Notes under the pieces: generated by a model
Told to the model about the DNA's origin: nothing
Seen by the model: only the letters and a program-made list of their open reading frames with translations
Databases searched by the model: none
Shown here: positions 1-64,000 of the stretch, piece after piece
How the letters are laid out: every line of letters begins with the position of its first letter
Position numbering within the stretch: the first letter of the stretch is position 1
Translations under genes and position numbers: made by a program
NCBI GenBank assembly: GCA_002897675.1
Contig: BDSU01000011.1
Location: 1-64,000, forward strand
Source: a bacterium BMS3Abin02
Lineage (GTDB): Bacteria; Actinomycetota; Acidimicrobiia; Spongiisociales; UBA4744
Length of the DNA stretch: 64,000 nucleotides
Direction of reading: 5' to 3'

Positions 1-41
1 GCGGAAACGCCTGATCCTACGCAGGCACGACAGAGCGGCCA

Positions 42-66
42 GTGACCTTCACACGGCAGAGGTCAC
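42..66. terminator. Hairpin after the lipoprotein gene
   Basis: Arms GTGACCT (42-48) and AGGTCAC (60-66) form a 7-bp stem with an 11-nt loop, about 40 bp past the stop of the minus-strand lipoprotein gene. There is no T-run, so terminator function is only inferred from its position. Confidence 0.35.
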
Positions 67-103
67 GCGGTAACCCATGCGGTACACGAATGGAGGACCC
101 AAC

Positions 104-1294
104 CTACGGTGCCCCTTCGACCCTCCTGAGTTGTCCGAGCAGGTACTCGAGGTGGTCGGCGCCCAGGTGCGACCACACCCAGTAGGTGCAGTCGAACCCG
201 GTGACGTGCACGAACGCCTCCGTCCCGTAGCGGTACGGCCCGGTCAACGTGGTTGCATCGCTGCCGTCACTCCACGTGTAGACAGCAGGCGAGTCCTGGC
301 GGGTGTCGGCGGGGAACGTGCCGAGACCGATCACGCCACGGCCGCAGTCGTCACACGGTTCACTGGCGCCGGAGTGACCGGGACCGGACGGCAGATCCCA
401 GGCGACCAGCATCTCCCCTTCGTTGGCGGCCCTGCGGATCGTGGCACCGTCGGCGTCTCCCAGGTCCGCGAAGTACAGCATCGGGCAGGTCGTGGGCGCC
501 CCCTTCTCGCCGGCCCACTCCAGGTAGGCGGCGTCGGGCACGGCGTCACGGGCCAGCGGAGCCTGCCCCCACGGCGGGTCTCCCAGGTCGCGAGCCGCGG
601 GCGACGAGATCTGCGAGAGCCACGCTGTCGGTTCGCCTCGCATCCCGTCGACGAAGCGCAGCTGGGCGAGGAGGGCTTCCAAATGGTCGGTACCCAGGAA
701 CGACCACACCTGATAGAGGCACCCCTCCCCGGTGACGAGCAGCTCGGCCGGCAGAGGGGCGCCGACCGCCGTGGTGGCGCCATCCTCGAAGCCGATGGCG
801 AGCTTCGAGCCGTCGTCGTAGAGGAATCGGTCTGCGAACACGTCGGTTTCGTTCCCGACCGCCCGCAGGCCGGTACCTGCGATCCCGTAGGCGCCCCGCC
901 CGCAGTCGGTGCAGTATTCGCCGCCCGCGGACCGCCCGGAACCCGAGGGCAGATCCCAGGCGACCGCCCAGCCGTCGGTGAAGTCGGCCGACCGGATGAC
1001 GCCGTCGCCGAGGTCGCCTGGATTGGACGGGAACAGCGCGGAGCACCACTCGCGATTGGCGGCCGCCTCCCATTGGGCGGCCAGCACGTCGGGTACGTCG
1101 GTGAGGGATGGTGCCGCCCACGGTGCCGTACGGACGGCGGGCGATTCTTCGATCGTCGTCGTGGTGGATGGCGGCAGCGTGGTCGTGGTCGTGGTGCTGG
1201 TGGTCGTGGTCACGGGCAGGCGGGCCACGTCGGGTCGGCCGACACAGCCGGCTGTCAGCACCATCACCGCCACGAACCAGGCGACTCGTCTCAC
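104..1294 (-). CDS. Two-repeat secreted lipoprotein, function unknown
   Basis: A 396-aa lipoprotein. I place the start at the GTG at 1294 because GGAGGGA lies just upstream and a signal peptide follows, with a lipobox (LTAGC, Cys17); the upstream in-frame ATG at 1453 would put 53 extra residues in front of the signal. A Thr-rich linker (about residues 28-48) is followed by two copies of a ~140-residue module (about 67-217 and 257-396). Each copy carries WDLPSG, a CxDCGRG motif (Cys128/131 and Cys314/317) and a closing DHLExLLxQLR segment. The paired cysteines could form disulfides or bind metal. I do not recognise the module. Likely anchored on the outer face of the membrane. Confidence 0.8.
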   Translation of the reverse strand: MRRVAWFVAVMVLTAGCVGRPDVARLPVTTTTSTTTTTTLPPSTTTTIEESPAVRTAPWAAPSLTDVPDVLAAQWEAAANREWCSALFPSNPGDLGDGVIRSADFTDGWAVAWDLPSGSGRSAGGEYCTDCGRGAYGIAGTGLRAVGNETDVFADRFLYDDGSKLAIGFEDGATTAVGAPLPAELLVTGEGCLYQVWSFLGTDHLEALLAQLRFVDGMRGEPTAWLSQISSPAARDLGDPPWGQAPLARDAVPDAAYLEWAGEKGAPTTCPMLYFADLGDADGATIRRAANEGEMLVAWDLPSGPGHSGASEPCDDCGRGVIGLGTFPADTRQDSPAVYTWSDGSDATTLTGPYRYGTEAFVHVTGFDCTYWVWSHLGADHLEYLLGQLRRVEGAP

Positions 1295-1395
1295 CGTGTC
1301 CCTCCGTTGTTGGCAAGTATGAATGATCGAACCGGCGATGTCCCGTTTCTGGCCCACCTGGTTGATACATTCACGATGGAAACAGGAGGGCTGAG

Positions 1396-1762
1396 ATGGT
1401 GAACGTAGGAATCCTGATCGCCGGCATCGCCGCCGCCATCGTGGTGACGGCACTGGTGGCCTGGCTACTGGCGCGCCGGCGTACTCCTGCGGTAGCGGAC
1501 ATGGGGCCGGTGGTCGCCGAGGTGGAGCAGGCGATGGCCAGACTGGAAGGTGAGGTCACCGGTCGGGTTGCTTCTCTCGGCGAGCGGATCAGCCAGATCG
1601 CAACGGTGTTCACCAACGATCGTATGCGCGGCTCCTTCGGAGAGGTCACTCTGCGCAACCTTCTCGGCCACGCCGGACTCACCGAACGACGCGACTTCGT
1701 CATGCAGGACACGTCCGGCAGCGGCCGTCCCGACGCCACCGTGCTCCTGTCGGGCGACCGCC
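1396..1762 (+). pseudogene. rmuC: rmuC 5' fragment, truncated
   Basis: This frame encodes an N-terminal transmembrane anchor (GIAAAIVVTALVAWLLA), a short helical region and the start of the RmuC nuclease-like core (RGSFGEVTLRNLLGHAGL, then RRDFVMQ and GRPDATVLL). RmuC proteins are normally 350-500 aa and continue with a conserved VVDAK-type segment. Here homology stops after about 120 residues, exactly where the convergent toxin gene begins, and the frame then reads noncoding sequence to 1974. Seen: the core is cut in mid-domain. Inferred: arrival of the toxin-antitoxin module or a deletion replaced the rest of the gene. Confidence 0.7.
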
Positions 1763-1771
1763 GGACGAGAT

Positions 1772-2110
1772 CTACAGGCCGAGAACGAGGCGGAGACCGG
1801 CGTCGACTTCCAGCGTCACCTCGGTCGGCAGGGTCGCAACCGGTTCGGTCAGGGCGGTCTTGTTCAACGTCACCACCTGGGAGACGTTCACCACCGACGG
1901 TTTCCCGAGCTTGGAGGCCCGCTTCGATAGGCGCACGTTTCCGGGAGCATCCGCGAGCCGCAGGTTGGAAGTGATGACGGCGGCGATGACGGTTGCGATG
2001 TGACTTGCGGTAAACGGATCCGCCTGCACGATGAGCACCGGGCGACGCTTCGCCGGCTCAGATCCTCGGGCCGGCCCGAGGTCGGCCCACCAGATCTCCC
2101 CCCTACGCAT
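1772..2110 (-). CDS. mazF: MazF/PemK-type mRNA interferase toxin
   Basis: A 112-aa protein opening with MRRGEIWWADLGPARGSEP and RRPVLIVQAD, the signature of MazF/PemK endoribonucleases, which cleave mRNA at short motifs. The start is the ATG at 2110, which shares one base with the stop codon of the antitoxin gene upstream (TAATG), so the two are translationally coupled. Length is normal for the family. It is convergent to the rmuC fragment and ends ten bases after the last recognisable rmuC codon, consistent with the module having landed there. Confidence 0.88.
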   Translation of the reverse strand: MRRGEIWWADLGPARGSEPAKRRPVLIVQADPFTASHIATVIAAVITSNLRLADAPGNVRLSKRASKLGKPSVVNVSQVVTLNKTALTEPVATLPTEVTLEVDAGLRLVLGL

Positions 2111-2346
2111 TACCAGTCTTCGTCCGGGATCGCGGCTGCCTGGGCGGCGGCCAGATGCCGATCCAGGTGGGACGGTAGGTCGGCGTAGACGGCGTCGAGC
2201 GCCTCGGTGACCACGTCGCATTCGTGGGCATCGAGGAACTCGGTCAGTGCCATCGCGTAAAGTCGACTGCGGGCGACGCCTAGACGCTTCGCGAGGGCCT
2301 CGGCACGTCGGAACAGGTCGTCTTGGAGCGACACAGCGGTCTTCAT
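2110..2346 (-). CDS. MazE-like ribbon-helix-helix antitoxin
   Basis: A 78-aa protein beginning MKTAVSLQDDLFRRAEALA, a beta strand plus helix typical of ribbon-helix-helix (MetJ/Arc type) antitoxins paired with MazF, followed by an acidic C-terminal tail (IPDEDW at the end) of the kind that blocks the toxin. I prefer the ATG at 2346 to the in-frame ATG at 2364 because the RHH fold begins there. The operator is expected just upstream, and the complex normally represses its own promoter. Antitoxin precedes toxin, as usual. Confidence 0.82.
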   Translation of the reverse strand: MKTAVSLQDDLFRRAEALAKRLGVARSRLYAMALTEFLDAHECDVVTEALDAVYADLPSHLDRHLAAAQAAAIPDEDW

Positions 2347-2453
2347 GAAGTTGAGTATAACCATGGTTATACCTCAGTAGAAGGTGGTGCTCGATGCCGA
2401 CGGCGCCGTTGCAGCATACGAAGTCGATGGCTGCGTGGACAGGGGTTTGCTGT

Positions 2454-2546
2454 TCAGCGAATGCCGGTGTCGTAGGCGACGTCGACGTCGCCGACCGACG
2501 GCACGGTGATGCCCTGTATCGGGGCGGTGGCGAGCAGCGGGCCTTG
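2454..2546 (-). pseudogene. 3' remnant of a paralogue of the lipoprotein at 41.7 kb
   Basis: Read on the minus strand this stretch gives 30 codons ending in VDVAYDTGIR and a stop. The lipoprotein at 41723-42094 ends in LDVAYDTGIR, and the preceding residues also match (LLATAPIQG here, LLGTAPMQD there; then VPSVG against VPGAG). Upstream of this the frame meets a stop and the DUF385 promoter region. So only the last quarter of a second copy survives. Confidence 0.75.
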
Positions 2547-2572
2547 TCATCGGTCCGGTGTAGGGTCTTGAC

Positions 2573-2998
2573 ATGGCGAAGTCGTATGAGATGAACGGGT
2601 TCCGGCGGGCAGTCAACCGGGTGACGGGGTTTCTCGCACGTCGCGGGAAGGGCCCTGCGTCAGAGTTGACGACCATCGGCCGCAAGAGCGGGAAGGCCCG
2701 CACCGTCCCGGTGACGCCCATCGAGGTCGGCGGCGTCCGGTACCTCGTCTCACCGTACGGCGCCGTCGGTTGGGTCCACAACATTCGTGCAGCTGGAATG
2801 GCAACGCTGAGCCGCGCTGGAACCAGCGAACAGATCTCCGTGGCCGAAGTCCAAGGTGACGACGCGGCCGTCGTGCTCAAGGAGTACGTCGCTGAGGTGA
2901 AGATCGTCCGGCCGTTCTTCGACGTGCCGCCCGACGCGGCGGTGGCCGACTTCGCCGCCGAAGCCGACGCGCACCCGGTGTTTCGCATCGAACGCTGA
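2573..2998 (+). CDS. Deazaflavin (F420)-dependent nitroreductase family protein (DUF385/Ddn)
   Basis: A 141-aa protein of the DUF385 (F420H(2)-dependent quinone reductase/nitroreductase) family. It carries the family's split-barrel core: LTTIGRKSGKARTVPVTPIEVGG (residues about 30-51), then YLVSPYGAVGWVHNIRAAG (60-78), which contacts cofactor F420 in characterised relatives such as Ddn. Members reduce quinones or nitro compounds at the membrane or in the cytosol. There is no Shine-Dalgarno sequence. TAGGGT at 2561-2566 ends six bases before the ATG, which suggests a leaderless transcript. A second, more distant member lies at 52.3 kb. Confidence 0.85.
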   Translation: MAKSYEMNGFRRAVNRVTGFLARRGKGPASELTTIGRKSGKARTVPVTPIEVGGVRYLVSPYGAVGWVHNIRAAGMATLSRAGTSEQISVAEVQGDDAAVVLKEYVAEVKIVRPFFDVPPDAAVADFAAEADAHPVFRIER

Positions 2999-3190
2999 TC
3001 GGTCCTCCTCGATAAGCCGGCCTGAGTCCTGACGCGACCGGCGAGCTCTGCGGCTCCGATCTGCGCCAGTGCGAGGCCGTCTGATTCGTCGGCACGTTCG
3101 GGGCCGTGTTCAGGGCCGGAGCGACCCCCGCGGACCCGGAGAACTCCGGGTGACTGCGATCGTCACCGAGTCTTCTAGGCTCACACCTGT

Positions 3191-4417
3191 ATGGAGACGG
3201 CGATCACCAACTTGTTCGAACGATGGCTCGGCGCCGGGATCGTCGCCACCCTCGTCGCGATCGCCGCCGTGGTGGTCGTCGCCGTTCTTTCCTACTTCGC
3301 CGTGCGGGTCCTCGCCCTTCCGGTCATCCGCAGGACGGCCAAGCGAACGACGTTTCGCTGGGACGACGTCTTCGCTGATCGCACCCTCCAACATCGTATC
3401 TCGCTGCTCATCCCGGCCCTCATCCTCTACGCCGGTGTCTCCGCCGTCCCCGGCCTCGGCGACTTCTGGACCGAAGTGTGGCGGAGCGTCGCCGGCGCAG
3501 GCGTCGTCCTCATCTCCGCGATGGCCCTCGGGTCGCTCCTCGCCGCGATCAACACCATCTACGAGACCTTCCCGATCTCCAAAGACCGGCCGATCAAGGG
3601 CTACCTGCAGGTCGTCCAGATGTTCATCTACCTGTTCGCCGCCGTCCTCATCGTCGCTGTCTTCACCAACCAGTCGCCATGGTTCTTCATCAGCGGGATC
3701 GGTGCCGCAACCGCCGTCCTCCTGCTCGTCTTCAAAGACACGATCCTGTCGTTCATCGCATCGATCCAGCTCGCCAGCAACGACATGCTTCGCGTCGGGG
3801 ACTGGATCGAGATGCCCGATTTCAACGCCGACGGCGACGTCATCGACATTGCGCTGCACACCGTCAAAGTGCAGAACTGGGACAAGACGATCACCACGAT
3901 CCCGACCTACAAGCTGATCTCCGAATCGTTCAAGAACTGGCGGGGGATGGCCGAATCCGGTGGCCGGCGGATCAAACGGGCTGTCAACATCGACATGTCG
4001 AGCGTTCGGTTCCTCACCGACGACGAGGTCGAACGGTTTACCCGCTTCGTCCCGCTCGCCGACTACATGGCGGCGAAGCGCCGGGAGATCGAGGAGTACA
4101 ACGCTGCGAACGAACCGCCGGAGGGCATGACCGGCGACCCGCGCCGGCTCACCAACATCGGGACGCTGCGCGCCTACATGGTCTCCTATCTCAAGGGCCT
4201 GCCGGACATCGCCAAGGACATGACGTTTATCATCCGGCAGCTCGAACCCGGACCGAAGGGGCTGCCCCTCGAGATCTACGTGTTCTCCTCCGATACCCGC
4301 TGGCCGCAGTATGAGGCGCTGCAGGCCGACATCTTCGATCATCTCCTCGCCATGCTCCCCGAGTTCGGGCTGCGACCCTTCCAGGAGCCCACCGGCGCCG
4401 ACTTCCGGTCCCTCTGA
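3191..4417 (+). CDS. MscS-family mechanosensitive channel (YbdG-like)
   Basis: A 408-aa membrane protein. Three to five hydrophobic segments in the first ~190 residues lead into the conserved pore and beta-domain block: FKDTILSFIASIQLASNDM, then VGDWIEMPDFNADGDV and the TIPTYKLISESFKNW stretch. That longer beta-domain insert and the ~400-aa length point to the YbdG/YnaI-like branch rather than to small MscS. Such channels open on hypo-osmotic membrane tension. TAGGCT at 3176-3181 sits nine bases before the ATG and no ribosome site is visible, so leaderless transcription is likely. It appears to be a single-gene unit. Confidence 0.9.
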   Translation: METAITNLFERWLGAGIVATLVAIAAVVVVAVLSYFAVRVLALPVIRRTAKRTTFRWDDVFADRTLQHRISLLIPALILYAGVSAVPGLGDFWTEVWRSVAGAGVVLISAMALGSLLAAINTIYETFPISKDRPIKGYLQVVQMFIYLFAAVLIVAVFTNQSPWFFISGIGAATAVLLLVFKDTILSFIASIQLASNDMLRVGDWIEMPDFNADGDVIDIALHTVKVQNWDKTITTIPTYKLISESFKNWRGMAESGGRRIKRAVNIDMSSVRFLTDDEVERFTRFVPLADYMAAKRREIEEYNAANEPPEGMTGDPRRLTNIGTLRAYMVSYLKGLPDIAKDMTFIIRQLEPGPKGLPLEIYVFSSDTRWPQYEALQADIFDHLLAMLPEFGLRPFQEPTGADFRSL

Positions 4418-4453
4418 CCGAGGTTTCGTAGCGGTGTGTTGCCCGTTCGGGTC

Positions 4454-4603
4454 CGGTTCGGTTCCACCGAGCGCCCTGTGCTCCGTAAATCCTGCCGGGT
4501 CCTGATCGATCCGTATGCGCAGGTCCGTCACGCGGGGTGCCGCGCCCAGGTCGATCTCGATCCGCTGAGATGGATTCGAGCCCCAGATCCATCCTGAGGT
4601 GTC
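4454..4603 (-). pseudogene. Fragment resembling an F5/8 type C (discoidin) domain
   Basis: On the minus strand one frame reads WIWGSNPSQRIEIDLGA, then TDLRIRIDQDPAGFTEHRA, the usual pattern of F5/8-type-C carbohydrate-binding domains (WxxG, xxIxIDLG, then an RIxIDQ strand). The match covers about 50 residues and nothing recognisable flanks it, so I read it as a gene scrap between mscS and the radical SAM gene. Moderate to low confidence, from pattern alone. Confidence 0.4.
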
Positions 4604-4698
4604 GGTGGAGGGTGGACGTCCTCGCGTCCCAGCCGCCGGCCGGCCATCGTGTGACGGCTCGCCTCGGTAGGGTGGTCCCAGAGTCCATCGGAGATCTC

Positions 4699-5544
4699 GT
4701 GCCCGGCGTCGCCACGTTCGACTTCCACGTCACCAGCGAGTGCAGCCAGGAATGCCCGTATTGTTGGGGCCCGCAGGACATCGGAGAGGTCGACACCGAC
4801 ACGGCGCTGGCGATCGTCGCCAAGATCGCCGCATCGGGGGCCCGGCGTATCGTGTTCACCGGCGGTGACCCGCTCAAGCGTGCGGACATCGGTGAACTCA
4901 TCCACAGCGCGAAACGACACGGTCTCGAGGTGGCGGTCTCGACCACCGGCGATGAGCTGACGGCGGCCTTCCTCGACCGGCACGGCGCCGACATCGACCT
5001 CGTGTCGCTGCCGCTCGACGGAGCGACCGAGGAGGTGTCGTCCCGCACGAAGAAGGAAGGCCACTTCACGGCGGTGATGGCCGCCCTCGACCTGCTCGCC
5101 GTGCACCCGGACATTGACGTGAAGGTGGCGACGCCGGTCACCCGCTTCAACATCGACGACATCCCCAACATCGTCACCCTGCTCGAAGAGCGGGCCCGCC
5201 GGTCGTCCAACCGTCTGTTCTACAACGTGTTTCAGGCGTTTCCCCGGTCGATGGATCCCGACGTCGCCTGGGACCAACTGATCGTCACCGCCGCCGAGTT
5301 CGCAGCCCTCCAGGATCGGGTCGGGGGGACGCGGCTGCGGATCAACTGGCTGAGTCACGAGACGCTGGACCGCCTGTACGTCATGGTGTTCCCCGACGGG
5401 AGGCTCACCATCCCGTCAGGTTCGGCCTTTGCCTTCTACGGTGACTTCCTGGAAGTGGAGGGCCTCGACGACGTGCTGGCCCGTGCCGAGTTCGATGTGG
5501 CCAAGCACCGTCGCCACGCCGAGGGCTGGCACCGGGAAGGGTGA
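4699..5544 (+). CDS. Radical SAM enzyme without SPASM domain
   Basis: A 281-aa radical SAM protein. The 4Fe-4S/SAM-binding cysteines are Cys15, Cys19 and Cys22 (ECSQECPYCW), followed by the GGDP motif (FTGGDPLKRADI) for SAM binding, and later SLPLDGATEE and TRFNIDDI strands of the TIM barrel. There are no extra C-terminal cysteines, so no SPASM or auxiliary cluster; the compact layout is like MoaA-core or viperin-like enzymes, but I cannot assign a substrate. The GTG at 4699 is chosen because GGAG sits five bases upstream and the barrel begins at once; the frame stays open to 4537. No peptide or cofactor partner gene is adjacent. Confidence 0.8.
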   Translation: MPGVATFDFHVTSECSQECPYCWGPQDIGEVDTDTALAIVAKIAASGARRIVFTGGDPLKRADIGELIHSAKRHGLEVAVSTTGDELTAAFLDRHGADIDLVSLPLDGATEEVSSRTKKEGHFTAVMAALDLLAVHPDIDVKVATPVTRFNIDDIPNIVTLLEERARRSSNRLFYNVFQAFPRSMDPDVAWDQLIVTAAEFAALQDRVGGTRLRINWLSHETLDRLYVMVFPDGRLTIPSGSAFAFYGDFLEVEGLDDVLARAEFDVAKHRRHAEGWHREG

Positions 5545-5771
5545 CACCGGTTCGGGCGATCCTGAGTTCACCGACATCGGCCGTGGCACGCTTCGGGCCC
5601 GCGCCTGGTGTCGTGTGGTGGCCTTCGAACGCGATGGCCCGTGTCCGTTCTGCGTTGTCGGTCTCCTGTGCCTCGACGGACGATCCTCGCAGCGCTTCTG
5701 GCCGGCAGAACACCGCAAAGGTTGCCGGTCGAGGCACTAGCCTGGCCGCAGGGTGCCTATCGGAGGGGAAG

Positions 5772-7574
5772 ATGAGGCAGACAGGTGGGGCCGGCGCCGA
5801 CGGGTCTTGGTGGGGCCGAAGAGCCTGGTCCGTACTGGTTCTTGCCGTGGCTTTCATGTCGGTGACGGCTGCGGGTGCGGCTGCCGTAGTTGATGCGTAC
5901 GGGGGCGACCCGAATGGGCTCGTGCCATTCAGGGACTCGGTAGCCACCGTGTATTCGATCGGTGAGGACGTGTGGGAGGTCTGGGTGTGTCAGGTGCCAG
6001 GCTGGAACATCACACTTGACGTCGATGCGGTCACTGCCGACATGAACGCAAGGTTCACCGCCTACTTCGGCTGGCTCTCCGACAGCCGCTATCGGCCGGT
6101 ATTCCAGGTGGGCGGCACCGTGCAGTCGGCCGACATCTTGCCGACCGACCCGGCAGCGGTCGAGTATTGGAGCGGGAACTGGGCCACTGATTGTGAAGCG
6201 AAGGTCGCTGCCTCGTCGACGTCCGGGCCCGACGGGGTCATGATCGTGACAGAGGGCGGGTTTGGTGCCGGATACGGCAACCCGGGCTGGTCGTGCCCAG
6301 GGACTGTCGGCGGGTGCGCGTCCTACTACCCGGAAAAGACCGTCTACCCGGGAAATGAGCGTCAGGTCGTCGTTGGCGCCGGGTCGGTAACGGTCGTCTC
6401 GCCGTTCCAGGAAGCCCAATGGACGACGGTGGCTCACGAGCTGGGCCATGCAGTCTCCTGGCCGCATTCATACGGTGCGCTGAACATCAACCCGATCGGC
6501 AACGTGCTCGAGTACGACAACCCGGTCGACAATATGAGCGGTTGGGACCTGGTGGGGGATCCAATCGGCACGACCGGCTACAACCGGTATGCGGCCGGGT
6601 GGATCGACCCGGCCGACGTTGCGTTCTACTCCGGGGGGACCCATACGTTCCCGCTGGCATCCATCGGCGGACAGGGATACGGGATGGTGGTCATTCCGAT
6701 GGGCGCCGACGGGTATTTCTACGAGCTGGATTACCGGGCGCCGACCGGGTGGGATACGGCACTGACGAAGAATGGTGTAGAGACATACCTGGTCGACTCG
6801 AGACGATCGGCCTGTGCGGGTCTGGACTGGTGGCAACCCGACTACCCGTGTTTCGGGCTTTGGACGAGGGTGGCTCAGAGTCCGGCCGAAGTCGGCACCA
6901 CAGGCACGTCCCACGTGCACGGAGTCGGTGAGGTATTCCAGTTGGGCCTGTTCACGTTGAGCGTCCTGCAGGACGACGATGCCCAGGTGTATCTGCGGCT
7001 CACCGACGGAAACTACTTGGGCCGTTTCGTGGACGACGATGGAAACTTCCACGAGCCCAATATCGAGGTGATCGCCGGTGCCGGATTGACGAAGGGTTGC
7101 GACCCGCCGGCAAACGACCGGTATTGTCCGGCCGATCTGGTATCGAGGGCATCCATGGCAGCGTTCCTCATCCGGGCGGTGGGAGGAGACGTGTCTGCGC
7201 AGCCGTATTCCGGCTACTTCGGCGACGTGCCGGCCGGCCAGTGGTACACACCCTATGTTGAACGGCTTTTCGAGCTGGGGATCACAACCGGCTACGAGGA
7301 TGGCACCTATCGGCCGGATCAGCCCGTCTCCCGTGCCGAAATGGCAGCGTTCATCGTTCGGGCGTTCGGCCACTCGGCAGAACTCGGCGCCACCAGAGGC
7401 GTGTTCGCAGACGTCGATCCGGCTTCATGGTATGCACCGTCGGCAGAACTGATCTACGACCTGGGTATCACTACCGGATGCTCGGCGGACCCGGTCGCGT
7501 ACTGCCCTGACGACCTGGTGCTGCGAGACCAGATGGCCTCGTTCCTGGCTCGGGCGTTGGGACTCGGGACATAG
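5772..7574 (+). CDS. Secreted zinc metalloprotease with three SLH domains
   Basis: A 600-aa exported protein. The ATG at 5772 follows a strong GGAGGGG site; a signal peptide spans roughly residues 17-39. The catalytic region has HELGHAVSWPH (His222, Glu223, His226, His232), the zinc-binding metzincin pattern, with a likely Met-turn at VDNMSG (Met255). From about residue 425 to the end there are three S-layer-homology repeats (NDRYCPADLVSRASMAAFLIRA type; the second has FGDVPAGQWY and GYEDGTYRPDQPVSRAEMA), which anchor proteins to cell-wall polymers. So it is probably a cell-surface protease. The glycine usual in HExxHxxGxxH is replaced by serine. A strong terminator follows at once, so it is monocistronic. 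Confidence 0.85.
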   Translation: MRQTGGAGADGSWWGRRAWSVLVLAVAFMSVTAAGAAAVVDAYGGDPNGLVPFRDSVATVYSIGEDVWEVWVCQVPGWNITLDVDAVTADMNARFTAYFGWLSDSRYRPVFQVGGTVQSADILPTDPAAVEYWSGNWATDCEAKVAASSTSGPDGVMIVTEGGFGAGYGNPGWSCPGTVGGCASYYPEKTVYPGNERQVVVGAGSVTVVSPFQEAQWTTVAHELGHAVSWPHSYGALNINPIGNVLEYDNPVDNMSGWDLVGDPIGTTGYNRYAAGWIDPADVAFYSGGTHTFPLASIGGQGYGMVVIPMGADGYFYELDYRAPTGWDTALTKNGVETYLVDSRRSACAGLDWWQPDYPCFGLWTRVAQSPAEVGTTGTSHVHGVGEVFQLGLFTLSVLQDDDAQVYLRLTDGNYLGRFVDDDGNFHEPNIEVIAGAGLTKGCDPPANDRYCPADLVSRASMAAFLIRAVGGDVSAQPYSGYFGDVPAGQWYTPYVERLFELGITTGYEDGTYRPDQPVSRAEMAAFIVRAFGHSAELGATRGVFADVDPASWYAPSAELIYDLGITTGCSADPVAYCPDDLVLRDQMASFLARALGLGT

Positions 7575-7575
7575 G

Positions 7576-7602
7576 GGAGGTGCCCGGGCGATGGGCACCT
7601 CC
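7576..7602 (+). terminator. Hairpin terminator after the metalloprotease
   Basis: GGAGGTGCCC and GGGCACCTCC form a perfect 10-bp stem with a 7-nt loop, starting one base after the stop codon. No T-run follows, as is common in GC-rich actinobacteria. It may also serve the convergent nagA. Confidence 0.7.
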
Positions 7603-7706
7603 TGATGCTGCGGGAAGTGCCGGGTCGCAGTGGGCGGTGGCGTGCCCCGCTCTCATCTGAACCGGTCCGGGATCATCCCGCGGCCAGGGACACCGGCGAT
7701 TCGGGT

Positions 7707-8801
7707 TCAGAGTGCGAAAGACTCCATTCCGGCGACGATCGTCCGGATGACGTGATACGAATCGTCCAGAACGCACACGTCGGCCGCCGCGCCCGGCTCG
7801 AGATTTCCGAGGTCCGGCCGGCGCAGCAGCGCCGCCGGCGCCGAGGTCGCCGCAGCAATGGCCCGCGCGGGGTCGAAGCCGAGGTCGATCATGTTTCTGA
7901 CCGCCTGGTCCATCGTGAGGACACTGCCGGCCAGGGTGCCGTTCTCGAGCCTGCACGCTCCGTGGTCCAGGAGGACCGTTCGGCCAGCGAGCAGGTAGTG
8001 ACCGTCCGGGCGCCCCGCGGCCGAGATGGCGTCCGTGACCAGCACGAAGCGCTCACCCGCGGCGTTGGCGGCGAGCTTCACCGCCTCCGGAGCGAGATGA
8101 ACCCCGTCGACGATGGCGGTGATGAACACGTCGTCTCGTACCAGGGCGGCGCCGCTGATGCCCGGGTCGCGATGCCTCCAGGGTCGCTGGGCGCCGAAGA
8201 TATGGGTTACCGAGCGCGCGCCACGATCGAACGCGGCGTTGGCGGTCTGGGCATCGGCATCGGTGTGGCCCAGCGCGACGGTGACGCCCTCGGCGACCAG
8301 CAACTCGATCAGATCGAGTGCGCCGGGAAGCTCCGGAGCGATCGTCATGCACGTCACGGGTCCGGCGTCGAGGAGTCGCCGTGTGAGCTCCGGGTCGGGA
8401 TCGAGCATGTTTCGCGGATCGTGGGCGCCGGACCGTATGGGTGACAGGAAGGGGCCCTCGAGATGCATGCCCAGGATCCGGGCGCCGGGGGTCGACGTCG
8501 AGCGCAGCCGCCCCAGCGCACCGAAGTAATCCGGGACGGGGAGCGTGATGAGTGTCGGCTGGAAGGCGGTGACTCCCGTGGACGCGAGGCAACCGGCGAC
8601 ACGGGTGTAGTCGCCGGCGTCGGCCGTCGTGAAGTCCACGCCGTCGAATCCGTTGATGTGCACGTCGATGAACCCGGGCACGGCAAGGCCGATCCGGCCG
8701 GCGGGAGACAGCCCGACACCCTCGATGAGCCCGCCTTCGACAGCCACGTCACCTTCGACGATCCGACCGTGAACGAGTGCGGCGTTCACGCCGAGTCTCA
8801 T
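7707..8801 (-). CDS. nagA: N-acetylglucosamine-6-phosphate deacetylase
   Basis: A 364-aa amidohydrolase-superfamily enzyme that converts GlcNAc-6-phosphate to glucosamine-6-phosphate plus acetate. Visible motifs are PGFIDVHINGFDGVDF near the N-terminus, GMHLEGPFLSP (metal-binding Glu), ALGHTDADA and SVTHIFGA (metal-binding histidines), and VLVTDAISAAG (catalytic Asp). The usual THLFNAM sequence reads THIFGAQ here, a small change beside the metal site. AGGAGG lies upstream of the ATG. No nagB, kinase or PTS gene is next to it, so it probably serves cell-wall recycling or a pathway encoded elsewhere. Confidence 0.93.
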   Translation of the reverse strand: MRLGVNAALVHGRIVEGDVAVEGGLIEGVGLSPAGRIGLAVPGFIDVHINGFDGVDFTTADAGDYTRVAGCLASTGVTAFQPTLITLPVPDYFGALGRLRSTSTPGARILGMHLEGPFLSPIRSGAHDPRNMLDPDPELTRRLLDAGPVTCMTIAPELPGALDLIELLVAEGVTVALGHTDADAQTANAAFDRGARSVTHIFGAQRPWRHRDPGISGAALVRDDVFITAIVDGVHLAPEAVKLAANAAGERFVLVTDAISAAGRPDGHYLLAGRTVLLDHGACRLENGTLAGSVLTMDQAVRNMIDLGFDPARAIAAATSAPAALLRRPDLGNLEPGAAADVCVLDDSYHVIRTIVAGMESFAL

Positions 8802-8894
8802 GTGCGCCTCCTGGAGTTGATGCCAGAGTGCCTTGGCGTGGGTCAGCGTAGTTGCGCTCCTCGGAGCCGGTTGCTCTGATCACCGCCGTTGCGG

Positions 8895-9150
8895 CTACGG
8901 TCCGAGCTCCGAGATCACTTCGAGTTCCGGGATGTCGAAGAAGATGCCGTCATGGGTGGCAAGGGGGATACCGATCAGGAGGACGGCGGCCACTTCGCTC
9001 ACTCAGCCGGCGGGTCAGGCACCACGCCAGGTGCGACGAGGGTGAGGAGGCTCTTCGAAGGCTGAACCCGATGGAGGCGAGCGCCCGGTCATGGTTGTGT
9101 TCGGACCGGTCGACGATGACGACGGCGCCGTCGGCTCTGAGGTCTCTGAA
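8895..9150 (-). pseudogene. Degraded VapC-like PIN-domain toxin
   Basis: Two minus-strand frames give pieces of a PIN-domain toxin in the right order. The first has VIVDRSEHNHDRALASIG then SSHLAWCLTRRL, near 9030-9150, which resembles the HDRAxxAL and HALAExxSVLTRL parts of VapC. The second, at 8895-9005, reads IGIPLATHDGIFFDIPELEVI, the typical PIN C-terminus. They are in different frames with stops between and have lost the N-terminal catalytic Asp region. No antitoxin is seen. Confidence 0.45.
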
Positions 9151-9309
9151 CCGGAGAACCTTCTCGCAGGAGGTCGCCGGTGCCACCCGTCGGTACCGGG
9201 CCGAGGTAGGTGGGTGGCGGGTGCGGTCGATGCACCGAGCCTTGGCGGCATCAGACCTCCATCGCATCTCGAGAGGGTCGGTACGGTGTGCCGATTCTGG
9301 CGATTCCGC

Positions 9310-9338
9310 TTGACACACTGAGTGCAGGCAAATACGAT
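9310..9338 (+). promoter_or_regulatory. Promoter of the sorC-led catabolic operon
   Basis: TTGACA (9310-9315) and TACGAT (9333-9338) are separated by exactly 17 bp, a near-consensus housekeeping promoter. Transcription should begin about 9345, at the ATG at 9346, so the message would be leaderless. Downstream, ACAAATG occurs twice 18 bp apart and CGAACA/TGTTCG form an inverted pair, which could be the SorC operator. Confidence 0.75.
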
Positions 9339-9345
9339 CGAACAA

Positions 9346-10350
9346 ATGAACGAGCCGCGTACAAATGTTCGCGTAGAGCGGACTACCGTCCCGCCGAGGA
9401 TTTCCGAGGCCGACTATCGGCTCTGCGTGCGGGCGGCGATGCTGCATTACCAGGAAGGTCTGACCCAGAGTGAGATCGGCGCGCAGCTCGGCTATTCGCG
9501 CATCAAGATCAACCGGGTGCTCGGCATGGCGCGATCTCACGGCATCTTGGAGATCCGAGTAAAGGTTCCCGCCGATTGGCATCTCGAGCTGGAAGCCGAT
9601 CTGATCCGCTCGTATGGGCTGCGGGATGCGGTCGTCGTGGCCGCCGACCAATCGGGACGGCCCCTCGAGGCAGTTCTCGCCGAAGGTGCGGCAGCATGGC
9701 TCGCCCGGCACATTCGGCCGGCCATGCGCGTGGGCCTCGGCATCGGGAGAACGGTCGCGCACCTGCCCGACAGATTCCGACTGGACCAGCCCATCGACTG
9801 CACATTCATCGAGGTGGTCGGGTCCGTCTACACCCGGGACTGGGCAAAGTACGACGTCACCTCGAGGATGGCCGAGCTCGCCGGTGGGACCCGGGAGGTC
9901 TTGCAGGCGCCAGGCTTTGTCACGGATCCAGATCTCGGCGTGTTGCTGACGAAGGAACCCTCTGTCGCGGACGCACTCAATCGGGCGCGGGAATCGGACA
10001 TCACCATCCAAAGCGTGGGCCCTGTGGACACGAGCGCGATCCTGTTCCAGTACGGGGTCCTCACGTCGGACGATCTCGAAGACCTCCACGAGCGTGGAGC
10101 GGTGGGCGACGCGCTGGGCTACTACTACGACCTGGAGGGGAACCCCGTGCCGTTTCACACCGATTCCAATGTGATCGGTGTCGGCCTCGACGATCTTCGG
10201 CGGGTCCCATGGAGCATGGTCGTGGCCGGCGGTCCCCAGAAGGTCGAACCCATCATCGGTGGCCTCCGAGGCGGGTATTTCAACGTACTGATCACCGACG
10301 ATGTCACCGCCAAGGCGCTGATCGCAGCGAGTGCGGGTGATGGCCCTTGA
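9346..10350 (+). CDS. SorC/DeoR-type sugar-binding transcriptional regulator
   Basis: A 334-aa regulator with an N-terminal helix-turn-helix (residues about 34-64: EGLTQSEIGAQLGYSRIKIN) and a SorC-type effector domain related to sugar-phosphate isomerases (VGLGIGRTVAHLP, then VGVGLDDL-like and LITDDVTAKALI near the end). Members bind phosphorylated sugars and control the adjacent operon. I choose the ATG at 9346, not the in-frame GTG at 9322, because that GTG lies between the -35 and -10 boxes. It is the first gene of the operon and overlaps the next gene's TTG start (TTGA), so it is likely autoregulatory and probably senses an intermediate of this pathway. Confidence 0.88.
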   Translation: MNEPRTNVRVERTTVPPRISEADYRLCVRAAMLHYQEGLTQSEIGAQLGYSRIKINRVLGMARSHGILEIRVKVPADWHLELEADLIRSYGLRDAVVVAADQSGRPLEAVLAEGAAAWLARHIRPAMRVGLGIGRTVAHLPDRFRLDQPIDCTFIEVVGSVYTRDWAKYDVTSRMAELAGGTREVLQAPGFVTDPDLGVLLTKEPSVADALNRARESDITIQSVGPVDTSAILFQYGVLTSDDLEDLHERGAVGDALGYYYDLEGNPVPFHTDSNVIGVGLDDLRRVPWSMVVAGGPQKVEPIIGGLRGGYFNVLITDDVTAKALIAASAGDGP

Positions 10351-11306
10351 CCACATCCGGGACACCAGCTCGAAATGCCGAAGCTTCGGAAAACGACGAC
10401 GGGATCCGTCGCCTCGTGGGAATCGAGATCTTCTACTTCATGGACCGCTGGTCGGACGACCAGACGGCCCACTTTCATTTGGCCCGCCGGTGTGGGTACG
10501 ACGGTGTCGAGATCTCGCTGATGCCCGACAGCCACGTCGACTTGACGGGCATCCGTGCGGGGCTGGACGAGCACGGCCTTTCCATCGTGTGCAGCACCGG
10601 GCTGAATGAATCCACCGACATCTCTCATCCCGATCCCGCGGTGCGCCGGTCGGGTGTGGAGTATCTGAAACGCTGTCTGGAGACGGCCGGGGCTCTCGGC
10701 AGTCCGATCCTGGGTGGCGTCGTTTACGCACCGTGGTTCGCCTTCCCGGGCGACGGCGACCTGGAGCCATACCGGCAGCGATCGGCAGAATCCTTGCGTG
10801 AGGTTGCCGTGGCGGCGGACGCCGTCGGTGTGGACCTCTGTGTGGAACTTCTGAACCGTTTCGAGACGTACATGCTCAACACGGTCGATCAGGGCAACGC
10901 GTTCCTCGATCTGATCGGCCATCCGTCGGTGAGAATCGAGCTCGACACGTTTCACATGAACATGGAGGAGACAGACCTCGCCGGTGCCATACGCGAGACG
11001 GGCGATCGGTTGGGGCACTTTCAGTGTGCTGCAAACAATCGGGCGATGCCGGGCAAGGGCCATGTCGACTGGGATGGAATCGCAACGGCGCTCGACGACA
11101 TCTCGTACTCCGGATGGGTCGTCGTCGAGACCTTTCCCAATCCGTCGGTGGAGACGGGGCGCTCGACCCATGCCTGGCGTCCACTCGTCGAGGATCTCAT
11201 CGGTGAAGCCACAGAGGCTGCAGCGTTTGTTCGCACCCACCTGGGCGGAGCACCCCTCGTTTCGTCACGGCCGCAGGCCGCAGCCGCCGCGAAGGCTCCG
11301 GCATGA
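10347..11306 (+). CDS. Xylose-isomerase-like TIM-barrel sugar epimerase/isomerase
   Basis: A 319-aa AP-endonuclease-2/xylose-isomerase-like TIM barrel. Metal-ligand regions are visible: CVELLNRFETYMLNT (Glu), IELDTFHMNMEE (Asp, His), HFQCAANNRAMPGKGHVDW and VVVETF (Glu), the layout of D-tagatose/D-psicose 3-epimerases and of erythrulose-phosphate isomerases such as LerI. It would move a carbonyl or invert C3 of a ketose or ketose phosphate. The proposed TTG start overlaps the regulator's stop by four bases; a later GTG (near RRLVGIEIF) is possible. It overlaps dhaK by ATGA. The combination of a TIM-barrel enzyme next to DhaK/DhaL is known from tetritol pathways, but the substrate here is unknown. 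Confidence 0.8.
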   Translation: MTTSGTPARNAEASENDDGIRRLVGIEIFYFMDRWSDDQTAHFHLARRCGYDGVEISLMPDSHVDLTGIRAGLDEHGLSIVCSTGLNESTDISHPDPAVRRSGVEYLKRCLETAGALGSPILGGVVYAPWFAFPGDGDLEPYRQRSAESLREVAVAADAVGVDLCVELLNRFETYMLNTVDQGNAFLDLIGHPSVRIELDTFHMNMEETDLAGAIRETGDRLGHFQCAANNRAMPGKGHVDWDGIATALDDISYSGWVVVETFPNPSVETGRSTHAWRPLVEDLIGEATEAAAFVRTHLGGAPLVSSRPQAAAAAKAPA

Positions 11307-12337
11307 GCGTGCGCACCACCAAGCTGATCAACGATCCGGGCAACATCGTCGCTGAGATGCTCGAGGGCTACGCCGCCGCGTACCCGGACATCATCCGTTT
11401 CGAGGACGGGCTCATCGTTCGCACGACGCCGAAAGCCACCGGCAAGGTGGGCCTCGTCATCGGAAACGGATCCGGGCACGAGCCGGCGATGATCGGCTGG
11501 GTGGGTCGGGGGCTCTTCGATGTCAACGTCCCCGGTCAGATCTTCACCGCCCCGGGACCCTCGAAGCTCCTCACGGGGATCATCGCCGCGAATCGGGGCG
11601 CCGGCGTGCTCGTGTGCGTATCCAATCACGCAGGCGATGTCCTCAACGCCGAAATGGCCCTGGAGCAGGCCACGGATGCGGGAATCGACGATGTCGACGC
11701 GGTTGTGCTGTATGACGATGTCGGTTCGGCGCCGAGGGGTGATGAATCCAACCGGAGGGGATCGGCGGGTCTGTTCTTCGTCTGGAAGATCGTCGGTGCC
11801 CATGCAGAGGCGGGAGCCACGCTGTCGGACTGCAAGGCGATGGCCGAGAGGGTACGAGAGAACACCCGAACCCTGTCGGCGACGCTGCAAAGCTGCGCTC
11901 ACCCCGTCAGCAAGGTGCTGCTCGCCGACATTCCTGATGGCGAAATGGTGATCGGTGTCGGCGTCCACGGAGAGAGCCGAGGCGATGTGCGGCCCGCGCC
12001 CACCGCGAACGAAACGATCGACATCATGTTGCCGCAGATCCTCGACGATCTGCCGTATGAGTCGGACGACGAAGTCTGTGTCCTTGTGAACAACGCCGGA
12101 GCGCTCACCGTGATGGAGTTGGCGATCCTCTACCGCCGGGCGGGCCAGGTCCTTGCCGACCGCGGCATTCGAGTGCACCGAGCATGGCTCGGACCGTATG
12201 CCACCACTCAGGACACCGCCGGCTTCGCCATCTCGGTGTGTCGCGTCGATGCCGACATGAAGCGGCTGTACGACTCGCCGGCGCTTGGCGCAGGCATTCA
12301 ATTCGCCACTCCTGTTGCAGCCGGGGAGGCCCCGTGA
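11303..12337 (+). CDS. dhaK: DhaK-type ketose kinase, substrate-binding subunit
   Basis: A 344-aa DhaK-family protein. Key features are GNGSGHEPAMIGWVGRG (conserved GHEP His), VSNHAGDVLN (Asp of the NxxGD motif) and GVGVHGESRGD, which contains the histidine that holds the substrate carbonyl as a hemiaminal. The first glycine of GGGSGHEP is replaced by Asn. DhaK presents a short ketose (dihydroxyacetone in the model enzyme; erythrulose and other ketoses in relatives) to the DhaL subunit. It overlaps both neighbours by 4 bp (ATGA and GTGA). No DhaM/PTS gene is present, so the kinase should use ATP. In this operon I infer phosphorylation at C1 of a ketose. Confidence 0.88.
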   Translation: MSVRTTKLINDPGNIVAEMLEGYAAAYPDIIRFEDGLIVRTTPKATGKVGLVIGNGSGHEPAMIGWVGRGLFDVNVPGQIFTAPGPSKLLTGIIAANRGAGVLVCVSNHAGDVLNAEMALEQATDAGIDDVDAVVLYDDVGSAPRGDESNRRGSAGLFFVWKIVGAHAEAGATLSDCKAMAERVRENTRTLSATLQSCAHPVSKVLLADIPDGEMVIGVGVHGESRGDVRPAPTANETIDIMLPQILDDLPYESDDEVCVLVNNAGALTVMELAILYRRAGQVLADRGIRVHRAWLGPYATTQDTAGFAISVCRVDADMKRLYDSPALGAGIQFATPVAAGEAP

Positions 12338-13008
12338 AGGTCGCCACAGACAGACTGACCGGCACCGACTGGCAACGGCTCGTCATTGCCGCAGCCGATG
12401 TGATCGACGGCCACGTCGATGAGCTCTCGGGACTCGACGCAGCCGTCGGTGACGGCGATCACGGGATCAATGTGGCGACGGCGCTCGGACATGCCCGACG
12501 TGAGGTGGCTCAACTCGACGATCCCACACCCATGATCGTCCTGTCGGTGGCGGCCGGCTCGTTCTTCGAGGAGATGGCCGGTGCTGCAGGAGCGCTGTTC
12601 GGAAGCTTCTTCCGGTCCTTTGCGCTCAGTTTCGCCGGTTGTTCCGCGATCGGCACGGCACAGCTCGCCGATGCCATCGAAGCCGGTACCGAGATGGTCG
12701 CACGGCGTGGCAAGGCACACGCTGGAGACAAGACCATGATGGACGCACTGGTGCCGGCGGCCGAAGCCGGCCGCGCCGCCGCGATTGCCGATATCCCGAT
12801 CGCTGCCGCACTCGGCGCGACGGCAGTAGCCGCACGCCGCGGTGCCACATCCACCACGATGATGGCCGCCTCGCTGGGTCGCGCCCGATATGCAGAAGAC
12901 AAGTCGGTTGGCGTGCAGGACCCGGGGGCCACCACGGTTGCCTTGATCTTCGAGGCGTGGGCGGCTGCGGCCGGTGCCGAGGGAGAGGGTGACTGTGAAC
13001 CTCTCTGA
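12334..13008 (+). CDS. dhaL: DhaL-type nucleotide-binding subunit of the ketose kinase
   Basis: A 224-aa all-helical DhaL protein. LDAAVGDGDHGIN carries the three aspartates that hold two Mg ions and the nucleotide phosphates; GDKTMMDALVPA and GRARYAEDKSVGVQDPGA are the other family signatures. It transfers phosphate to the ketose bound by DhaK. The GTG at 12334 overlaps the dhaK stop (GTGA), and the end overlaps the isomerase start by 14 bp, so the three are made together. With no DhaM in the window, this is read as the ATP-dependent two-subunit form. Confidence 0.9.
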   Translation: MKVATDRLTGTDWQRLVIAAADVIDGHVDELSGLDAAVGDGDHGINVATALGHARREVAQLDDPTPMIVLSVAAGSFFEEMAGAAGALFGSFFRSFALSFAGCSAIGTAQLADAIEAGTEMVARRGKAHAGDKTMMDALVPAAEAGRAAAIADIPIAAALGATAVAARRGATSTTMMAASLGRARYAEDKSVGVQDPGATTVALIFEAWAAAAGAEGEGDCEPL

Positions 13009-14443
13009 CCGACCCCGTCTGAGAATCGGATATGTGGGTGTTGCATTCACGTCGTACTTCGGAGAGGAGTACAACCAGTATGAGAGGGCGATCGATGGGC
13101 TCACGACGTTGTCGGAGAGCCTCGACTTCGATCTCGTACCGATCCGTCAACCCGTGACCGACATCGGCCTCGCCGAGCGGGCCGCCGGTGAGCTGAGGGC
13201 AGGGGACATCGACTATCTCCTCATCCAGTGCGCCACGGTGGCCTCGGGAGAACTGCTCCCTCCGCTGGCTTCGGTGGTGCCCCGCGTCGGCGTGTGGGGA
13301 ACTCCGGACCCGCATCAGGAGGGGCCGATCGAGATTCACTCCCTTGTTGCGGTGAACCACTACACATCGATCATCCAGCGATACCTGGGCCCCGAAGGGC
13401 CGGTGTACAAGTGGTTCTTCGGACACGTGGACGATGATCGGTTCGTTGGCCGCTTCGAGATCACCGTTCGAGCCCTCCGCGCCATCAAACGGATGTCGAC
13501 GGCTCGGATCGGCTGGATAGGGGGCAATTCCCCCGGCTTCTACAACATGAATTTCGATGAGGAAGTCGTGGCAGCACGCCTTGGTACTCGTGTCGTTGCT
13601 CACGACTTCTCGGAGATCGTCGATCTCACCGCCACCATCGCCCCGGACGAAGCCCGGACCGTTGTCGACAAACTCGCCGCGGCGGCGTCTGAGGTTCTGA
13701 CGAGCGACGACTTCATGGAGCGGGGTGCGAGGCTGTACCTGGCGCTCGAGGAGTTCGCGCTGAGCAACGGATACGCGGCCCTCGCCGTCCAGTGCTGGCC
13801 GAAGTTCCAGGAAGTGATGGGCATTGCGCCCTGCATGGCCTATGGCTGGCTCGGATCTGAGGATGGCTTCGCCGTGTCTTGTGAAGGCGATGTCCCAGGG
13901 GCGCTTTCGATGTTGCTGCTCAATGAGCTGAGCGACATGCCCGGTTCGTCGACCTTGCTGGACATGACGGCATTGGATCTGGCGGCGGAATCGATGCTCA
14001 TGTGGCATTGCGGAGTCAGTCCCCGCCATTTCGCCAATGACGATGGCATCCGCTGGGTCGACCATCCGACCCTCGGCCGCAAGTCGTCGGAGACGTACGG
14101 CGTCGCCGGCGATCAGGTGTTCGCGGCCCAGGACGCCACGATTGCCTACGTCGGTGACGACGCTTCGGAGCTGCTGGTGGTTCGTGCCCGAATCGAGGAG
14201 CGTGATGTCAAGGGTTTCGACGGCACCCGAGGCTGGTTCACCGGATTCGAGCTCAACGGCGAACCGACCGAGCTCATCGATCTCGTGAACACTCTGATGG
14301 TCGGCGGGCACGAACACCACTACGCCGTCGCTCAGGGAGACCTCACAGACGAGCTGCTCGAGGTTGCGGCTTGGCTCGGCATGAGAACCGTCGACCGAGT
14401 CACCCACAAGGAATACCTACAACGACAGGGGGTGAACGTCTGA
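12995..14443 (+). CDS. FucI/AraA-superfamily sugar isomerase
   Basis: A 482-aa protein of the L-fucose/L-arabinose isomerase superfamily. Motifs are RIGYVGVAFTSYFGEEYNQYE near the N-terminus, ALEEFALSNGYAALAVQCWPKF, and the metal-site segment CEGDVPGALSMLLLNELS with MWHCGVSPRHF (Glu, Asp and His ligands). Such enzymes convert aldoses or 6-deoxyaldoses into ketoses with Mn. The GTG at 12995 is preceded by GGGAGAGGG and is chosen over an upstream in-frame start inside dhaL. It links the operon to an aldopentose, aldohexose or deoxyaldose substrate, giving the ketose for DhaK/DhaL. The exact sugar cannot be read from sequence. Confidence 0.83.
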   Translation: MNLSDRPRLRIGYVGVAFTSYFGEEYNQYERAIDGLTTLSESLDFDLVPIRQPVTDIGLAERAAGELRAGDIDYLLIQCATVASGELLPPLASVVPRVGVWGTPDPHQEGPIEIHSLVAVNHYTSIIQRYLGPEGPVYKWFFGHVDDDRFVGRFEITVRALRAIKRMSTARIGWIGGNSPGFYNMNFDEEVVAARLGTRVVAHDFSEIVDLTATIAPDEARTVVDKLAAAASEVLTSDDFMERGARLYLALEEFALSNGYAALAVQCWPKFQEVMGIAPCMAYGWLGSEDGFAVSCEGDVPGALSMLLLNELSDMPGSSTLLDMTALDLAAESMLMWHCGVSPRHFANDDGIRWVDHPTLGRKSSETYGVAGDQVFAAQDATIAYVGDDASELLVVRARIEERDVKGFDGTRGWFTGFELNGEPTELIDLVNTLMVGGHEHHYAVAQGDLTDELLEVAAWLGMRTVDRVTHKEYLQRQGVNV

Positions 14444-14579
14444 CGGTGAAGGGAGGTCGATTATCGGTGTAACAACCGACAAGGAGACGACTGGGTCTCA
14501 CAGACATAGCCCCGATCCAAACGGTGAAGTTGCCGGGGGATCGGGACCACTCCAGCTTGGTAGCAAGGAGGAGAAATAC

Positions 14580-15932
14580 ATGATACATCACAAGAGTGGC
14601 GGGAAAATCCTGCTGATGTTGATCGCCTTCGCTCTCGTGGTCGCCGCGTGCAGTAGCAGCAGTGACACGGCCACCACGACAGCTCCGGCGGTCAGCCAAA
14701 CGACTACGACATCGGGCGGCAATGATGTCACGACCACGACGTCGCCCCCCGAGACGACCACGGCCCCATCCGGCGAGCCGATCGACGTTCCCGGATTCTC
14801 CACATGGGAAGAGGTGCTGGCGGCCGCGGATGGCACCACGGTGAACTGGTTCATGTGGGGCGGTAACGACAAGCTCAACGCGGACGTCGACAACGATATC
14901 GGCAAGGTCATCAAGGAACGCTACAACGTCACGCTGAACCGCGTACCGATCACGGACACCGCCGACGCGGTGAACAAGGTACTCAGTGAGAAGGCGGCAG
15001 GTGTCGACTCCAACGGTGCCGTCGATCTCATCTGGATCAACGGCGAGAACTTCCGCACGCTCAAGAGTGCAGATCTGTTGTACGGACCGTGGGCGGAGTC
15101 GCTGCCGAACGCAAAGTACGTTCCATGGGACGATCCGGCGATTGCCAACGATTTCGGTGAACCGGTCGATGGCCTCGAATCGCCATGGGGTCACGCCCAG
15201 TTCGTGTATGAGTACGACACGGATTTCGTGTCCGAGGCACCGACCACCTTCGAGAAGCTCCAAGCCTGGGTCGAGGCGAATCCCGGCGGGTTCACCTATC
15301 CGCCGATACCCGACTTCACGGGAAGCGTGTTCGTCCGCCAGGTCTTCTACTGGGTGGCCGGCGGTCCGGAGCCGTTCCTCGGACCATTCGACCAGGCCGT
15401 GTTCGACAAGTACGCCCCCAAGGTGTGGGACTATCTGAACGGTCTCGAGCCCAATCTGTGGCGAAACGGCGAGACATACCCGGAGGCGGCGGCCATGCAG
15501 GATCTCTTGGCCAACCAGGAGATTCATTTCAACATGACCTACAACCCGGCGCGTGCGTCAACGAAGATCGCAGATGGAAGCTACCCGGAATCGATCAGGA
15601 CATTCGTGTTCGATACCGGAACGCTCTCCAACAACAACTATGTGACGATCCCGTTCAACGCATCCAATCCGGCTGGAGCGATGGTCCTCGCCAACTACAT
15701 CATCTCGCCGGAGTTCCAGCTCATCATGGCGGACCCGGACCAGTGGGGATGGCTGATCCCGGAGGATCCAACGACATGGCCGGCCAAGGATCAGGACACT
15801 CTCGCGTCATACGGCACCGGTATCGCCACGCTCCCGGCCTCCGTGCTGGCTGCGCACGCCCTGCCCGAGCCGTCCGGAGACTGGGTAACGGCCATAGAGG
15901 CGGGCTGGATCAAGAACGTCCTCGAGAACTGA
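14580..15932 (+). CDS. YnjB-like ABC transporter substrate-binding lipoprotein
   Basis: A 450-aa lipoprotein with lipobox VVAAC and a Thr-rich linker. The mature part begins GTTVNWFMWGGNDKLNADVD and includes AVDLIWINGENFRTLKSADLLYGPW, a close pattern match to the YnjB/family-1 (spermidine/putrescine-like) binding proteins. AGGAGG lies seven bases before the ATG. A 136-bp gap precedes it and a hairpin follows it, so it probably accumulates to a higher level than the permeases. It captures the operon's substrate at the outer face of the membrane; YnjB substrates are not firmly established. Confidence 0.85.
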   Translation: MIHHKSGGKILLMLIAFALVVAACSSSSDTATTTAPAVSQTTTTSGGNDVTTTTSPPETTTAPSGEPIDVPGFSTWEEVLAAADGTTVNWFMWGGNDKLNADVDNDIGKVIKERYNVTLNRVPITDTADAVNKVLSEKAAGVDSNGAVDLIWINGENFRTLKSADLLYGPWAESLPNAKYVPWDDPAIANDFGEPVDGLESPWGHAQFVYEYDTDFVSEAPTTFEKLQAWVEANPGGFTYPPIPDFTGSVFVRQVFYWVAGGPEPFLGPFDQAVFDKYAPKVWDYLNGLEPNLWRNGETYPEAAAMQDLLANQEIHFNMTYNPARASTKIADGSYPESIRTFVFDTGTLSNNNYVTIPFNASNPAGAMVLANYIISPEFQLIMADPDQWGWLIPEDPTTWPAKDQDTLASYGTGIATLPASVLAAHALPEPSGDWVTAIEAGWIKNVLEN

Positions 15933-15952
15933 CACACACACTTACGCCAATC

Positions 15953-15987
15953 GGTGGGGGCGCTTTCGTGCCGGAGGCGCCCCCACC
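15953..15987 (+). terminator. Intra-operon hairpin between binding-protein and permease genes
   Basis: GGTGGGGGCGC and GCGCCCCCACC form an 11-bp GC-only stem with a 13-nt loop, 20 bases after the binding-protein stop. Placed here it probably protects the upstream message or partly terminates, giving more binding protein than permease. Confidence 0.65.
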
Positions 15988-16011
15988 CCGACCCGAGGGA
16001 GACGAGAGAGA

Positions 16012-16893
16012 TTGAGCGGGCCACGCACCATCCAACGTGTGAAAGATGGGCTCAGAATCCCGTTGATGTTGACTCCGGCTCTCGGTCTCGTCGTGCTGTT
16101 GTTCGGCGGTGGCCTCCTGGTCGGATTCGGACAAAGCCTCGGCTACTTCCCGGCGATCGGCCTGCGTGATATCACACTTCGCTACTACGTCTCGGTGTTC
16201 ACGGACAAGAACTTCCTCCAATCGCTTTGGTTGACCTTCCGTATCGCCGCGGAGACCACTGTGCTGTCGAGTGTGCTGGCGGTGGCGCTCACTCTCGTGC
16301 TCCGCCAGAAGTTCACCGGGAGCCGATTCGTGACGTTCCTGTTTCAGGTCCCCCTTCCGGTTCCCCATCTCGTTGCAGCGAGCGGGATCGTCCTCCTCGT
16401 CACACAGAGCGGGTTGATAGCCCGTGTCTTGGCTGTCCTCGGTCTGATCAATGTCCCTGCGGACTTTCCGGCTCTCGTTTTCGACAGGGCCGGGGTCACG
16501 ATCGTGCTGACGTTTCTGTGGAAGGAGGTTCCGTTCATCGGGCTCGTCGTATTGGCGATCCTCCAGAGTGTCGGCCCACAGTACGAGGAACTGGCGCGAA
16601 CTCTCGGAGCCAACGCGCGACAACGCTTCTTCTCGGTACTGCTGCCGCTCATCATGCCCGGGATCCTGTCAACGTCGATCATCATCTTCGCCTTCACCTT
16701 CGGCAACTACGAGATTCCGCTGTTGCTGGGTGTACGTTTTCCGGCCACCCTTCCCGTGGTCGCATACCGTCAGTACCAGGACCCTGACCTCGCGCTGAGA
16801 CCCGAGGCCATGGCGATCATCCTGGTCCTTGCAGTCGTTGCCGTATTGCTGCTGGTCGCGTACCGGCGCCTCGCCCGATACGCGGTGCGGTGA
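16012..16893 (+). CDS. ABC transporter permease (YnjC-like, first half)
   Basis: A 293-aa permease with about six transmembrane segments and the EAA loop that contacts the ATPase (EELARTLGANARQRFFSVLLPLIMPG). It starts with TTG at 16012 after GAGGGAGACGAGAGA; no better ATG exists in frame. In E. coli YnjC the two permease halves are fused in one chain; here they are separate genes four bases apart. It forms half of the membrane channel for the importer. Confidence 0.87.
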   Translation: MSGPRTIQRVKDGLRIPLMLTPALGLVVLLFGGGLLVGFGQSLGYFPAIGLRDITLRYYVSVFTDKNFLQSLWLTFRIAAETTVLSSVLAVALTLVLRQKFTGSRFVTFLFQVPLPVPHLVAASGIVLLVTQSGLIARVLAVLGLINVPADFPALVFDRAGVTIVLTFLWKEVPFIGLVVLAILQSVGPQYEELARTLGANARQRFFSVLLPLIMPGILSTSIIIFAFTFGNYEIPLLLGVRFPATLPVVAYRQYQDPDLALRPEAMAIILVLAVVAVLLLVAYRRLARYAVR

Positions 16894-16897
16894 TGCT

Positions 16898-17779
16898 GTG
16901 ACACTCGATACAAAGTCCCCGGAGACGCCGATCGAACCGCAGAGCTACGTCGACCCGGCAGAGGCATCATCGATAGCCACACGATGGGCGCGCCGGATCG
17001 CAGTCACCTCGATCGTCGTGGTCATAGTGGTCCCGATGGGGGCACTCATCATATGGTCCTTCGCGTTTCGATGGAATTTCCCCAACCTGCTCCCGACCGA
17101 GTGGGGCATGAGGGCCTGGGCCTACGTTGCCACCGACTCCTCTCGAGTCTTGGAGGGCTTCTGGAACAGCATCAAGATCGCTGTGCTCGTGACGTTCATG
17201 GCGATTGTTGTGGGGCTTCCCGCGTCGCGGGCACTCGGACAGCATGAGTTTCGGGGAAAATCGCTTGTCGAATGGTTACTGCTGATGCCCATCATCGTGC
17301 CGGCGCTGGTGGCGACGATGGGGATCTATCAGATCTTCATTCGACTTCGACTGGTCGGCACTCTGTTCGGTGTGGCGCTCGTGCATCTGATACCCGCGAT
17401 CCCGTACTTCGTGCTCGTGATGGCGAGTGTCTTCGCCAACTACGGCACCGCCCTCGAAGATACCGCACGGACCCTCGGAGCCAACAAGATCAGGGTGTTC
17501 CGGCATGTGACGTTGCCGGCGATCTCGTCGGGTCTGTTGGTGGCTTCCATGTTCACCTTCCTGATCTCGTGGAGCCAGTACGTCACGACGCTGCTGATCG
17601 GAGGCGGCACCTTCATCACGCTTCCGCTCGTGTTGTTCCCGTTTCTGAGCGGAGGGAACCATTCAACCGCGGCGGCCATCAGCCTTGTCTTTGTCGCTCC
17701 CGCGATCGTTGTGCTCGTGATGACTTCGCGACAGCTCAGCCGCGAGTCCACTGTTATGGGAGGTTTTGGAAAGTTATGA
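16898..17779 (+). CDS. ABC transporter permease (YnjC-like, second half)
   Basis: A 293-aa permease with six predicted membrane segments and an EAA loop (LEDTARTLGANKIRVFRHVTLPAIS). The start is the GTG at 16898, four bases after the previous stop. The longer N-terminus (TKSPETPIEPQSYVDPAEAS) is hydrophilic and cytoplasmic. Its stop overlaps the ATPase ATG by four bases (ATGA), so the permease and ATPase are translationally coupled. Confidence 0.87.
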   Translation: MTLDTKSPETPIEPQSYVDPAEASSIATRWARRIAVTSIVVVIVVPMGALIIWSFAFRWNFPNLLPTEWGMRAWAYVATDSSRVLEGFWNSIKIAVLVTFMAIVVGLPASRALGQHEFRGKSLVEWLLLMPIIVPALVATMGIYQIFIRLRLVGTLFGVALVHLIPAIPYFVLVMASVFANYGTALEDTARTLGANKIRVFRHVTLPAISSGLLVASMFTFLISWSQYVTTLLIGGGTFITLPLVLFPFLSGGNHSTAAAISLVFVAPAIVVLVMTSRQLSRESTVMGGFGKL

Positions 17780-18888
17780 CAGACGTTTCACTTCGGCATC
17801 TCTCGCGCAGGTTCGGCGACCTCGTTGCCGTCCAGGAGCTCAATCTCGACATCGAATCGGGCGAGATGATGGCGTTCCTCGGTCCGTCCGGCTGCGGGAA
17901 GACGACCACACTGCGCATGATCACCGGGCTCATCCAACCAACGTCCGGTGACGTCCTGTTCGGCGGCAAGTCGGTACTCGGGATACCCACCGAGCGTCGC
18001 GGCGCCGTACTGATGTTCCAGAAGCATCTCCTGTTTCCCACGATGAATGTGGCCCAGAACGTCGGGTTCGGCCTGAAGATGGCCGGCGTCGACAAGGCCG
18101 AGATCGCCAGACGGGTGAGCGAGATGCTTGAACTCGTCGAGCTTCCCGGGCTGGAGACGCGCAAGGCCCACGAGTTGTCGGGTGGCCAGCAGCAGCGGGT
18201 CGCACTCGCCCGGGCTCTCGTGGTCGGTCCCGAGGTTCTCCTGCTCGACGAGCCCTTGGCAAACCTCGACGCAAACTTGCGCATCACGATGCGTCAGCTC
18301 ATCCGCTCCATACAGCGCGAACTGGGGATCACCGCCATTTTCGTCACCCATGATCAGGAGGAAGCGGTGATGCTGGCCGATCGCGTCGCCCTCATGTTCG
18401 ACGGAGTCCTCCAGCAGGTTGGAACGCCCGACGTGTTCTTCCGTTGCCCCCGAACGATCGGTGTGGCCCATTTCTTCCGCAATACCAACTTCCTCACCGG
18501 ACGTCGCACCGGTTCGACGGTGCGCACGGAGGTTGGTGACCTCGAGGTCGATTCATCCAGGGTGCCGGCAGGGAACGGGCCGGTCGTGTTGACGGTCCGC
18601 CCCGAAGAAGTTCAACTGGTCACGGGGGAGAGCGGTCAGAACAACGTTGTCCCGGCCACTGTGACGTCACTCATCTACATGGGATCTTTCACGCAACTCG
18701 TCGTGAAGGTCGGTCGCGCAACGTGGCATGTCCAGGGTCCGGGGACACTCCGGGTCGATGAGGGAGACAGGATTCGTCTCTGTCTGCCACGCGATCACAT
18801 CTGGATCGTCGAGGACGATGCGACCGCCGCCGATGGTGACCAGGAGGCTTCCGCTCCCTTCGCCGACGAGAAACCGGTCTCGATGTGA
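17776..18888 (+). CDS. ABC transporter ATPase with C-terminal TOBE domain (PotA/YnjD-like)
   Basis: A 370-aa ATPase. Walker A is GPSGCGKTTT (residues about 37-46), the Q-loop is MFQKHLLFPTM, the signature is LSGGQQQRVALARAL, Walker B is VLLLDEPLANLD and the switch His lies in FVTHDQEEA. After residue ~235 comes a TOBE-like regulatory domain (VLTVRPEEVQLV), as in PotA/MalK-type subunits. It powers the importer. The ATG at 17776 overlaps the permease stop, and its own stop overlaps the aldolase GTG (GTGA), which ties uptake directly to catabolism. Confidence 0.92.
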   Translation: MTDVSLRHLSRRFGDLVAVQELNLDIESGEMMAFLGPSGCGKTTTLRMITGLIQPTSGDVLFGGKSVLGIPTERRGAVLMFQKHLLFPTMNVAQNVGFGLKMAGVDKAEIARRVSEMLELVELPGLETRKAHELSGGQQQRVALARALVVGPEVLLLDEPLANLDANLRITMRQLIRSIQRELGITAIFVTHDQEEAVMLADRVALMFDGVLQQVGTPDVFFRCPRTIGVAHFFRNTNFLTGRRTGSTVRTEVGDLEVDSSRVPAGNGPVVLTVRPEEVQLVTGESGQNNVVPATVTSLIYMGSFTQLVVKVGRATWHVQGPGTLRVDEGDRIRLCLPRDHIWIVEDDATAADGDQEASAPFADEKPVSM

Positions 18889-19868
18889 CGGCCACACTCA
18901 AAGACACAAAACCCAATGCACGAGGCGGCCTGCCGCTGGGGAAACGAAGGGCTCTCCAGGTGATGTCCACGCCTGAAAACGTGTTCGCGATCCTTGCGAT
19001 CGATCACATAGGGGCTCTCTCGTCGATTGCCCATCCCCACGATCCCGCCTCCATGACACGCCGGGAACTGGTCTCCATCAAGGTCCGGCTCGTCGACTCG
19101 ATAGCGGATCTCGCGTCAGGCGTGCTGATCGACCCCGTTCTCGGTCTCGAGCCGATCATCGGTGGGGATGTGCTGCCCGGCGATACTGGATTGCTGGTCG
19201 CCCTGGAAGACGGGGACTATGCATCTCTCGACCACGCACCAAGACTCTTTGAGGGTTGGAACGTTGCCCGCGCCGCCAAGTCTGGAGCGACGGCGATCAA
19301 GTGCTCGTTCCTGTACGACCCGTTCTCGCCGTCTGATGCCGTGCACGAATTCGTGTCGAACCTCGTGACCGACTGCGAACGCCTGGGCCTTCCGTTGTTC
19401 GCGGAGCCACTCACACCTCACGCGTTGCAGGCCGACCGTCGCTCGGCCGTCGTTCAGGCGGCTCGAAAGATCGGCGCCCTGGGCGTCGACGTTCTCAAGC
19501 TCGAGTTCCCCATCGACGAGTCGTCTGACGAGCACGAATGGCGGGACGCGTGCCTCGAACTCACGGACGCGAGCCCGAAGCCGTGGACGCTGCTCTCGGC
19601 AGGGGAGGATTTCGAGACCTTCGGGAGGCAACTCGAGGTCGCATGTGAGGCCGGTGCGTCCGGATACGTGGCAGGGCGCACCGTGTGGAAGGACCTCGTC
19701 GTTGGCAGTCGGTCCAATGCCGACGGTGCAACACGCGAGGCGAAACGACGGTTTCGACATCTCACCGATATCGCCGTGGAGCGCGCAACGCCGTGGACTG
19801 CGTGGTTCGAGGGATCCGGCGAAGCGGGTCATGCCCAACAAGACGAGACGAGAAAGAGGAGCGAGTGA
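18885..19868 (+). CDS. LacD-type class I aldolase
   Basis: A 327-aa protein resembling tagatose-1,6-bisphosphate aldolase LacD and the related sulfofructose-phosphate aldolase. It opens the barrel with VFAILAIDHIGALSS and has the Schiff-base lysine region GVDVLKLEFPID (residues about 201-212), plus PLFAEPLTPH and SAGEDFETF phosphate-loop strands. It should split a ketose phosphate into dihydroxyacetone phosphate and an aldehyde. The GTG at 18885 overlaps the ATPase stop by four bases and no strong ribosome site is visible. Next to a C1-type ketose kinase, a ketose-1-phosphate substrate is plausible (inference). Confidence 0.8.
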   Translation: MTATLKDTKPNARGGLPLGKRRALQVMSTPENVFAILAIDHIGALSSIAHPHDPASMTRRELVSIKVRLVDSIADLASGVLIDPVLGLEPIIGGDVLPGDTGLLVALEDGDYASLDHAPRLFEGWNVARAAKSGATAIKCSFLYDPFSPSDAVHEFVSNLVTDCERLGLPLFAEPLTPHALQADRRSAVVQAARKIGALGVDVLKLEFPIDESSDEHEWRDACLELTDASPKPWTLLSAGEDFETFGRQLEVACEAGASGYVAGRTVWKDLVVGSRSNADGATREAKRRFRHLTDIAVERATPWTAWFEGSGEAGHAQQDETRKRSE

Positions 19869-19870
19869 CC

Positions 19871-20968
19871 ATGAAGACGGTGTTCCCCGAGGTTCCGACT
19901 GAGCTGCGTTCACGGTTTCTCGAACCGCCGACCGGTCGGGTCCGCGTTGTCATCGACACGGATGCCGCGAACGAGATCGACGATCAGTTTGCGATCGCTT
20001 GGGCGCTGCAGTCCCCCGACCGGCTCGAGATTGAAGCGGTGATTGCCGAGCCATACTCGTTCAGGCACCTTCGTGACGGTCTTCTCGAGGTCGCGGCCCT
20101 CATTGACGGCAAGCACGAGACCACCGCTGCCGAGAGTGCTTTGGTGGACTCCTACAGCGGCTGGGTCCTCGGGTTGCGTGAGGCAGGCATCGACCCTCGG
20201 CAGCTCGAATTCGTCGGCCCCGCCGAAGGCATGCAGCTCAGCTACGAAGAGATACTCCGGGTCTTCGAGCGAACCGGCGTGGTGTCGGAGGGCAAGGTGT
20301 TTCGGGGGTCGGAAGGCTATCTGCCATCTTCGGACGAGCCGCTCGACAGCCCGGGGGTCGAACGGCTCATCGAACTCGCGATGGCCCCTGGCGACGATCC
20401 GTTGTATGTGGTTGCGATCGGTTGTGTCACCAACGTGGCGTCCGCCATCCTCAAGGTGCCGGAGATCATCAAACGGATCGTGGTTCTCTGGACATCCGGT
20501 TACCCGACGTGGTGCCCGCAGTCCAACGGCCACTCCCTCAACTTCGTGCAGGACGTGCCGGCTTCCCGGCTCCTGTTCGACAGCGGCGTTCCGCTCGTCT
20601 ACTTCCCCGGTTACTACATCGGGGCCCAGCTGCGGCTCTCGCTTCCCGAAATGGAGAGATGGGTTCGCGGCCGTGGCGCGGTGGGTGACTACCTCCATCA
20701 TCTCTATGTCAACAATCCCATCTATGCCCAGCGTGGAATCCGTGATCACTTCGGTCGGACCTGGGTGATCTGGGACATGATCACACTGGCCTGGCTCATC
20801 GAGCCGACATGGGTACCGACCACGGTGATACCGACCCCGACGGTCGGTGACGACCTCTGTTGGCTACCCATGCCCGGGCCACAGCCGCCGATGCGGGAGG
20901 CGCACGGCATCGATCGGGACGCAATATTCCGTGATTTCTTCCGGAAGCTCGAGCGTGCTTCGCGATGA
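19871..20968 (+). CDS. Inosine/uridine-preferring nucleoside hydrolase family protein
   Basis: A 365-aa protein of the IUNH fold. The calcium-binding N-terminal motif is VIDTDAANEIDDQFAIAWAL (DxDxxxxxDD), and later motifs include VAIGCVTNVASAI and an ILW-type strand. These enzymes cut the N-glycosidic bond of nucleosides, releasing the base and ribose. GGAG sits nine bases before the ATG at 19871; a GTG at 19865 that overlaps the aldolase stop is an alternative. At 365 aa it is longer than typical hydrolases (310-340 aa). It overlaps the phosphorylase gene by ATGA. It is the clearest hint that a nucleoside-like compound enters this pathway. Confidence 0.82.
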   Translation: MKTVFPEVPTELRSRFLEPPTGRVRVVIDTDAANEIDDQFAIAWALQSPDRLEIEAVIAEPYSFRHLRDGLLEVAALIDGKHETTAAESALVDSYSGWVLGLREAGIDPRQLEFVGPAEGMQLSYEEILRVFERTGVVSEGKVFRGSEGYLPSSDEPLDSPGVERLIELAMAPGDDPLYVVAIGCVTNVASAILKVPEIIKRIVVLWTSGYPTWCPQSNGHSLNFVQDVPASRLLFDSGVPLVYFPGYYIGAQLRLSLPEMERWVRGRGAVGDYLHHLYVNNPIYAQRGIRDHFGRTWVIWDMITLAWLIEPTWVPTTVIPTPTVGDDLCWLPMPGPQPPMREAHGIDRDAIFRDFFRKLERASR

Positions 20969-21732
20969 GTGACAACTCGTCCGCCGCACGGTCCATCCTG
21001 GACATGAGCCCCGATGAGTGGCAGCGTGCCCTCCGGCTCGATGATGACGACCTCCCCGTCGCCGTGATCAGCGAGGGCTCGTGGTGGCGCGAGCAGCGGA
21101 CCGGTTGGCGGCTCGGCGCACTCGACGGCGTCCGTGAGCTGGCGTTTCCGGACATGTTCCTCGGGCGATGGCGAGATCGGCCTGTCGTGTACTGCTGCGC
21201 CTACGGAGCACCCCGAGCCGTCGAGGTGGTGCACCTGTTCGGGAGCCTCGGTGCACGCCTCGCGATACAGATCGGAACCTGTGGTGGTCTACAAGGCCGG
21301 CTGCAGACGGGAGACGTCGTCGTGCCGGATGTGGCCGCGTGTCAGGAGGGTATCGCCCGGATCTACGGTGCCGGAGAGCACACACTGGCGAACCCTGAAT
21401 GGAGTGATCGAGCACGTTCGATGCTCACGACACGGGACCACACCGTTCACAAGGGTACGAACTTGACGTGGTTCTCCATCTTCGCTCAGAGTGGAGCGAT
21501 GGTCGAGGCTTGGCACGATGCCGGATACCTCTCGGTGGACATGGAGACGGCCACAACGTTCGCCGTCTCCCGATACTTCGACATGCCGGCGGTGTCGATG
21601 CTCGTCGTGTGGGACGATCTCCTCCAAGGGCGCAGCTTTCTCGATCCGCTCGAGCCGTCCGCACAACAAAAACTCGACGACGCCAACGAGGCGGTCTTCG
21701 AGGTCGCTCTGGATCTTGTTCAGGCCCTTTGA
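20965..21732 (+). CDS. Nucleoside phosphorylase family protein
   Basis: A 255-aa protein of the PNP/UDP phosphorylase superfamily. The phosphate/base site is seen as AIQIGTCGGLQGRLQTGDVVV, and the ribose-binding segment as LSVDMETATTFAVSRYFD (the MExA-type Met-Glu pair). Phosphorolysis would give ribose-1-phosphate, or deoxyribose-1-phosphate, and a free base. The ATG overlaps the hydrolase stop. Having both a hydrolase and a phosphorylase in one sugar operon is unusual; they may act on different nucleosides. Confidence 0.82.
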   Translation: MSDNSSAARSILDMSPDEWQRALRLDDDDLPVAVISEGSWWREQRTGWRLGALDGVRELAFPDMFLGRWRDRPVVYCCAYGAPRAVEVVHLFGSLGARLAIQIGTCGGLQGRLQTGDVVVPDVAACQEGIARIYGAGEHTLANPEWSDRARSMLTTRDHTVHKGTNLTWFSIFAQSGAMVEAWHDAGYLSVDMETATTFAVSRYFDMPAVSMLVVWDDLLQGRSFLDPLEPSAQQKLDDANEAVFEVALDLVQAL

Positions 21733-21813
21733 CATGACTGCCTATCACCAACATGAATCACCTCAGCGAGCTGCTCATGGCGCGCCGGCGACTACCGGAC
21801 AGGGGAGAGACAC

Positions 21814-22779
21814 ATGATGACCCTCGGGAATGACACCCTCACCGGGTTGTGGGAACGTATGGTCCGTATCCGGATCTTCGAGGCGCGGGTGAGCGCCGTC
21901 GCCGAAGCCAAGCAGGTCGACGGATACCTGCACACCTACGCCGGGCAGGAAGCCGTTGCGTGCGGCATCATCCCGCTCCTTCGGGAGGACGACTGGTTCA
22001 CCTCCACCTACCGCAACCACGGTCACGCCATCGCCCGCGACATCCCACTCGATGCGATCGCAGGGGAGATCTACGGGAAGGCGACCGGAGTGTGCGGCGG
22101 GAAAGGCGGTTCGATGCATGTCGCGGACCAGACTCGAGGAATGATCGGCGGCATGGGCATCGTTGCCGGAGGTCTGCCTATTGCCACCGGAGCGGCCCTC
22201 GCTTCACGATATCTCGGCCGAGATTCGGTGGCGGTCGCGTTCTTCGGTGACGGTGCGGTCCACCAGGGAGCATGGCATGAGGCTCTCGATTTCGCAGGTC
22301 TCTTCAGTTGTCCCGTTGTCTTCGTCTGTGAGAACAACCTCTACGCGGAGACTACCGCCGTCGACTACCACCTCCTCGCCGGATCGGTCGCGGCGATGAC
22401 CGCCCCCTACGGAATCCCTTCGGTTCAGGTCGACGGCATGGATGTCTTCTCCGTACGGGAAGCCGGGGAGGAGGCGATCGCGCGTGCCCGCAACGGGGAA
22501 GGCCCGAGTCTCATCGAGGCGATGACCTACCGCTACGGCGGACAGTACGAGGGCGACACCCAGACGTACAAGCCTCCGAAGGAGGTGGCCTGGTGGCGCG
22601 ATCAGGATCCGTTGCTCAGGTTCCGAGCATCCGTGGCAGGCCAGGTCGACTCCACTGTTCTGGACACGATCGAAGGCGCAGTCGCGGAGGAAGTGGCCGC
22701 GGCGTTTGACGCAGCCGAACGTGCACCCTGGCCGGATCTGGCTCAGGTGACTGCCGACGTGTACACCCCTACTGCATGA
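21814..22779 (+). CDS. TPP-dependent dehydrogenase E1 alpha subunit (AcoA/PdhA-like)
   Basis: A 321-aa thiamine-diphosphate enzyme subunit. FFGDGAVHQGAWHEALDFAG through VFVCENNLYAETT is the TPP-binding GDGx(~25)NN motif, with RNHGHAIARDIP and GKGGSMHVADQ as further E1-alpha signatures. Relatives decarboxylate pyruvate or cleave acetoin and pass the acyl group to an E2 lipoyl protein. A GGGGAGAG site precedes tandem ATGs at 21814. It lies 81 bp after the phosphorylase and 10 bp before the beta subunit. No E2 or E3 gene is in the window, so the acyl acceptor must come from elsewhere or be an artificial-type acceptor. Confidence 0.9.
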   Translation: MMTLGNDTLTGLWERMVRIRIFEARVSAVAEAKQVDGYLHTYAGQEAVACGIIPLLREDDWFTSTYRNHGHAIARDIPLDAIAGEIYGKATGVCGGKGGSMHVADQTRGMIGGMGIVAGGLPIATGAALASRYLGRDSVAVAFFGDGAVHQGAWHEALDFAGLFSCPVVFVCENNLYAETTAVDYHLLAGSVAAMTAPYGIPSVQVDGMDVFSVREAGEEAIARARNGEGPSLIEAMTYRYGGQYEGDTQTYKPPKEVAWWRDQDPLLRFRASVAGQVDSTVLDTIEGAVAEEVAAAFDAAERAPWPDLAQVTADVYTPTA

Positions 22780-22789
22780 GGAGCGGCTC

Positions 22790-23821
22790 GTGACACGAAG
22801 ACTCAACATCAAAGATGCCGTCAACGAGGCACTTCGACAAGAGATGGCAGCCGATGACAGGGTGATTCTGATGGGTGAGGACATCGCCGGAGGAGCAGGA
22901 CGCGACGAGGCCTATCCGGAAGCCGCCGATGCCTGGGGTGGGCCGTTCGGGGTCACCAAGGGCCTCCTCCCCCTGTTCGGGCGCAACCGGGTGATCGACA
23001 CCGCCATCGCGGAGACGGGTTTCGTCGGAGCGGCGATCGGAGCCGCCATCGCCGGCCTTCGACCGGTGGTCGAGATCATGTACATCGACTTCATCGGGAC
23101 CTCCTTCGACCAGCTTCTCAACCACGCCGCCAAGCTGCGGTACGTGTACGGGGGAAAGGTTTCCGTTCCACTGGTGGTGCGAACCGTTGCCGGCGCCGGA
23201 TTCCGGGCGGCCGCAGAGCACTCTCAGACGCTCTACTCGATCTATACCCACGTTCCCGGTCTCAAGGTGGTGGCACCGTCGACCGCCGCCGATGCCAAGG
23301 GACTGCTCATCAGCGCGATTCGCGACCCCGACCCGGTCATCTTCATCGAGCACAAGCGTCTCTACATGTATGAGGAACCGGTCCCGGAGGAGTCGTATAC
23401 GATCCCCTTCGGAGTGGCACGGATTGTCCGTCCCGGGAGCCACGTCACGATCGTCGGCGTTCAGAAGATGGTGCACACGGCTCTGGACGCGGCAAAGGTG
23501 CTCGCGATGGAAGGCATCGAAGCCGAGGTGATCGACCCGCGCACGTACTCCCCGCTCGATGAGCAGACCATCTTGAGTTCGGTGGAGAAGACCGGTCGCC
23601 TGGTCGTGGTGGACGAGTCGCACCCACGCTGCTCACTCGCCACCGACATCGCCGCGCTCGTGGCCGAATCCGCCTTCGATGCTCTCCGCAGCCCCATCCG
23701 GATGGTCACAGGTGCCCACGCCCCCGTTCCGTTCAGCCCACCGCTCGAGGACGCGTATGTCCCTGATCCGGCCCGGGTGGCGGCGGCGGTGCGAAGCCAG
23801 TTCGAGACGGCCGGTAGCTGA
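22790..23821 (+). CDS. TPP-dependent dehydrogenase E1 beta subunit (AcoB/PdhB-like)
   Basis: A 343-aa transketolase-like beta subunit. It shows INxAVNEALRQEM-type start, VILMGEDIAGG, DTAIAETGFVGAAIGAA, and the FRAAAEHSQTLYSIYTHVPGLKVV stretch that lines the active site, then VIDPRTYSPLD in the C-terminal domain. It pairs with the alpha subunit as an alpha2beta2 E1. The GTG at 22790 follows GAGGAG. It is the last gene of the operon; a strong inverted repeat follows. Confidence 0.9.
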   Translation: MTRRLNIKDAVNEALRQEMAADDRVILMGEDIAGGAGRDEAYPEAADAWGGPFGVTKGLLPLFGRNRVIDTAIAETGFVGAAIGAAIAGLRPVVEIMYIDFIGTSFDQLLNHAAKLRYVYGGKVSVPLVVRTVAGAGFRAAAEHSQTLYSIYTHVPGLKVVAPSTAADAKGLLISAIRDPDPVIFIEHKRLYMYEEPVPEESYTIPFGVARIVRPGSHVTIVGVQKMVHTALDAAKVLAMEGIEAEVIDPRTYSPLDEQTILSSVEKTGRLVVVDESHPRCSLATDIAALVAESAFDALRSPIRMVTGAHAPVPFSPPLEDAYVPDPARVAAAVRSQFETAGS

Positions 23822-23995
23822 CCGCGACTTCGGGCACGCGAGACCCGGCGCAAAGGCTGAAGCTGTCTGCCCCGCTGGACTCGAACGATCCGGGTGCCGC
23901 GGGGGTGTCGGGGCTTCTGGTGCTGTGGCCGGTGACGTTCGGGGTGTCGATGCCGGGCCGGGGCAGGGGCGCCTGAACGAAGACGCACCCAACCC

Positions 23996-24043
23996 TTCTT
24001 GCGTGAGAACGCCCGCGCCATGGGCAGCCAGCTCACGCAAGAA
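23996..24043. terminator. Bidirectional terminator between E1 beta and the phosphatase gene
   Basis: TTCTTGCGTGAG (23996-24007) and CTCACGCAAGAA (24032-24043) are perfect 12-nt inverted repeats between two convergent genes; the right arm overlaps the stop codon of the minus-strand gene. The 24-nt loop is long. Confidence 0.6.
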
Positions 24044-24860
24044 CGGGGGGAGGGCGGCTGTACCCCCCCAGGAGATCCGCGGCGAGATCCCGGAGCGCGT
24101 CGGCACTCCCCCGGTTTGCCGCGAGCACGGGCTTGCCGGTGGCCGGCGATCCGTCATACACGAAACTCGTCGACCATCCACCCGACTCACGGACGAGAAC
24201 CTCGCCGGCCAGGGCGTCCCATGCCCGGAGGTCGGATTCGAAGAACCCGACGAGCCGTCCGGCAGCGACGTAGGCGAGAGCGAGCGCAGCCGATCCGCAG
24301 TTGTAGAACAGGCCCCCTGCCGCAAAGAGCCGTTGGAGAAACGTCAGGGTGGGCCCGTCCGGTGCGTTGCGCGGATGTCCCACGCCGACCAGCCCGCCGG
24401 TGATTCCCTTGTCGGGAACCGAGATACCGTGACCGTTGATGGTGAGCCCGTGACCTTCCAGTGCCGAGAACGTCTCGGCAGCGCCGGGATCGCGCACGAC
24501 GCCCAGGAACGGATGGCCGGACTCGTCGACACAGGCGATCGACACACACCAACTCGGCAGACCCGAGACGAAACAGGTCGTGCCATCGATGGGATCTACG
24601 ACCCACATGGCGTGTCCCACTCCGGTTGGAGGGGTGACGTCGCCTCCTTCTTCCCCGAGGACACGGTCATGCGGGAAGGACTCGGCGATCCGGCGCCGGA
24701 TCAGCCGCTCGGTTGCCAGGTCGGCTTCCGTCACCCAGTCGAGGACACCTTTCGACCGGACCTGCAGATCATCCCGCCCGCGATACGACAACGCCAACTG
24801 CCCTGCCTCGACGGCCAACTCTTCGGCGAAGACGCGTCGCTCGATGCTATCGGCAACCAT
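24033..24860 (-). CDS. Inositol monophosphatase family phosphatase
   Basis: A 275-aa Mg-dependent phosphatase of the IMPase/FBPase superfamily. Motifs are TEADLATERLI, GEEGG (metal Glu), WVVDPIDGTTCFVSG (DPIDGT metal site) and AWDALAGEVLVRESGG. Members dephosphorylate inositol-1-P, histidinol-P, PAP or sugar phosphates; the substrate cannot be fixed here. AGGAG precedes the ATG. It is the last gene of the minus-strand unit led by the LacI regulator. A nearby iolB scrap suggests, weakly, an earlier inositol link. Confidence 0.85.
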   Translation of the reverse strand: MVADSIERRVFAEELAVEAGQLALSYRGRDDLQVRSKGVLDWVTEADLATERLIRRRIAESFPHDRVLGEEGGDVTPPTGVGHAMWVVDPIDGTTCFVSGLPSWCVSIACVDESGHPFLGVVRDPGAAETFSALEGHGLTINGHGISVPDKGITGGLVGVGHPRNAPDGPTLTFLQRLFAAGGLFYNCGSAALALAYVAAGRLVGFFESDLRAWDALAGEVLVRESGGWSTSFVYDGSPATGKPVLAANRGSADALRDLAADLLGGYSRPPPVLA

Positions 24861-24889
24861 GAGTTGGGCTCCTGACTAGGCGGGTTGCT

Positions 24890-25150
24890 TCACATCCGGG
24901 TCGGGAGCATGAAGTCTTCGCGAATGACCCGGGTCGACCCGTGATACGGAGCGATGAGCCCCCGCAGCGTGCGCACGGTGGCTCCGTAACCATCGAGCTC
25001 TTCGACGGCCATCTCGCTCTCGTCGTGCGCCTTGCGGAAGTCGGGCACGAGGTCGTGCAGCTCCTCGACGGAGCACGAGTCATCCCAGAAACCCGTCAGG
25101 CACGTGCCGATCGTTTCGTGTTGGGGACTCTCGCAGGCGGCCTCGAGCAT
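24890..25150 (-). CDS. Small hypothetical protein, 86 aa
   Basis: I do not recognise this family. AAGGAG lies eight bases before the ATG at 25150, an excellent ribosome site. The protein is acidic in the middle (ESEMAVEELDG) and ends REDFMLPTRM; it has two cysteines early (GTCLTGFWDDSC) and no membrane segment. It sits between a 22-codon ORF and the phosphatase gene in the lacI unit, with a 29-bp gap to the phosphatase, so it is probably co-transcribed. It could be a small binding protein or the tail of a lost enzyme. Confidence 0.5.
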   Translation of the reverse strand: MLEAACESPQHETIGTCLTGFWDDSCSVEELHDLVPDFRKAHDESEMAVEELDGYGATVRTLRGLIAPYHGSTRVIREDFMLPTRM

Positions 25151-25168
25151 GTTGTTCGCTCCTTGCTG

Positions 25169-25237
25169 TCACGGGCTCATTCGGTTCGGGGTCGTGGTGG
25201 CAAAGTCTTCGTCGATCCAGGCATCGATGAGTCTCAT
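25169..25237 (-). CDS. Tiny ORF (22 aa) in the lacI-phosphatase unit
   Basis: The sequence reads MRLIDAWIDEDF and ends NRMSP. GGAG lies eight bases upstream of the ATG. It fits between the LacI stop and the 86-aa gene, in the same direction. It may be a leader peptide, a small protein, or the start of a gene that was lost by frameshift; nothing in its sequence decides between these. Confidence 0.35.
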   Translation of the reverse strand: MRLIDAWIDEDFATTTPNRMSP

Positions 25238-25260
25238 GGGTTCTGCTCCGATCACTGTCG

Positions 25261-26262
25261 TCAATGAGACGGTGGCCCGGTCGACTCGCGCACGACCAGT
25301 TTCGGCGAGAGGACAACGTGGCGGGCGGCAGTGCGGTCCTCCCCGATCTTTTCGAAGATGAGGCCGGCGGCCATGCGCCCCATGTCGTGTCGGGGCTGAT
25401 CCACGGTCGTCAGATCCATTCGGTGACTGGCCGCAAGGTCGGTGTTGTCGTATCCCGCGACCGAGATGTCGCCCGGGACATCCAGCCCCTCGGCGTCGAG
25501 CACTTCGAGCACACCCATCGCTGCAAGGTCGTTGGCGACGAAGACGGCGGTCGGTCGGGTGCCTTCGACGAGGAGACTACGCATCCCGGTGCTGCCGCCT
25601 TCTTCGGTGAAGCCGCCCCGCACCGATCGGATCTCGCTCTCCAGCCCGTGCCGTCGCATGGCACGCTCGTAGCCGGTCCGGCGGAGCCGGGCGCCGGCAC
25701 CAAGGCCGCCGTCGATATGCGCAATCCGGCGGTGTCCGAGTTCCACGAGGTGGTCCACGACCATCTCGGCGCCGCGGCGGTCGTCGTTGGTGACACTGTC
25801 GACCGTTGAGGCTCTCGTCGCCTTGCCCACGACGACCGTTGGCACGGAGTGTGACGCCTCGATGACGTACTCCCTGTGGACGGCGGGTGAAATCAGGATG
25901 AGGCCGTCTGCCCGTAGCTCGAGCAGCGTTTCGATCGCAAGCCGCTCCCGCTCCGGAACACGGTTGCCGGAGGTCAGGATCGCGCGATACCCGGCGTCCA
26001 TGACCGCCATGTCGATACCGGCGATCACGTCGGTGAAGAACGGGTTGCGGAGATTCGAAACCATCACGCCGACGACATTGGAGCGTTGCCGCACCATCGT
26101 GCGCGCCGCCGCATTGGGGAGATACCCGAGTTTCTTCGCCGCCTCCAGCACGGCTTTGCGACTCGATGGACTGACCCGGCCCGAACCCCTCATGACGAGG
26201 GAGACCAGTGACTTCGACACGCCGGCTTCGTCGGCGACATCCAGGATTGTTGGGCGTTTCAT
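25261..26262 (-). CDS. LacI-family transcriptional repressor
   Basis: A 333-aa regulator. The HTH is at residues 4-24 (PTILDVADEAGVSKSLVS), followed by the hinge helix (KLGYLPNAAARTM) and a periplasmic-binding-protein-like effector domain (GVMVSNLRNPFFTDVIAGID; VGHRRIAHIDGG-type; SVAGYDNTDLA). The ATG at 26262 is chosen because the HTH begins there; an upstream in-frame start (26379) would run through the promoter. TACAAT ends nine bases before this ATG, so the message is probably leaderless. A perfect palindrome overlaps the promoter, so it likely represses itself and the small genes and phosphatase behind it, with a sugar as inducer. Confidence 0.9.
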   Translation of the reverse strand: MKRPTILDVADEAGVSKSLVSLVMRGSGRVSPSSRKAVLEAAKKLGYLPNAAARTMVRQRSNVVGVMVSNLRNPFFTDVIAGIDMAVMDAGYRAILTSGNRVPERERLAIETLLELRADGLILISPAVHREYVIEASHSVPTVVVGKATRASTVDSVTNDDRRGAEMVVDHLVELGHRRIAHIDGGLGAGARLRRTGYERAMRRHGLESEIRSVRGGFTEEGGSTGMRSLLVEGTRPTAVFVANDLAAMGVLEVLDAEGLDVPGDISVAGYDNTDLAASHRMDLTTVDQPRHDMGRMAAGLIFEKIGEDRTAARHVVLSPKLVVRESTGPPSH

Positions 26263-26271
26263 TTGGCCATT

Positions 26272-26301
26272 ATTGTAGGCAGATCGGGTTGGAACGTTCC
26301 A
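26272..26301 (-). promoter_or_regulatory. lacI promoter with LacI-type operator
   Basis: The -10 box TACAAT is the complement of 26272-26277. TGGAACGTTCCA at 26290-26301 is a perfect 12-bp palindrome with the central CG typical of LacI-family operators, and it covers the -35 position. I see no second full copy in the window; GGAACGTTGCC inside the aldolase gene (near 19258) is only a half-match. Confidence 0.7.
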
Positions 26302-26344
26302 TTCATTGCCAGACCCACCACACCCGACGGCATGGAGCGCCGGA

Positions 26345-26770
26345 ACTCGCCGGATCGGCAGTTTCCTCGGCGCTGACACGGCCGATGAGATCGTCGCCGC
26401 GCAGGCGCCGACCCCTGAAGGTGGCTGGTCGTCGTATCCGCCACGCGAGTGCGGCGAGACGAACGAGGCGCAAAGTGAACTCGAGGAGATCCGCTACTTG
26501 CGTGTCGACGGTGAAAGCGGGTTCGGGTCCTTCAGCTGTTGCAGCACCGACGGCGAGATCGACGACACGCCGAGGGTGAGCGACTGCGATGTGTACCGGG
26601 TCCCGCGGGGTTTCCACGGTCCGGCTGCGGCCGATCCGCGGCACGTCATGTGTCACCTCGATGTGTTGGCGGGGCCCATCTCCGGCACGGGCATGGCGAG
26701 TCTGCGGGGAACCCTGCACGCGTGGGTCCGCGACGCCCTGGAGCCACTTCCGACGGATCCACGTCTCCCG
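26345..26770 (+). pseudogene. iolB: iolB (5-deoxyglucuronate isomerase) 3' fragment
   Basis: About 142 codons match the second half of IolB: GGWSSYPP, LEEIRYLRVDGESGFG, VSDCDVYRVPRGFHG, then VLAGPISG, HAWVRDALEP and DPRLP at the end. A whole IolB is about 270-300 aa; the N-terminal cupin is missing and the cut lies beside the divergent lacI promoter. The metal-binding histidines after SSYPP (normally PPHKHD) are replaced by RECGE. A truncated, decayed gene is the best reading, though the frame is still open to 26869. Confidence 0.65.
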
Positions 26771-26952
26771 ACGACCGGCGCCCGACCTGCTCGAAGCCCT
26801 TGGCGGGATGAAGGAGCGGTGCGTCTGCTCCCTCATCCCATCGAACGCAGGAGCGCGGAGGCGACTTGACGGTTGTGTTGCATCCTGATGCCGGCGGCGA
26901 CCGGTGCGGGGCAGTTCGCGAATCTGTCTGTGGCAATTGGTAGGTTGTCGCC

Positions 26953-29016
26953 ATGACTGAAGAGATCCAGGAGCTTCGGGACCGGGCGCTGGCCGTCCTC
27001 GCCCGCCTTGTCGGTGACGGGGCCGCGTTTCGTCCCGGCCAGTGGGAGGCGATTCGCGCCGTCGTCGCCGATCGCAGGAAAACGCTCGTCGTGCAGCGAA
27101 CCGGCTGGGGGAAGAGCGCCGTCTACCTGATAGCGACGAAATTGCTGCGCGATTCGGGGAGCGGCCCCACCGTCATCGTGTCGCCTCTGCTTGCGCTCAT
27201 GCGCAACCAACTCGAGATGGCCGACGCGCTCGATCTGAGGAGCGAGACGGTGAACTCGTCGAATCGAGACGAGTGGGATCGGGTCTACTCGGCCATCTCC
27301 GACGGCACGATCGATCTGCTGCTCATCTCACCGGAACGGCTGAACAATCCCACGTTCCGTGCGGAGGCCCTTCCCCGGTTGACGCGCAACCTCGGACTGC
27401 TCGTCGTCGATGAGGTGCACTGTATCTCCGACTGGGGTCATGATTTTCGTCCCGACTACCGGCGGCTGGGGAAGGTCGTGGCTTCGCTACCACACAATGT
27501 GGCGGTTCTGGGCACGACTGCCACTGCGAACGACCGTGTCGTCGAGGATGTGAAGCTTCAGCTGGGCGGCGACTTGGAGGAGATTCGTGGAGAGCTCGAT
27601 CGCGAGAGCCTCGTGCTTCAGGTCATTGGCCTTCCGGATCGTGCCGACCGTCTCGCATGGCTCGCTGCGACGATTCCGCGTCTGGAGGGTTCCGGCATCG
27701 TCTACTGCCTCACGATTCGCGACGTCGAACGTGTAGGCCGCTGGCTGGCCGACAGGGGCATCGATTCGGCCACCTACACGAGCCGCTCGGACGATGAGGC
27801 GCGCCTCGCCATCGAGGAAAAGCTGCGGCACGGAACGCTGGACGTGGTCGTCGCCACTTCGGCTCTCGGAATGGGGTACGACAATCCGCACATCCGGTTC
27901 GTCATCCACTATCAGTCGCCCGGCTCGCCGGTCGCGTACTACCAGCAGGTCGGGCGGGCCGGACGTGCCGTCGACACTGCGTACGGGGTGCTCCTCACCG
28001 GCGAGGAGGACCGGGAGATTCAGGATTACTTCATCCGTGTCGCCTTCCCCGGTGCAGAGGATGTGGATGCGGTGCTCACATATCTCGGCGGGGCAGGTGG
28101 TGCCACGCTGACGAACCTCGAGAGCGTCGTCAACGTGCAGCGCACCCGTCTTGCGGGGCTGCTGAAGATCCTCGAGGTCGAAGGCGCCGTTTATCAGGAG
28201 GCCGGCAGGTGGTACCGCTCGGTGTCTCGCTGGACGTATCCGGCCGACCGGATCGCCGGTGTGACCGCGGCACGGCGGGCCGAGCAGGAAGCCATGGTGG
28301 AGTACGCGTCGACCGACCGGTGTCTCATGCAGTTCCTGCGATGTCAGCTCGACGATACGTCCGCCGAACCGTGCGGCCGGTGCGCGAACTGCGCGGGCAG
28401 TCCGCTGCCGGAGGACATCCCGGCGGAGCTTCGATCCGAGGCGCTTCGGTTCCTCGATCGTATCGGTCTTCCGATCCCGCCCCGCAGGCGATGGCCGCCC
28501 AAGATCGATGGGGCGGATGGTCTGCGCGAAACGCTGGAGGAGGGACGGGTCTTGTCGGTGTGGGGTGACCCGGGCTGGGCTCGGATGGCGCGCTCGGACA
28601 AGTTGGGGGGCCGGCGGTTCTCCGACGGTCTGGTCGAGGCGATCGCAGCGATGGTGGGCGGCTGGGATATGGATCCGGCTCCGACGTGGCTCACCTGGGT
28701 GCCGGCATTCGGAGGTGGGGGCCCGGTCGCCGATTTTGCCTCCCGCCTGGCAGCCAGGCTGGGTCTTCCGGCGGTGCCTGCCGTGAGAAAGGTCGTGGAG
28801 ACACCCCTGCAGAAGACGATGCGCAACAGTTTCCAGCAGGCCCGCAACGTGCTGCACGCCTTCGAAGTGACACAGGTACGTACGGGTCCGGTGCTGCTTT
28901 TCGACGACACGGTCGATACTCGCTGGACCTTCACCGCGGTCGGGGCCCGGCTCCTGCACGCCGGTTCGGGCCCCGTCTACCCTGTGGCTCTCGTGGACAC
29001 TTCGGGCGCACGTTGA
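26953..29016 (+). CDS. RecQ-family helicase fused to a ComF-like phosphoribosyltransferase domain
   Basis: A 687-aa protein. The helicase core shows motif I RTGWGKSAVY, motif II DEVHCISDWGHDFRPDYRRL (a DEVH variant of DEAH), motif III GTTATAN and motif VI YYQQVGRAGRAVD. A RecQ zinc site follows (CLMQFLRC, then CGRCANC, residues about 457-477). From about residue 520 the chain is not RecQ-like; it ends in a phosphoribosyltransferase-type domain with a PRPP-loop-like VLLFDDTVDTRWT (about 655-667), as in ComFC. It unwinds DNA 3'-5' with ATP. TAGGTT ends six bases before the ATG (leaderless). It overlaps the DprA-like gene by one base, so the two are one operon. Confidence 0.85.
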   Translation: MTEEIQELRDRALAVLARLVGDGAAFRPGQWEAIRAVVADRRKTLVVQRTGWGKSAVYLIATKLLRDSGSGPTVIVSPLLALMRNQLEMADALDLRSETVNSSNRDEWDRVYSAISDGTIDLLLISPERLNNPTFRAEALPRLTRNLGLLVVDEVHCISDWGHDFRPDYRRLGKVVASLPHNVAVLGTTATANDRVVEDVKLQLGGDLEEIRGELDRESLVLQVIGLPDRADRLAWLAATIPRLEGSGIVYCLTIRDVERVGRWLADRGIDSATYTSRSDDEARLAIEEKLRHGTLDVVVATSALGMGYDNPHIRFVIHYQSPGSPVAYYQQVGRAGRAVDTAYGVLLTGEEDREIQDYFIRVAFPGAEDVDAVLTYLGGAGGATLTNLESVVNVQRTRLAGLLKILEVEGAVYQEAGRWYRSVSRWTYPADRIAGVTAARRAEQEAMVEYASTDRCLMQFLRCQLDDTSAEPCGRCANCAGSPLPEDIPAELRSEALRFLDRIGLPIPPRRRWPPKIDGADGLRETLEEGRVLSVWGDPGWARMARSDKLGGRRFSDGLVEAIAAMVGGWDMDPAPTWLTWVPAFGGGGPVADFASRLAARLGLPAVPAVRKVVETPLQKTMRNSFQQARNVLHAFEVTQVRTGPVLLFDDTVDTRWTFTAVGARLLHAGSGPVYPVALVDTSGAR

Positions 29017-29963
29017 TGACGATGACCGAGGATGCCAGGGCCGCCGTGGTCTTGGCATCGCGGCTCGGTCGGCGGGACCGTCCCGCCTTGTCGCCGGCGC
29101 TGTGGCATCGTCTCGTGCAGGCTCTACAGGATGCCGGGTTGCGCCCCGGGGACCTGTTGCGCTCCGATGTCGACGCGATCGGCAAGGCCGCGATCCCCGA
29201 GGAGCTCGCCGAACGGATCGGCGTGCTCATCGAGGACACCGTCGCCGTCGTTGTCGAGATCGACACGCTGGCGGGCAAGGGGATCCAACCGGTCACGATC
29301 GAGGATGCCGCTTATCCGGACCGGTACGGATCGAAGCTGGGCACCCAGGCACCACCGGTATTGTTCGTGGTCGGTGACCAGACGCTTCTCGAGCGCGACG
29401 GGGTCGGAATCGTCGGGTCCCGCAACGTGGACGAGGAGGGTGCCGGCGTCGCCGGGAGGCTGGCCGAAGAGGCTGCCCGGGCGGGGCGGACGGTCATCTC
29501 GGGTGGCGCGAGAGGCGTCGATCAGTTGGCGATGGCTGCGGCGTTCGAGGCCGGCGGTTCGGTTGTCGGTGTTCTCGCGGACTCCCTCGCGGGCCGGATC
29601 CGAAGGCCCGATACGCTGCGTGCGCTCGACAGCGGCCAGATCTGCCTGATCACCCACCAGCACCCTGGTGCAGGATTCGGTGCCGGTGCCGCGATAGGTC
29701 GCAACAAGCTGATCTACGCCCTCGCGAAGCTGACGGTGGTCGTGGCCACGGACAGGGGGCGCGGCGGCACCTGGGAGGGTGCGAGCGAGGCCCTGCGGTC
29801 GGGATACGGCAGGGTGGCGGTGTGGCGGGGCGGCGGCGAGGGGCCGGGCAACGCGGCGCTGGAAGACCTGGGTGCCGAGCCGATTCGGGCTGTGGAGGAA
29901 CTCTGTGGTCTTGTCGATGCCGACACTCCGGAGCCGCCCGCGCAGATGTCGATGCTCGAGTGA
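29016..29963 (+). CDS. DprA/Smf-like Rossmann (SLOG) DNA-processing protein
   Basis: A 315-aa DprA-superfamily protein. The Rossmann core has VGIVGSRNVDEEG, TVISGGARGVDQLAMAAAFEAGG and GRNKLIYALAKLTVVV, matching the GSR, GxARGxD and RN motifs of DprA, which binds ssDNA and loads RecA. An N-terminal helical region (1-70) is present; the usual C-terminal winged helix is missing and the tail is short (PAQMSMLE). The ATG at 29016 shares one base with the helicase stop; a second ATG follows at 29022. With the RecQ/ComF-like partner it suggests DNA uptake, recombination or defence. Confidence 0.82.
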   Translation: MTMTEDARAAVVLASRLGRRDRPALSPALWHRLVQALQDAGLRPGDLLRSDVDAIGKAAIPEELAERIGVLIEDTVAVVVEIDTLAGKGIQPVTIEDAAYPDRYGSKLGTQAPPVLFVVGDQTLLERDGVGIVGSRNVDEEGAGVAGRLAEEAARAGRTVISGGARGVDQLAMAAAFEAGGSVVGVLADSLAGRIRRPDTLRALDSGQICLITHQHPGAGFGAGAAIGRNKLIYALAKLTVVVATDRGRGGTWEGASEALRSGYGRVAVWRGGGEGPGNAALEDLGAEPIRAVEELCGLVDADTPEPPAQMSMLE

Positions 29964-30202
29964 CCCTTCGACATGGGGATCGGCATGGCGCCTCGGTTCG
30001 GTCGCGGCGGTTTCCTCTCCGGAAGGTCGAGGGCGCTGCCGACCCACCCAAGGTTCTTGCCATCGGGCCCGATCCGGCGGGGAACCTACTGGAGATCATC
30101 TGGCTCGAACTCGCCGATGATGTCCAACTCGTGATTCACGCCATGCCCCTGCGCCCCACCTTCTACGACCTGCTTCCACAACCCAGGGAGGACACACCAT
30201 GA
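29960..30202 (+). pseudogene. BrnT/DUF4258-like toxin, probably degenerate
   Basis: The frame from the GTG at 29960 (overlapping the dprA stop) gives 80 codons. The second half is a good toxin-type match: PPKVLAIGPDPAGNLLEIIW, LVIHAMPLRPTFYDLLP. The first half (RHGDRHGASVRSRRFPLRKV) looks like the family's HGVxxEDVxHA region with residues deleted. Its stop overlaps the antitoxin ATG (ATGA), the normal toxin-antitoxin coupling. Since the antitoxin is cut and the N-terminus is short, I call it decayed; a short functional toxin cannot be excluded. Confidence 0.5.
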
Positions 30203-30325
30203 CTGATCCGCAAACCCACCGCACGCGCAGCGGACGCATTCTCACTGACGAAGATGTCGATGCCCTCGCGACCCAAGTCGAGGAAACCAACTACGACGTC
30301 GAGGGCCTCGAGACCCTGCGGCGAG
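30199..30325 (+). pseudogene. Truncated CopG-type antitoxin
   Basis: The sequence starts MTDPQTHRTRSGRILTDEDV and continues DALATQVEETNYDVEGLETLRR, like the N-terminus of antitoxins with a following RGRP linker and ribbon-helix-helix. Homology stops at about 30320; what follows is the antisense of an integrase gene. The DNA-binding half is missing. Confidence 0.6.
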
Positions 30326-30547
30326 ATCGACATCTTCGGGCCGCAGATCGAGTGCTTCGGGGTGACGCAGGCCCGTGCGGTAGAGGAGCACGATGAGGGC
30401 CCTGTTGCGAAGACCCAAGGATGGTGTGGTCGGAATCCGGGCAAGGAGCGCCTGGAACTCGTCGGAGGTGAGAATCTCGGCAGGGTAGGTCTTGCCCTTG
30501 TTGGCGGGTGTTCGGCCTTGGCGCAGTTGAGCGAGATTGGATCGCAT
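30314..30547 (-). pseudogene. Tyrosine recombinase/integrase 5' fragment
   Basis: On the minus strand an ATG at 30547 opens 78 codons containing ILTSDEFQALLARIP and LGLRNRALIVLLYRTGLRHPEALDLRPEDVDLAAG, the start of the catalytic domain of phage-type tyrosine recombinases (the first catalytic Arg lies in TGLR). The gene ends abruptly against the truncated antitoxin; the H-x-x-R and Tyr parts are absent. The two genes are cut at the same point, so a single recombination event explains both. Confidence 0.65.
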
Positions 30548-30994
30548 GCGGACACCGTATGGCACAGGTGAGACAGGACCGTCGGCGGTGTCGGACCGCC
30601 GAAGCCGGATTGCGAAACTTCGGACTCGTCGGCCGATCTTGTGCGTCGATGTTCCTGACGGTTGCGGTGCCGTCTTGGGTGTTCCGCCCATGACGCACTG
30701 GCCGTGACTCGAAAACGTCGTTGGAAACAGGACCGGGTTGTAGATCATGATGGCCGGGTCTTCTGCGACGGCGTTCCTCAGTCGGCTCATAGAGCGCGCC
30801 GCCGGGCTCGAATCCGGCGGTGCCAATGCGTGCCGGCCGATTGCTCGCTCTGCCGGATGGTATTGTGGCTCTGCTTGCGGGGCGCTCCCGCCGGTATAGG
30901 AGAACGGTTGGCGCGGACTCAACGCTCCACCGTATTCGGGTGTTCCGGCGACCCGTCTTGTGACCGCACCTAGCCCCTTCCCGGGAGGAAAACC
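30548..30994. other. Gap without a recognisable gene
   Basis: About 450 bp between the integrase scrap and the hydratase gene. It holds one perfect 7-bp hairpin (CCGCCGG/CCGGCGG, near 30793-30815) with no T-run. Minus-strand reading frames continue through it but match no family I know. Confidence 0.4.
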
Positions 30995-31765
30995 ATGGAG
31001 CCGGACCAAGTCCGCCTGGACGTCGACGGACCAATCGCCACCGTTACGCTCGCACGCCCGGAAAAGCGCAACGCTCTCGGCCTCGATCTGATGCGATCGG
31101 TGATCGAGACCTTCGAGCGTGTGCCGTCCGAAGCGGGGGTCGTGATCATGGCAGCGGAAGGCAAGGTTTTCTCTGCAGGTCATGACCTCGCCGAGATGAT
31201 CGACCGGCCCGACGACTACTACGCCGAGCTGTTCGAGACGTGCGGCCGGATGATGAAGGCGGTCCACGAGTTGCGGCAACCGGTGATCGCCAAGGTGCAG
31301 GGCGTCGCTACCGCCGCCGGGTGCCAGCTCGTTGCCACCTGCGACCTGGCCATCGCTGCCGACACCGCATGGTTCGCCACTCCCGGGGTCAAGATCGGGC
31401 TGTTCTGCCACACGCCGATGGTGCCGGTGAGCCGGGCGGTCGGCCACAAGCGGGCGATGCAGATGCTGCTCACGGGCGAACCAATCGACGCTGCGACCGC
31501 CGTCGACTGGGGCCTCATCAACGCGTCGGTGCCTGCCGAAGAGCTCGATGACGCCGTTGCGGACATGGCGCAGAAGATCCTCCGCTACTCCAAGAACACC
31601 GTCGCCTTGGGAAAGTGCACCTACTACGCCCAGGCGGAGATGCCCGAGGATGCCGCGTACGAGATCGCGGCGCCGGTCATGGCCGCCAACGCGGCAGGCG
31701 TCGATGCTCAGGAGGGCATGGGCGCATTCCTCGAAAAGCGCGAGCCGCAGTGGAACGATCGATGA
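30995..31765 (+). CDS. Enoyl-CoA hydratase/isomerase family protein
   Basis: A 256-aa crotonase-fold enzyme. It shows IATVTLARPEKRNALGLDL, the first oxyanion-hole region KVFSAGHDLAEM, and the second region AKVQGVATAAGCQLVATCDLAIA. At the usual catalytic Glu positions it has Ala/Cys (TAAGCQ) and Phe-Cys, a pattern seen in ECHDC-like members, so the reaction may not be simple hydration. GGGAGG precedes the ATG. It overlaps the acyl-CoA synthetase gene by ATGA, so the pair likely activates and processes one fatty or branched acid. Confidence 0.88.
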   Translation: MEPDQVRLDVDGPIATVTLARPEKRNALGLDLMRSVIETFERVPSEAGVVIMAAEGKVFSAGHDLAEMIDRPDDYYAELFETCGRMMKAVHELRQPVIAKVQGVATAAGCQLVATCDLAIAADTAWFATPGVKIGLFCHTPMVPVSRAVGHKRAMQMLLTGEPIDAATAVDWGLINASVPAEELDDAVADMAQKILRYSKNTVALGKCTYYAQAEMPEDAAYEIAAPVMAANAAGVDAQEGMGAFLEKREPQWNDR

Positions 31766-33360
31766 TTCCGGTCTACCGAACGGAGCTGACACCGCTCTCC
31801 TTCCTGGAGCGGTCGGCGATCGTCTGGCCGGATAAGGTCGCCATCGTCCACGGCGACCGAGAGATCAGCTATGCCGAGATGGCTGAGCACACCACCAAAC
31901 TGGCCCAGGCACTGCGGGCGTCGGACATCGAGCCCGGAGACAGGGTGGCGTTCCTCTGCCCGAACATCCCGGAGATGCTCATCGCCCATTTCGCCGTACC
32001 CCTCATCCAAGCGGTCCTGGTGGCGATCAACACCCGGCTGTCACCGGTCGAGATACGCGACATCCTCGATCACTCGGGCGCCAAGGTGCTCATAGGGGAC
32101 ACGGCTCTGCTCGCCGACCTGGCCCCCGTCGTAGACGATCTCGCAACGGTCTCCGAGATCTTCTCCATCGATGAAACCTGCACGGACGTGAGCTATGAGA
32201 CAACGTCCTACGGCGACCTCCTGGATCGCGGCACGAACGACCCCCTGCCGTGGACCGTCGACGACGAGGAGCGGACGATCTCCATCAACTACACGTCGGG
32301 CACGACCGGACAGCCCAAAGGCGTGATGTACACCCACCGCGGCGCCTACCTCAACGCGCTCGGAGAGATCATCCATTCCAACCACTCGCCGGAATCCGTG
32401 TACTTGTGGACGCTGCCGATGTTCCACTGCAACGGCTGGTGCACGACCTGGGGTGTCACGGCCATCGGCGGTACCCACGTCTGCCTTCGTCAGGTCGAGC
32501 CGGCACAGATCTGGTCCCTCATCGACACTCGAAAAGTAACCCACTTCAACGCGGCACCGACCGTGCTCATCGGCCTCGCGAACGCTCCCGAGGCCCACCC
32601 GTTTCCCCAGCCGGTGACGATCACGACGGCGGGGGCCCCACCGAGTCCGACGATCATCGAGGCGATGGAGGGCCTGGGCGCCAAGATCGTGCATGTTTAC
32701 GGTCTCACCGAGACCTATGGTCCGCATACGGTCTGTGAACTACAGCCCGGATTCGCCGATCTCGACATCGCCGAAAGGTCCAGGTTCCTGGCTCGCCAGG
32801 GTGTTTCGTACATCATCGCCGACCCGACGCGCGTGGTCGACGACGACATGAACGACGTCAGCAAGGACGCAGCCACCCTCGGCGAGGTGGTGATGCGCGG
32901 CAACAACGTGATGAAGGGCTACTTCGACGCCTCTGAGGCCACCGAGGAGGCGTTCCGCGGCGGTGAGTTCCACTCCGGAGATGTGGCCGTGTGGTACCCG
33001 GACAACTACATCGACCTGAGGGACCGATCCAAGGACATTGTCATCTCAGGCGGCGAGAACATCTCCACGATCGAGGTCGAACGTGCGATTGCGTCGCACC
33101 CGGCCGTGTTGGAATGCGCGGTGGTGGCGGTGCCGCACGACAAGTGGGGTGAGCGGCCCAAGGGCTTCGTGGTCCTCAAAGATGGCCGGCAGGTCGACGG
33201 CCGGGAGATCATCGACCACGTCAGGGATCGCCTGGCCCATTTCAAGGCACCCGACACGGTGGACATCGTGGTCGAGTTGCCGAAGACCTCGACGGGCAAG
33301 ATCCAAAAGTACGTGCTGCGCGAGAAGGAATGGGCCGGCTACGAGCGGCGGGTCAACTGA
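31762..33360 (+). CDS. AMP-forming acyl-CoA synthetase
   Basis: A 532-aa ANL-superfamily ligase. The P-loop is YTSGTTGQPKGVMYTHRG (residues about 176-193), then YGLTETYGPH, the adenylate motif FHSGDVAVWYPDNYIDLRDRSKD and the C-terminal lysine region LPKTSTGKIQKYVLRE. It makes an acyl-CoA from a carboxylic acid, ATP and CoA through an acyl-AMP. The ATG at 31762 overlaps the hydratase stop by four bases. Overall it is closest to medium/long-chain or cinnamate-type ligases; chain length cannot be inferred. It lies in an island between gene scraps. Confidence 0.92.
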   Translation: MIPVYRTELTPLSFLERSAIVWPDKVAIVHGDREISYAEMAEHTTKLAQALRASDIEPGDRVAFLCPNIPEMLIAHFAVPLIQAVLVAINTRLSPVEIRDILDHSGAKVLIGDTALLADLAPVVDDLATVSEIFSIDETCTDVSYETTSYGDLLDRGTNDPLPWTVDDEERTISINYTSGTTGQPKGVMYTHRGAYLNALGEIIHSNHSPESVYLWTLPMFHCNGWCTTWGVTAIGGTHVCLRQVEPAQIWSLIDTRKVTHFNAAPTVLIGLANAPEAHPFPQPVTITTAGAPPSPTIIEAMEGLGAKIVHVYGLTETYGPHTVCELQPGFADLDIAERSRFLARQGVSYIIADPTRVVDDDMNDVSKDAATLGEVVMRGNNVMKGYFDASEATEEAFRGGEFHSGDVAVWYPDNYIDLRDRSKDIVISGGENISTIEVERAIASHPAVLECAVVAVPHDKWGERPKGFVVLKDGRQVDGREIIDHVRDRLAHFKAPDTVDIVVELPKTSTGKIQKYVLREKEWAGYERRVN

Positions 33361-33929
33361 TGGGATGGCCGTTCGCCCTCGATGTGGCCTGAGCCCGACC
33401 CTACGATGGCCGGAAGGGCGGGCAACGGCGACACCGATCGTGACCATTGGACCCACCGGTACAGCGAATGACCGTGGCCTGACGCCTGGTCATTCTGGCT
33501 CGTGGCCGGCGCAGATCTCCCCCCGAATCCGGACGTGCTCTCGGCGTGGCCGGAGGCGCGGAAGGTAACGCAGTCTGGCCGGCGCCACGGAGCCGGGATG
33601 TCACGATCGTGGATGGCTCCAACGTTGCCCTCGCCATCGTGGCCGGTCGGGCCGAGACGCTTTGTGTTCCACTCCCGACGCGTCCGACCGACCTGAGCAT
33701 CGAGCCGCTCCCTGAGGACCACCGGGATCTGCTCATGGTGTTCCACTACGCCGATCGGGCCATCTTCTCCGACCTCGCCGTGGCCCCCGGCCAGGCGGAG
33801 CGCTCATCGGATGCCGACGGGCGCGCCGGCGATGCGGGAGCGTTCCCGACCGACGGTACCCGTGTCCGAGGCCGGGTTGGGGGATCCGGCGATCGGGTCG
33901 GAGAGCTGCCGCCCGAGCTCGGCTGGTCC

Positions 33930-34028
33930 GTTGCCAGAAGAGCGGACGTCGCTGCCGCGAGGGAGATGATCGCGCAATACGCAGATTCTGGCCTCGGCCT
34001 CACGGATGCCTCACCGGTGGTGCTCGCC
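33930..34028 (+). pseudogene. PIN-domain toxin C-terminal scrap
   Basis: Thirty-three codons in this frame read ARRADVAAAREMIAQYAD then LGLTDASPVVLA, the last helix and the Asp-containing strand typical of VapC-type PIN domains (YADLxLGLxDAxxVALA). Nothing recognisable precedes it in frame. It runs straight into an IS256 transposase fragment. The remainder of 33361-33929 shows no family I know. Confidence 0.45.
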
Positions 34029-34030
34029 TG

Positions 34031-34215
34031 TTGGAACGAGCGTTGCAGGATCTGATCGACGCCGGGTTGACCGCCTGGATCGGCGCCGAGTGTCACCAGC
34101 GGTCCGAGTCCCGGTGGAACTCGTGTAACGGGGGTGGGCCCCGGAGGTTGTCGACCCCGGCAGGGGACCTGGAGTTGCGGATCCCGAAGGTGCGGGTCGG
34201 GTCGTTCTTCCTGTG
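34031..34215 (+). mobile_element. IS256-family transposase 5' fragment
   Basis: The frame reads LIDAGLTAWIGAECHQRSESR, then PRRLSTPAGDLELRIPKVRVGSFF, the N-terminal region of mutator/IS256 transposases (AGxTAWIGAExHER; LSTxAGDxELxIPKxRxGSFFP). The match ends at about 34215 where FFPSLLEPRRR would be expected. No terminal inverted repeats are seen, and the DDE core is gone. 34216-34331 holds nothing recognisable. Confidence 0.65.
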
Positions 34216-34331
34216 TGAAAACCATCGTGCGCACCGGATCGGAACAGCGTCGAACCGAACTCCGGACGCCGCACCCACACGGAATCTTCAGGCACCACGA
34301 GTGTCGGCCCTCCTGTGAAGAAGCTCGCTCG

Positions 34332-35636
34332 TTACCAAGGCCTGCGGGCGATAGCCTCGATCGGTTTCATGCCCTGTCCGAATCGGGCGATGGCCTCACG
34401 GTTCTTCTTCAGCTCGCCGTAGGCGATGAAGTGAACGTCCAACACATCGACCACAGGACTGAAGGCGGGACGTTTCAACTGGTCCCGAACTGCAGCCTCG
34501 CGGGAATCGGGGGCGACCAGGAACAGCGACAGCCGATCGTGTTTCAGGCCGAGCGCCAGGTCCGACATCCGCAGGATCCCGGAGTAGATGGAGGTCGTAT
34601 GCTCGACTTCGAAGGCGGCAACCACGCGGCCGGTGGCCGAGTCGACCCAGAGCACGTCGATCAGCCGGATCGCATCGAATGACGGCGTCTTCTCCAACGC
34701 TTTCGGGAGGCATTCGAGGCAGCCGTCGGCCAGGCGCCCCCCGTCGTAGTGACGGTTCACGTCGTTGGCGGCGATCCACACGTCGAATCCCACGGCCTTG
34801 CCCAGATCCCGCAACCAGCCCTGGATCTCGGTGTGGGTGTGGTCCTGATCGTCCGCGGCCTGAATAGCGCGGTCGGCGCGGTCGGACTCGGCACGGACCT
34901 GGGCGAGGTCTTCCTCCCATCGAGCACGCGCCGCGCCATCCAACTCGCGGGGCGGTGGCGGATACCTTCCGGAGCCGATATCGAACAAGAAGCCGGCGAT
35001 GGCCCCGAGGTCGTTGGAAAGAAGATCCCTGTACTTCGAGTTCATCTCCAGGATGCCCATGCGCATCGCCAGGTACCCGTCCCAGCGGCCCATCCTCACG
35101 TTGGCCCCGGTCACGGCGTTGTAGCCCTTGACGATCGCGGTATTGGAGGGCGGGACCACGGTCGGGTGGAGAAAGTAGAGGATGTTGGAGGCGGCAGGAC
35201 CGAGACCCTTGATCGCTGCACGGTCCAAGGTTCGAATGGCTCCAATGACTTCCGATTCCTCGCCGGAGCAGCAGGCGCACGTCTGGAGGAACCGCCCGAA
35301 AGCGAGCTGATTCGCGCGGTTCTCGTAGATGTCGGGGATACGCAGTTTCGGCTTCCAGAGGAAGGCATGATCGGCGCCCCGGAAGATCTGCCTCTGTTCT
35401 GCGATGGACTTTACGACCGTTTCGAGCGAGGAGCCCTTGTAGACGTTCCCGAACGTGCCTGCCTCGATCTCGTCGACCACCACGGAAATGCCCTGCCCGA
35501 TGGAACGGAAGTTCTTCAGCCGCTCCTCCCAGAGGAACCAGGTCCGGTAGGTACCCAGCGAGTCCTCACGCCAATGCGTGAGGAGACGGCGAAGGGGGTC
35601 GATCGTGGAAACCGGCGGGTCGGTCGCGTTGCTCAA
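34332..35636 (-). CDS. Solitary HhH-like plus PD-(D/E)xK nuclease-type protein (restriction-endonuclease-like)
   Basis: A 434-aa protein I cannot name. The first half has a DNA-glycosylase-like helix-hairpin-helix element (AAIKGLGPAASNILYFLHP, then SNTAIVKGYNAVTG), after ENRANQLAFGRFLQTCACC. The second half looks like a PD-(D/E)xK nuclease: a helix GWLRDLGKAVGFDVWIAAND, then RLIDVLWVDSATGRVVAAFEVEHT (Asp, then ExE) and SIYSGILRMSDLAL. That FEVEHT/SIYSGxLRM block occurs in restriction-type proteins. I choose the TTG at 35636 after GGAGAGGGG; the frame stays open further up. No methyltransferase is adjacent, which is unusual for a restriction enzyme; DNA repair or abortive defence are alternatives. 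Confidence 0.6.
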   Translation of the reverse strand: MSNATDPPVSTIDPLRRLLTHWREDSLGTYRTWFLWEERLKNFRSIGQGISVVVDEIEAGTFGNVYKGSSLETVVKSIAEQRQIFRGADHAFLWKPKLRIPDIYENRANQLAFGRFLQTCACCSGEESEVIGAIRTLDRAAIKGLGPAASNILYFLHPTVVPPSNTAIVKGYNAVTGANVRMGRWDGYLAMRMGILEMNSKYRDLLSNDLGAIAGFLFDIGSGRYPPPPRELDGAARARWEEDLAQVRAESDRADRAIQAADDQDHTHTEIQGWLRDLGKAVGFDVWIAANDVNRHYDGGRLADGCLECLPKALEKTPSFDAIRLIDVLWVDSATGRVVAAFEVEHTTSIYSGILRMSDLALGLKHDRLSLFLVAPDSREAAVRDQLKRPAFSPVVDVLDVHFIAYGELKKNREAIARFGQGMKPIEAIARRPW

Positions 35637-35976
35637 CTTGCCCCTCTCCGAACCATGAAATGGCAGATGGCAGTCGCAGGGTACACCGCCCGTCCACCTT
35701 ATGGCGGTGTGCGCGTCCGCCCATTCGAGTGCAGGATCCCCGCCGGCGGAAACGGGAGCCCTTGACGTCGCGCCACGCTTCCTTACTCCTTCTCGACGCC
35801 ATCCCTTGGGCATCGCGTACCTTGTCGCGGCGGTCGCCGTTGTCTTCGCATGGGCGGTTCGCAACGTCGGGCTTCGGACGGTTGAGGCCGAACGGCACGT
35901 CGTCGCGAGTCAGGGACCGAGCATGGCGCTGGTGTCTACTCCGGGGAGCTGGGAGTCGCCGTGCAAGGTTCGTCTG

Positions 35977-36414
35977 TCATCCAGTTCCGAACGTCGCCTG
36001 CAGACCCTGGATGAGCTGCTGGGTCTCGGAGTCGCTCAGGCGTGCCGACGCGTGCATCCACCCGAAGTAGACAGGCGGCATCTCGCCCTCCCGGATCGTC
36101 TCGACCATCTCACCTACTTCGTTTCCACCGGAGGTCCATTCGGAGAAGTTGAGCTTGCGGCGACCCTCCTCGACGTGTCGCTCGGCGAGCCACGAAATGG
36201 GTGCGACGCTGGTGAACCAGGGCCACACCGTCTCGTTGCTGTGACAGTCGAAACAGGCGCGGACGGCAAGCGCTCGGGTCGTCGGTGAATCCCAATGTGG
36301 CTCCGCTACCACCGGTGGGTTGACGTGTGCGCGTCCATAGGGGACGGCCTGGATGGCGACCAGCAAGGCGACCAGTCCGATCAGACCCCATTTCGACCAC
36401 GTTCGCCGGCGCAC
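35977..36414 (-). CDS. Haem-binding-domain (cytochrome c-like) membrane-anchored protein
   Basis: A 145-aa protein with one N-terminal membrane anchor (WGLIGLVALLVAIQAVPYG) and a haem-attachment site CFDCHSNETVWPW (CxxCH), followed by the family's NFSEW and GEMPPVYFGWMHASARLSDSE segments. It belongs to the DUF1924-like/Haem_bd group, where the final MPP-Y region supplies structure around haem. It should sit outside the cytoplasmic membrane. AAGGAGG precedes the GTG at 36414. No cytochrome maturation or oxidase genes are near. Confidence 0.8.
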   Translation of the reverse strand: MRRRTWSKWGLIGLVALLVAIQAVPYGRAHVNPPVVAEPHWDSPTTRALAVRACFDCHSNETVWPWFTSVAPISWLAERHVEEGRRKLNFSEWTSGGNEVGEMVETIREGEMPPVYFGWMHASARLSDSETQQLIQGLQATFGTG

Positions 36415-36730
36415 AGAACCTCCTTGGTTGGATCTCTTGAACACGACGTTGATCCGTCGCGTCGAATCTAGGGTCGCCGAGCCATGTCTGCCCAAGGATC
36501 AGGGCTGTCTCTGCAAAGGCGGCTTGGTCGTCAACTGGAAGACGCGTTGTGGGGTCTGACCGAGCCCAAGCCGAGGTACGGCCTTGCGCCAGGGTTGCGG
36601 CAACAGGCCGAGCCATCACAGGGCGCGAAAGTCACCTCACACAGCGAGGCTGCTCGTGTCGCCACCGGGTGAATGCTGACCCTTTATCACCGGGTGGGTT
36701 CCAGTACTTGTTGCAACACTTCTGCTGGAC
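36415..36730. other. Gap before the IS21 scar
   Basis: About 315 bp without a supported gene. The last 60 bp (from about 36670) look like the non-coding left side of an IS21-type element upstream of istA, by their position just before its start, but I cannot define the end. Confidence 0.3.
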
Positions 36731-36976
36731 GTGGAGGATTGAGCCGAGATCCGTCGGCTTTATAGGGCAGAGAGGATGGGGGTCAAGGCGATCTTTGAAG
36801 ACCGAGGAGCGATGATGAGCATCCCCCCGCTGCTCCCCGACCCATCACAGAGGTTCACAACTCGTCTGCCTCGGGACCATTACGTCAGGGTGGACACCAA
36901 CGACTATTCGGTGAACCCCCGGTATATGGGACGACGTGTCAATGAGCGGCGTCACCGGTCATGGACGCTGCTGTGA
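36731..36976 (+). mobile_element. istA: IS21-type istA remnant with internal deletion and a nonsense codon
   Basis: From the GTG at 36731 the frame reads VED, a TGA, then AEIRRLYRAERMGVKAI, the N-terminal HTH part of IstA transposase in which VEDWAEIR is usual, so TGG has become TGA (36740-36742). It then jumps to the IstA C-terminus: FEDRGAMMSIPPLLPD, FTTRLPRDHYVRVDTNDYSV and NPRYMGRRV. About 300 codons carrying the DDE core are missing and no istB is present. The element is dead. Confidence 0.75.
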
Positions 36977-36978
36977 AG

Positions 36979-37060
36979 TGTCACACTCTCATTCGGTGTT
37001 CTTGCACGTTTTGAGAGCGCTGTTTCCACGGAGTGGGAACGGCGCGGTAGCACTCTCATT
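36979..37060. repeat. IS21-like end repeats (TGTCACACTCTCATT type)
   Basis: TGTCACACTCTCATT at 36979-36993 follows the istA remnant directly and CACTCTCATT recurs at 37051-37060. Multiple short repeats at the element end are typical of IS21-family elements. Related copies occur at 38331-38380 and 40034-40062. Up to 37253 I find no other gene. Confidence 0.55.
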
Positions 37061-37253
37061 GCGAGGCAAGCGTGAAGGTTCGGGGTGGTTCCCTGTTCTG
37101 GATCAACTACTGCTCGGATATCGGTGTGAAGTCACACAGGTGGTTGGTGGGCGGATTCGCCGGCATGCACGTGAGCGTGCCAATGTCGACCGGATCGACG
37201 GGCCGGCCGCGCCACAGGTGGGCCGAGAGACGGTGGCGGCGCCGGAGGGGCTC

Positions 37254-37574
37254 TCAGGTGCAGGCCAACGCCGCGTTCAGCCCGTCGCAGATCCGGCTCA
37301 TCTCTCGCGGAGCGAAGGCGGCCGTGCGCCGCAGCAGCTGGCCCTTGTCCAGTTGCAGTACGTCATCGCATAGGACTCTGCCAACGACTGCACCCGAACG
37401 GTCTTCGATCGGGACCACAGATGGCAGCGACGGTCGCTTCGGAGAAGTCGTGATCCTGGCGCAGAGGACCGTATCGAGCGATCGGTTCCGTTGCTGGTTC
37501 GACACGACGACGAACGGTTTGTCGCCTGCCGGCGTATCTACCATCCACACTTCTCCCCGGTTCACCGTCTTCAC
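37254..37574 (-). CDS. mazF: MazF/PemK-type toxin (second module)
   Basis: A 106-aa protein with NRGEVWMVDTPAGDKPFVVVSN and DTVLCARITTSP, the MazF/PemK beta-barrel start, then VLCDDVLQLDKGQLLRRTAAFA near the C-terminus. It is predicted to be a sequence-specific mRNA endonuclease. The GTG at 37574 overlaps the antitoxin stop (GTGA), so the pair is translationally coupled. It is clearly different in sequence from the module at 1.8-2.3 kb, so the two are separate acquisitions. It lies among IS21-like repeats. Confidence 0.83.
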   Translation of the reverse strand: MKTVNRGEVWMVDTPAGDKPFVVVSNQQRNRSLDTVLCARITTSPKRPSLPSVVPIEDRSGAVVGRVLCDDVLQLDKGQLLRRTAAFAPREMSRICDGLNAALACT

Positions 37575-37894
37575 TCGGGCCCGCCAATCGCCTCAAACAA
37601 CGCAGTGAGCGACGTGTCATCTTCTGTTTGCGCCCGCAGGCCGTCTTGGGTCTGTATCTTCAACGGACTGGGATCCAGGCCCAGCAGTTCGCGCAGTTCC
37701 GCGTACCCCTGCCCCAGTGCTTCTTCAGAGACCACACGCGCACCAACCTCGGCCAACTGGCGTAGCCGTGAGGCTTCGCTGTGTGCGGCCGGTTCGCCAA
37801 GCCTCCGCTCGATTGCCTGCTGCACAGCCTTCTCAGTGCGTGCTCGATCGGCCGTGTCGAGTATGAACGAACTAAGGGTGAGCGTCTTCCTCAT
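37571..37894 (-). CDS. Antitoxin of the second MazF module
   Basis: A 107-aa protein starting MRKTLTLSSFILDTADRART, then KAVQQAIERRLGEPAAHSEA and an acidic tail (EDDTSLTALFEAIGGPE) of the kind that occupies the toxin. I do not recognise the DNA-binding fold with certainty. The -10-like TACAGT ends seven bases before the ATG at 37894 and TTGCAT lies 16 bp further up, so this ATG is probably the transcript's 5' end; the in-frame ATG at 37900 lies even closer to the -10 box. Confidence 0.7.
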   Translation of the reverse strand: MRKTLTLSSFILDTADRARTEKAVQQAIERRLGEPAAHSEASRLRQLAEVGARVVSEEALGQGYAELRELLGLDPSPLKIQTQDGLRAQTEDDTSLTALFEAIGGPE

Positions 37895-38441
37895 GTGCAT
37901 CACTGTACCGCAACACCGCGCAGATGCAAGTATCGGCATCGGATTAGTGCATCACATCGCCGAGTGGCGATCGTCTGACGTTCCAAGTGAACTCGCTGGG
38001 CGATGCGCCCGATTGTCGGAACGGAACTGTGACCCTTAGGCCACCCTGAGCGGCCGTTGACAATCCAGATCAGCACCTACAACGAGCAGAACGGCCGCCT
38101 CACAAGCATCAGCCTCTGCGTTCCAACACTCCGCCCGTTCCGTTCCAGAACCCGCCCATCTGGGCGGGCTGTCGGCGCGCATCGCCCCAGGTCAGAGCAG
38201 ATTTCTTGCAGTCCCCAAAGACCGACTTCGCCGCACTGCAGCATCCGGGTAGCCGCATCATGCGGCCGGCGAATCGCAGGGTGGGACTGTTCCCAATCGC
38301 ACATCACAAGACTGACCAAGCGCTCTCGCGAATGAGAGCGTGTCGGTCACGGAATGAGAGCGGCGCCGTCATGCTCTCATCATGAAGGTCAGAGCGAAGC
38401 GACTCGACGTCTTCCGCGATTGCGCTCCACAAACTGACCAG
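37895..38441. other. Non-coding stretch with IS21-like repeats
   Basis: No supported gene. It contains a hairpin CCCGCCCA/TGGGCGGG (38151-38169), and AATGAGAGCG at 38331-38340 and 38353-38362, with GCTCTCAT at 38373-38380 in inverse orientation, that is, more copies of the repeat seen at 37.0 and 40.0 kb. Confidence 0.4.
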
Positions 38442-38783
38442 ATGAAGCGGCTCCTCATTGTCGTCGCGGTTGTTGCGCTTGTGGGCCTGGTGATCTGGGC
38501 TGCACCCAGCCGCGTCACGATTCTGCGTGTGTTTCTTGATCGCGAAACGACCCTCTTGGCTACTGGATGGGCCAACTCATGCGGCGGGGACCTCTCAGTT
38601 GCTGTCCGCGAGACCTCGAACGAGGTCCGTGTCACAGTGCGGGATCACAGGCTCAGGATCAAACTGCTCGGTGGAGCCGGCTGTGCTGATGTGTTTGCGT
38701 TCACGCTGGCCGAACCCCTTGGCGACAGAGTATTGGTAGATGGCGCCACTGGTCAGCCAGTCCCAATCCAGCCACCTCGGTAG
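38442..38783 (+). CDS. Small exported or membrane-anchored hypothetical protein
   Basis: A 113-aa protein from the ATG at 38442 (an earlier in-frame ATG at 38382 adds 20 residues that do not look like a signal). Residues 3-21 (RLLIVVAVVALVGLVIWAA) form a signal or anchor; the rest is a soluble domain of about 90 residues with two cysteines (NSCGG and GAGCAD), perhaps a disulfide. I do not recognise it. It stands alone between the toxin module and a broken gene. Confidence 0.5.
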   Translation: MKRLLIVVAVVALVGLVIWAAPSRVTILRVFLDRETTLLATGWANSCGGDLSVAVRETSNEVRVTVRDHRLRIKLLGGAGCADVFAFTLAEPLGDRVLVDGATGQPVPIQPPR

Positions 38784-38826
38784 CCCACTGCGGATAGAGC
38801 GGCATGAGTGAACATATGAGACTGGC

Positions 38827-39960
38827 GTGATGGAATCGTTGCCCCTTGATCCTGAGCATGCGGGGTTCGTCGAACGGGCACGGGCGCATATGCAAAAGCA
38901 ACGCGAGGAGCTGTCCGGACGGCCTCCGTTCCCCGTGTATGCCCTGGCAACACCAGAGCTGTCTCCCGGAGCGCTGGCAGAGGTGTATAGAGAGAACGAT
39001 GCTTGGGCGCCGGTGAAGATCGTGTACGGCAGCCCGGTAGCCGCCGACGGTCCGTGGGTCAATGTCACCACCAGCCTCGGGGAGAGTCCAGATTTGGCAG
39101 CGGTGCTGGTCGACGAACGAGACCGGCTGTTCGATTAAGCCGGGGTCAACGAACCCGATCCCGGCCAGGCCGACGAGACGGGCTTTGTCGAGATCCAGAT
39201 CGATGGCGTGAAACAGGAAGCGACCTGGCGGAGAGAAGGGAAACTCTGGGCCGCTCGAGTCGAAATCCGATCGGACACAGGAAACAAACCGGTCACGGTG
39301 ATCGTCACCGGACGTGGCGTGTCCAGCGACGGCATGACGCTACGGAGCGTCGACGATCTCGCCCCCTACTGGGACGGACGGGAACAGCTGCTGTCCACGC
39401 TGGCCGCCAAGCACCCGCATGTGCGGCCCGAGGATCTGGAGCTGCCCCCAACCCACGGCGTCGAAGCAGCCCGGACGCTCGTTGAGGCCACGCTTGCCGA
39501 ACAGTTCTGGCTGACCGGCGAGCTGCGCCGCCGCCGCAGACCCAGCCCACGTCACCGTCCCAACTTCGACATGGGCCGCCTGTGGGAGGCGGCCATCCGC
39601 GCCCAGATGGACACCACAAACCAATCTCGGGGGCAAGCCAAACAGGTGATCACGGCCGTGGCGAACCAAATCTCCTCGCTGGCCGACATGGCAGAGTGGT
39701 TCAACGACACGTCACTGCGACAAGCAGCCATCGACGAAACGCTCGCCTACTGGGTTCTGGGACAAGACACGGCCAGCAGCCCCGCCCAGCAGGCATGGCA
39801 GAGGCTCTGGGAGCTTCGACAACGGCCGCCCACTCTCACTGCAGACGCCCCCGGCATCAACAATCTGAACGCCTTCCGGGAACGCGCCGAAACGGTCGCG
39901 CCCCTCGAAGACGCCTGGCTCAGCGCCTGGCGCGAGTGGGTAGACACCTCGCATGCCTGA
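38827..39960 (+). pseudogene. Hypothetical gene interrupted by one in-frame TAA
   Basis: Two open frames, 38827-39138 and 39139-39960, are the same frame separated only by a TAA at 39136-39138. Translation on both sides is coherent: ERDRLFD, stop, AGVNEPDPGQADETGFVEIQIDG. The whole product would be about 377 aa, soluble, with a Trp/Arg-rich middle (LAEQFWLTGELRRRRRP) and helical C-terminus (WREWVDTSHA). I do not recognise the family. Either it is a fresh nonsense mutation, or two products are made with a restart at a downstream ATG/GTG near 39208. Confidence 0.6.
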
Positions 39961-40033
39961 CCAGCCATCGCGGGGACCGAACAAGACAAGAAATGACGTC
40001 GGCACAGCCGAATATCCGCCCACTTCTTGCCAA

Positions 40034-40062
40034 AATGAGAGTGTGACACTTTCACTCTCATT
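40034..40062. repeat. Inverted repeat AATGAGAGTG/CACTCTCATT
   Basis: AATGAGAGTG (40034-40043) and CACTCTCATT (40053-40062) are perfect 10-nt inverted repeats, and GTGTGACACT between them matches the TGTCACAC of the IS21-like end at 36979. It seems to be a pair of abutted element ends. Confidence 0.55.
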
Positions 40063-40110
40063 TTCATGACGCTTTACAGCTACGCGACCGGTGGTGTCGT
40101 GGTTGTAGTA

Positions 40111-40132
40111 TCGGGTGAAGGCCTTCACCCGA
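40111..40132. promoter_or_regulatory. Perfect 22-bp palindrome before a membrane-protein gene
   Basis: The half-site TCGGGTGAAGG is followed at once by its exact reverse complement, with no spacer, and the ribosome site AGGAGGGG starts two bases later. TAGTAT (40106-40111), a possible -10 box, touches the palindrome. It could be an operator or an RNA hairpin that controls translation. Confidence 0.5.
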
Positions 40133-40150
40133 TAGGAGGGGCGATTCCGT

Positions 40151-40864
40151 ATGGGTGATGAGCGCGTGGCGACCCGGTTTGCCATGTATGCAGCGGCGGG
40201 GATGGCTGCGATCACGACGGTTACCTTCGGCTTGGCCCTGTTTGCCGTACCGATCTCTGGTTCGAACTGCCCAAGCGATTGCATCGAGTACCCCTATCTC
40301 GACACGCTCGACCGGTTTCCTCGTGACTACGTGTGGATGTTCTTTGCGATCGGGCTGGTCGTCACCTACCTGATCTTCACGATATCACTCAACAAGGTTC
40401 GTACCGGAGCAGGCTCGGCGATTCCCGGTCAGGTCGCAGTGGGGTTGGCGGTCGTTGTCGTGGCTGTGCTCGTGCCCACCTACTTCGTCCAGTTCTCCGT
40501 CGTGCCTTCGAGTCTCTCTGCCGGACAGACCGAGGGCATCTCCTTGCTCACGCAGTACAACCCCCAGGGGCTCTTCATAGCGCTCGAGGAGATCGGGTTC
40601 CTACTCATGAGCTTCTCTTTCCTCTTCCTGATTCCATTGATCCCCGCTGAGGGCACCAGGGCAAGGGTCGTTCGTTGGCTCTTCGGTGCTGGATTCGTCG
40701 TATCCGGTCTCGCGTTCGTCGCTATCGCGATTGCCTTCGGGTTCGACCGGCAAGATCGCTTTGAGATCGTCGTGATCTCGGTCACCTGGCTCGTATTGAT
40801 CGTGAACGGAGTGTTGCTCTCCCTCGTATTCCGAAGTCGTCTCCAGGACGGCACCGATCTCTGA
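40151..40864 (+). CDS. Multi-spanning membrane protein, function unknown
   Basis: A 237-aa protein with six likely transmembrane segments (for example AAAGMAAITTVTFGLALFAV, then FFAIGLVVTYLIFTIS and VISVTWLVLIVNGVLLSLVF). An extracytoplasmic loop after segment 1 has two cysteines (SNCPSDCIEYPY). AGGAGGGG lies upstream of the ATG at 40151. Its layout resembles DUF4386-type proteins, but I cannot confirm this. The palindrome in front suggests regulated expression. Confidence 0.65.
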   Translation: MGDERVATRFAMYAAAGMAAITTVTFGLALFAVPISGSNCPSDCIEYPYLDTLDRFPRDYVWMFFAIGLVVTYLIFTISLNKVRTGAGSAIPGQVAVGLAVVVVAVLVPTYFVQFSVVPSSLSAGQTEGISLLTQYNPQGLFIALEEIGFLLMSFSFLFLIPLIPAEGTRARVVRWLFGAGFVVSGLAFVAIAIAFGFDRQDRFEIVVISVTWLVLIVNGVLLSLVFRSRLQDGTDL

Positions 40865-40995
40865 GCCAACCGGGCGACTGACCCGCACAAAGCGGCACAT
40901 ATGACTGTGGTCGGTCGCCGGAGTGATGGCAACTGATCGTCGGTCGACACCGAGCGTCCCATCCCTCAGGCTGTGCGCTCAGAAGGGGGGGCACC

Positions 40996-41379
40996 GTGAG
41001 ACGGTTGACGCTACTTGCAGCGACGGCGGCCGGCGCTCTTTCTGCCTGTTCTGGCGAGGTGGTAGATGAGCAGCCGGACGCATCCCCTGTGGGGGTTGAC
41101 GCGGATGAGGTGGCCTGTGCCATCTACAACGGGGATGATCCAGGGATCGTCATTGGGCCCGTCCCCAGCGGAGGTGAAGCGACCGTCTTTGCATCCGGTG
41201 GCACGGCCGAGACTGTCAGTGTGGGAGAGGTAGTCGGTGTCCGTGTGGAAAGGGCCAACGATGAAGGCCACGGCGATTTCGGATTCGGGGACATCGACGA
41301 AGCAGGCGTCACATTCTCCGGGGATACAACCCTCGATCGTGAGATGCCCGGGTACTCCATGACCTGGCGGCGAAGCTGA
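40996..41379 (+). CDS. Small lipoprotein, function unknown
   Basis: A 127-aa protein with a signal peptide and lipobox (GALSACSG, Cys18). The mature part is acidic (EVVDEQPDASPVGVDADEV), with one further Cys near the start of the folded domain and beta-rich segments. The GTG at 40996 follows an A/G-rich GAAGGGGGGG stretch. I do not recognise the family. It stands alone. Confidence 0.6.
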   Translation: MRRLTLLAATAAGALSACSGEVVDEQPDASPVGVDADEVACAIYNGDDPGIVIGPVPSGGEATVFASGGTAETVSVGEVVGVRVERANDEGHGDFGFGDIDEAGVTFSGDTTLDREMPGYSMTWRRS

Positions 41380-41722
41380 CGAACGTATCCGTAAGGGCAC
41401 CCGAGTGCGCTCGATGTTGCCGGACATGGAACAGTCCAGCCAGCGCTCCTTTCCCGGCGACCGTCAGAAGATCGGGTCTGTGGCCGACATCAGGACTCGG
41501 TCGTCTGGATCAGTGACGGACGTCTCCGAGGTGAGCGCTGACCCCGGATCGAGGCAGAGCTCACGATCAGATGCACCGTTGCTCCGGAGACTGGCGGAGA
41601 GAGGATCGAGCCGGCCGAAGAGCCGTATGTCGTCATGCCCTGATCTCGGCACGGTGGTCCGACCCCACAACGCACAATACGTGTGCAGGCAGAAGGGGAA
41701 CTCGTGCAGCCCGGCTACCCGG
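41380..41722. other. Gap without a recognisable gene
   Basis: About 340 bp. A minus-strand frame that ends at 41464 with DDRVLMSATDPIF looks coding in base use but has no start and no family I know; it may be a scrap. Confidence 0.3.
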
Positions 41723-42094
41723 CTAACGGATGCCGGTGTCGTAGGCAACGTCGAGCAGCCCGGCGCCGGGCACGATGAAGTCCTGCATCGGAGCGGTGCC
41801 GAGCAGTCCCTTGACCGGCTGAGGCACCAGAATGTAGGAGCCGGCAGGCAGCTCGAGTCGGAAGCGGCCCTGCGCGTCGGTCTTTGCGCGGGCGACTTCG
41901 TTGTCGGCCGGTCCCCACACGATGACTTCGGCGTTGGGGACCGGGCGGTCCGCACAGTCTGGATCGGGAGGTTCCTGCATCGTCGGACACGTCGGTCCGG
42001 CATGCACATAGCCCTCCACCGTGAAGGTACTGACCGGGGGAGTCGTGGAGCAACCGGCCGACAACACCAACAGGAGCAGAATGATGATCTTCAC
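41723..42094 (-). CDS. Lipoprotein with a carboxypeptidase-regulatory-like (CnaB-type) domain
   Basis: A 123-aa lipoprotein. The GTG at 42094 opens a signal peptide with lipobox LSAGC (Cys14). The rest reads TFTVEGYVHAGPTCPTMQEP, then PVPNAEVIVWGP and ARAKTDAQGRFRLELPAGSY, the beta-sandwich pattern of carboxypeptidase-regulatory-like domains (xGxVxG, A, TDxxGxFxxxLPxGxY). The three cysteines in TCPTMQEPPDPDC suggest a disulfide loop. A truncated copy of its 3' end lies at 2.45 kb. The longer frame (to 42223) would put 43 residues before the signal. Confidence 0.75.
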   Translation of the reverse strand: MKIIILLLLVLSAGCSTTPPVSTFTVEGYVHAGPTCPTMQEPPDPDCADRPVPNAEVIVWGPADNEVARAKTDAQGRFRLELPAGSYILVPQPVKGLLGTAPMQDFIVPGAGLLDVAYDTGIR

Positions 42095-42279
42095 TGTCCG
42101 TTCGACGTTACTCAGGGCAGGTGAAGTTCCCCGACGACCCGGCAGGAAGTCTGACGCACGTCGCCCCCCTTTGCCGTCACGTGGCGCCCAAGAGCAGGCC
42201 GCTGCGAGGGGCAATTCCAGCATCGCACGTCCGTGTTGCCGGTTGCTGTGATCCCTCTCATCACCGCTACGCTGCCACG

Positions 42280-43509
42280 ATGCTGCCTACCCGGACCATA
42301 CGCCGACGTCTCATCGGCACACTGTTTGCCGGCTCCGGGATCAACCGCATCGGATTCCTGCTCGCGCTGACGGTTGCGAGCCTCGCCGCTCAGGACATGC
42401 TCGGTTCGGCACTGTGGGCGGGTCTCCCCGCAGCGGTCGGCGTGGCCGGCATGGCGCTCGCCACCACCCCGATGTCGGCCTACATGGCCCGGCGGGGCCG
42501 GCGCGCCGGGATGGTCGCCGGTCAGACGATCGCGGTGGCCGGTGCGCTCGTCGCGGCGGTCGCCGTGTACACCGGGCTGTTCCTTGTGCTGATCGTCGGG
42601 TTTTTTCTCTTCGGGGCCGGCAACAGCTCCGACAGGCTCGCCCGGTACGCAGCCGCCGAAGTCGTTTCCCCGGAACGTCGAGGCTCGGCGATCGCGCTGG
42701 TGGTGTGGGCCGGCACGGTCGGTTCGGTGATCGGACCTTCACTGCTGGAACCCGCCCAGAGGTTCGGGATCGCCGTCGGTGTCACAGGGCTCGCCGGCCC
42801 GTACCTCGGTACGGCGATCGCCTTCGCGCTGGCGGGGATACTCATCGCGGTCCTGCTCCGTCCCGATCCGTTGGAGTTCGCCGCCGAAGAACAGGCCAAG
42901 GCCGACTCGGTTCCCATGCGCGTGTCTGCCCTGTTGCGGATACCGAAGTTCCGCTTCGCGATCGTGGCACTCGTCGCCGGCCAGGTGGTCATGGTGCTGA
43001 TCATGACCATGACCCCGATCTACATCCGTTCCGCCGGACAGAGCCTCGGGATCGTCGGACTCGTGATCAGCGCGCACACGCTGGGCATGTTCGCCCTCTC
43101 GCCGATCACCGGGTGGCTGGCCGATCGGCTGGGACGGATCCAGGTCGTGTTGGGTGGAGACGCGCTGCTGCTGATCGCCGGCGTCCTCGCGGCGTTCGCC
43201 GCAGGGTCCGACCGGGTGCTCCTCGTCGGTTCCCTGTTCCTGCTCGGGCTTGGATGGAACTTCGGGTTTGTGGCCGGCAGCGCTCTCGTCATCGAGGACG
43301 TCGCCCCCGGGGCACGGCTTCGCGCCCAGGGGGTCGCCGACGCATTCGTATGGATGTCGGGCGCCGTCGCGACGGTCGCTTCGGGGTTCCTGCTCGCCGC
43401 CGGCGGCTACGCCGCGCTCAGCCTGGTCGGCGCCGCGCTGGCGCTCGTCCCCCCACTGGTGTTGGTCCGTATGCGGCGTGCAGCGGCCTCGGTCCAACCG
43501 GTGGCCTGA
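42280..43509 (+). CDS. MFS transporter
   Basis: A 409-aa major-facilitator protein with about 12 membrane segments. The loop between helices 2 and 3 is MARRGRRAGMVAGQ, and the matching one after helix 8 is WLADRLGRIQVVLGG (the GxLxDRxGRR-type signature). The substrate is not evident; drug/proton antiport is common in this branch. TACGCT ends six bases before the ATG at 42280, so leaderless transcription is likely. No regulator is adjacent. Confidence 0.87.
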   Translation: MLPTRTIRRRLIGTLFAGSGINRIGFLLALTVASLAAQDMLGSALWAGLPAAVGVAGMALATTPMSAYMARRGRRAGMVAGQTIAVAGALVAAVAVYTGLFLVLIVGFFLFGAGNSSDRLARYAAAEVVSPERRGSAIALVVWAGTVGSVIGPSLLEPAQRFGIAVGVTGLAGPYLGTAIAFALAGILIAVLLRPDPLEFAAEEQAKADSVPMRVSALLRIPKFRFAIVALVAGQVVMVLIMTMTPIYIRSAGQSLGIVGLVISAHTLGMFALSPITGWLADRLGRIQVVLGGDALLLIAGVLAAFAAGSDRVLLVGSLFLLGLGWNFGFVAGSALVIEDVAPGARLRAQGVADAFVWMSGAVATVASGFLLAAGGYAALSLVGAALALVPPLVLVRMRRAAASVQPVA

Positions 43510-43586
43510 GGTCGGGCCGGACGTCCCGACGCTGTCGCGGACTCACCACGGGGGTTCATGACTTCGATCGGTACTCGCAGCGCAAC

Positions 43587-43757
43587 TCACAGCACCATTC
43601 CGTCGGGGAGGACATGCCCGTCAAGCCACTCCAACGCTGTGGCCACGCCTTCGACCGCTGCCGGTTCCCCCAGCCGCAGGTAGACCACCCGTGCGAACCG
43701 GAATCGCCCGGCCAACGGAATGAAACCGGCGTCGTCAGGTTCCGCGTCACTTGCCGC
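43587..43757 (-). pseudogene. Possible gene scrap of about 54 codons
   Basis: A minus-strand frame reads AGFIPLAGRFRFARVVYLRL then AVEGVATALEWLDGHVLPDG before a stop. Base use is coding-like, but there is no ATG or GTG and upstream it runs into the maoC promoter. Family unknown. It may simply be chance. Confidence 0.3.
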
Positions 43758-43802
43758 CTGGTACCTTGACGGGACGCCGGATCGAACAGCAAAGGAGTGG
43801 CC

Positions 43803-44267
43803 ATGCAACACGTCGTTCCCGTCGATCGGCTCGACGACTACATCGGGCGTGATCTCGGTGTTTCCGACTGGATGACGGTCGATCAGGCGCGCGTCGACGC
43901 GTTCGCCGACACGACTCTCGACCACCAGTTCATTCACGTGGATCCGGAACGGGCCAAGGCGACACCGTGGGGCACGACGATCGCCCAGGGGTTCTTGACG
44001 CTGTCGCTGGTCCCGTATCTTCTGTCCTCGACCGGCATCGTTCCCGAGGGCACCGTGATGGCGATCAACTACGGCACCGACAAGGTGCGATTCCTCGAGG
44101 CCGTCAAGGTCCCGAGTGAAATACGAGCCCGCGCATCCCTGGCCGACGTCACGAAGAAGGGTCCCGGCCGCTACGTTCTCAAGGTGGACGCGACGGTCGA
44201 GATCAAGGGTGTGGAGAAGCCGGCCCTCGTTGCCGAGATGCTCGCGATGTTCGTGGTGGCCGAGTGA
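43803..44267 (+). CDS. MaoC-like (R)-specific enoyl-CoA hydratase (NodN-like)
   Basis: A 154-aa hot-dog-fold enzyme. The catalytic segment is FADTTLDHQFIHVDPERAKATPWGTTIAQGFLTLSL (Asp and His of the hydratase motif, D-x4-H). Such proteins hydrate trans-2-enoyl-CoA to (R)-3-hydroxyacyl-CoA, for fatty-acid or polyhydroxyalkanoate metabolism. AAAGGAG lies five bases before the ATG at 43803, which I prefer to the GTG at 43797. It ends just before a repeated palindrome and is convergent to carB. Confidence 0.87.
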   Translation: MQHVVPVDRLDDYIGRDLGVSDWMTVDQARVDAFADTTLDHQFIHVDPERAKATPWGTTIAQGFLTLSLVPYLLSSTGIVPEGTVMAINYGTDKVRFLEAVKVPSEIRARASLADVTKKGPGRYVLKVDATVEIKGVEKPALVAEMLAMFVVAE

Positions 44268-44295
44268 CGCAGGCCCTGATCCGTCCCCAATACCG

Positions 44296-44348
44296 TTGAA
44301 CCCAGGGCTCAGGGTGACCCACAGGGTCACTACGAGCCCAGGGTTCAA
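44296..44348. repeat. Palindromic repeat, family A, copy 1 (bidirectional terminator)
   Basis: TTGAACCCAGGGCTC (44296-44310) and GAGCCCAGGGTTCAA (44334-44348) are inverted repeats with one mismatch at the centre, and an inner stem GTGACCC/GGGTCAC sits between. It separates convergent maoC and carB. A second copy is at 53339-53387. Confidence 0.8.
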
Positions 44349-44351
44349 GGA

Positions 44352-47611
<3,260 letters not shown>

Positions 47612-47612
<1 letters not shown>

Positions 47613-48763
47613 CAGTTCACTCCCAACATCGCAACAAAATCGTCGAAGAGGTGCTGTGCATCGTTGGGGCCTGGGGCGGCCTCGGGGTGATACTGCACAG
47701 AGAACGCGGCGACGTCCCGGCACGCAAGACCTTCGAGGGTTCCATCGTTCAGGTTCTGATGCGTCGCCACGACCGAACCGAACGCGGACTCGACGACCCG
47801 CGGAAGGAGGTGAGGGCCGGGAAGACCTTCGCGAATCGGCGGGTCCTCCTCGGTGAGCGACCAGAGGTCGACCGCGAACCCATGGTTCTGGGCGGTGATC
47901 TCAACCCGCCCGTTGCCGAGAAGGCGCACCGGATGGTTGCCCCCGTGGTGGCCGAACGGCAGCTTGTACGTCGTTGCACCGAGTGCAAGCCCGAGCACTT
48001 GGTGGCCGAGGCAGATGCCGAACACAGGGGTGTTGCCGAGGAGGCCGCGCACCGTCTCGATCGTCGTGACCAGCGGCTCCGGATCGCCGGGACCGTTGGA
48101 GAGGAACACCCCTGAAGGGTTCAACGCCAGCACGTCGACGGTCGGCGTCGTGGCGGGCACGACGTACACCTGCAGTCCCCGGCCCGCCAGCGACCTGAGG
48201 ATGTCCCTCTTGATGCCGAGATCGATTGCGACTACCCGGCCGATCGGATCGCCAGTGGTGTCGATCCGGTACGGCTCGGCGGTCGTGACATCGTCGCAGA
48301 GGTTGCGGTTCGCCATCGACGGCGCCTCTCGTGCCGCCTGCGCGAGGTCGCCGATCGAAACGTCGGTGCCGATCGCCGCCGGCATGGCGCCACGGTCGCG
48401 GACATGTCGGGCCAGCCGCCTCGTGTCGATGTCGGTGAGGGAGACGACCCCACGGTTCTCCAGCCAGTCGCGAAACGAGCCGGTGGACCTCCAATTGGAG
48501 TCTCTGCGAGCCATCGACCGCGTCACCAGCCCTGTGCAGTAGGGGTGGAGCGCCTGGTCGTCCTCCGGGCTGACCCCGTAGTTGCCGATGTGCGGCGAAG
48601 TCATCGCGACGATCTGGCCGGCGTATGACGGATCGGTCACGATCTCCTGATAGCCGGTCATGGCGGTGTTGAACACGATCTCACCGGTGGCGATCCCGTC
48701 GGCGCCCACGGCGATGCCGGAAAAAACCGTGCCGTCGGCGAGCACGAGTGCGCCGGCGGTCAT
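47612..48763 (-). CDS. carA: Carbamoyl-phosphate synthase small (glutaminase) subunit
   Basis: A 383-aa subunit. It opens [20 protein letters not shown] with [20 protein letters not shown], and its class I glutaminase domain has [16 protein letters not shown] (nucleophile Cys), and later [12 protein letters not shown] (His, Glu). It hydrolyses glutamine and tunnels ammonia to CarB. The ATG at 48763 overlaps the stop of a six-codon upstream ORF. It is the first gene of the unit, with a PyrR-like RNA element in its leader, so it is likely controlled by pyrimidine level. Confidence 0.97.
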
Positions 48764-48780
48764 CGGAGAAGCTCGAACAT
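48760..48780 (-). other. Six-codon upstream ORF overlapping carA
   Basis: The mRNA reads ATG TTC GAG CTT CTC CGA TGA (MFELLR). Its stop overlaps the carA ATG, and an AAAGGA site lies in front of it, directly after the PyrR-like hairpin. CarA has no ribosome site of its own, so its translation is probably coupled to this ORF. Confidence 0.5.
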
Positions 48781-48793
48781 GATGCCCATCCTT

Positions 48794-48813
48794 TCCGGCC
48801 TCACGGGACCGGA
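48794..48813 (-). promoter_or_regulatory. PyrR-binding-like RNA hairpin in the carA leader
   Basis: The RNA GGUCCCGUGAGGCC (complement of 48797-48810) matches the PyrR binding-loop consensus ARUCCNGNGAGGYU at all internal positions; the outer A-U pair is changed to G-C, which keeps pairing. It is enclosed by UCCGG/CCGGA. A good -10 box (TATACT, complement of 48834-48839) would give a leader of about 64 nt that carries this element before the ribosome site. Confidence 0.6.
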
Positions 48814-49003
48814 CTTAAAGACTGGTTGCGGCGAGTATAGGGATCGCCATCATCGATTTCGTGCCACGGTTCCGACGGGTGTCATCGGAGGCCCTGCACC
48901 TGCGAGTTCGTCCTATGGGCCCTTGCCTCGATACGGGTTGCGCCCACGAGGTCGAACCGGCTGCTTGCGTTCCTGCCTGACGGCTGTGGGCCACACCTCG
49001 CGT

Positions 49004-49510
49004 CTACGAACCCTGATGGGTGTGTGCCCCCTGGGTGTCCGGGTTGATGCGCAGGCTGGTCGTGACGGAGATCGAGTCGCGGATCGAGCGCGCGACCGGG
49101 CACTTGTCGGCATGGAAGCCAAGCACTCGTTCTACCGTCTCTCGCTGTGTCTCCTGCACACCACTGAGGGTGTAGGTGACGTGGATGCGTCGTACGACGA
49201 GTACGCCACCGTCGTTCTCGACCTCACCGACCACGTCTGCGGTGAGTGTCCCGTTACTTGCGTTGATGCCACGCGCCTCCAGCGCGCCCCCGAAGGTCCC
49301 GGTCAGTCACCCGCCCGCGGCGGCGACCAGGTAGTCGATCGTGGTGGTCGCCGGCGGGTAGTCCTGCGGCGCCACTCCATAGTGGTGAGCGACCTCGGAG
49401 TGCACACCGAACGTGATCGGTTCTTCGCTGCCCGGCAGCCAGGCCCGCCGGATCGGGCCATGGAGTCTCTCGATGTGGCTCTTCGATCGGTAGACGACGT
49501 CGTCGCTCAT
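49004..49510 (-). CDS. OsmC-family peroxidase-like protein, candidate selenoprotein (UGA at residue 68)
   Basis: A 168-residue OsmC/Ohr-fold protein if the in-frame TGA at 49307-49309 is decoded. The flanks are a continuous OsmC sequence: TTTIDYLVAAAGG, TGA, LTGTFGGALEARG. The TGA stands exactly where OsmC proteins have their first, peroxidatic cysteine; the second one (HADKCPVARS, Cys137) is kept. OsmC-like proteins with selenocysteine are known from prokaryotic selenoproteomes. A hairpin with SECIS-like features lies 25 nt downstream. AGGTG lies six bases before the ATG at 49510. The protein would reduce organic hydroperoxides. If the TGA is a plain stop, this is a pseudogene. No sel genes are in the window. 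Confidence 0.7.
49271..49287 (-). promoter_or_regulatory. Candidate bacterial SECIS hairpin in osmC
   Basis: In the mRNA, GCGCGC and GCGCGU form a 6-bp stem around the loop UGGAG. The loop starts 26 nt after the UGA, within the 16-37 nt range described for bacterial SECIS elements, and has G among its first two loop bases, as in the known consensus. Confidence 0.5.
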
Positions 49511-49530
49511 TGTGATCACCTCTGGCGGCG

Positions 49531-49559
49531 AGCGTAGCGTGAAGCGGATCGTAGGTCAC
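49531..49559 (-). promoter_or_regulatory. osmC promoter
   Basis: On the minus strand GTGACC and TACGCT are separated by 17 bp (complement of 49554-49559 and 49531-49536). Transcription would start about 10-15 nt before the ribosome site. The region also serves as the upstream side of divergent ybaK. Confidence 0.55.
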
Positions 49560-49672
49560 GTGCCGAGCTTGCGAGCCATCGTGGTGAGGGCAGCCGCGCG
49601 CCGGCACGTCCCTTGCGGTTGCTCGTGGCGCTCGCCGGGGATTGTTGCCGTCTTGCGTGCCAGCATGGTTCC

Positions 49673-50146
49673 GTGGCGAAGGGAACCAGAGCGATCGATG
49701 TCCTGCGGCGTGCCGGCGTCGAGTTCAGTGTTCACGAGTACCAGATCGGCGAGACGGACCTGTCCTACGGTGAGGCGGCCGCCGCGTCGCTCGGCGTCGA
49801 CTCGGGGCGGGTGTTGAAGACGCTCGTCGCGATGGTCGACGGGAACCCGGTTGTCGGCGTCGTGCCCGTGTCTCGCCACCTCTCCATGAAGAGACTCGCG
49901 AGGGCGGTGGGTGGGAAAAAGGCGACGATGGCCGAGCCGTCCGACGCGCAGCGGCTCACCGGGTATGTGGTCGGTGGGATCAGTCCGTTCGGACAGCGCC
50001 GCCGTCTCCCCGTGTTCGTCGACGCCACCGCCGTCGGCTACGACACGATCTTCGTGAGTGCCGGGCGGCGGGGATTGCAGGTGGAGGTGACGCCGGCCGA
50101 CCTGATGGTGTTGACTCGGGCCACCGAGGCGCCGATTGCCGAGTGA
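49673..50146 (+). CDS. ybaK: YbaK/EbsC-family aminoacyl-tRNA deacylase
   Basis: A 157-aa YbaK-fold protein that hydrolyses mischarged Cys-tRNA(Pro). Motifs are RVLKTLVAMVDGNPVVGVVPVSRHLSMKRLA (catalytic Lys region), GYVVGGISPFGQRRRLPVFVD and FVSAGRRGLQVEVTPADL. The GTG at 49673 gives the family's usual N-terminus (AKGTRAIDVLRRAGVEFSVHEY); the frame extends upstream without a sensible start. It is divergent from osmC. A broken second copy lies at 62.4 kb. Confidence 0.92.
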   Translation: MAKGTRAIDVLRRAGVEFSVHEYQIGETDLSYGEAAAASLGVDSGRVLKTLVAMVDGNPVVGVVPVSRHLSMKRLARAVGGKKATMAEPSDAQRLTGYVVGGISPFGQRRRLPVFVDATAVGYDTIFVSAGRRGLQVEVTPADLMVLTRATEAPIAE

Positions 50147-50178
50147 TCCTCACCGACGACGCGAACTTCCCTTCCTCG

Positions 50179-50225
50179 TTCCCGTGACGCTCGAGCCGGA
50201 TAGTCCCAACGAACCGTCACGAGAA
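50179..50225. repeat. 47-nt palindromic repeat, family B, copy 1
   Basis: Ends TTCCCGTGACG and CGTCACGAGAA pair with one mismatch; the centre reads CTCGAGCCGGATAGTCCC. It lies between convergent ybaK and the DUF885 gene. Other copies are at 52257-52303 and 61601-61647, all exactly 47 nt. Confidence 0.8.
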
Positions 50226-50251
50226 CGGCAAGGTGTGTTGATGAGAGGCCG

Positions 50252-52201
50252 TCAGTGGGCCTTGCCGGTGATGTAGTCGTCGATGCGGCGCTCGAGAACA
50301 TCCAGAGGGATGCTGCCACCACCGAGCACGACATCGTGGAACTCGGCGATGTCGAAACCGTTGCCGAGAGCGTCGGCCGCCTTCTCGCGCAGGCGGAGTA
50401 TCTCCTGCTGGCCGATCAAGTAGCCGGTCGCCTGTGCAGGAACGACCACATAACGCTCGACTTCGTGAGCCCAGGTGGGAACGTAACGGTTCATGTAGCC
50501 CTGGGCCTTCTGCCTCGTCCATCCCATCGAATGGATGCCCGTGTCGGTCACGAGGCGGACCGCTCGCAGCAGCTCCAGCTCGAGGCGACCGATATCTCCG
50601 TACGGGTCGTCCTCATACAGGCCCATCTCCGAGGCGAGCCTCTCCGCGTAGAGGGCCCAGCCCTCCGCGTAGGCGTTGTACTGGTAATAGCGGCGGAACG
50701 ACGGCAGATCGAGTTCTTGGGCGAGGGCTATCTGCAGGTGGTGACCGGGCACGGTCTCATGGTATGTGATCGTCGGCATCGTGCAGGTGGGGATCCGACC
50801 GCCGGCCACGCCCGCATGAAAGACCCCTGGGCGGGTTCCGTCGACAGATGCCGGCATGTAGAAGCCGCCTGCGCCGACCTGCTCCGGGACGACGATGACC
50901 TCGGCCTTCGGAAGGAGATCGAAGTACTTCAGACTTCGGCGTTCGGCCTCGTCGATGAGTGACTCGAACGTCTCCAGGACTTGCCGACGACCGTCCGCGG
51001 TACTGCCGCTCAGGAAGCCGGCTTCCTCCGCCGCCCGCTTCCGCAACCGGCCGAGGCCGACGTCTTGGGGATAACCGAGATCGTCGAAGACGGCCCGCAT
51101 CTCGGTACGGATGCGCTCCACCGCTTCGAGACCAATCTGATGGATGTCATCGGGGGTCAGGTCGGTGGAGGTCTGATCACGAAGCAGGTACGCGTAGTAG
51201 GCGTCGCCATCGGGAAGCCGCCACACACCCGCGTCGTTGGTGGTGAGCGGCTCGATCGAGTTGAGGTGATCGATGAGGGCGAGCCATGCGGGCACGAACG
51301 ACTCGGTCACCGCCATGCGCGCCTCGGCCAGGAGCCGGTCGCGGTCGGTGGCGTCGAGCTCGTCTATCTGCTCGATCTTGTCTCGAAACACCGTGAACAG
51401 TGGAAGGGTGTCGGCGCGGATCGTGTCGAGGGTTGGTGAGCTGGAACCAAGATCGCCCCTCAGGGTTCGAAGGGTTCTGAGGAGGATGAAACGCGGCGGA
51501 ACGACGCCCATGTCTCGGCGGATCTCGAGACCTTCGAGGAGCTGGTCGACCTGCGTGCGGATCTGCTTCAGCCGGGAGATGTAGTCCTCGGCGTCGCCTT
51601 TGGTCGCCATGGGCTGATCTTCGGTGAAGAGACGGAGCAGGTTGTCGTTGTAGCTGGTGAGGAAGTAGTGGATCGGGTTGTCGTGGTACATGAACTCGTG
51701 CCCACGCACCAACTCGTCCAAGTACCACTCGTACACGTCGTAGGAGGTTTGCTCCGCCGGCGACAGGGCATCGCGGTCACGAGCATGGAGCAGTTCCAGG
51801 ATCGCCGATTCCAGATTCTGCGTCTGACGGAGATACGAGTCCGAGAGGTCATTGAGACGATCGTTGCCAAGTCCGTACCGATCTGCCACACGGAGGGAGG
51901 TGAGAAACTCCGGATCTCTGGAGATGAGCCGCCCGTAGGATGCCTCGAGGAACTCGGCGAAAGGCAGGTCGGCCAGACCTTCCACGAGGGCGTCGATCGA
52001 GGGGATGGTCGTTGACGTGGGCGCAGGGGCCGCTGTCGTCGTCGAGGTGGTGGCGGTCAGGGCAGTGGTCGGGGCAGTGGTCGGGGCAGTGGTCGTCGCG
52101 GCCGTCGTGTTGCCGACCGAGTCTGTGCGGACACATCCGGCTGCGAGGGCGGAGACGACTGCGACCGTGCATAGACGCAGGATGACGGACCGTCGAGACA
52201 T
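50252..52201 (-). CDS. DUF885 lipoprotein, putative metallopeptidase
   Basis: A 649-aa lipoprotein with lipobox ALAAGC (Cys23), a long Thr/Ala linker (residues about 32-66) and a DUF885 domain. It has the zinc-type motif YHETVPGHHLQ, with the downstream AYAEGWALYAERLASEMG (second Glu), so it is likely a peptidase acting outside the membrane. RYVVVPAQATGYLIGQQEI near the end is another family signature. The ATG at 52201 starts the signal peptide. The substrate is unknown. It is monocistronic and bounded by family B repeats at both ends. Confidence 0.87.
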   Translation of the reverse strand: MSRRSVILRLCTVAVVSALAAGCVRTDSVGNTTAATTTAPTTAPTTALTATTSTTTAAPAPTSTTIPSIDALVEGLADLPFAEFLEASYGRLISRDPEFLTSLRVADRYGLGNDRLNDLSDSYLRQTQNLESAILELLHARDRDALSPAEQTSYDVYEWYLDELVRGHEFMYHDNPIHYFLTSYNDNLLRLFTEDQPMATKGDAEDYISRLKQIRTQVDQLLEGLEIRRDMGVVPPRFILLRTLRTLRGDLGSSSPTLDTIRADTLPLFTVFRDKIEQIDELDATDRDRLLAEARMAVTESFVPAWLALIDHLNSIEPLTTNDAGVWRLPDGDAYYAYLLRDQTSTDLTPDDIHQIGLEAVERIRTEMRAVFDDLGYPQDVGLGRLRKRAAEEAGFLSGSTADGRRQVLETFESLIDEAERRSLKYFDLLPKAEVIVVPEQVGAGGFYMPASVDGTRPGVFHAGVAGGRIPTCTMPTITYHETVPGHHLQIALAQELDLPSFRRYYQYNAYAEGWALYAERLASEMGLYEDDPYGDIGRLELELLRAVRLVTDTGIHSMGWTRQKAQGYMNRYVPTWAHEVERYVVVPAQATGYLIGQQEILRLREKAADALGNGFDIAEFHDVVLGGGSIPLDVLERRIDDYITGKAH

Positions 52202-52256
52202 GTGCGCTCCTGGGCGTGAGGTTTGAGACTAGACGTGGTCAATCGACAGCCGGCTC

Positions 52257-52303
52257 TTCTCGTGACGCTTGAACCGGATGGTTCCGCCGAAACGTCACGA
52301 GAA
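52257..52303. repeat. 47-nt palindromic repeat, family B, copy 2
   Basis: Ends TTCTCGTGACG and CGTCACGAGAA are perfect inverted repeats; the centre CTTGAACCGGATGGTTCC closely follows copy 1. It overlaps the last codons of the DUF385-like gene and lies upstream of the DUF885 gene. Confidence 0.82.
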
Positions 52304-52678
52304 CTCAGAGAGGTGAAGAAAGTCCTCGACGTCGAGCCTTGCCAAAGCCAGGTGGAACAGCGTCGGCACGGACCGCAGTCCCTCGCCGGTGGGGATGAAC
52401 TGGGGGTCGCTCATCTCCATGATCCGACCGCGGGTCTCCAGGCGACAACCGCCTGCGGCGATGACGTTCTTCACCCAGTCGGTGTCGCGTCCGTAGGTGA
52501 GGGGGATGATGAACCCGTCGCCGTGGGGGATCACGTTGACCGGCGTCGTGTATTGGCGTGCCGATCTCCGGCCGACGTGGTGCACGACACCGAGGAGAGG
52601 TACCACTTTGGCGATTGGCCCGACCACCTTGTTCGTGAAACGGCGGTTGAACTTCGCAAGGGATTTCGAGAGCGGCAT
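52295..52678 (-). CDS. Deazaflavin (F420)-dependent nitroreductase family protein (second DUF385)
   Basis: A 127-aa DUF385/Ddn-like protein. It has LLGVVHHVGRRSARQYTTPVNVIPHGDGFIIPLTYGRDTDWVKNVIAAGGC, the F420-site split-barrel pattern (R-S-G/A-R...TPV, YG..DWV.N..A.G). The ATG at 52678 matches the family's start; the frame stays open to 52783. It should catalyse F420H2-linked reductions. Its last codons are made of a family B repeat, so the C-terminus may have been altered by repeat insertion. Confidence 0.83.
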   Translation of the reverse strand: MPLSKSLAKFNRRFTNKVVGPIAKVVPLLGVVHHVGRRSARQYTTPVNVIPHGDGFIIPLTYGRDTDWVKNVIAAGGCRLETRGRIMEMSDPQFIPTGEGLRSVPTLFHLALARLDVEDFLHLSEFS

Positions 52679-52773
52679 GGCGCCGATCCTACCGCTGAGG
52701 CTCGAAAGACGAGGGTGGGGGCTCAAGGTCCGTTGCCTCAAGGCCGAAACATCATGATCGACAAAGGGGCAAG

Positions 52774-53298
52774 GTGACACCATCCTGGCAGGAGCTCGTT
52801 CGAGCCCGCATGCAAAAGGAAATCGCCGACTGGCGAGAGGAAGGTCGGCATGCCGACCAGCCCGACCTCCCGCTCGTACTGCTGGGCGTCGACGGAGTGA
52901 TCACCGATCTCTCGGCGCGTAGGTCTGAGCAAGATCCGGACGTCGAGCAGCCAGTTCCGCTGATTCCGGAGTACATGTCCGGTCTGGTCGGGCATATTGT
53001 CGATATCGCCGAGGTCTGGTGGTGCAGCACCGACGATCAAGACTCGCTCGACGATCTTTGCGGTGTCCTCGGAATCCGAACGTTGCCCGTCGTGGCGCTG
53101 GCGAGCGACGAGATGTCGGATGCGAGTGTGCGCCGCCTTCTCTGGAACGCCGATGCCGGCGGGCGTGCCACGTATTTCATCGATGACTTCTCCGGTGTGG
53201 TGCCGGCGCGTCTCCCCGATGGCACGGTCGTGATCGACACAGCGGTCGACATGGTGCTGCGGCCCGAACGGGTCCCTTCGGAACTGCGCCCCGGATAG
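52774..53298 (+). CDS. HAD-like protein lacking the nucleophile Asp
   Basis: A 174-aa protein with the look of a small HAD-superfamily fold: LVLLGVDGVITDLSARR at residues 32-48, a WWCSTDDQDS strand, and a late YFIDDFSG strand (motif IV-like DD). In active HADs the first motif reads DxDGVx; here the first Asp is Gly (GVDGV), so phosphatase chemistry is unlikely as such. GTG start at 52774 after AAAGGGG. The gene is divergent to the DUF385 gene and convergent with xylB. It could be a regulator or a pseudo-enzyme. Confidence 0.65.
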   Translation: MTPSWQELVRARMQKEIADWREEGRHADQPDLPLVLLGVDGVITDLSARRSEQDPDVEQPVPLIPEYMSGLVGHIVDIAEVWWCSTDDQDSLDDLCGVLGIRTLPVVALASDEMSDASVRRLLWNADAGGRATYFIDDFSGVVPARLPDGTVVIDTAVDMVLRPERVPSELRPG

Positions 53299-53338
53299 GG
53301 CTGCGGACCAAAGTTCCGACGCAGCCGATTCATGTTCC

Positions 53339-53387
53339 GAACCCAGGGCTCGTAGATACGCTCAGCGCACCTACGAGCCCTGGGTTC
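53339..53387. repeat. Palindromic repeat, family A, copy 2 (bidirectional terminator)
   Basis: GAACCCAGGGCTCGTAG (53339-53355) and CTACGAGCCCTGGGTTC (53371-53387) form a perfect 17-bp stem with a 15-nt loop. It lies between the convergent HAD-like and xylB genes and shares GAACCCAGGGCTC with copy 1 at 44296. Confidence 0.85.
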
Positions 53388-53459
53388 AGTGAGATGCCCT
53401 CGGCTGGAGAGGCGGCGGAGTTGGAACTCATAGAGATGGGTCCGGTCTCGACTACGACG

Positions 53460-54899
53460 TCACAGCTCCCGAGTGTTGAGTTCGAGAGCGAGTGAGCGGA
53501 CGCTGCGGATTCGGTCGATTGTCTCCTCATCGGGCGTCACCGCGGGCAGGGCAATCCCCTTCCGCGTGTGCCATCGCCTCGCGACGGAATCGGATGGTTC
53601 CCCGGTGAGTATCGATGTCGCCTGCACCGCGGCACCGAGGGCTACCGGCTCCTGCGCATCCGGCACCTGGACGGATCGGCCGCTCAGAGATCGTACGACG
53701 CTGCGCCACGCGGTCCCCTTTGCGCCACCGCCGATGACGACGAGCGGCGCATCGGCGCCGACCCCCGAGGATCGATCGTCGATCTGGCGGAGCGCGTCGA
53801 GCAACGAGGAGACGACACCCTGATAGGCGGCCAGCAGAATCTCCGACGGGTTGGTGGTATGACGAAGACCAAAGATCGACCCGGCCGCGTTGGGCAGGTT
53901 CGGGGTCCGCTCTCCATCGAAGAACGGGAGGACGACGACGTCCGTGCGCGATGCGACGGTTTCGCGATCGAGCCCCAGCCAGCCGGCGATCCGGTCGATC
54001 ACCACGGTGCAGTTCAGCGTCGCGGCGAGGGGCAGGAATCGTCCCGTCGCGTCCGCGAATCCGGCGACGATGCCCGAAGGGTCCACCGTTCGGGATTCCG
54101 ATATGAGAAAGACCGTTCCCGAAGTGCCGAGACTGATGACCGGCACACCTGATTCCAGACCCAAGGCCATCGCGGCTGCCGCGTTGTCGCCTGCACCCGG
54201 ACCGACGGGTATGCCGGCGCGCAGGCCGAGGCGTTCTGCGGCGACACGCGTGACTTCACCGGCCCGGTCGTGCGGTCCGAGGACCGTCGGCAGCATGTCC
54301 GGGGCGAGTTGCAGGGCCGGCATGCTCAGGACTTCATGCGAGTACGTCCCGGTCTTCGTCGACCACCAGGCGGTCCCCGAAGCGTCGCTCCGATCGGTCA
54401 CGCCCCTCCCGGTCAGCCGTTCGGTCAGGAAGTCGTGGGGGAGTCGGATGGCTCGCGTGGCTGCTGCGACGTCCGGCTCTACTCGGCGAAGCCACGCCCA
54501 TTTCGTTGCGGTGAAGGAAGCGACCGGCACGACCCCGACATGCTCGGCCCACCAACGGGCACCGCCGGCACGTTCGATGAGGGCACAGGCGTCAGGAGCA
54601 GACTGGGTGTCGTTCCAGAGCTTCGCAGGTCGTAGCGCGTTGCCGTTGCGGTCGAGGACCACCAATCCGTGTTGTTGGCCCGCCACCGAGATCGCCGCGA
54701 CCTGGGAAGCCCGACCCGTCTGAGCGAGCGCATCCTCGAGGGCGGTCCACCAGATCTCCGGATCGGTCTCCCGCGCCCCATCGGTTCCCACAACGGTGTG
54801 CTCCGAGCGCCCGACCGCTGCAACGTGTCCTGTCTCGCCGTCGACGAGCAGTGCCTTCGTGGACTGGGTCGAGCAGTCGATTCCGGCGACCAACGGCAT
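53460..54899 (-). CDS. xylB: Xylulokinase
   Basis: A 479-aa FGGY-family kinase that phosphorylates D-xylulose to xylulose-5-phosphate. Motifs are VAGIDCSTQSTKALLVD (phosphate 1), SVAGQQHGLVVLD, GPGAGDNAAAAMALGL, SLGTSGTVFLIS and VVIGGGAKGTAWRSVVRSLSG (adenosine). AAAGGAG lies before the ATG at 54899; the longer frame (to 54986) is in the shared promoter. It is divergent from xylA by 130 bp, so both are likely controlled from the same region. Confidence 0.93.
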   Translation of the reverse strand: MPLVAGIDCSTQSTKALLVDGETGHVAAVGRSEHTVVGTDGARETDPEIWWTALEDALAQTGRASQVAAISVAGQQHGLVVLDRNGNALRPAKLWNDTQSAPDACALIERAGGARWWAEHVGVVPVASFTATKWAWLRRVEPDVAAATRAIRLPHDFLTERLTGRGVTDRSDASGTAWWSTKTGTYSHEVLSMPALQLAPDMLPTVLGPHDRAGEVTRVAAERLGLRAGIPVGPGAGDNAAAAMALGLESGVPVISLGTSGTVFLISESRTVDPSGIVAGFADATGRFLPLAATLNCTVVIDRIAGWLGLDRETVASRTDVVVLPFFDGERTPNLPNAAGSIFGLRHTTNPSEILLAAYQGVVSSLLDALRQIDDRSSGVGADAPLVVIGGGAKGTAWRSVVRSLSGRSVQVPDAQEPVALGAAVQATSILTGEPSDSVARRWHTRKGIALPAVTPDEETIDRIRSVRSLALELNTREL

Positions 54900-55029
54900 G
54901 GGGATGCTCCTTTCGAACGAATCGTAGACGTGTGACCTTCGACCGGTCTTGCCCATGCCTGGCCGACACGCGGGATGAGCGAACAAGAGCGTAGGCTGAC
55001 ACTTGCCCGCATCGAGAAGGAAGAAGTGG

Positions 55030-56193
55030 ATGAATAGCTACACCCCCCGCCCCGAGCACAAGTTCACCTTTGGTCTGTGGACCGTAGGCAATACCGGCCG
55101 GGATCCGTTCGGCGAGGCGACCAGACCCCCACTCGATCCGGTCGACTCGGTTCACCGCCTGGCGGATCTGGGCGCGTACGGTGTGAGCCTCCACGACAAC
55201 GATCTCGTTCCTCTCGGTGCCACGTCTGCGGAGCGAAAAGCCGCGGTCGCGCGATTCCGGAAGGCGCTCGACGAGACCGGCATGAAAGTCACGATGTCGA
55301 CGACGAACCTCTTTGGCCATCCGGCCTTCAAAGATGGCGCCTTCACTTCCAACGATCGAGGCGTTCGACGGTTTGCGATCGCCAAAACCATGCGGGCCAT
55401 CGACCTTGGTGCGGAGCTCGGCGCCGGGGTTCACGTGTTCTGGGGTGGCCGTGAAGGAGCGGAGTCGATGGCGGCCAAGCCTGCCGAAACGGCACTCGAC
55501 CGTTACCGGGAGGCCATGAACTTCCTCGCCGGCTATGTGATCGACAACGGCTACCCGACTCGCTTCGCGATCGAACCGAAGCCCAACGAGCCGCGCGGTG
55601 ACATGTTCCTGCCGACCGTCGGGCACGCGCTCGCCTTCATCGAGATGCTCGACCATCCCGAGATGGTCGGAGTCAACCCGGAAGTGGCCCACGAGACGAT
55701 GTCCGGTTTGAGCTTCTACCACGCGGTCGCGCAGGCCATCTGGGCGGGCAAGCTGTTCCACATCGATCTCAACGCGCAGAAGATCGGTCGGTTTGATCAG
55801 GACCTCCGCTTCGGATCCGAAGGCATCAAGGACACGTTCTTCCTCGTCAAGCTGCTCGAAGAATCGGGCTACGACGGCCCGAAGCACTTCGACGCGCACG
55901 CGTATCGTGTGGAGGACACGGACGGAGTCTGGGAGTTCGCCGCCGGCTGTATGAGGACCTACCTGATGCTCGCCGAGAAGGCCGGCCGCTTCGCCGAGGA
56001 TCCGGAGATTCAGGCTGCGCTTGCAGCCGCGGGCGTGCCGGAACTCGCCGAGGAGACGATTGGCGGATACTCACGAGCATCCGCCGACGCGCTGCTCGCC
56101 GAAGCGTTCGACGCCGATGCGCTCGCCCGGCGGGGGTACCACAACGAGCGGCTCGACCAGCTCGTCATCGAGCTCATCATGGGGTTGCGCTGA
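55030..56193 (+). CDS. xylA: Xylose isomerase
   Basis: A 387-aa actinobacterial-type (class I) xylose isomerase. It shows [22 protein letters not shown], the catalytic His region [12 protein letters not shown], the [10 protein letters not shown] motif, [15 protein letters not shown] (metal Glu) and [24 protein letters not shown] (metal His/Asp). It converts D-xylose to D-xylulose. GAAGGAAG precedes the ATG at 55030. It heads the xylA-xylFGH-type row. Confidence 0.96.
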
Positions 56194-56324
56194 GAGCTGA
56201 TTCCCCCGGAGGGCTAGGATCAGCGGGTTGGAATCCGGTCACGTGTTCGCAAGATCTGGACGAACCGGAACCAAGGTTCGAGACGGACGGGCATTGTTCC
56301 CCGTCAAGACAGGAAGGAAACAAT

Positions 56325-57470
56325 ATGGGACGACTCAAAGGGAAGCGATGGATACTCATCGTTGCCGTTCTTGCAATGGTTGCTGCCGCGTGCGGCAGCG
56401 GCTCAACTAGCACAACGACAGCGGCCACCACGGCTACGACCACGGCCACAACGGCGGCCGCGGTCCAAGAGGGCAGCATTTGGGTGCTGCTCCCCGACAG
56501 CGCGTCATCCTCTCGTTGGGAGACGGACGACCGCCGCTACTTCGAGGCAGCGTTCAAAGCCGCGGGTGTCGACTACAAGATCGTCAACGCCGAAGGTGAC
56601 CCGAGCCAGCAGCAGCAGCAGGCCGAGCAGGCCATCGCTGCCGGTGCCAAGGTGATCCTGCTGGTGAATCTCGACTCGGGATCGGGTGCAGCGATCATCG
56701 CCGAGGCTCGTGCCGCCGGCGTGTCGATGATCGACTACGACCGGCTGACCATCGAAGGTCCGGGCGCCGATGTGTACGTCAGCTTCGACAATGTCAAGGT
56801 CGGTGCGACGATGGCGGAGATTCTCGAACCTGCCATCGATGCTCTCGGTCTGGCGAAGCCGCGTATCGTCATGCTCAACGGTGCGCCGACCGACAACAAC
56901 GCGACGCTGTTCCGTCAGGGCTACTACGAGACGGCCGTGAAACCGCGTGTCGATGCAGGCGACTGGGTGCTCGTCGCTGATCAAGCAGTGCCGAACTGGG
57001 ACAACCAGGAAGCGCTGACCATCTTCGAGCAGATCCTCGTCGCGGCCAACAACGGAGTCGACGCGGTCTTTGCCGCTAACGACGGTCTGGCCAACTCGGT
57101 GATCACGGCTCTGAAGTCCGCAGGGATCGGCCCGATGCCGGTCAGTGGCCAGGACGCCACGGCCGCCGGTCTTCAGAACATCCTCTCCGGATGGCAGACG
57201 ATGACGGTGTACAAGCCGATCAAGGCCGAGGCCGAAGCCGCCGCAGGCGCGGCCATTGCGCTGCTGAAAGGCCAGCCGCTGGACGGCGTCGAAGGCGATT
57301 TTGCTATGACGACGATCAACAACGGCACGAACGACCTTCCGTTCATGGCACTGACACCGGTTGGCGTCACCAAGGACAACATCAAAGAGACGGTCATCGC
57401 AGACGGCTTCCGTACCTGGGACGAGATCTGCGTTGGTGAGTTCGAGCAGTACTGCCCGGCAGACCGCTAA
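56325..57470 (+). CDS. xylF: Xylose-type sugar ABC transporter substrate-binding lipoprotein
   Basis: A 381-aa periplasmic-binding-protein-like lipoprotein (lipobox MVAAAC, Cys23) with a Thr/Ala linker. Its mature part shows GSIWVLLPDSASSSRWETDD, then YKIVNAEGDPSQQQQQAEQAIAAGAKV (a XylF-like segment), VSMIDYDRLTIEG and VDAVFAANDGLANSVITAL. It binds a pentose, most probably D-xylose given xylA and xylB beside it. AGGAAGGA precedes the ATG. A TAGGAT box at 56215-56220 could be its promoter. Confidence 0.9.
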   Translation: MGRLKGKRWILIVAVLAMVAAACGSGSTSTTTAATTATTTATTAAAVQEGSIWVLLPDSASSSRWETDDRRYFEAAFKAAGVDYKIVNAEGDPSQQQQQAEQAIAAGAKVILLVNLDSGSGAAIIAEARAAGVSMIDYDRLTIEGPGADVYVSFDNVKVGATMAEILEPAIDALGLAKPRIVMLNGAPTDNNATLFRQGYYETAVKPRVDAGDWVLVADQAVPNWDNQEALTIFEQILVAANNGVDAVFAANDGLANSVITALKSAGIGPMPVSGQDATAAGLQNILSGWQTMTVYKPIKAEAEAAAGAAIALLKGQPLDGVEGDFAMTTINNGTNDLPFMALTPVGVTKDNIKETVIADGFRTWDEICVGEFEQYCPADR

Positions 57471-57490
57471 ACAAATCGACGAGACACGAT

Positions 57491-57543
57491 GATGAGGCCT
57501 CGGCGGTGGGTGGACTACTACGCTCCCCGTCCGAGGCCTCATC
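57491..57543 (+). terminator. Intra-operon hairpin between xylF and the ATPase gene
   Basis: GATGAGGCCTCGG (57491-57503) and CCGAGGCCTCATC (57531-57543) are perfect 13-nt inverted repeats with a 27-nt loop, 20 bases after the xylF stop and just before the next ribosome site. As in the operon at 16 kb, it probably raises binding protein over ATPase and permease. Confidence 0.7.
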
Positions 57544-57565
57544 GCGAAAGGAGCCGCTCGAACTC

Positions 57566-58333
57566 ATGGCCGAGACACCCCTCTTGGAGTGCAGAGGAGT
57601 CTCCAAGCGCTTCGGTGCCGTTCAGGCACTGTACAAGGTCGACTTCGAGGTCCGTGCCGGTGAGGTCATGGCTCTCGTGGGCGACAACGGCGCCGGAAAG
57701 TCGACCCTGATCAAGGGCATCGCCGGGATCTTCCCTTTCGACGAGGGCGAGGTCCGTTTCGAAGGTGAGAAGGTCAACATCACGGGTCCGAGAGACGCGG
57801 CTGCCCTTGGGATCGAAGTCGTGTATCAGGATCTCGCCTTGGCCGACAACCTCGACATCGTCGCCAACATGTTCCTCGGCAGAGAGCGGGTTCATAGCGG
57901 GCTCATACTCGACGAAGCCAGCATGGAGCACACCGCAGAGGAGACGCTCGACAGCCTCTCGGTCACTTCCGTTCGCTCGGTACGCCAGGCCGTTGCCGGG
58001 CTGTCCGGTGGCCAGCGGCAGGCGGTGGCAGTCGCCAAGGCGGTGATGTGGAACTCCAAGGCCGTGATCCTCGACGAGCCGACGGCCGCGCTCGGGGTCG
58101 CCCAGACCAGACAGGTCCTCGACCTGGTGCGCACGCTCGCCGATCGTGGCCTCGCCGTTGTGCTCATCTCGCACAACCTTCTCGATGTGTTTGAAGCTGC
58201 CGATCGAATCACTGTGCTTCGTCTCGGCCAACAAGTCGGGGTATATGAACGATCCGAAACGACGCAGGAAGAGATCGTCTTGGCGATCACCACCGGATCT
58301 GTGAACCACGCGCCCGAGATGGAGGCCTCATGA
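57566..58333 (+). CDS. xylG: Sugar ABC transporter ATPase, single domain
   Basis: A 255-aa ATPase. Walker A is GDNGAGKSTL, the Q-loop is VYQDLALADNLD, the signature is LSGGQRQAVAVAKAV, and Walker B is AVILDEPTAALG with LISHN for the switch His. E. coli XylG has two ABC domains (about 510 aa); this one has one, as is common in actinobacterial FrcA/XylG-like systems. AAAGGAG precedes the ATG at 57566; an upstream in-frame start lies in the hairpin. Its end overlaps the permease ATG. Confidence 0.9.
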   Translation: MAETPLLECRGVSKRFGAVQALYKVDFEVRAGEVMALVGDNGAGKSTLIKGIAGIFPFDEGEVRFEGEKVNITGPRDAAALGIEVVYQDLALADNLDIVANMFLGRERVHSGLILDEASMEHTAEETLDSLSVTSVRSVRQAVAGLSGGQRQAVAVAKAVMWNSKAVILDEPTAALGVAQTRQVLDLVRTLADRGLAVVLISHNLLDVFEAADRITVLRLGQQVGVYERSETTQEEIVLAITTGSVNHAPEMEAS

Positions 58334-59583
58334 ATGCCGGCGAATCTGCCGACAAGGCTGCTGCCGGTGCGGCCACGGAGGCGGCTCCAACGACTTTCGC
58401 CCGATACGTGGGGTTGTGGTGGGCCAACGTGCGCAGTGGCCAGTTGGGATCCCTGCCGATCATCGTAGGTCTTGGCATCATCGTCGGCATCTTCGGGAGT
58501 CTCGACAGCACGTTCTTCGCTGCACGCAACTTCACCAATCTTCTCCTCCAGATGGCGGGGATCGCGACGATCGCCATTGGCGCGGTGTTCATCCTGCTCC
58601 TCGCCGAGATCGACCTCGCGGTCGCCTATGTGAGCGCCGTCGGCGGTGTGGTGATGACGATGCTGCTCCGGCCCGGCAATCCGGGCTGGCCGTGGTGGCT
58701 CGCCATCGGTGTGGCACTCGCTGCGACGACGCTCATCGGCATGATTCACGCGCTGATCGTGACGAAAGCCGGCGTGCCGTCATTCGTCGTGACGCTGGCC
58801 GGGTACCTCACATGGTTCGGTGTCGTTCTCATACTGACCACCACGTATTCCACGGCGGGCACGATCCTCATCGAGGATCCGGTTGCTGTCGGCATTGCCG
58901 GTAGTTTCCTCAGCAACACGTGGGGATGGATCCTCGCGGGAGTCGCGGTCGTCGGGTACTCGTACCTCGAGCTCTCCAAAGCGAGGACACGGGGTCGTCG
59001 CGGTCTTCGTCGCAAGCCGCTGGCGATGATCGCGCTTCAGGTCGGCGTGATCGCGGTCGGCAGTCTTGGCGCCGTGTACTACGCAAACAAGGATCGCGGC
59101 GTGCCGATGGCGACGCTCATCCTGTTGATCGCCCTGGTGTTCTGGACGTTCGTCACGAACCGCACCCGCTTCGGACGTCACATCTACGCCGTCGGCGGCA
59201 ACGCAGAGGCAGCTCGACGGGCCGGCATCAACGTCGACAGAGTTCGGATTGCGGTCTTCATGATCGGTGGGCTCATGGCCGGCATGGGCGGCATCATCCT
59301 CGCATCCCGACTTCGTTCCGTGGCTACGAATACGGGCGGTGGGAGCCTGCTGCTCAACGTGATCGCCGCAGCCGTCATCGGTGGTACGAGCCTGTTTGGC
59401 GGGAAGGGACGGGTCGTCGACGCTTTCCTGGGCGCGGCGGTGATCGTGTCGGTGAACAACGGGATGAACCTGCTCGGGCTCGCTGCCGGAACGAAGTTCG
59501 TGATCACCGGCCTCGTGCTCCTCGCTGCCGTGCTCGTGGACGCACTGTCCAAGAAGGGTCGTGCTTCTCGCGGTTTCGCGTGA
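58330..59583 (+). CDS. xylH: Xylose-type sugar ABC transporter permease
   Basis: A 417-aa BPD-transp-2 permease with about 10 membrane segments. Visible motifs are NFTNLLLQMAGIATIAIGAVFILLLAEIDLAVA, ALIVTKAGVPSFVVTLAGYL and GRHIYAVGGNAEAARRAGINVDRV, typical of XylH/RbsC. The ATG overlaps the ATPase stop by four bases. A basic cytoplasmic loop (KARTRGRRGLRRK) is prominent. It completes the pentose importer. Confidence 0.92.
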   Translation: MNAGESADKAAAGAATEAAPTTFARYVGLWWANVRSGQLGSLPIIVGLGIIVGIFGSLDSTFFAARNFTNLLLQMAGIATIAIGAVFILLLAEIDLAVAYVSAVGGVVMTMLLRPGNPGWPWWLAIGVALAATTLIGMIHALIVTKAGVPSFVVTLAGYLTWFGVVLILTTTYSTAGTILIEDPVAVGIAGSFLSNTWGWILAGVAVVGYSYLELSKARTRGRRGLRRKPLAMIALQVGVIAVGSLGAVYYANKDRGVPMATLILLIALVFWTFVTNRTRFGRHIYAVGGNAEAARRAGINVDRVRIAVFMIGGLMAGMGGIILASRLRSVATNTGGGSLLLNVIAAAVIGGTSLFGGKGRVVDAFLGAAVIVSVNNGMNLLGLAAGTKFVITGLVLLAAVLVDALSKKGRASRGFA

Positions 59584-59701
59584 TAATCCGGACAACGGGC
59601 CGGCGCCGACGTTTCCGAGAGTGGAGTGCCGCTCGTGGACCGAGCGTGGACAGCAGCTGTAACAGAAGAGACCGGGTCGGACACGACAACATGGAGGCGC
59701 C

Positions 59702-60424
59702 ATGAGCGATATCACCGGTATGGTCGTTGCGATCACGGGAGCGACGTCGGGCGTGGGCGCCGCAACGGCGAGAGCCCTGGCCGCCGAAGGCGCACGTGTC
59801 GTGATCGGGGCCAGACGCCGCGAACGGCTCGACGCCCTCGTCACCGAACTCGGGGAGGCGAACGCGGTCGCCGTCGAGATGGACGTGCGTGATCCCGGGG
59901 CCTCTCGCCGACTCGTCGACGCGGCTCTGGAGGGATTCGGGCGTCTGGACGCCCTGGTCGCGAGTGCCGGAATCGGAGCGTACGGCGGGATCATGGATCT
60001 CACCGACGAGAAACTCCAAGAGATGATGGACACGAACATCGCAGGGACCGTGTGGCCGATTCGCGCAGCGGTCCCGGCGCTCGTCGAGGCCGGCGGCGGC
60101 GATATCGTCATCGTCTCCTCTGTCGCAGGTCTGCGTGGCGCCGGCGACGAAGCCGTGTATGCCGCAACGAAGTTCGCCCAGGTGGGTCTCGCCGGAGGCC
60201 TCGACAGGGAGCTGCGCGCAGAGGGCATCAGGGTGAGCACCATCTGCCCTGGAGGGATTGCCACCGAGTTCGCGATGGGCGCCGGACGCACCCCGGACAT
60301 GCCTGGCCTGGCCGAGATGTTGCGTGCCGAGGATGTCGCAGATGCCATCGTGACGGTGCTGCGACAGCCCAAGACCATGCGGACACTTCTGTGGTCGATG
60401 CGCAGTATCCACGAGGACGACTGA
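59702..60424 (+). CDS. SDR-family oxidoreductase
   Basis: A 240-aa short-chain dehydrogenase. The nucleotide loop is AITGATSGVGAA (TGxxxGxG), then LVASAGIG, and the catalytic part is IVSSVAGLRGAGDEAVYAATKFAQ (Ser, Tyr-x3-Lys: Tyr and Lys of YAATK). NAD or NADP is not decided. GGAGG lies before the ATG. It follows xylH by 118 bp in the same direction, so it may be part of the xylose transcript; alternatively it serves another sugar or polyol. Confidence 0.88.
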   Translation: MSDITGMVVAITGATSGVGAATARALAAEGARVVIGARRRERLDALVTELGEANAVAVEMDVRDPGASRRLVDAALEGFGRLDALVASAGIGAYGGIMDLTDEKLQEMMDTNIAGTVWPIRAAVPALVEAGGGDIVIVSSVAGLRGAGDEAVYAATKFAQVGLAGGLDRELRAEGIRVSTICPGGIATEFAMGAGRTPDMPGLAEMLRAEDVADAIVTVLRQPKTMRTLLWSMRSIHEDD

Positions 60425-60452
60425 TTCGGGATATGGAGATAGGCTCGAAAGC

Positions 60453-61595
60453 ATGACCACCCTTCAGATCACGTTGCTCGGATCCAGGTTCATGGGCGCG
60501 ATCCACTCGAACGCGTGGCTTCAAGCGCCACGGTTCTTCGATCTTCGCCTCGTACCCGTTCTCCAGACCGTCGCCGCCCGAGACGCGGAATATCTCGAGG
60601 TGTTCGCGCGTCGCTGGGGCTGGCAGCAGTGGACGATCGACTGGCAGATGGCTGTCGAGGATGCCGGCGTCGATCTCGTCGATGTCGCGACACCGAATCG
60701 TCTCCACGGAGAGCAGGCCATCGCTGCGTTGGAGGCCGGAAAGCATGTCGCGTGCGAGAAGCCGCTCGCCGGCACACTCGACGACGCGAGAGCGATGGTG
60801 GCCGCAGCGAGGAAAGCTCCGGGGAAGACGTTCGTCTGGTACAACTACCGCCGGGTCCCGGCGGTCGCACTCGCCCGGCAGATCGTCGCCGAAGGCCGCC
60901 TCGGTCGGATCTACCACGTGCGTGCCGCATATCTGCAGAGTTGGGGCGGACCCGATACGCCACTGCTGTGGCGCTTCCAGAGCAAGGAGGCGGGCTCAGG
61001 CGCTCACGGGGACTTGAACGCGCACATCATCGACATGGCCCGGTTCATAACCGGCGACGAGATCATGGAGGTGAGCGGCTCGATCGAAGAGCGGTTCATC
61101 AAGCGGCGCACTCGTCTCGACGATCCCGAGAAGCTCGGGCGGAGCACCGTCGACGACGCCGTCCTCTTTCTCGCCCGGTTTCGGGGCGGCGCCGTAGGTT
61201 CGTTTGAGGCCACACGTCTCGCGACCGGTTTCAAGAACTCGAACAGGATCGAGATCCACGGCGAGAACGGCGCTTTGCGCTTCGATTTCGAGCGGATGAA
61301 CGAACTCCAGTTCTTCGATGCGACCGAACCTGCTCGTCTCCAGGGCTGGCGCACGATCCTCGCCACCCACGCCGACCATCCGTACGCCGCGAACTTCTGG
61401 CCGGACGGACACTTGCTCGGCTATGAGCATACGTTCGTCAACGAGGCAGCCGATATCGTGCAGGTCCTTTCCGGTGCGGAGCCTGCGGTCCCGCTGCCGG
61501 ACTTCGCAGACGCCTACGTGACCCAGCGCGTCATGGAGGCCGCCATCCAGTCGGCCCGGCACCGTACGGCGGTGAAGCTATCCGAAGTGCCGTGA
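60453..61595 (+). CDS. Gfo/Idh/MocA-family oxidoreductase
   Basis: A 380-aa sugar/inositol dehydrogenase-like enzyme. The Rossmann start is ITLLGSRFMGAIHSNAW (GxRFMGxxHS, where GxGxxG is usual), then ATPNRLHGEQAIAALEAGKHVACEKPLAG (the EKP Lys) and an alpha/beta C-terminal domain with HIIDMARFITGDEI. It oxidises or reduces a sugar at one hydroxyl with NAD(P). TAGGCT ends seven bases before the ATG, which suggests its own leaderless promoter in addition to any read-through from the xylose genes. Confidence 0.9.
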   Translation: MTTLQITLLGSRFMGAIHSNAWLQAPRFFDLRLVPVLQTVAARDAEYLEVFARRWGWQQWTIDWQMAVEDAGVDLVDVATPNRLHGEQAIAALEAGKHVACEKPLAGTLDDARAMVAAARKAPGKTFVWYNYRRVPAVALARQIVAEGRLGRIYHVRAAYLQSWGGPDTPLLWRFQSKEAGSGAHGDLNAHIIDMARFITGDEIMEVSGSIEERFIKRRTRLDDPEKLGRSTVDDAVLFLARFRGGAVGSFEATRLATGFKNSNRIEIHGENGALRFDFERMNELQFFDATEPARLQGWRTILATHADHPYAANFWPDGHLLGYEHTFVNEAADIVQVLSGAEPAVPLPDFADAYVTQRVMEAAIQSARHRTAVKLSEVP

Positions 61596-61600
61596 TCCGT

Positions 61601-61647
61601 TCTCGTGGCGTTCGAGGAGAATAGTCGTGCTCAGGCGTCCCAAGAAC
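61601..61647. repeat. 47-nt palindromic repeat, family B, copy 3 (degenerate)
   Basis: It starts TTCTCGTGGCG and ends CGTCCCAAGAA, with GAATAGTC in the middle. The length is 47 nt as in the other two copies, but the arms have several mismatches. It lies between the convergent oxidoreductase and the small HTH gene. Confidence 0.55.
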
Positions 61648-61660
61648 GGGGGTTCGTGTG

Positions 61661-61846
61661 TCAGCCGACCGTCGCCTTGATCTCGTCGATGCGCTCCGCG
61701 TAGAAGTAGCTGCAGCCCGACTTCACGAAGTCGGCTTCGAGACCCAACTCGGTGATCGCCTTCTTGACCTGCGCAGGCTTCAGATCGAGTTCCTTGGCGA
61801 TTGCACCTGCCGACAGTCCTTCACGTCCGTTTACGTCTTTGGCCAT
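61661..61846 (-). CDS. Small helix-turn-helix protein, 61 aa
   Basis: A 61-residue protein, REGLSAGAIAKELDLKPAQVKKAITELGLEADF, which has the spacing of a winged-helix recognition motif. It ends SYFYAERIDEIKATVG, with one Cys. AAGGAGGGTGA is placed perfectly before the ATG at 61846. It could bind DNA, or act as a small structural protein; the family is common but uncharacterised. It stands alone next to gene scraps. Confidence 0.65.
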   Translation of the reverse strand: MAKDVNGREGLSAGAIAKELDLKPAQVKKAITELGLEADFVKSGCSYFYAERIDEIKATVG

Positions 61847-61965
61847 TCACCCTCCTTCGGTGCCGCCGCGATTGTACGACGATCACATGCCGGGCCGACT
61901 GTGCAGTGAGAGGTTCTTCCTCCGCGACGACCGGGTCGGCGGTAGATTGTGAGACGGAGGACTGA

Positions 61966-62334
61966 GTGGTCTGTTCGTCGTGCGGGGGCGAAAACCGTGC
62001 GGGTGCGAAGTTCTGCTCTGAGTGTGGCACCCCGCTCGCTCTGGCGTATCCCTCGTGCGGATTGTCGGTCGCCGCCGGGACCGACGGATTCTGCTCCGAA
62101 TGCGGCCACGCGCCGCACACAGCCCCATCGCAACCGGCAGCGGCCACCTCAACAGACCAGGAGCGCCGGTTCGTTTCGGTGCCGTTCATCGACCTGGTCG
62201 AGTTCATACCGCTCACCATGGACCGGGACTCCGAAGAAGTCCGGTCGATGCCCACGCTCCATTTCGACTGGGCCCGCCAGATTGCTGGGCCTCGAGCATC
62301 CGCTCGGCAGGCGGCACGCCGGCGAAGCGCATGA
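61966..62334 (+). pseudogene. Zinc-ribbon adenylate-cyclase-type gene, 5' fragment
   Basis: The frame starts with two zinc ribbons: CSSCGGENRAGAKFCSECGTPL and CGLSVAAGTDGFCSECGH. It then enters the start of a class III cyclase domain (ERRFVSVPFIDLVEFIPLT, where VxVLFADLVGFTxLS is usual). The catalytic Asp of FADLVG remains as Asp, but after about 30 more codons the match ends in frameshifted sequence and no catalytic core follows. A full protein of this type is over 1000 aa. Confidence 0.7.
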
Positions 62335-62446
62335 CGCCTACGCGACCGGCGGCGTCTCAACGTATCTGGAGACCTTCTCGGGCTGCTTGCCGCCGCCGCA
62401 GCAGGAAGAAGCCGATACCGTCTGAGCGATCTGCCGGCATGGGACG

Positions 62447-62648
62447 ATGGCGAATGGGACCCGCGCATCGACACTCTCCAACGCGCAGGTGTGACATTCA
62501 GAGTTCACGAGTACCAACCCCATGACAGCGACCTGCCCTACGGGGAGGCTGCGGCAGCGGCGCTGGGCGTCGACCTGGAGAGAGTGTTCAAGACACTCGT
62601 GGCGGTGGTCGATGAGAATCCGGTGGTCGCCATCCTGCCGGTGCCGGC
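62447..62648 (+). pseudogene. ybaK: Broken second ybaK copy
   Basis: An ATG at 62447 reads MANGTRA, like the intact gene's AKGTRA. One base is then missing (about 62465), and in the shifted frame it continues TLQRAGVTFRVHEYQ, then YGEAAAAALGVDLERVFKTL and NPVVAILPVPA, after which it stops matching. The last two thirds of the gene are absent. Confidence 0.75.
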
Positions 62649-62705
62649 GCCGACTTCGCCATCGGGTACGGTTACAAGTACTTCGGCGGAGGACCCGGCG
62701 CGCCC
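62649..62705 (+). pseudogene. Kynureninase scrap (19 codons)
   Basis: ADFAIGYGYKYFGGGPGAPA matches the PLP-lysine region of kynureninases (DFAxGCxYKYLNGGPGAPAF). It joins the ybaK fragment directly and overlaps the end of the convergent DsbA-like gene. Only this piece is left. Confidence 0.5.
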
Positions 62706-63259
62706 GCGACCGTTCGGTCGCCTTCGTCGAGCAGCAGTGTTGGGAAGCCACTCACACCCAATTGGTAAGCCTCCTCGAAGTCGGTCCAGGTGCGCTCGCG
62801 CATCTCCGATGACGTCAGCGCCGCCATGAATCGGTCCGGATCCACATCGAAGCCGCCGAGCAGGTCCAGGTAGGCGTCCGGGTCGGTGACGTCGACCCCG
62901 TCGACGTAGAGGGCGTGCTGCACGGCGACGAAGAACCTCAGGGTTTCCTTCGGGTTGAGTTCTCGCATGGTGACCACGGCCGTGTCGGCGGTCTCCGTGT
63001 CGTAGACCCAGCCCTCACGCTCCAGGACCGTGCGATCGAATTGCTGTCCGGTTCGCGCCTCCACCTGCTCCCAATGGTGGGCGAGGTAGCTGCGCATCCG
63101 ACCGTCGAGCGCTTGCGCCGCGTCGCCGGGACGGAGTCCACCTGCGATCAGCCGGATCGGGATCGCGAAGGTCCGCTGCAGCTCGTCGAGCACAGGGGCG
63201 AACCCCCAGCACCACGAGCACATCGGGTCGCCGACGTAGATGAATTCGAGTTCGGACAC
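62672..63259 (-). CDS. DsbA/FrnE-family thioredoxin-like protein, probably C-terminally truncated
   Basis: A 195-aa protein from the GTG at 63259 (AAGAAGG five bases upstream); an ATG at 63286 adds nine residues. It shows FIYVGDPMCSWCWGFAPVLDEL, with the redox motif CSWC, and later ERTWTDFEEAYQLGVSGFPTLLL (cis-Pro loop). The usual end after the TLLL strand (another strand and helix of about 20 residues) is replaced by GDRTVAGAPGPPPKYL, which is the antisense of the kynureninase scrap. It may be non-functional or slightly shortened. No signal peptide, so cytoplasmic. Confidence 0.78.
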   Translation of the reverse strand: MSELEFIYVGDPMCSWCWGFAPVLDELQRTFAIPIRLIAGGLRPGDAAQALDGRMRSYLAHHWEQVEARTGQQFDRTVLEREGWVYDTETADTAVVTMRELNPKETLRFFVAVQHALYVDGVDVTDPDAYLDLLGGFDVDPDRFMAALTSSEMRERTWTDFEEAYQLGVSGFPTLLLDEGDRTVAGAPGPPPKYL

Positions 63260-63453
63260 GTGTGCCTTCTTGCCGGATCGAGACATCCTATGGCATGTCC
63301 TGGGCAAGGCAGATCGCGAAAACTTTCCGCTGAATGTCGAGCCGCGGACTGGCATCGTCTACCCGAGAGGGGATTCCTTTCCGTCGGCGAGTAGATGGGG
63401 CGTTGTCGGTCTTCGAGCGCTCGCCCTCGAGGTCGAAAAGGAGGTGAGCAGCG

Positions 63454-63753
63454 ATGCTTTTCGCATGGACCGGCACGTGGAGGACCGATCTTTCCGACGA
63501 AGCCATCCGTGGAGCCCTGGCACGTCGGGCTACCTGGCAGTATCCGGACGGCGTCAACGTCATCGGTGAATGGTGGCGTCCCGGCGTCGCGGATCCTGCG
63601 ATCGTCAGCGTCTTCGAAACGGACAGCTACGCGCCGATCTTGGAGATGTCGCTCGTCTGGGGAGACGTGCTCCGTATCCACTGCACCCCGGCGGTTACCG
63701 CCGAGGATGGGCTCGTGATGGGAGCGCAGATCCTGCAGAAGATGCAGGGCTGA
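63454..63753 (+). CDS. DUF3303-family protein
   Basis: A 99-aa protein beginning LFAWTGTWRTDLSDEAIRGA and continuing VNVIGEWWRPGVADPAIVSVFETD, the ferredoxin-like pattern of DUF3303. Its function is not established. AAAGGAGGTGA precedes the ATG at 63454, an ideal ribosome site. It is divergent from the DsbA-like gene and ends before a strong hairpin. Confidence 0.75.
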   Translation: MLFAWTGTWRTDLSDEAIRGALARRATWQYPDGVNVIGEWWRPGVADPAIVSVFETDSYAPILEMSLVWGDVLRIHCTPAVTAEDGLVMGAQILQKMQG

Positions 63754-63760
63754 ACCATTC

Positions 63761-63782
63761 GGGAGGCGCTCCGGCGCCTCCC
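63761..63782 (+). terminator. Hairpin terminator after the DUF3303 gene
   Basis: GGGAGGCGC and GCGCCTCCC form a 9-bp stem with a 4-nt loop, seven bases after the stop codon. No T-run follows. Confidence 0.7.
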
Positions 63783-63803
63783 AGCCTGTAGGGTTGCTCG
63801 CCC

Positions 63804-64000
63804 ATGGGTGAGCTCCGTATCCGCCAGGCAGTTCGCGGTCTCGTCATCGACGAAGACGATCGGGTGCTGCTCGTTCACTTCGAGTTCCCCTACCGATCCC
63901 TGTGGCACTCCCCGGGTGGCGGCATCGAACCGGGGGAGAGTCACCACGAGGCCCTGGGCCGCGAACTCGCCGAGGAGGCCGGTCTCGTCGGCGCCGAGAT
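63804..64000 (+). CDS. Nudix hydrolase, cut by the window end
   Basis: The first 65 codons read RQAVRGLVIDEDDRVLLVHF, then WHSPGGGIEPGESHHEALGR and ELAEEAGL, a complete Nudix box (Gx5Ex7REUxEExGU, here with REL). Such enzymes hydrolyse nucleoside diphosphates linked to another group. TAGGGT (63789-63794) ends nine bases before the ATG, so it is probably leaderless. The rest lies outside the window. Confidence 0.88.
   Translation, partial: MGELRIRQAVRGLVIDEDDRVLLVHFEFPYRSLWHSPGGGIEPGESHHEALGRELAEEAGLVGAE

Follow-up and report, generated by a model that had tools for sequence, protein, structure and literature searches.

An osmC-like gene with a single in-frame UGA

We analysed a 64,000-nucleotide stretch of DNA (hereafter, the window), whose minus strand carries a frame that encodes 168 amino acids when TGA is read as a residue, and which contains a single TGA, at codon 68 (49307-49309). 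Residues 54-151 of the translation match the Pfam OsmC domain (PF02566; E 6.5e-14), and the sequence around codon 68 is DYLVAAAGG-U-LTGTFGGALEARG, with AAAGG-U-LTGTFGG at its center. Reading the plus strand of 49004-49510 returned no OsmC, and a cmscan search of the gene gave one CRISPR-repeat match, which we judged to be due to chance. The features of the locus are as follows.

49004..49510, minus strand: osmC-like gene, predicted to encode a selenoprotein; 168 codons, ATG at 49508-49510, TAG at 49004-49006
49512..49521, minus strand: RBS-like (Shine-Dalgarno-like) GAGGTGA upstream of the ATG, by direct reading of the sequence
49307..49309, minus strand: in-frame UGA, predicted selenocysteine (Sec) 68 at the peroxidatic Cys position; TGA in 84/84 homologous loci, TGC or TGT in 7 sister-clade loci, aligned to the first conserved Cys of 4mh4
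49271..49287, minus strand: SECIS-like apical hairpin with a 6-bp stem and the loop UGGAG 26 nt after the UGA; GCG bias at Ala +8/+11 and a covarying pair, 24-32
49100..49102, minus strand: Cys137, the second (resolving) Cys, in the context KCPVARS; invariant in the alignment and matching the second Cys of 4mh4

These data bear out the sequence-only reading of the locus, which had described a frame intact on either side of one TGA, a TGA at the catalytic Cys position of OsmC, and retention of the second Cys. The genes carA and carB lie downstream on the same strand, and the plus-strand neighbor encodes an aminoacyl-tRNA editing domain; these neighbors do not suggest a functional link to the osmC-like gene. 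Two further OsmC-family paralogues with an ordinary active-site Cys (LGSCLAIG and LAGCSGVD) are encoded elsewhere in the same genome, on contigs C8 and C39.

The UGA is conserved across phyla and exchanged for cysteine in a sister clade

All 84 homologous loci that we read, from Actinomycetota, Chloroflexota, and other groups, carry TGA at this codon. Full-length homologues were found in 13 of 59 relatives' genomes, each with the TGA, and in a genome collection the TGA was present at 16/16 loci, labeled as Acidimicrobiia, other Actinomycetota, Acidobacteria, Chloroflexota, and Gemmatimonadetes. A phylum sample of 396 genomes yielded OsmC matches in 45, with TGA in 40 and none in five, the latter all belonging to one family. 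A separate sample, of the phylum around a SAR202 genome, yielded 28 genomes with the UGA, of which two duplicated earlier finds; it included a divergent UGA group with the motif G-U-M-[YF]-G-T. The TGA is also present in two isolate genomes, those of Haloechinothrix halophila and H. aidingensis. Some matches in relatives appeared to contain two TGAs, the second of which proved to be the gene's own stop near the end of the match. Three partial Sec-OsmC matches lack a stop and cover mainly the C-terminal half; these are remnants or products of broken contigs.

One account of the in-frame stop is that an ordinary Cys-type osmC gene has suffered a nonsense mutation or was misread in sequencing, leaving a pseudogene. 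There is just one such stop, the gene comes from a contig-level assembly, and the two Cys-type paralogues could compensate for a loss of function. Because the TGA is present at all 84 loci, isolates included, it is neither a sequencing error nor a recent nonsense mutation; the sequence-only reading had argued that a random mutation would rarely strike this one codon. Moreover, conservation is equally strong on either side of the UGA, and C137 is invariant. The conserved TGA together with the intact downstream frame refutes the pseudogene. We therefore assign this account a negligible probability.

The closest Cys-containing homologues form a clade found in five genomes (G088, G150, G161, G215, and G399) of a single family, f33, and at its seven loci TGC or TGT occupies exactly the position of codon 68. 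Three of these proteins that we compared are 41-48% identical to the window protein, and the clade's motif is, for example, DYLVASVAG-C-LIGTFGG.LKARGI. Since the sister clade carries its Cys precisely at the UGA codon, the Cys is not located elsewhere in these homologues. Within the UGA clade, a Cys codon replaced the TGA in none of the homologues, and TGC or TGT was confined to the five-genome sister clade. Alignment with Cys homologues and comparison of UGA and Cys codons among relatives, both proposed in the sequence-only reading, thus came out in its favor.

The two clades also differ in the distribution of selA, which we found in 33 of 38 UGA-OsmC genomes versus one of five Cys-OsmC genomes. 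Restricting the comparison to nearly complete genomes gave 25/26 versus 1/5 (Fisher p = 0.0008, a value that is only indicative because the genomes are related). The UGA-OsmC genomes in which selA was not found are one from the relatives set (68% complete) and five from the phylum set, four of which are less than 83% complete. In the window's own order, selA co-occurrence is uninformative because nearly every genome there has selA.

Two individual genomes deserve mention. G399, a Cys-clade genome, has selA and yet encodes a Cys-OsmC together with a second copy bearing neither Cys nor Sec (IGVDHLG). In H. aidingensis (locus L049, 504-4444), the Sec-OsmC gene sits between a gene for a disulfide-reductase-like flavoprotein and a deiodinase-like gene with an in-frame TGA of its own (FGSFT-U-PYC); an apparent C-terminal part of selB adjoins, and selA lies ~4 kb away, forming a small selenoprotein cluster.

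A constrained hairpin follows the UGA

Decoding of UGA as Sec in bacteria depends on a SECIS element, for which we take the limits of the bSECISearch model to be a loop approximately 16-37 nt from the UGA and a G within the first two loop bases. The window hairpin fits these limits and has the arms and loop described in the sequence-only reading: the 5′ arm GCGCGC spans nt 20-25 after the UGA (49287-49282), the loop UGGAG nt 26-30 (49281-49277), with a G in its first two bases, and the 3′ arm GCGCGU nt 31-36 (49276-49271).

Codon usage and covariation in relatives point to selection on this structure. At the Ala codons +8 and +11, from which the stem is built, GCG accounts for 93 of 107 codons, whereas the remaining Ala codons of these genes are GCG in 216 of 782 cases (paired Wilcoxon p = 7e-10); the bias is absent from the same codons of the Cys clade (3/9). 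Across 62 distinct sequences, the six stem pairs hold in 93% of cells, a share that falls to 10-70% once the partner positions are offset. Pair 24-32 links a third codon position to the second position of a different codon; it is G-C in 47 cases, C-G in five, G-U in two, and A-U in one, and is more often paired than in any of 5000 shuffles. These hairpin statistics were computed across related sequences with kinship ignored. Single-gene hairpin stability relative to synonymous recodings gave a weak signal (mean z of -1.1; 15/55 at p < 0.05), which we do not use as proof.

The hairpin varies within the UGA clade. Five diverged Actinomycetota sequences have a 5-bp hairpin with its register shifted by two bases, some actinobacterial UGA members have a loop without G in the first two bases, and four UGA members (L076, L094, L095, and L097) have no hairpin in the window's register. 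At six loci (L041, L047, L059, L060, L061, and L063) we observed a shifted hairpin, GUGCC/GGCAC (GUGCU/AGCAC in L061), whose loop does not have G as either of its two opening bases; this two-base-shifted form is a possible SECIS variant. A search of the source genome with Rfam SECIS_1 (RF00031) gave no score, a null that is uninformative because the model was silent in every control genome as well. Collectively, the sequence comparisons indicate that the hairpin after the UGA is under RNA-level constraint and is kept in most relatives, although it is not universal in the clade.

The source genome encodes a complete Sec system

The source genome (2.5 Mb in 46 contigs, 95% complete) contains all four of the sel genes for which the sequence-only reading had advised a search. 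On contig C31, selA (47338-48660; E 1.5e-133) is immediately followed by selB (E 4.4e-81; a 596-aa ORF); a tRNA-Sec with the anticodon TCA lies on contig C45 (Rfam, 79.9 bits), and selD scores E 5.0e-113. The selD gene (C45:144344-145270) itself contains an in-frame UGA, in FSHGSG-U-ACKLGP, at the known Sec site of SelD selenoproteins; SelD is thus a second likely selenoprotein of this organism. This second UGA makes it very probable that the organism inserts Sec at UGA in one or more genes besides osmC.

Translation through the UGA might also insert a different amino acid, such as Trp or Cys under a reassigned code, or the UGA might end a deliberate 67-aa product. Some bacteria show weak UGA read-through by other tRNAs. 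We consider this very improbable: UGA is not a reassigned sense codon, because it terminates most window genes (19 of the 22 checked), and the genome holds a complete Sec system. A 67-aa product would, in turn, lose the active site, and the part of the gene downstream of the UGA is under protein-level selection.

The Sec machinery, the Cys clade at the same codon, and the constraint on the hairpin lend good, independent support to the interpretation of this gene as encoding a selenoprotein. From these sequence data, we hold it to be almost certain that the gene encodes an OsmC-family protein with Sec at UGA codon 68.

Fold and redox site of the predicted protein

An AlphaFold2 model of the window protein (pLDDT 91) matches OsmC/Ohr structures in the PDB (E about 1e-8, probability 1.00), with 9-18% identity to solved Ohr/OsmC proteins in the structure alignments. 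Searches of PDB sequences with the single protein or with a Sec-clade profile gave no matches. A profile widened to include Cys homologues and paralogues did recover the OsmC-like protein 4mh4, whose first conserved Cys aligned with residue 68 and whose second aligned with C137.

In Xylella Ohr, the peroxidatic and resolving residues are Cys61 and Cys125, and Arg19 and Glu51 are catalytic (PMC5962072). The column of the Ohr Glu holds Leu or Ile in our proteins, and an invariant Asp59 is found one residue further; Arg21 is invariant, and its match to the catalytic Ohr Arg is not a confident one. Ohr-type peroxidase activity is consequently less certain than Sec insertion, because the catalytic Glu is not in register.

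These features bear on whether the Sec protein might not be an Ohr-like organic hydroperoxide reductase at all and might instead act on another oxidant or serve another redox or carrier function, as in YhfA-type proteins and the wider OsmC family. In the literature, the Sec family is assigned to COG1765/YhfA; in our proteins, the Glu is out of register, the Arg match is tentative, and identity to solved Ohr/OsmC is low. Such a function is a serious possibility, to which we give somewhat less than even weight. Against it stand the OsmC/Ohr fold and the placement of two redox residues where Ohr and OsmC proteins have their peroxidatic and resolving Cys. On balance, our analysis somewhat favors a peroxidase role for the window protein.

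Discussion

The UGA, the Sec machinery genes, the exchange of Sec and Cys, the RNA constraint, and the fold are the demonstrated parts of a scheme that can be proposed for this protein. SelA would make Sec-tRNA-Sec from Ser-tRNA using selenophosphate from SelD, and SelB, bound to the hairpin directly 3′ of the UGA, would deliver it to the ribosome. By analogy with Ohr, U68 of the folded dimer may then use its selenolate to reduce a hydroperoxide or similar electrophile, with C137 resolving the resulting selenenic acid as an Se-S bond and a dithiol reductant recycling the Se-S form; the substrate and reductant are those we infer.

An "OsmC-like protein" has been recognized as a selenoprotein family since 2005, when a Sargasso Sea study described three sequences with the motif UxxT (PMC1088965). 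Five sequences were reported in the GOS study (PMC2398784), and the family appears in reviews of 2022 and 2026 (PMC9312934, PMC13188914), so the sequence-only reading was correct that OsmC-like selenoproteins had already been reported in prokaryotes. These reports lower the novelty of our finding, and the window gene is, on solid grounds, a new example of a family already known from ocean metagenomes. More tentatively, we suggest that the U-x-x-G-T proteins may constitute a distinct Sec-OsmC subfamily, so far undescribed as a group, that spans Actinomycetota and Chloroflexota. In it, Sec would be near-fixed and Cys would occur mainly where the Sec machinery has been lost, with the hairpin adopting at least two clade-specific registers.

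Sec-OsmC genes occur in roughly a tenth of the Actinomycetota genomes that we sampled. They are likely to have been missed or misannotated, because standard annotation tends to truncate such genes at the UGA or to omit them. The literature we searched contains little on the selenoproteome of this lineage, to which the window gene contributes a selenoprotein in addition to SelD. The Sec clade and its Cys counterpart also lend themselves to direct comparison on the question of what maintains Sec at a peroxidatic site.

Comparison with known systems places the protein as follows. It shares with the Ohr/OsmC thiol peroxidases, such as Xylella Ohr and E. coli OsmC, the fold, a peroxidatic site on the central helix, and the resolving C137; it differs from them in its predicted replacement of the peroxidatic Cys by Sec, in a Glu that is out of register, and in a sequence identity of 9-18%. 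With the Cys-OsmC sister clade, it has in common the motif DYLVA..AG-[U/C]-L.GTFGG.L.ARGI and the same second Cys, whereas that clade has a TGC or TGT codon, lacks the GCG bias in the hairpin codons, and is without selA in four of five genomes. Its resemblance to the published OsmC-like selenoproteins extends to the OsmC domain (PF02566/COG1765), a Sec within a redox motif with a Thr close after it, the existence of Sec/Cys homologue pairs, and a hairpin after the UGA. The published motif is UxxT, whereas that of our proteins is U-x-x-G-T (in the window protein U-L-T-G-T, with T at +2 and +4 and G at +3), a distinction made against the published motif description alone. Finally, the published members came from marine metagenomes, as sets of three and five sequences, whereas those identified here are widespread in the genomes of Actinomycetota and Chloroflexota.
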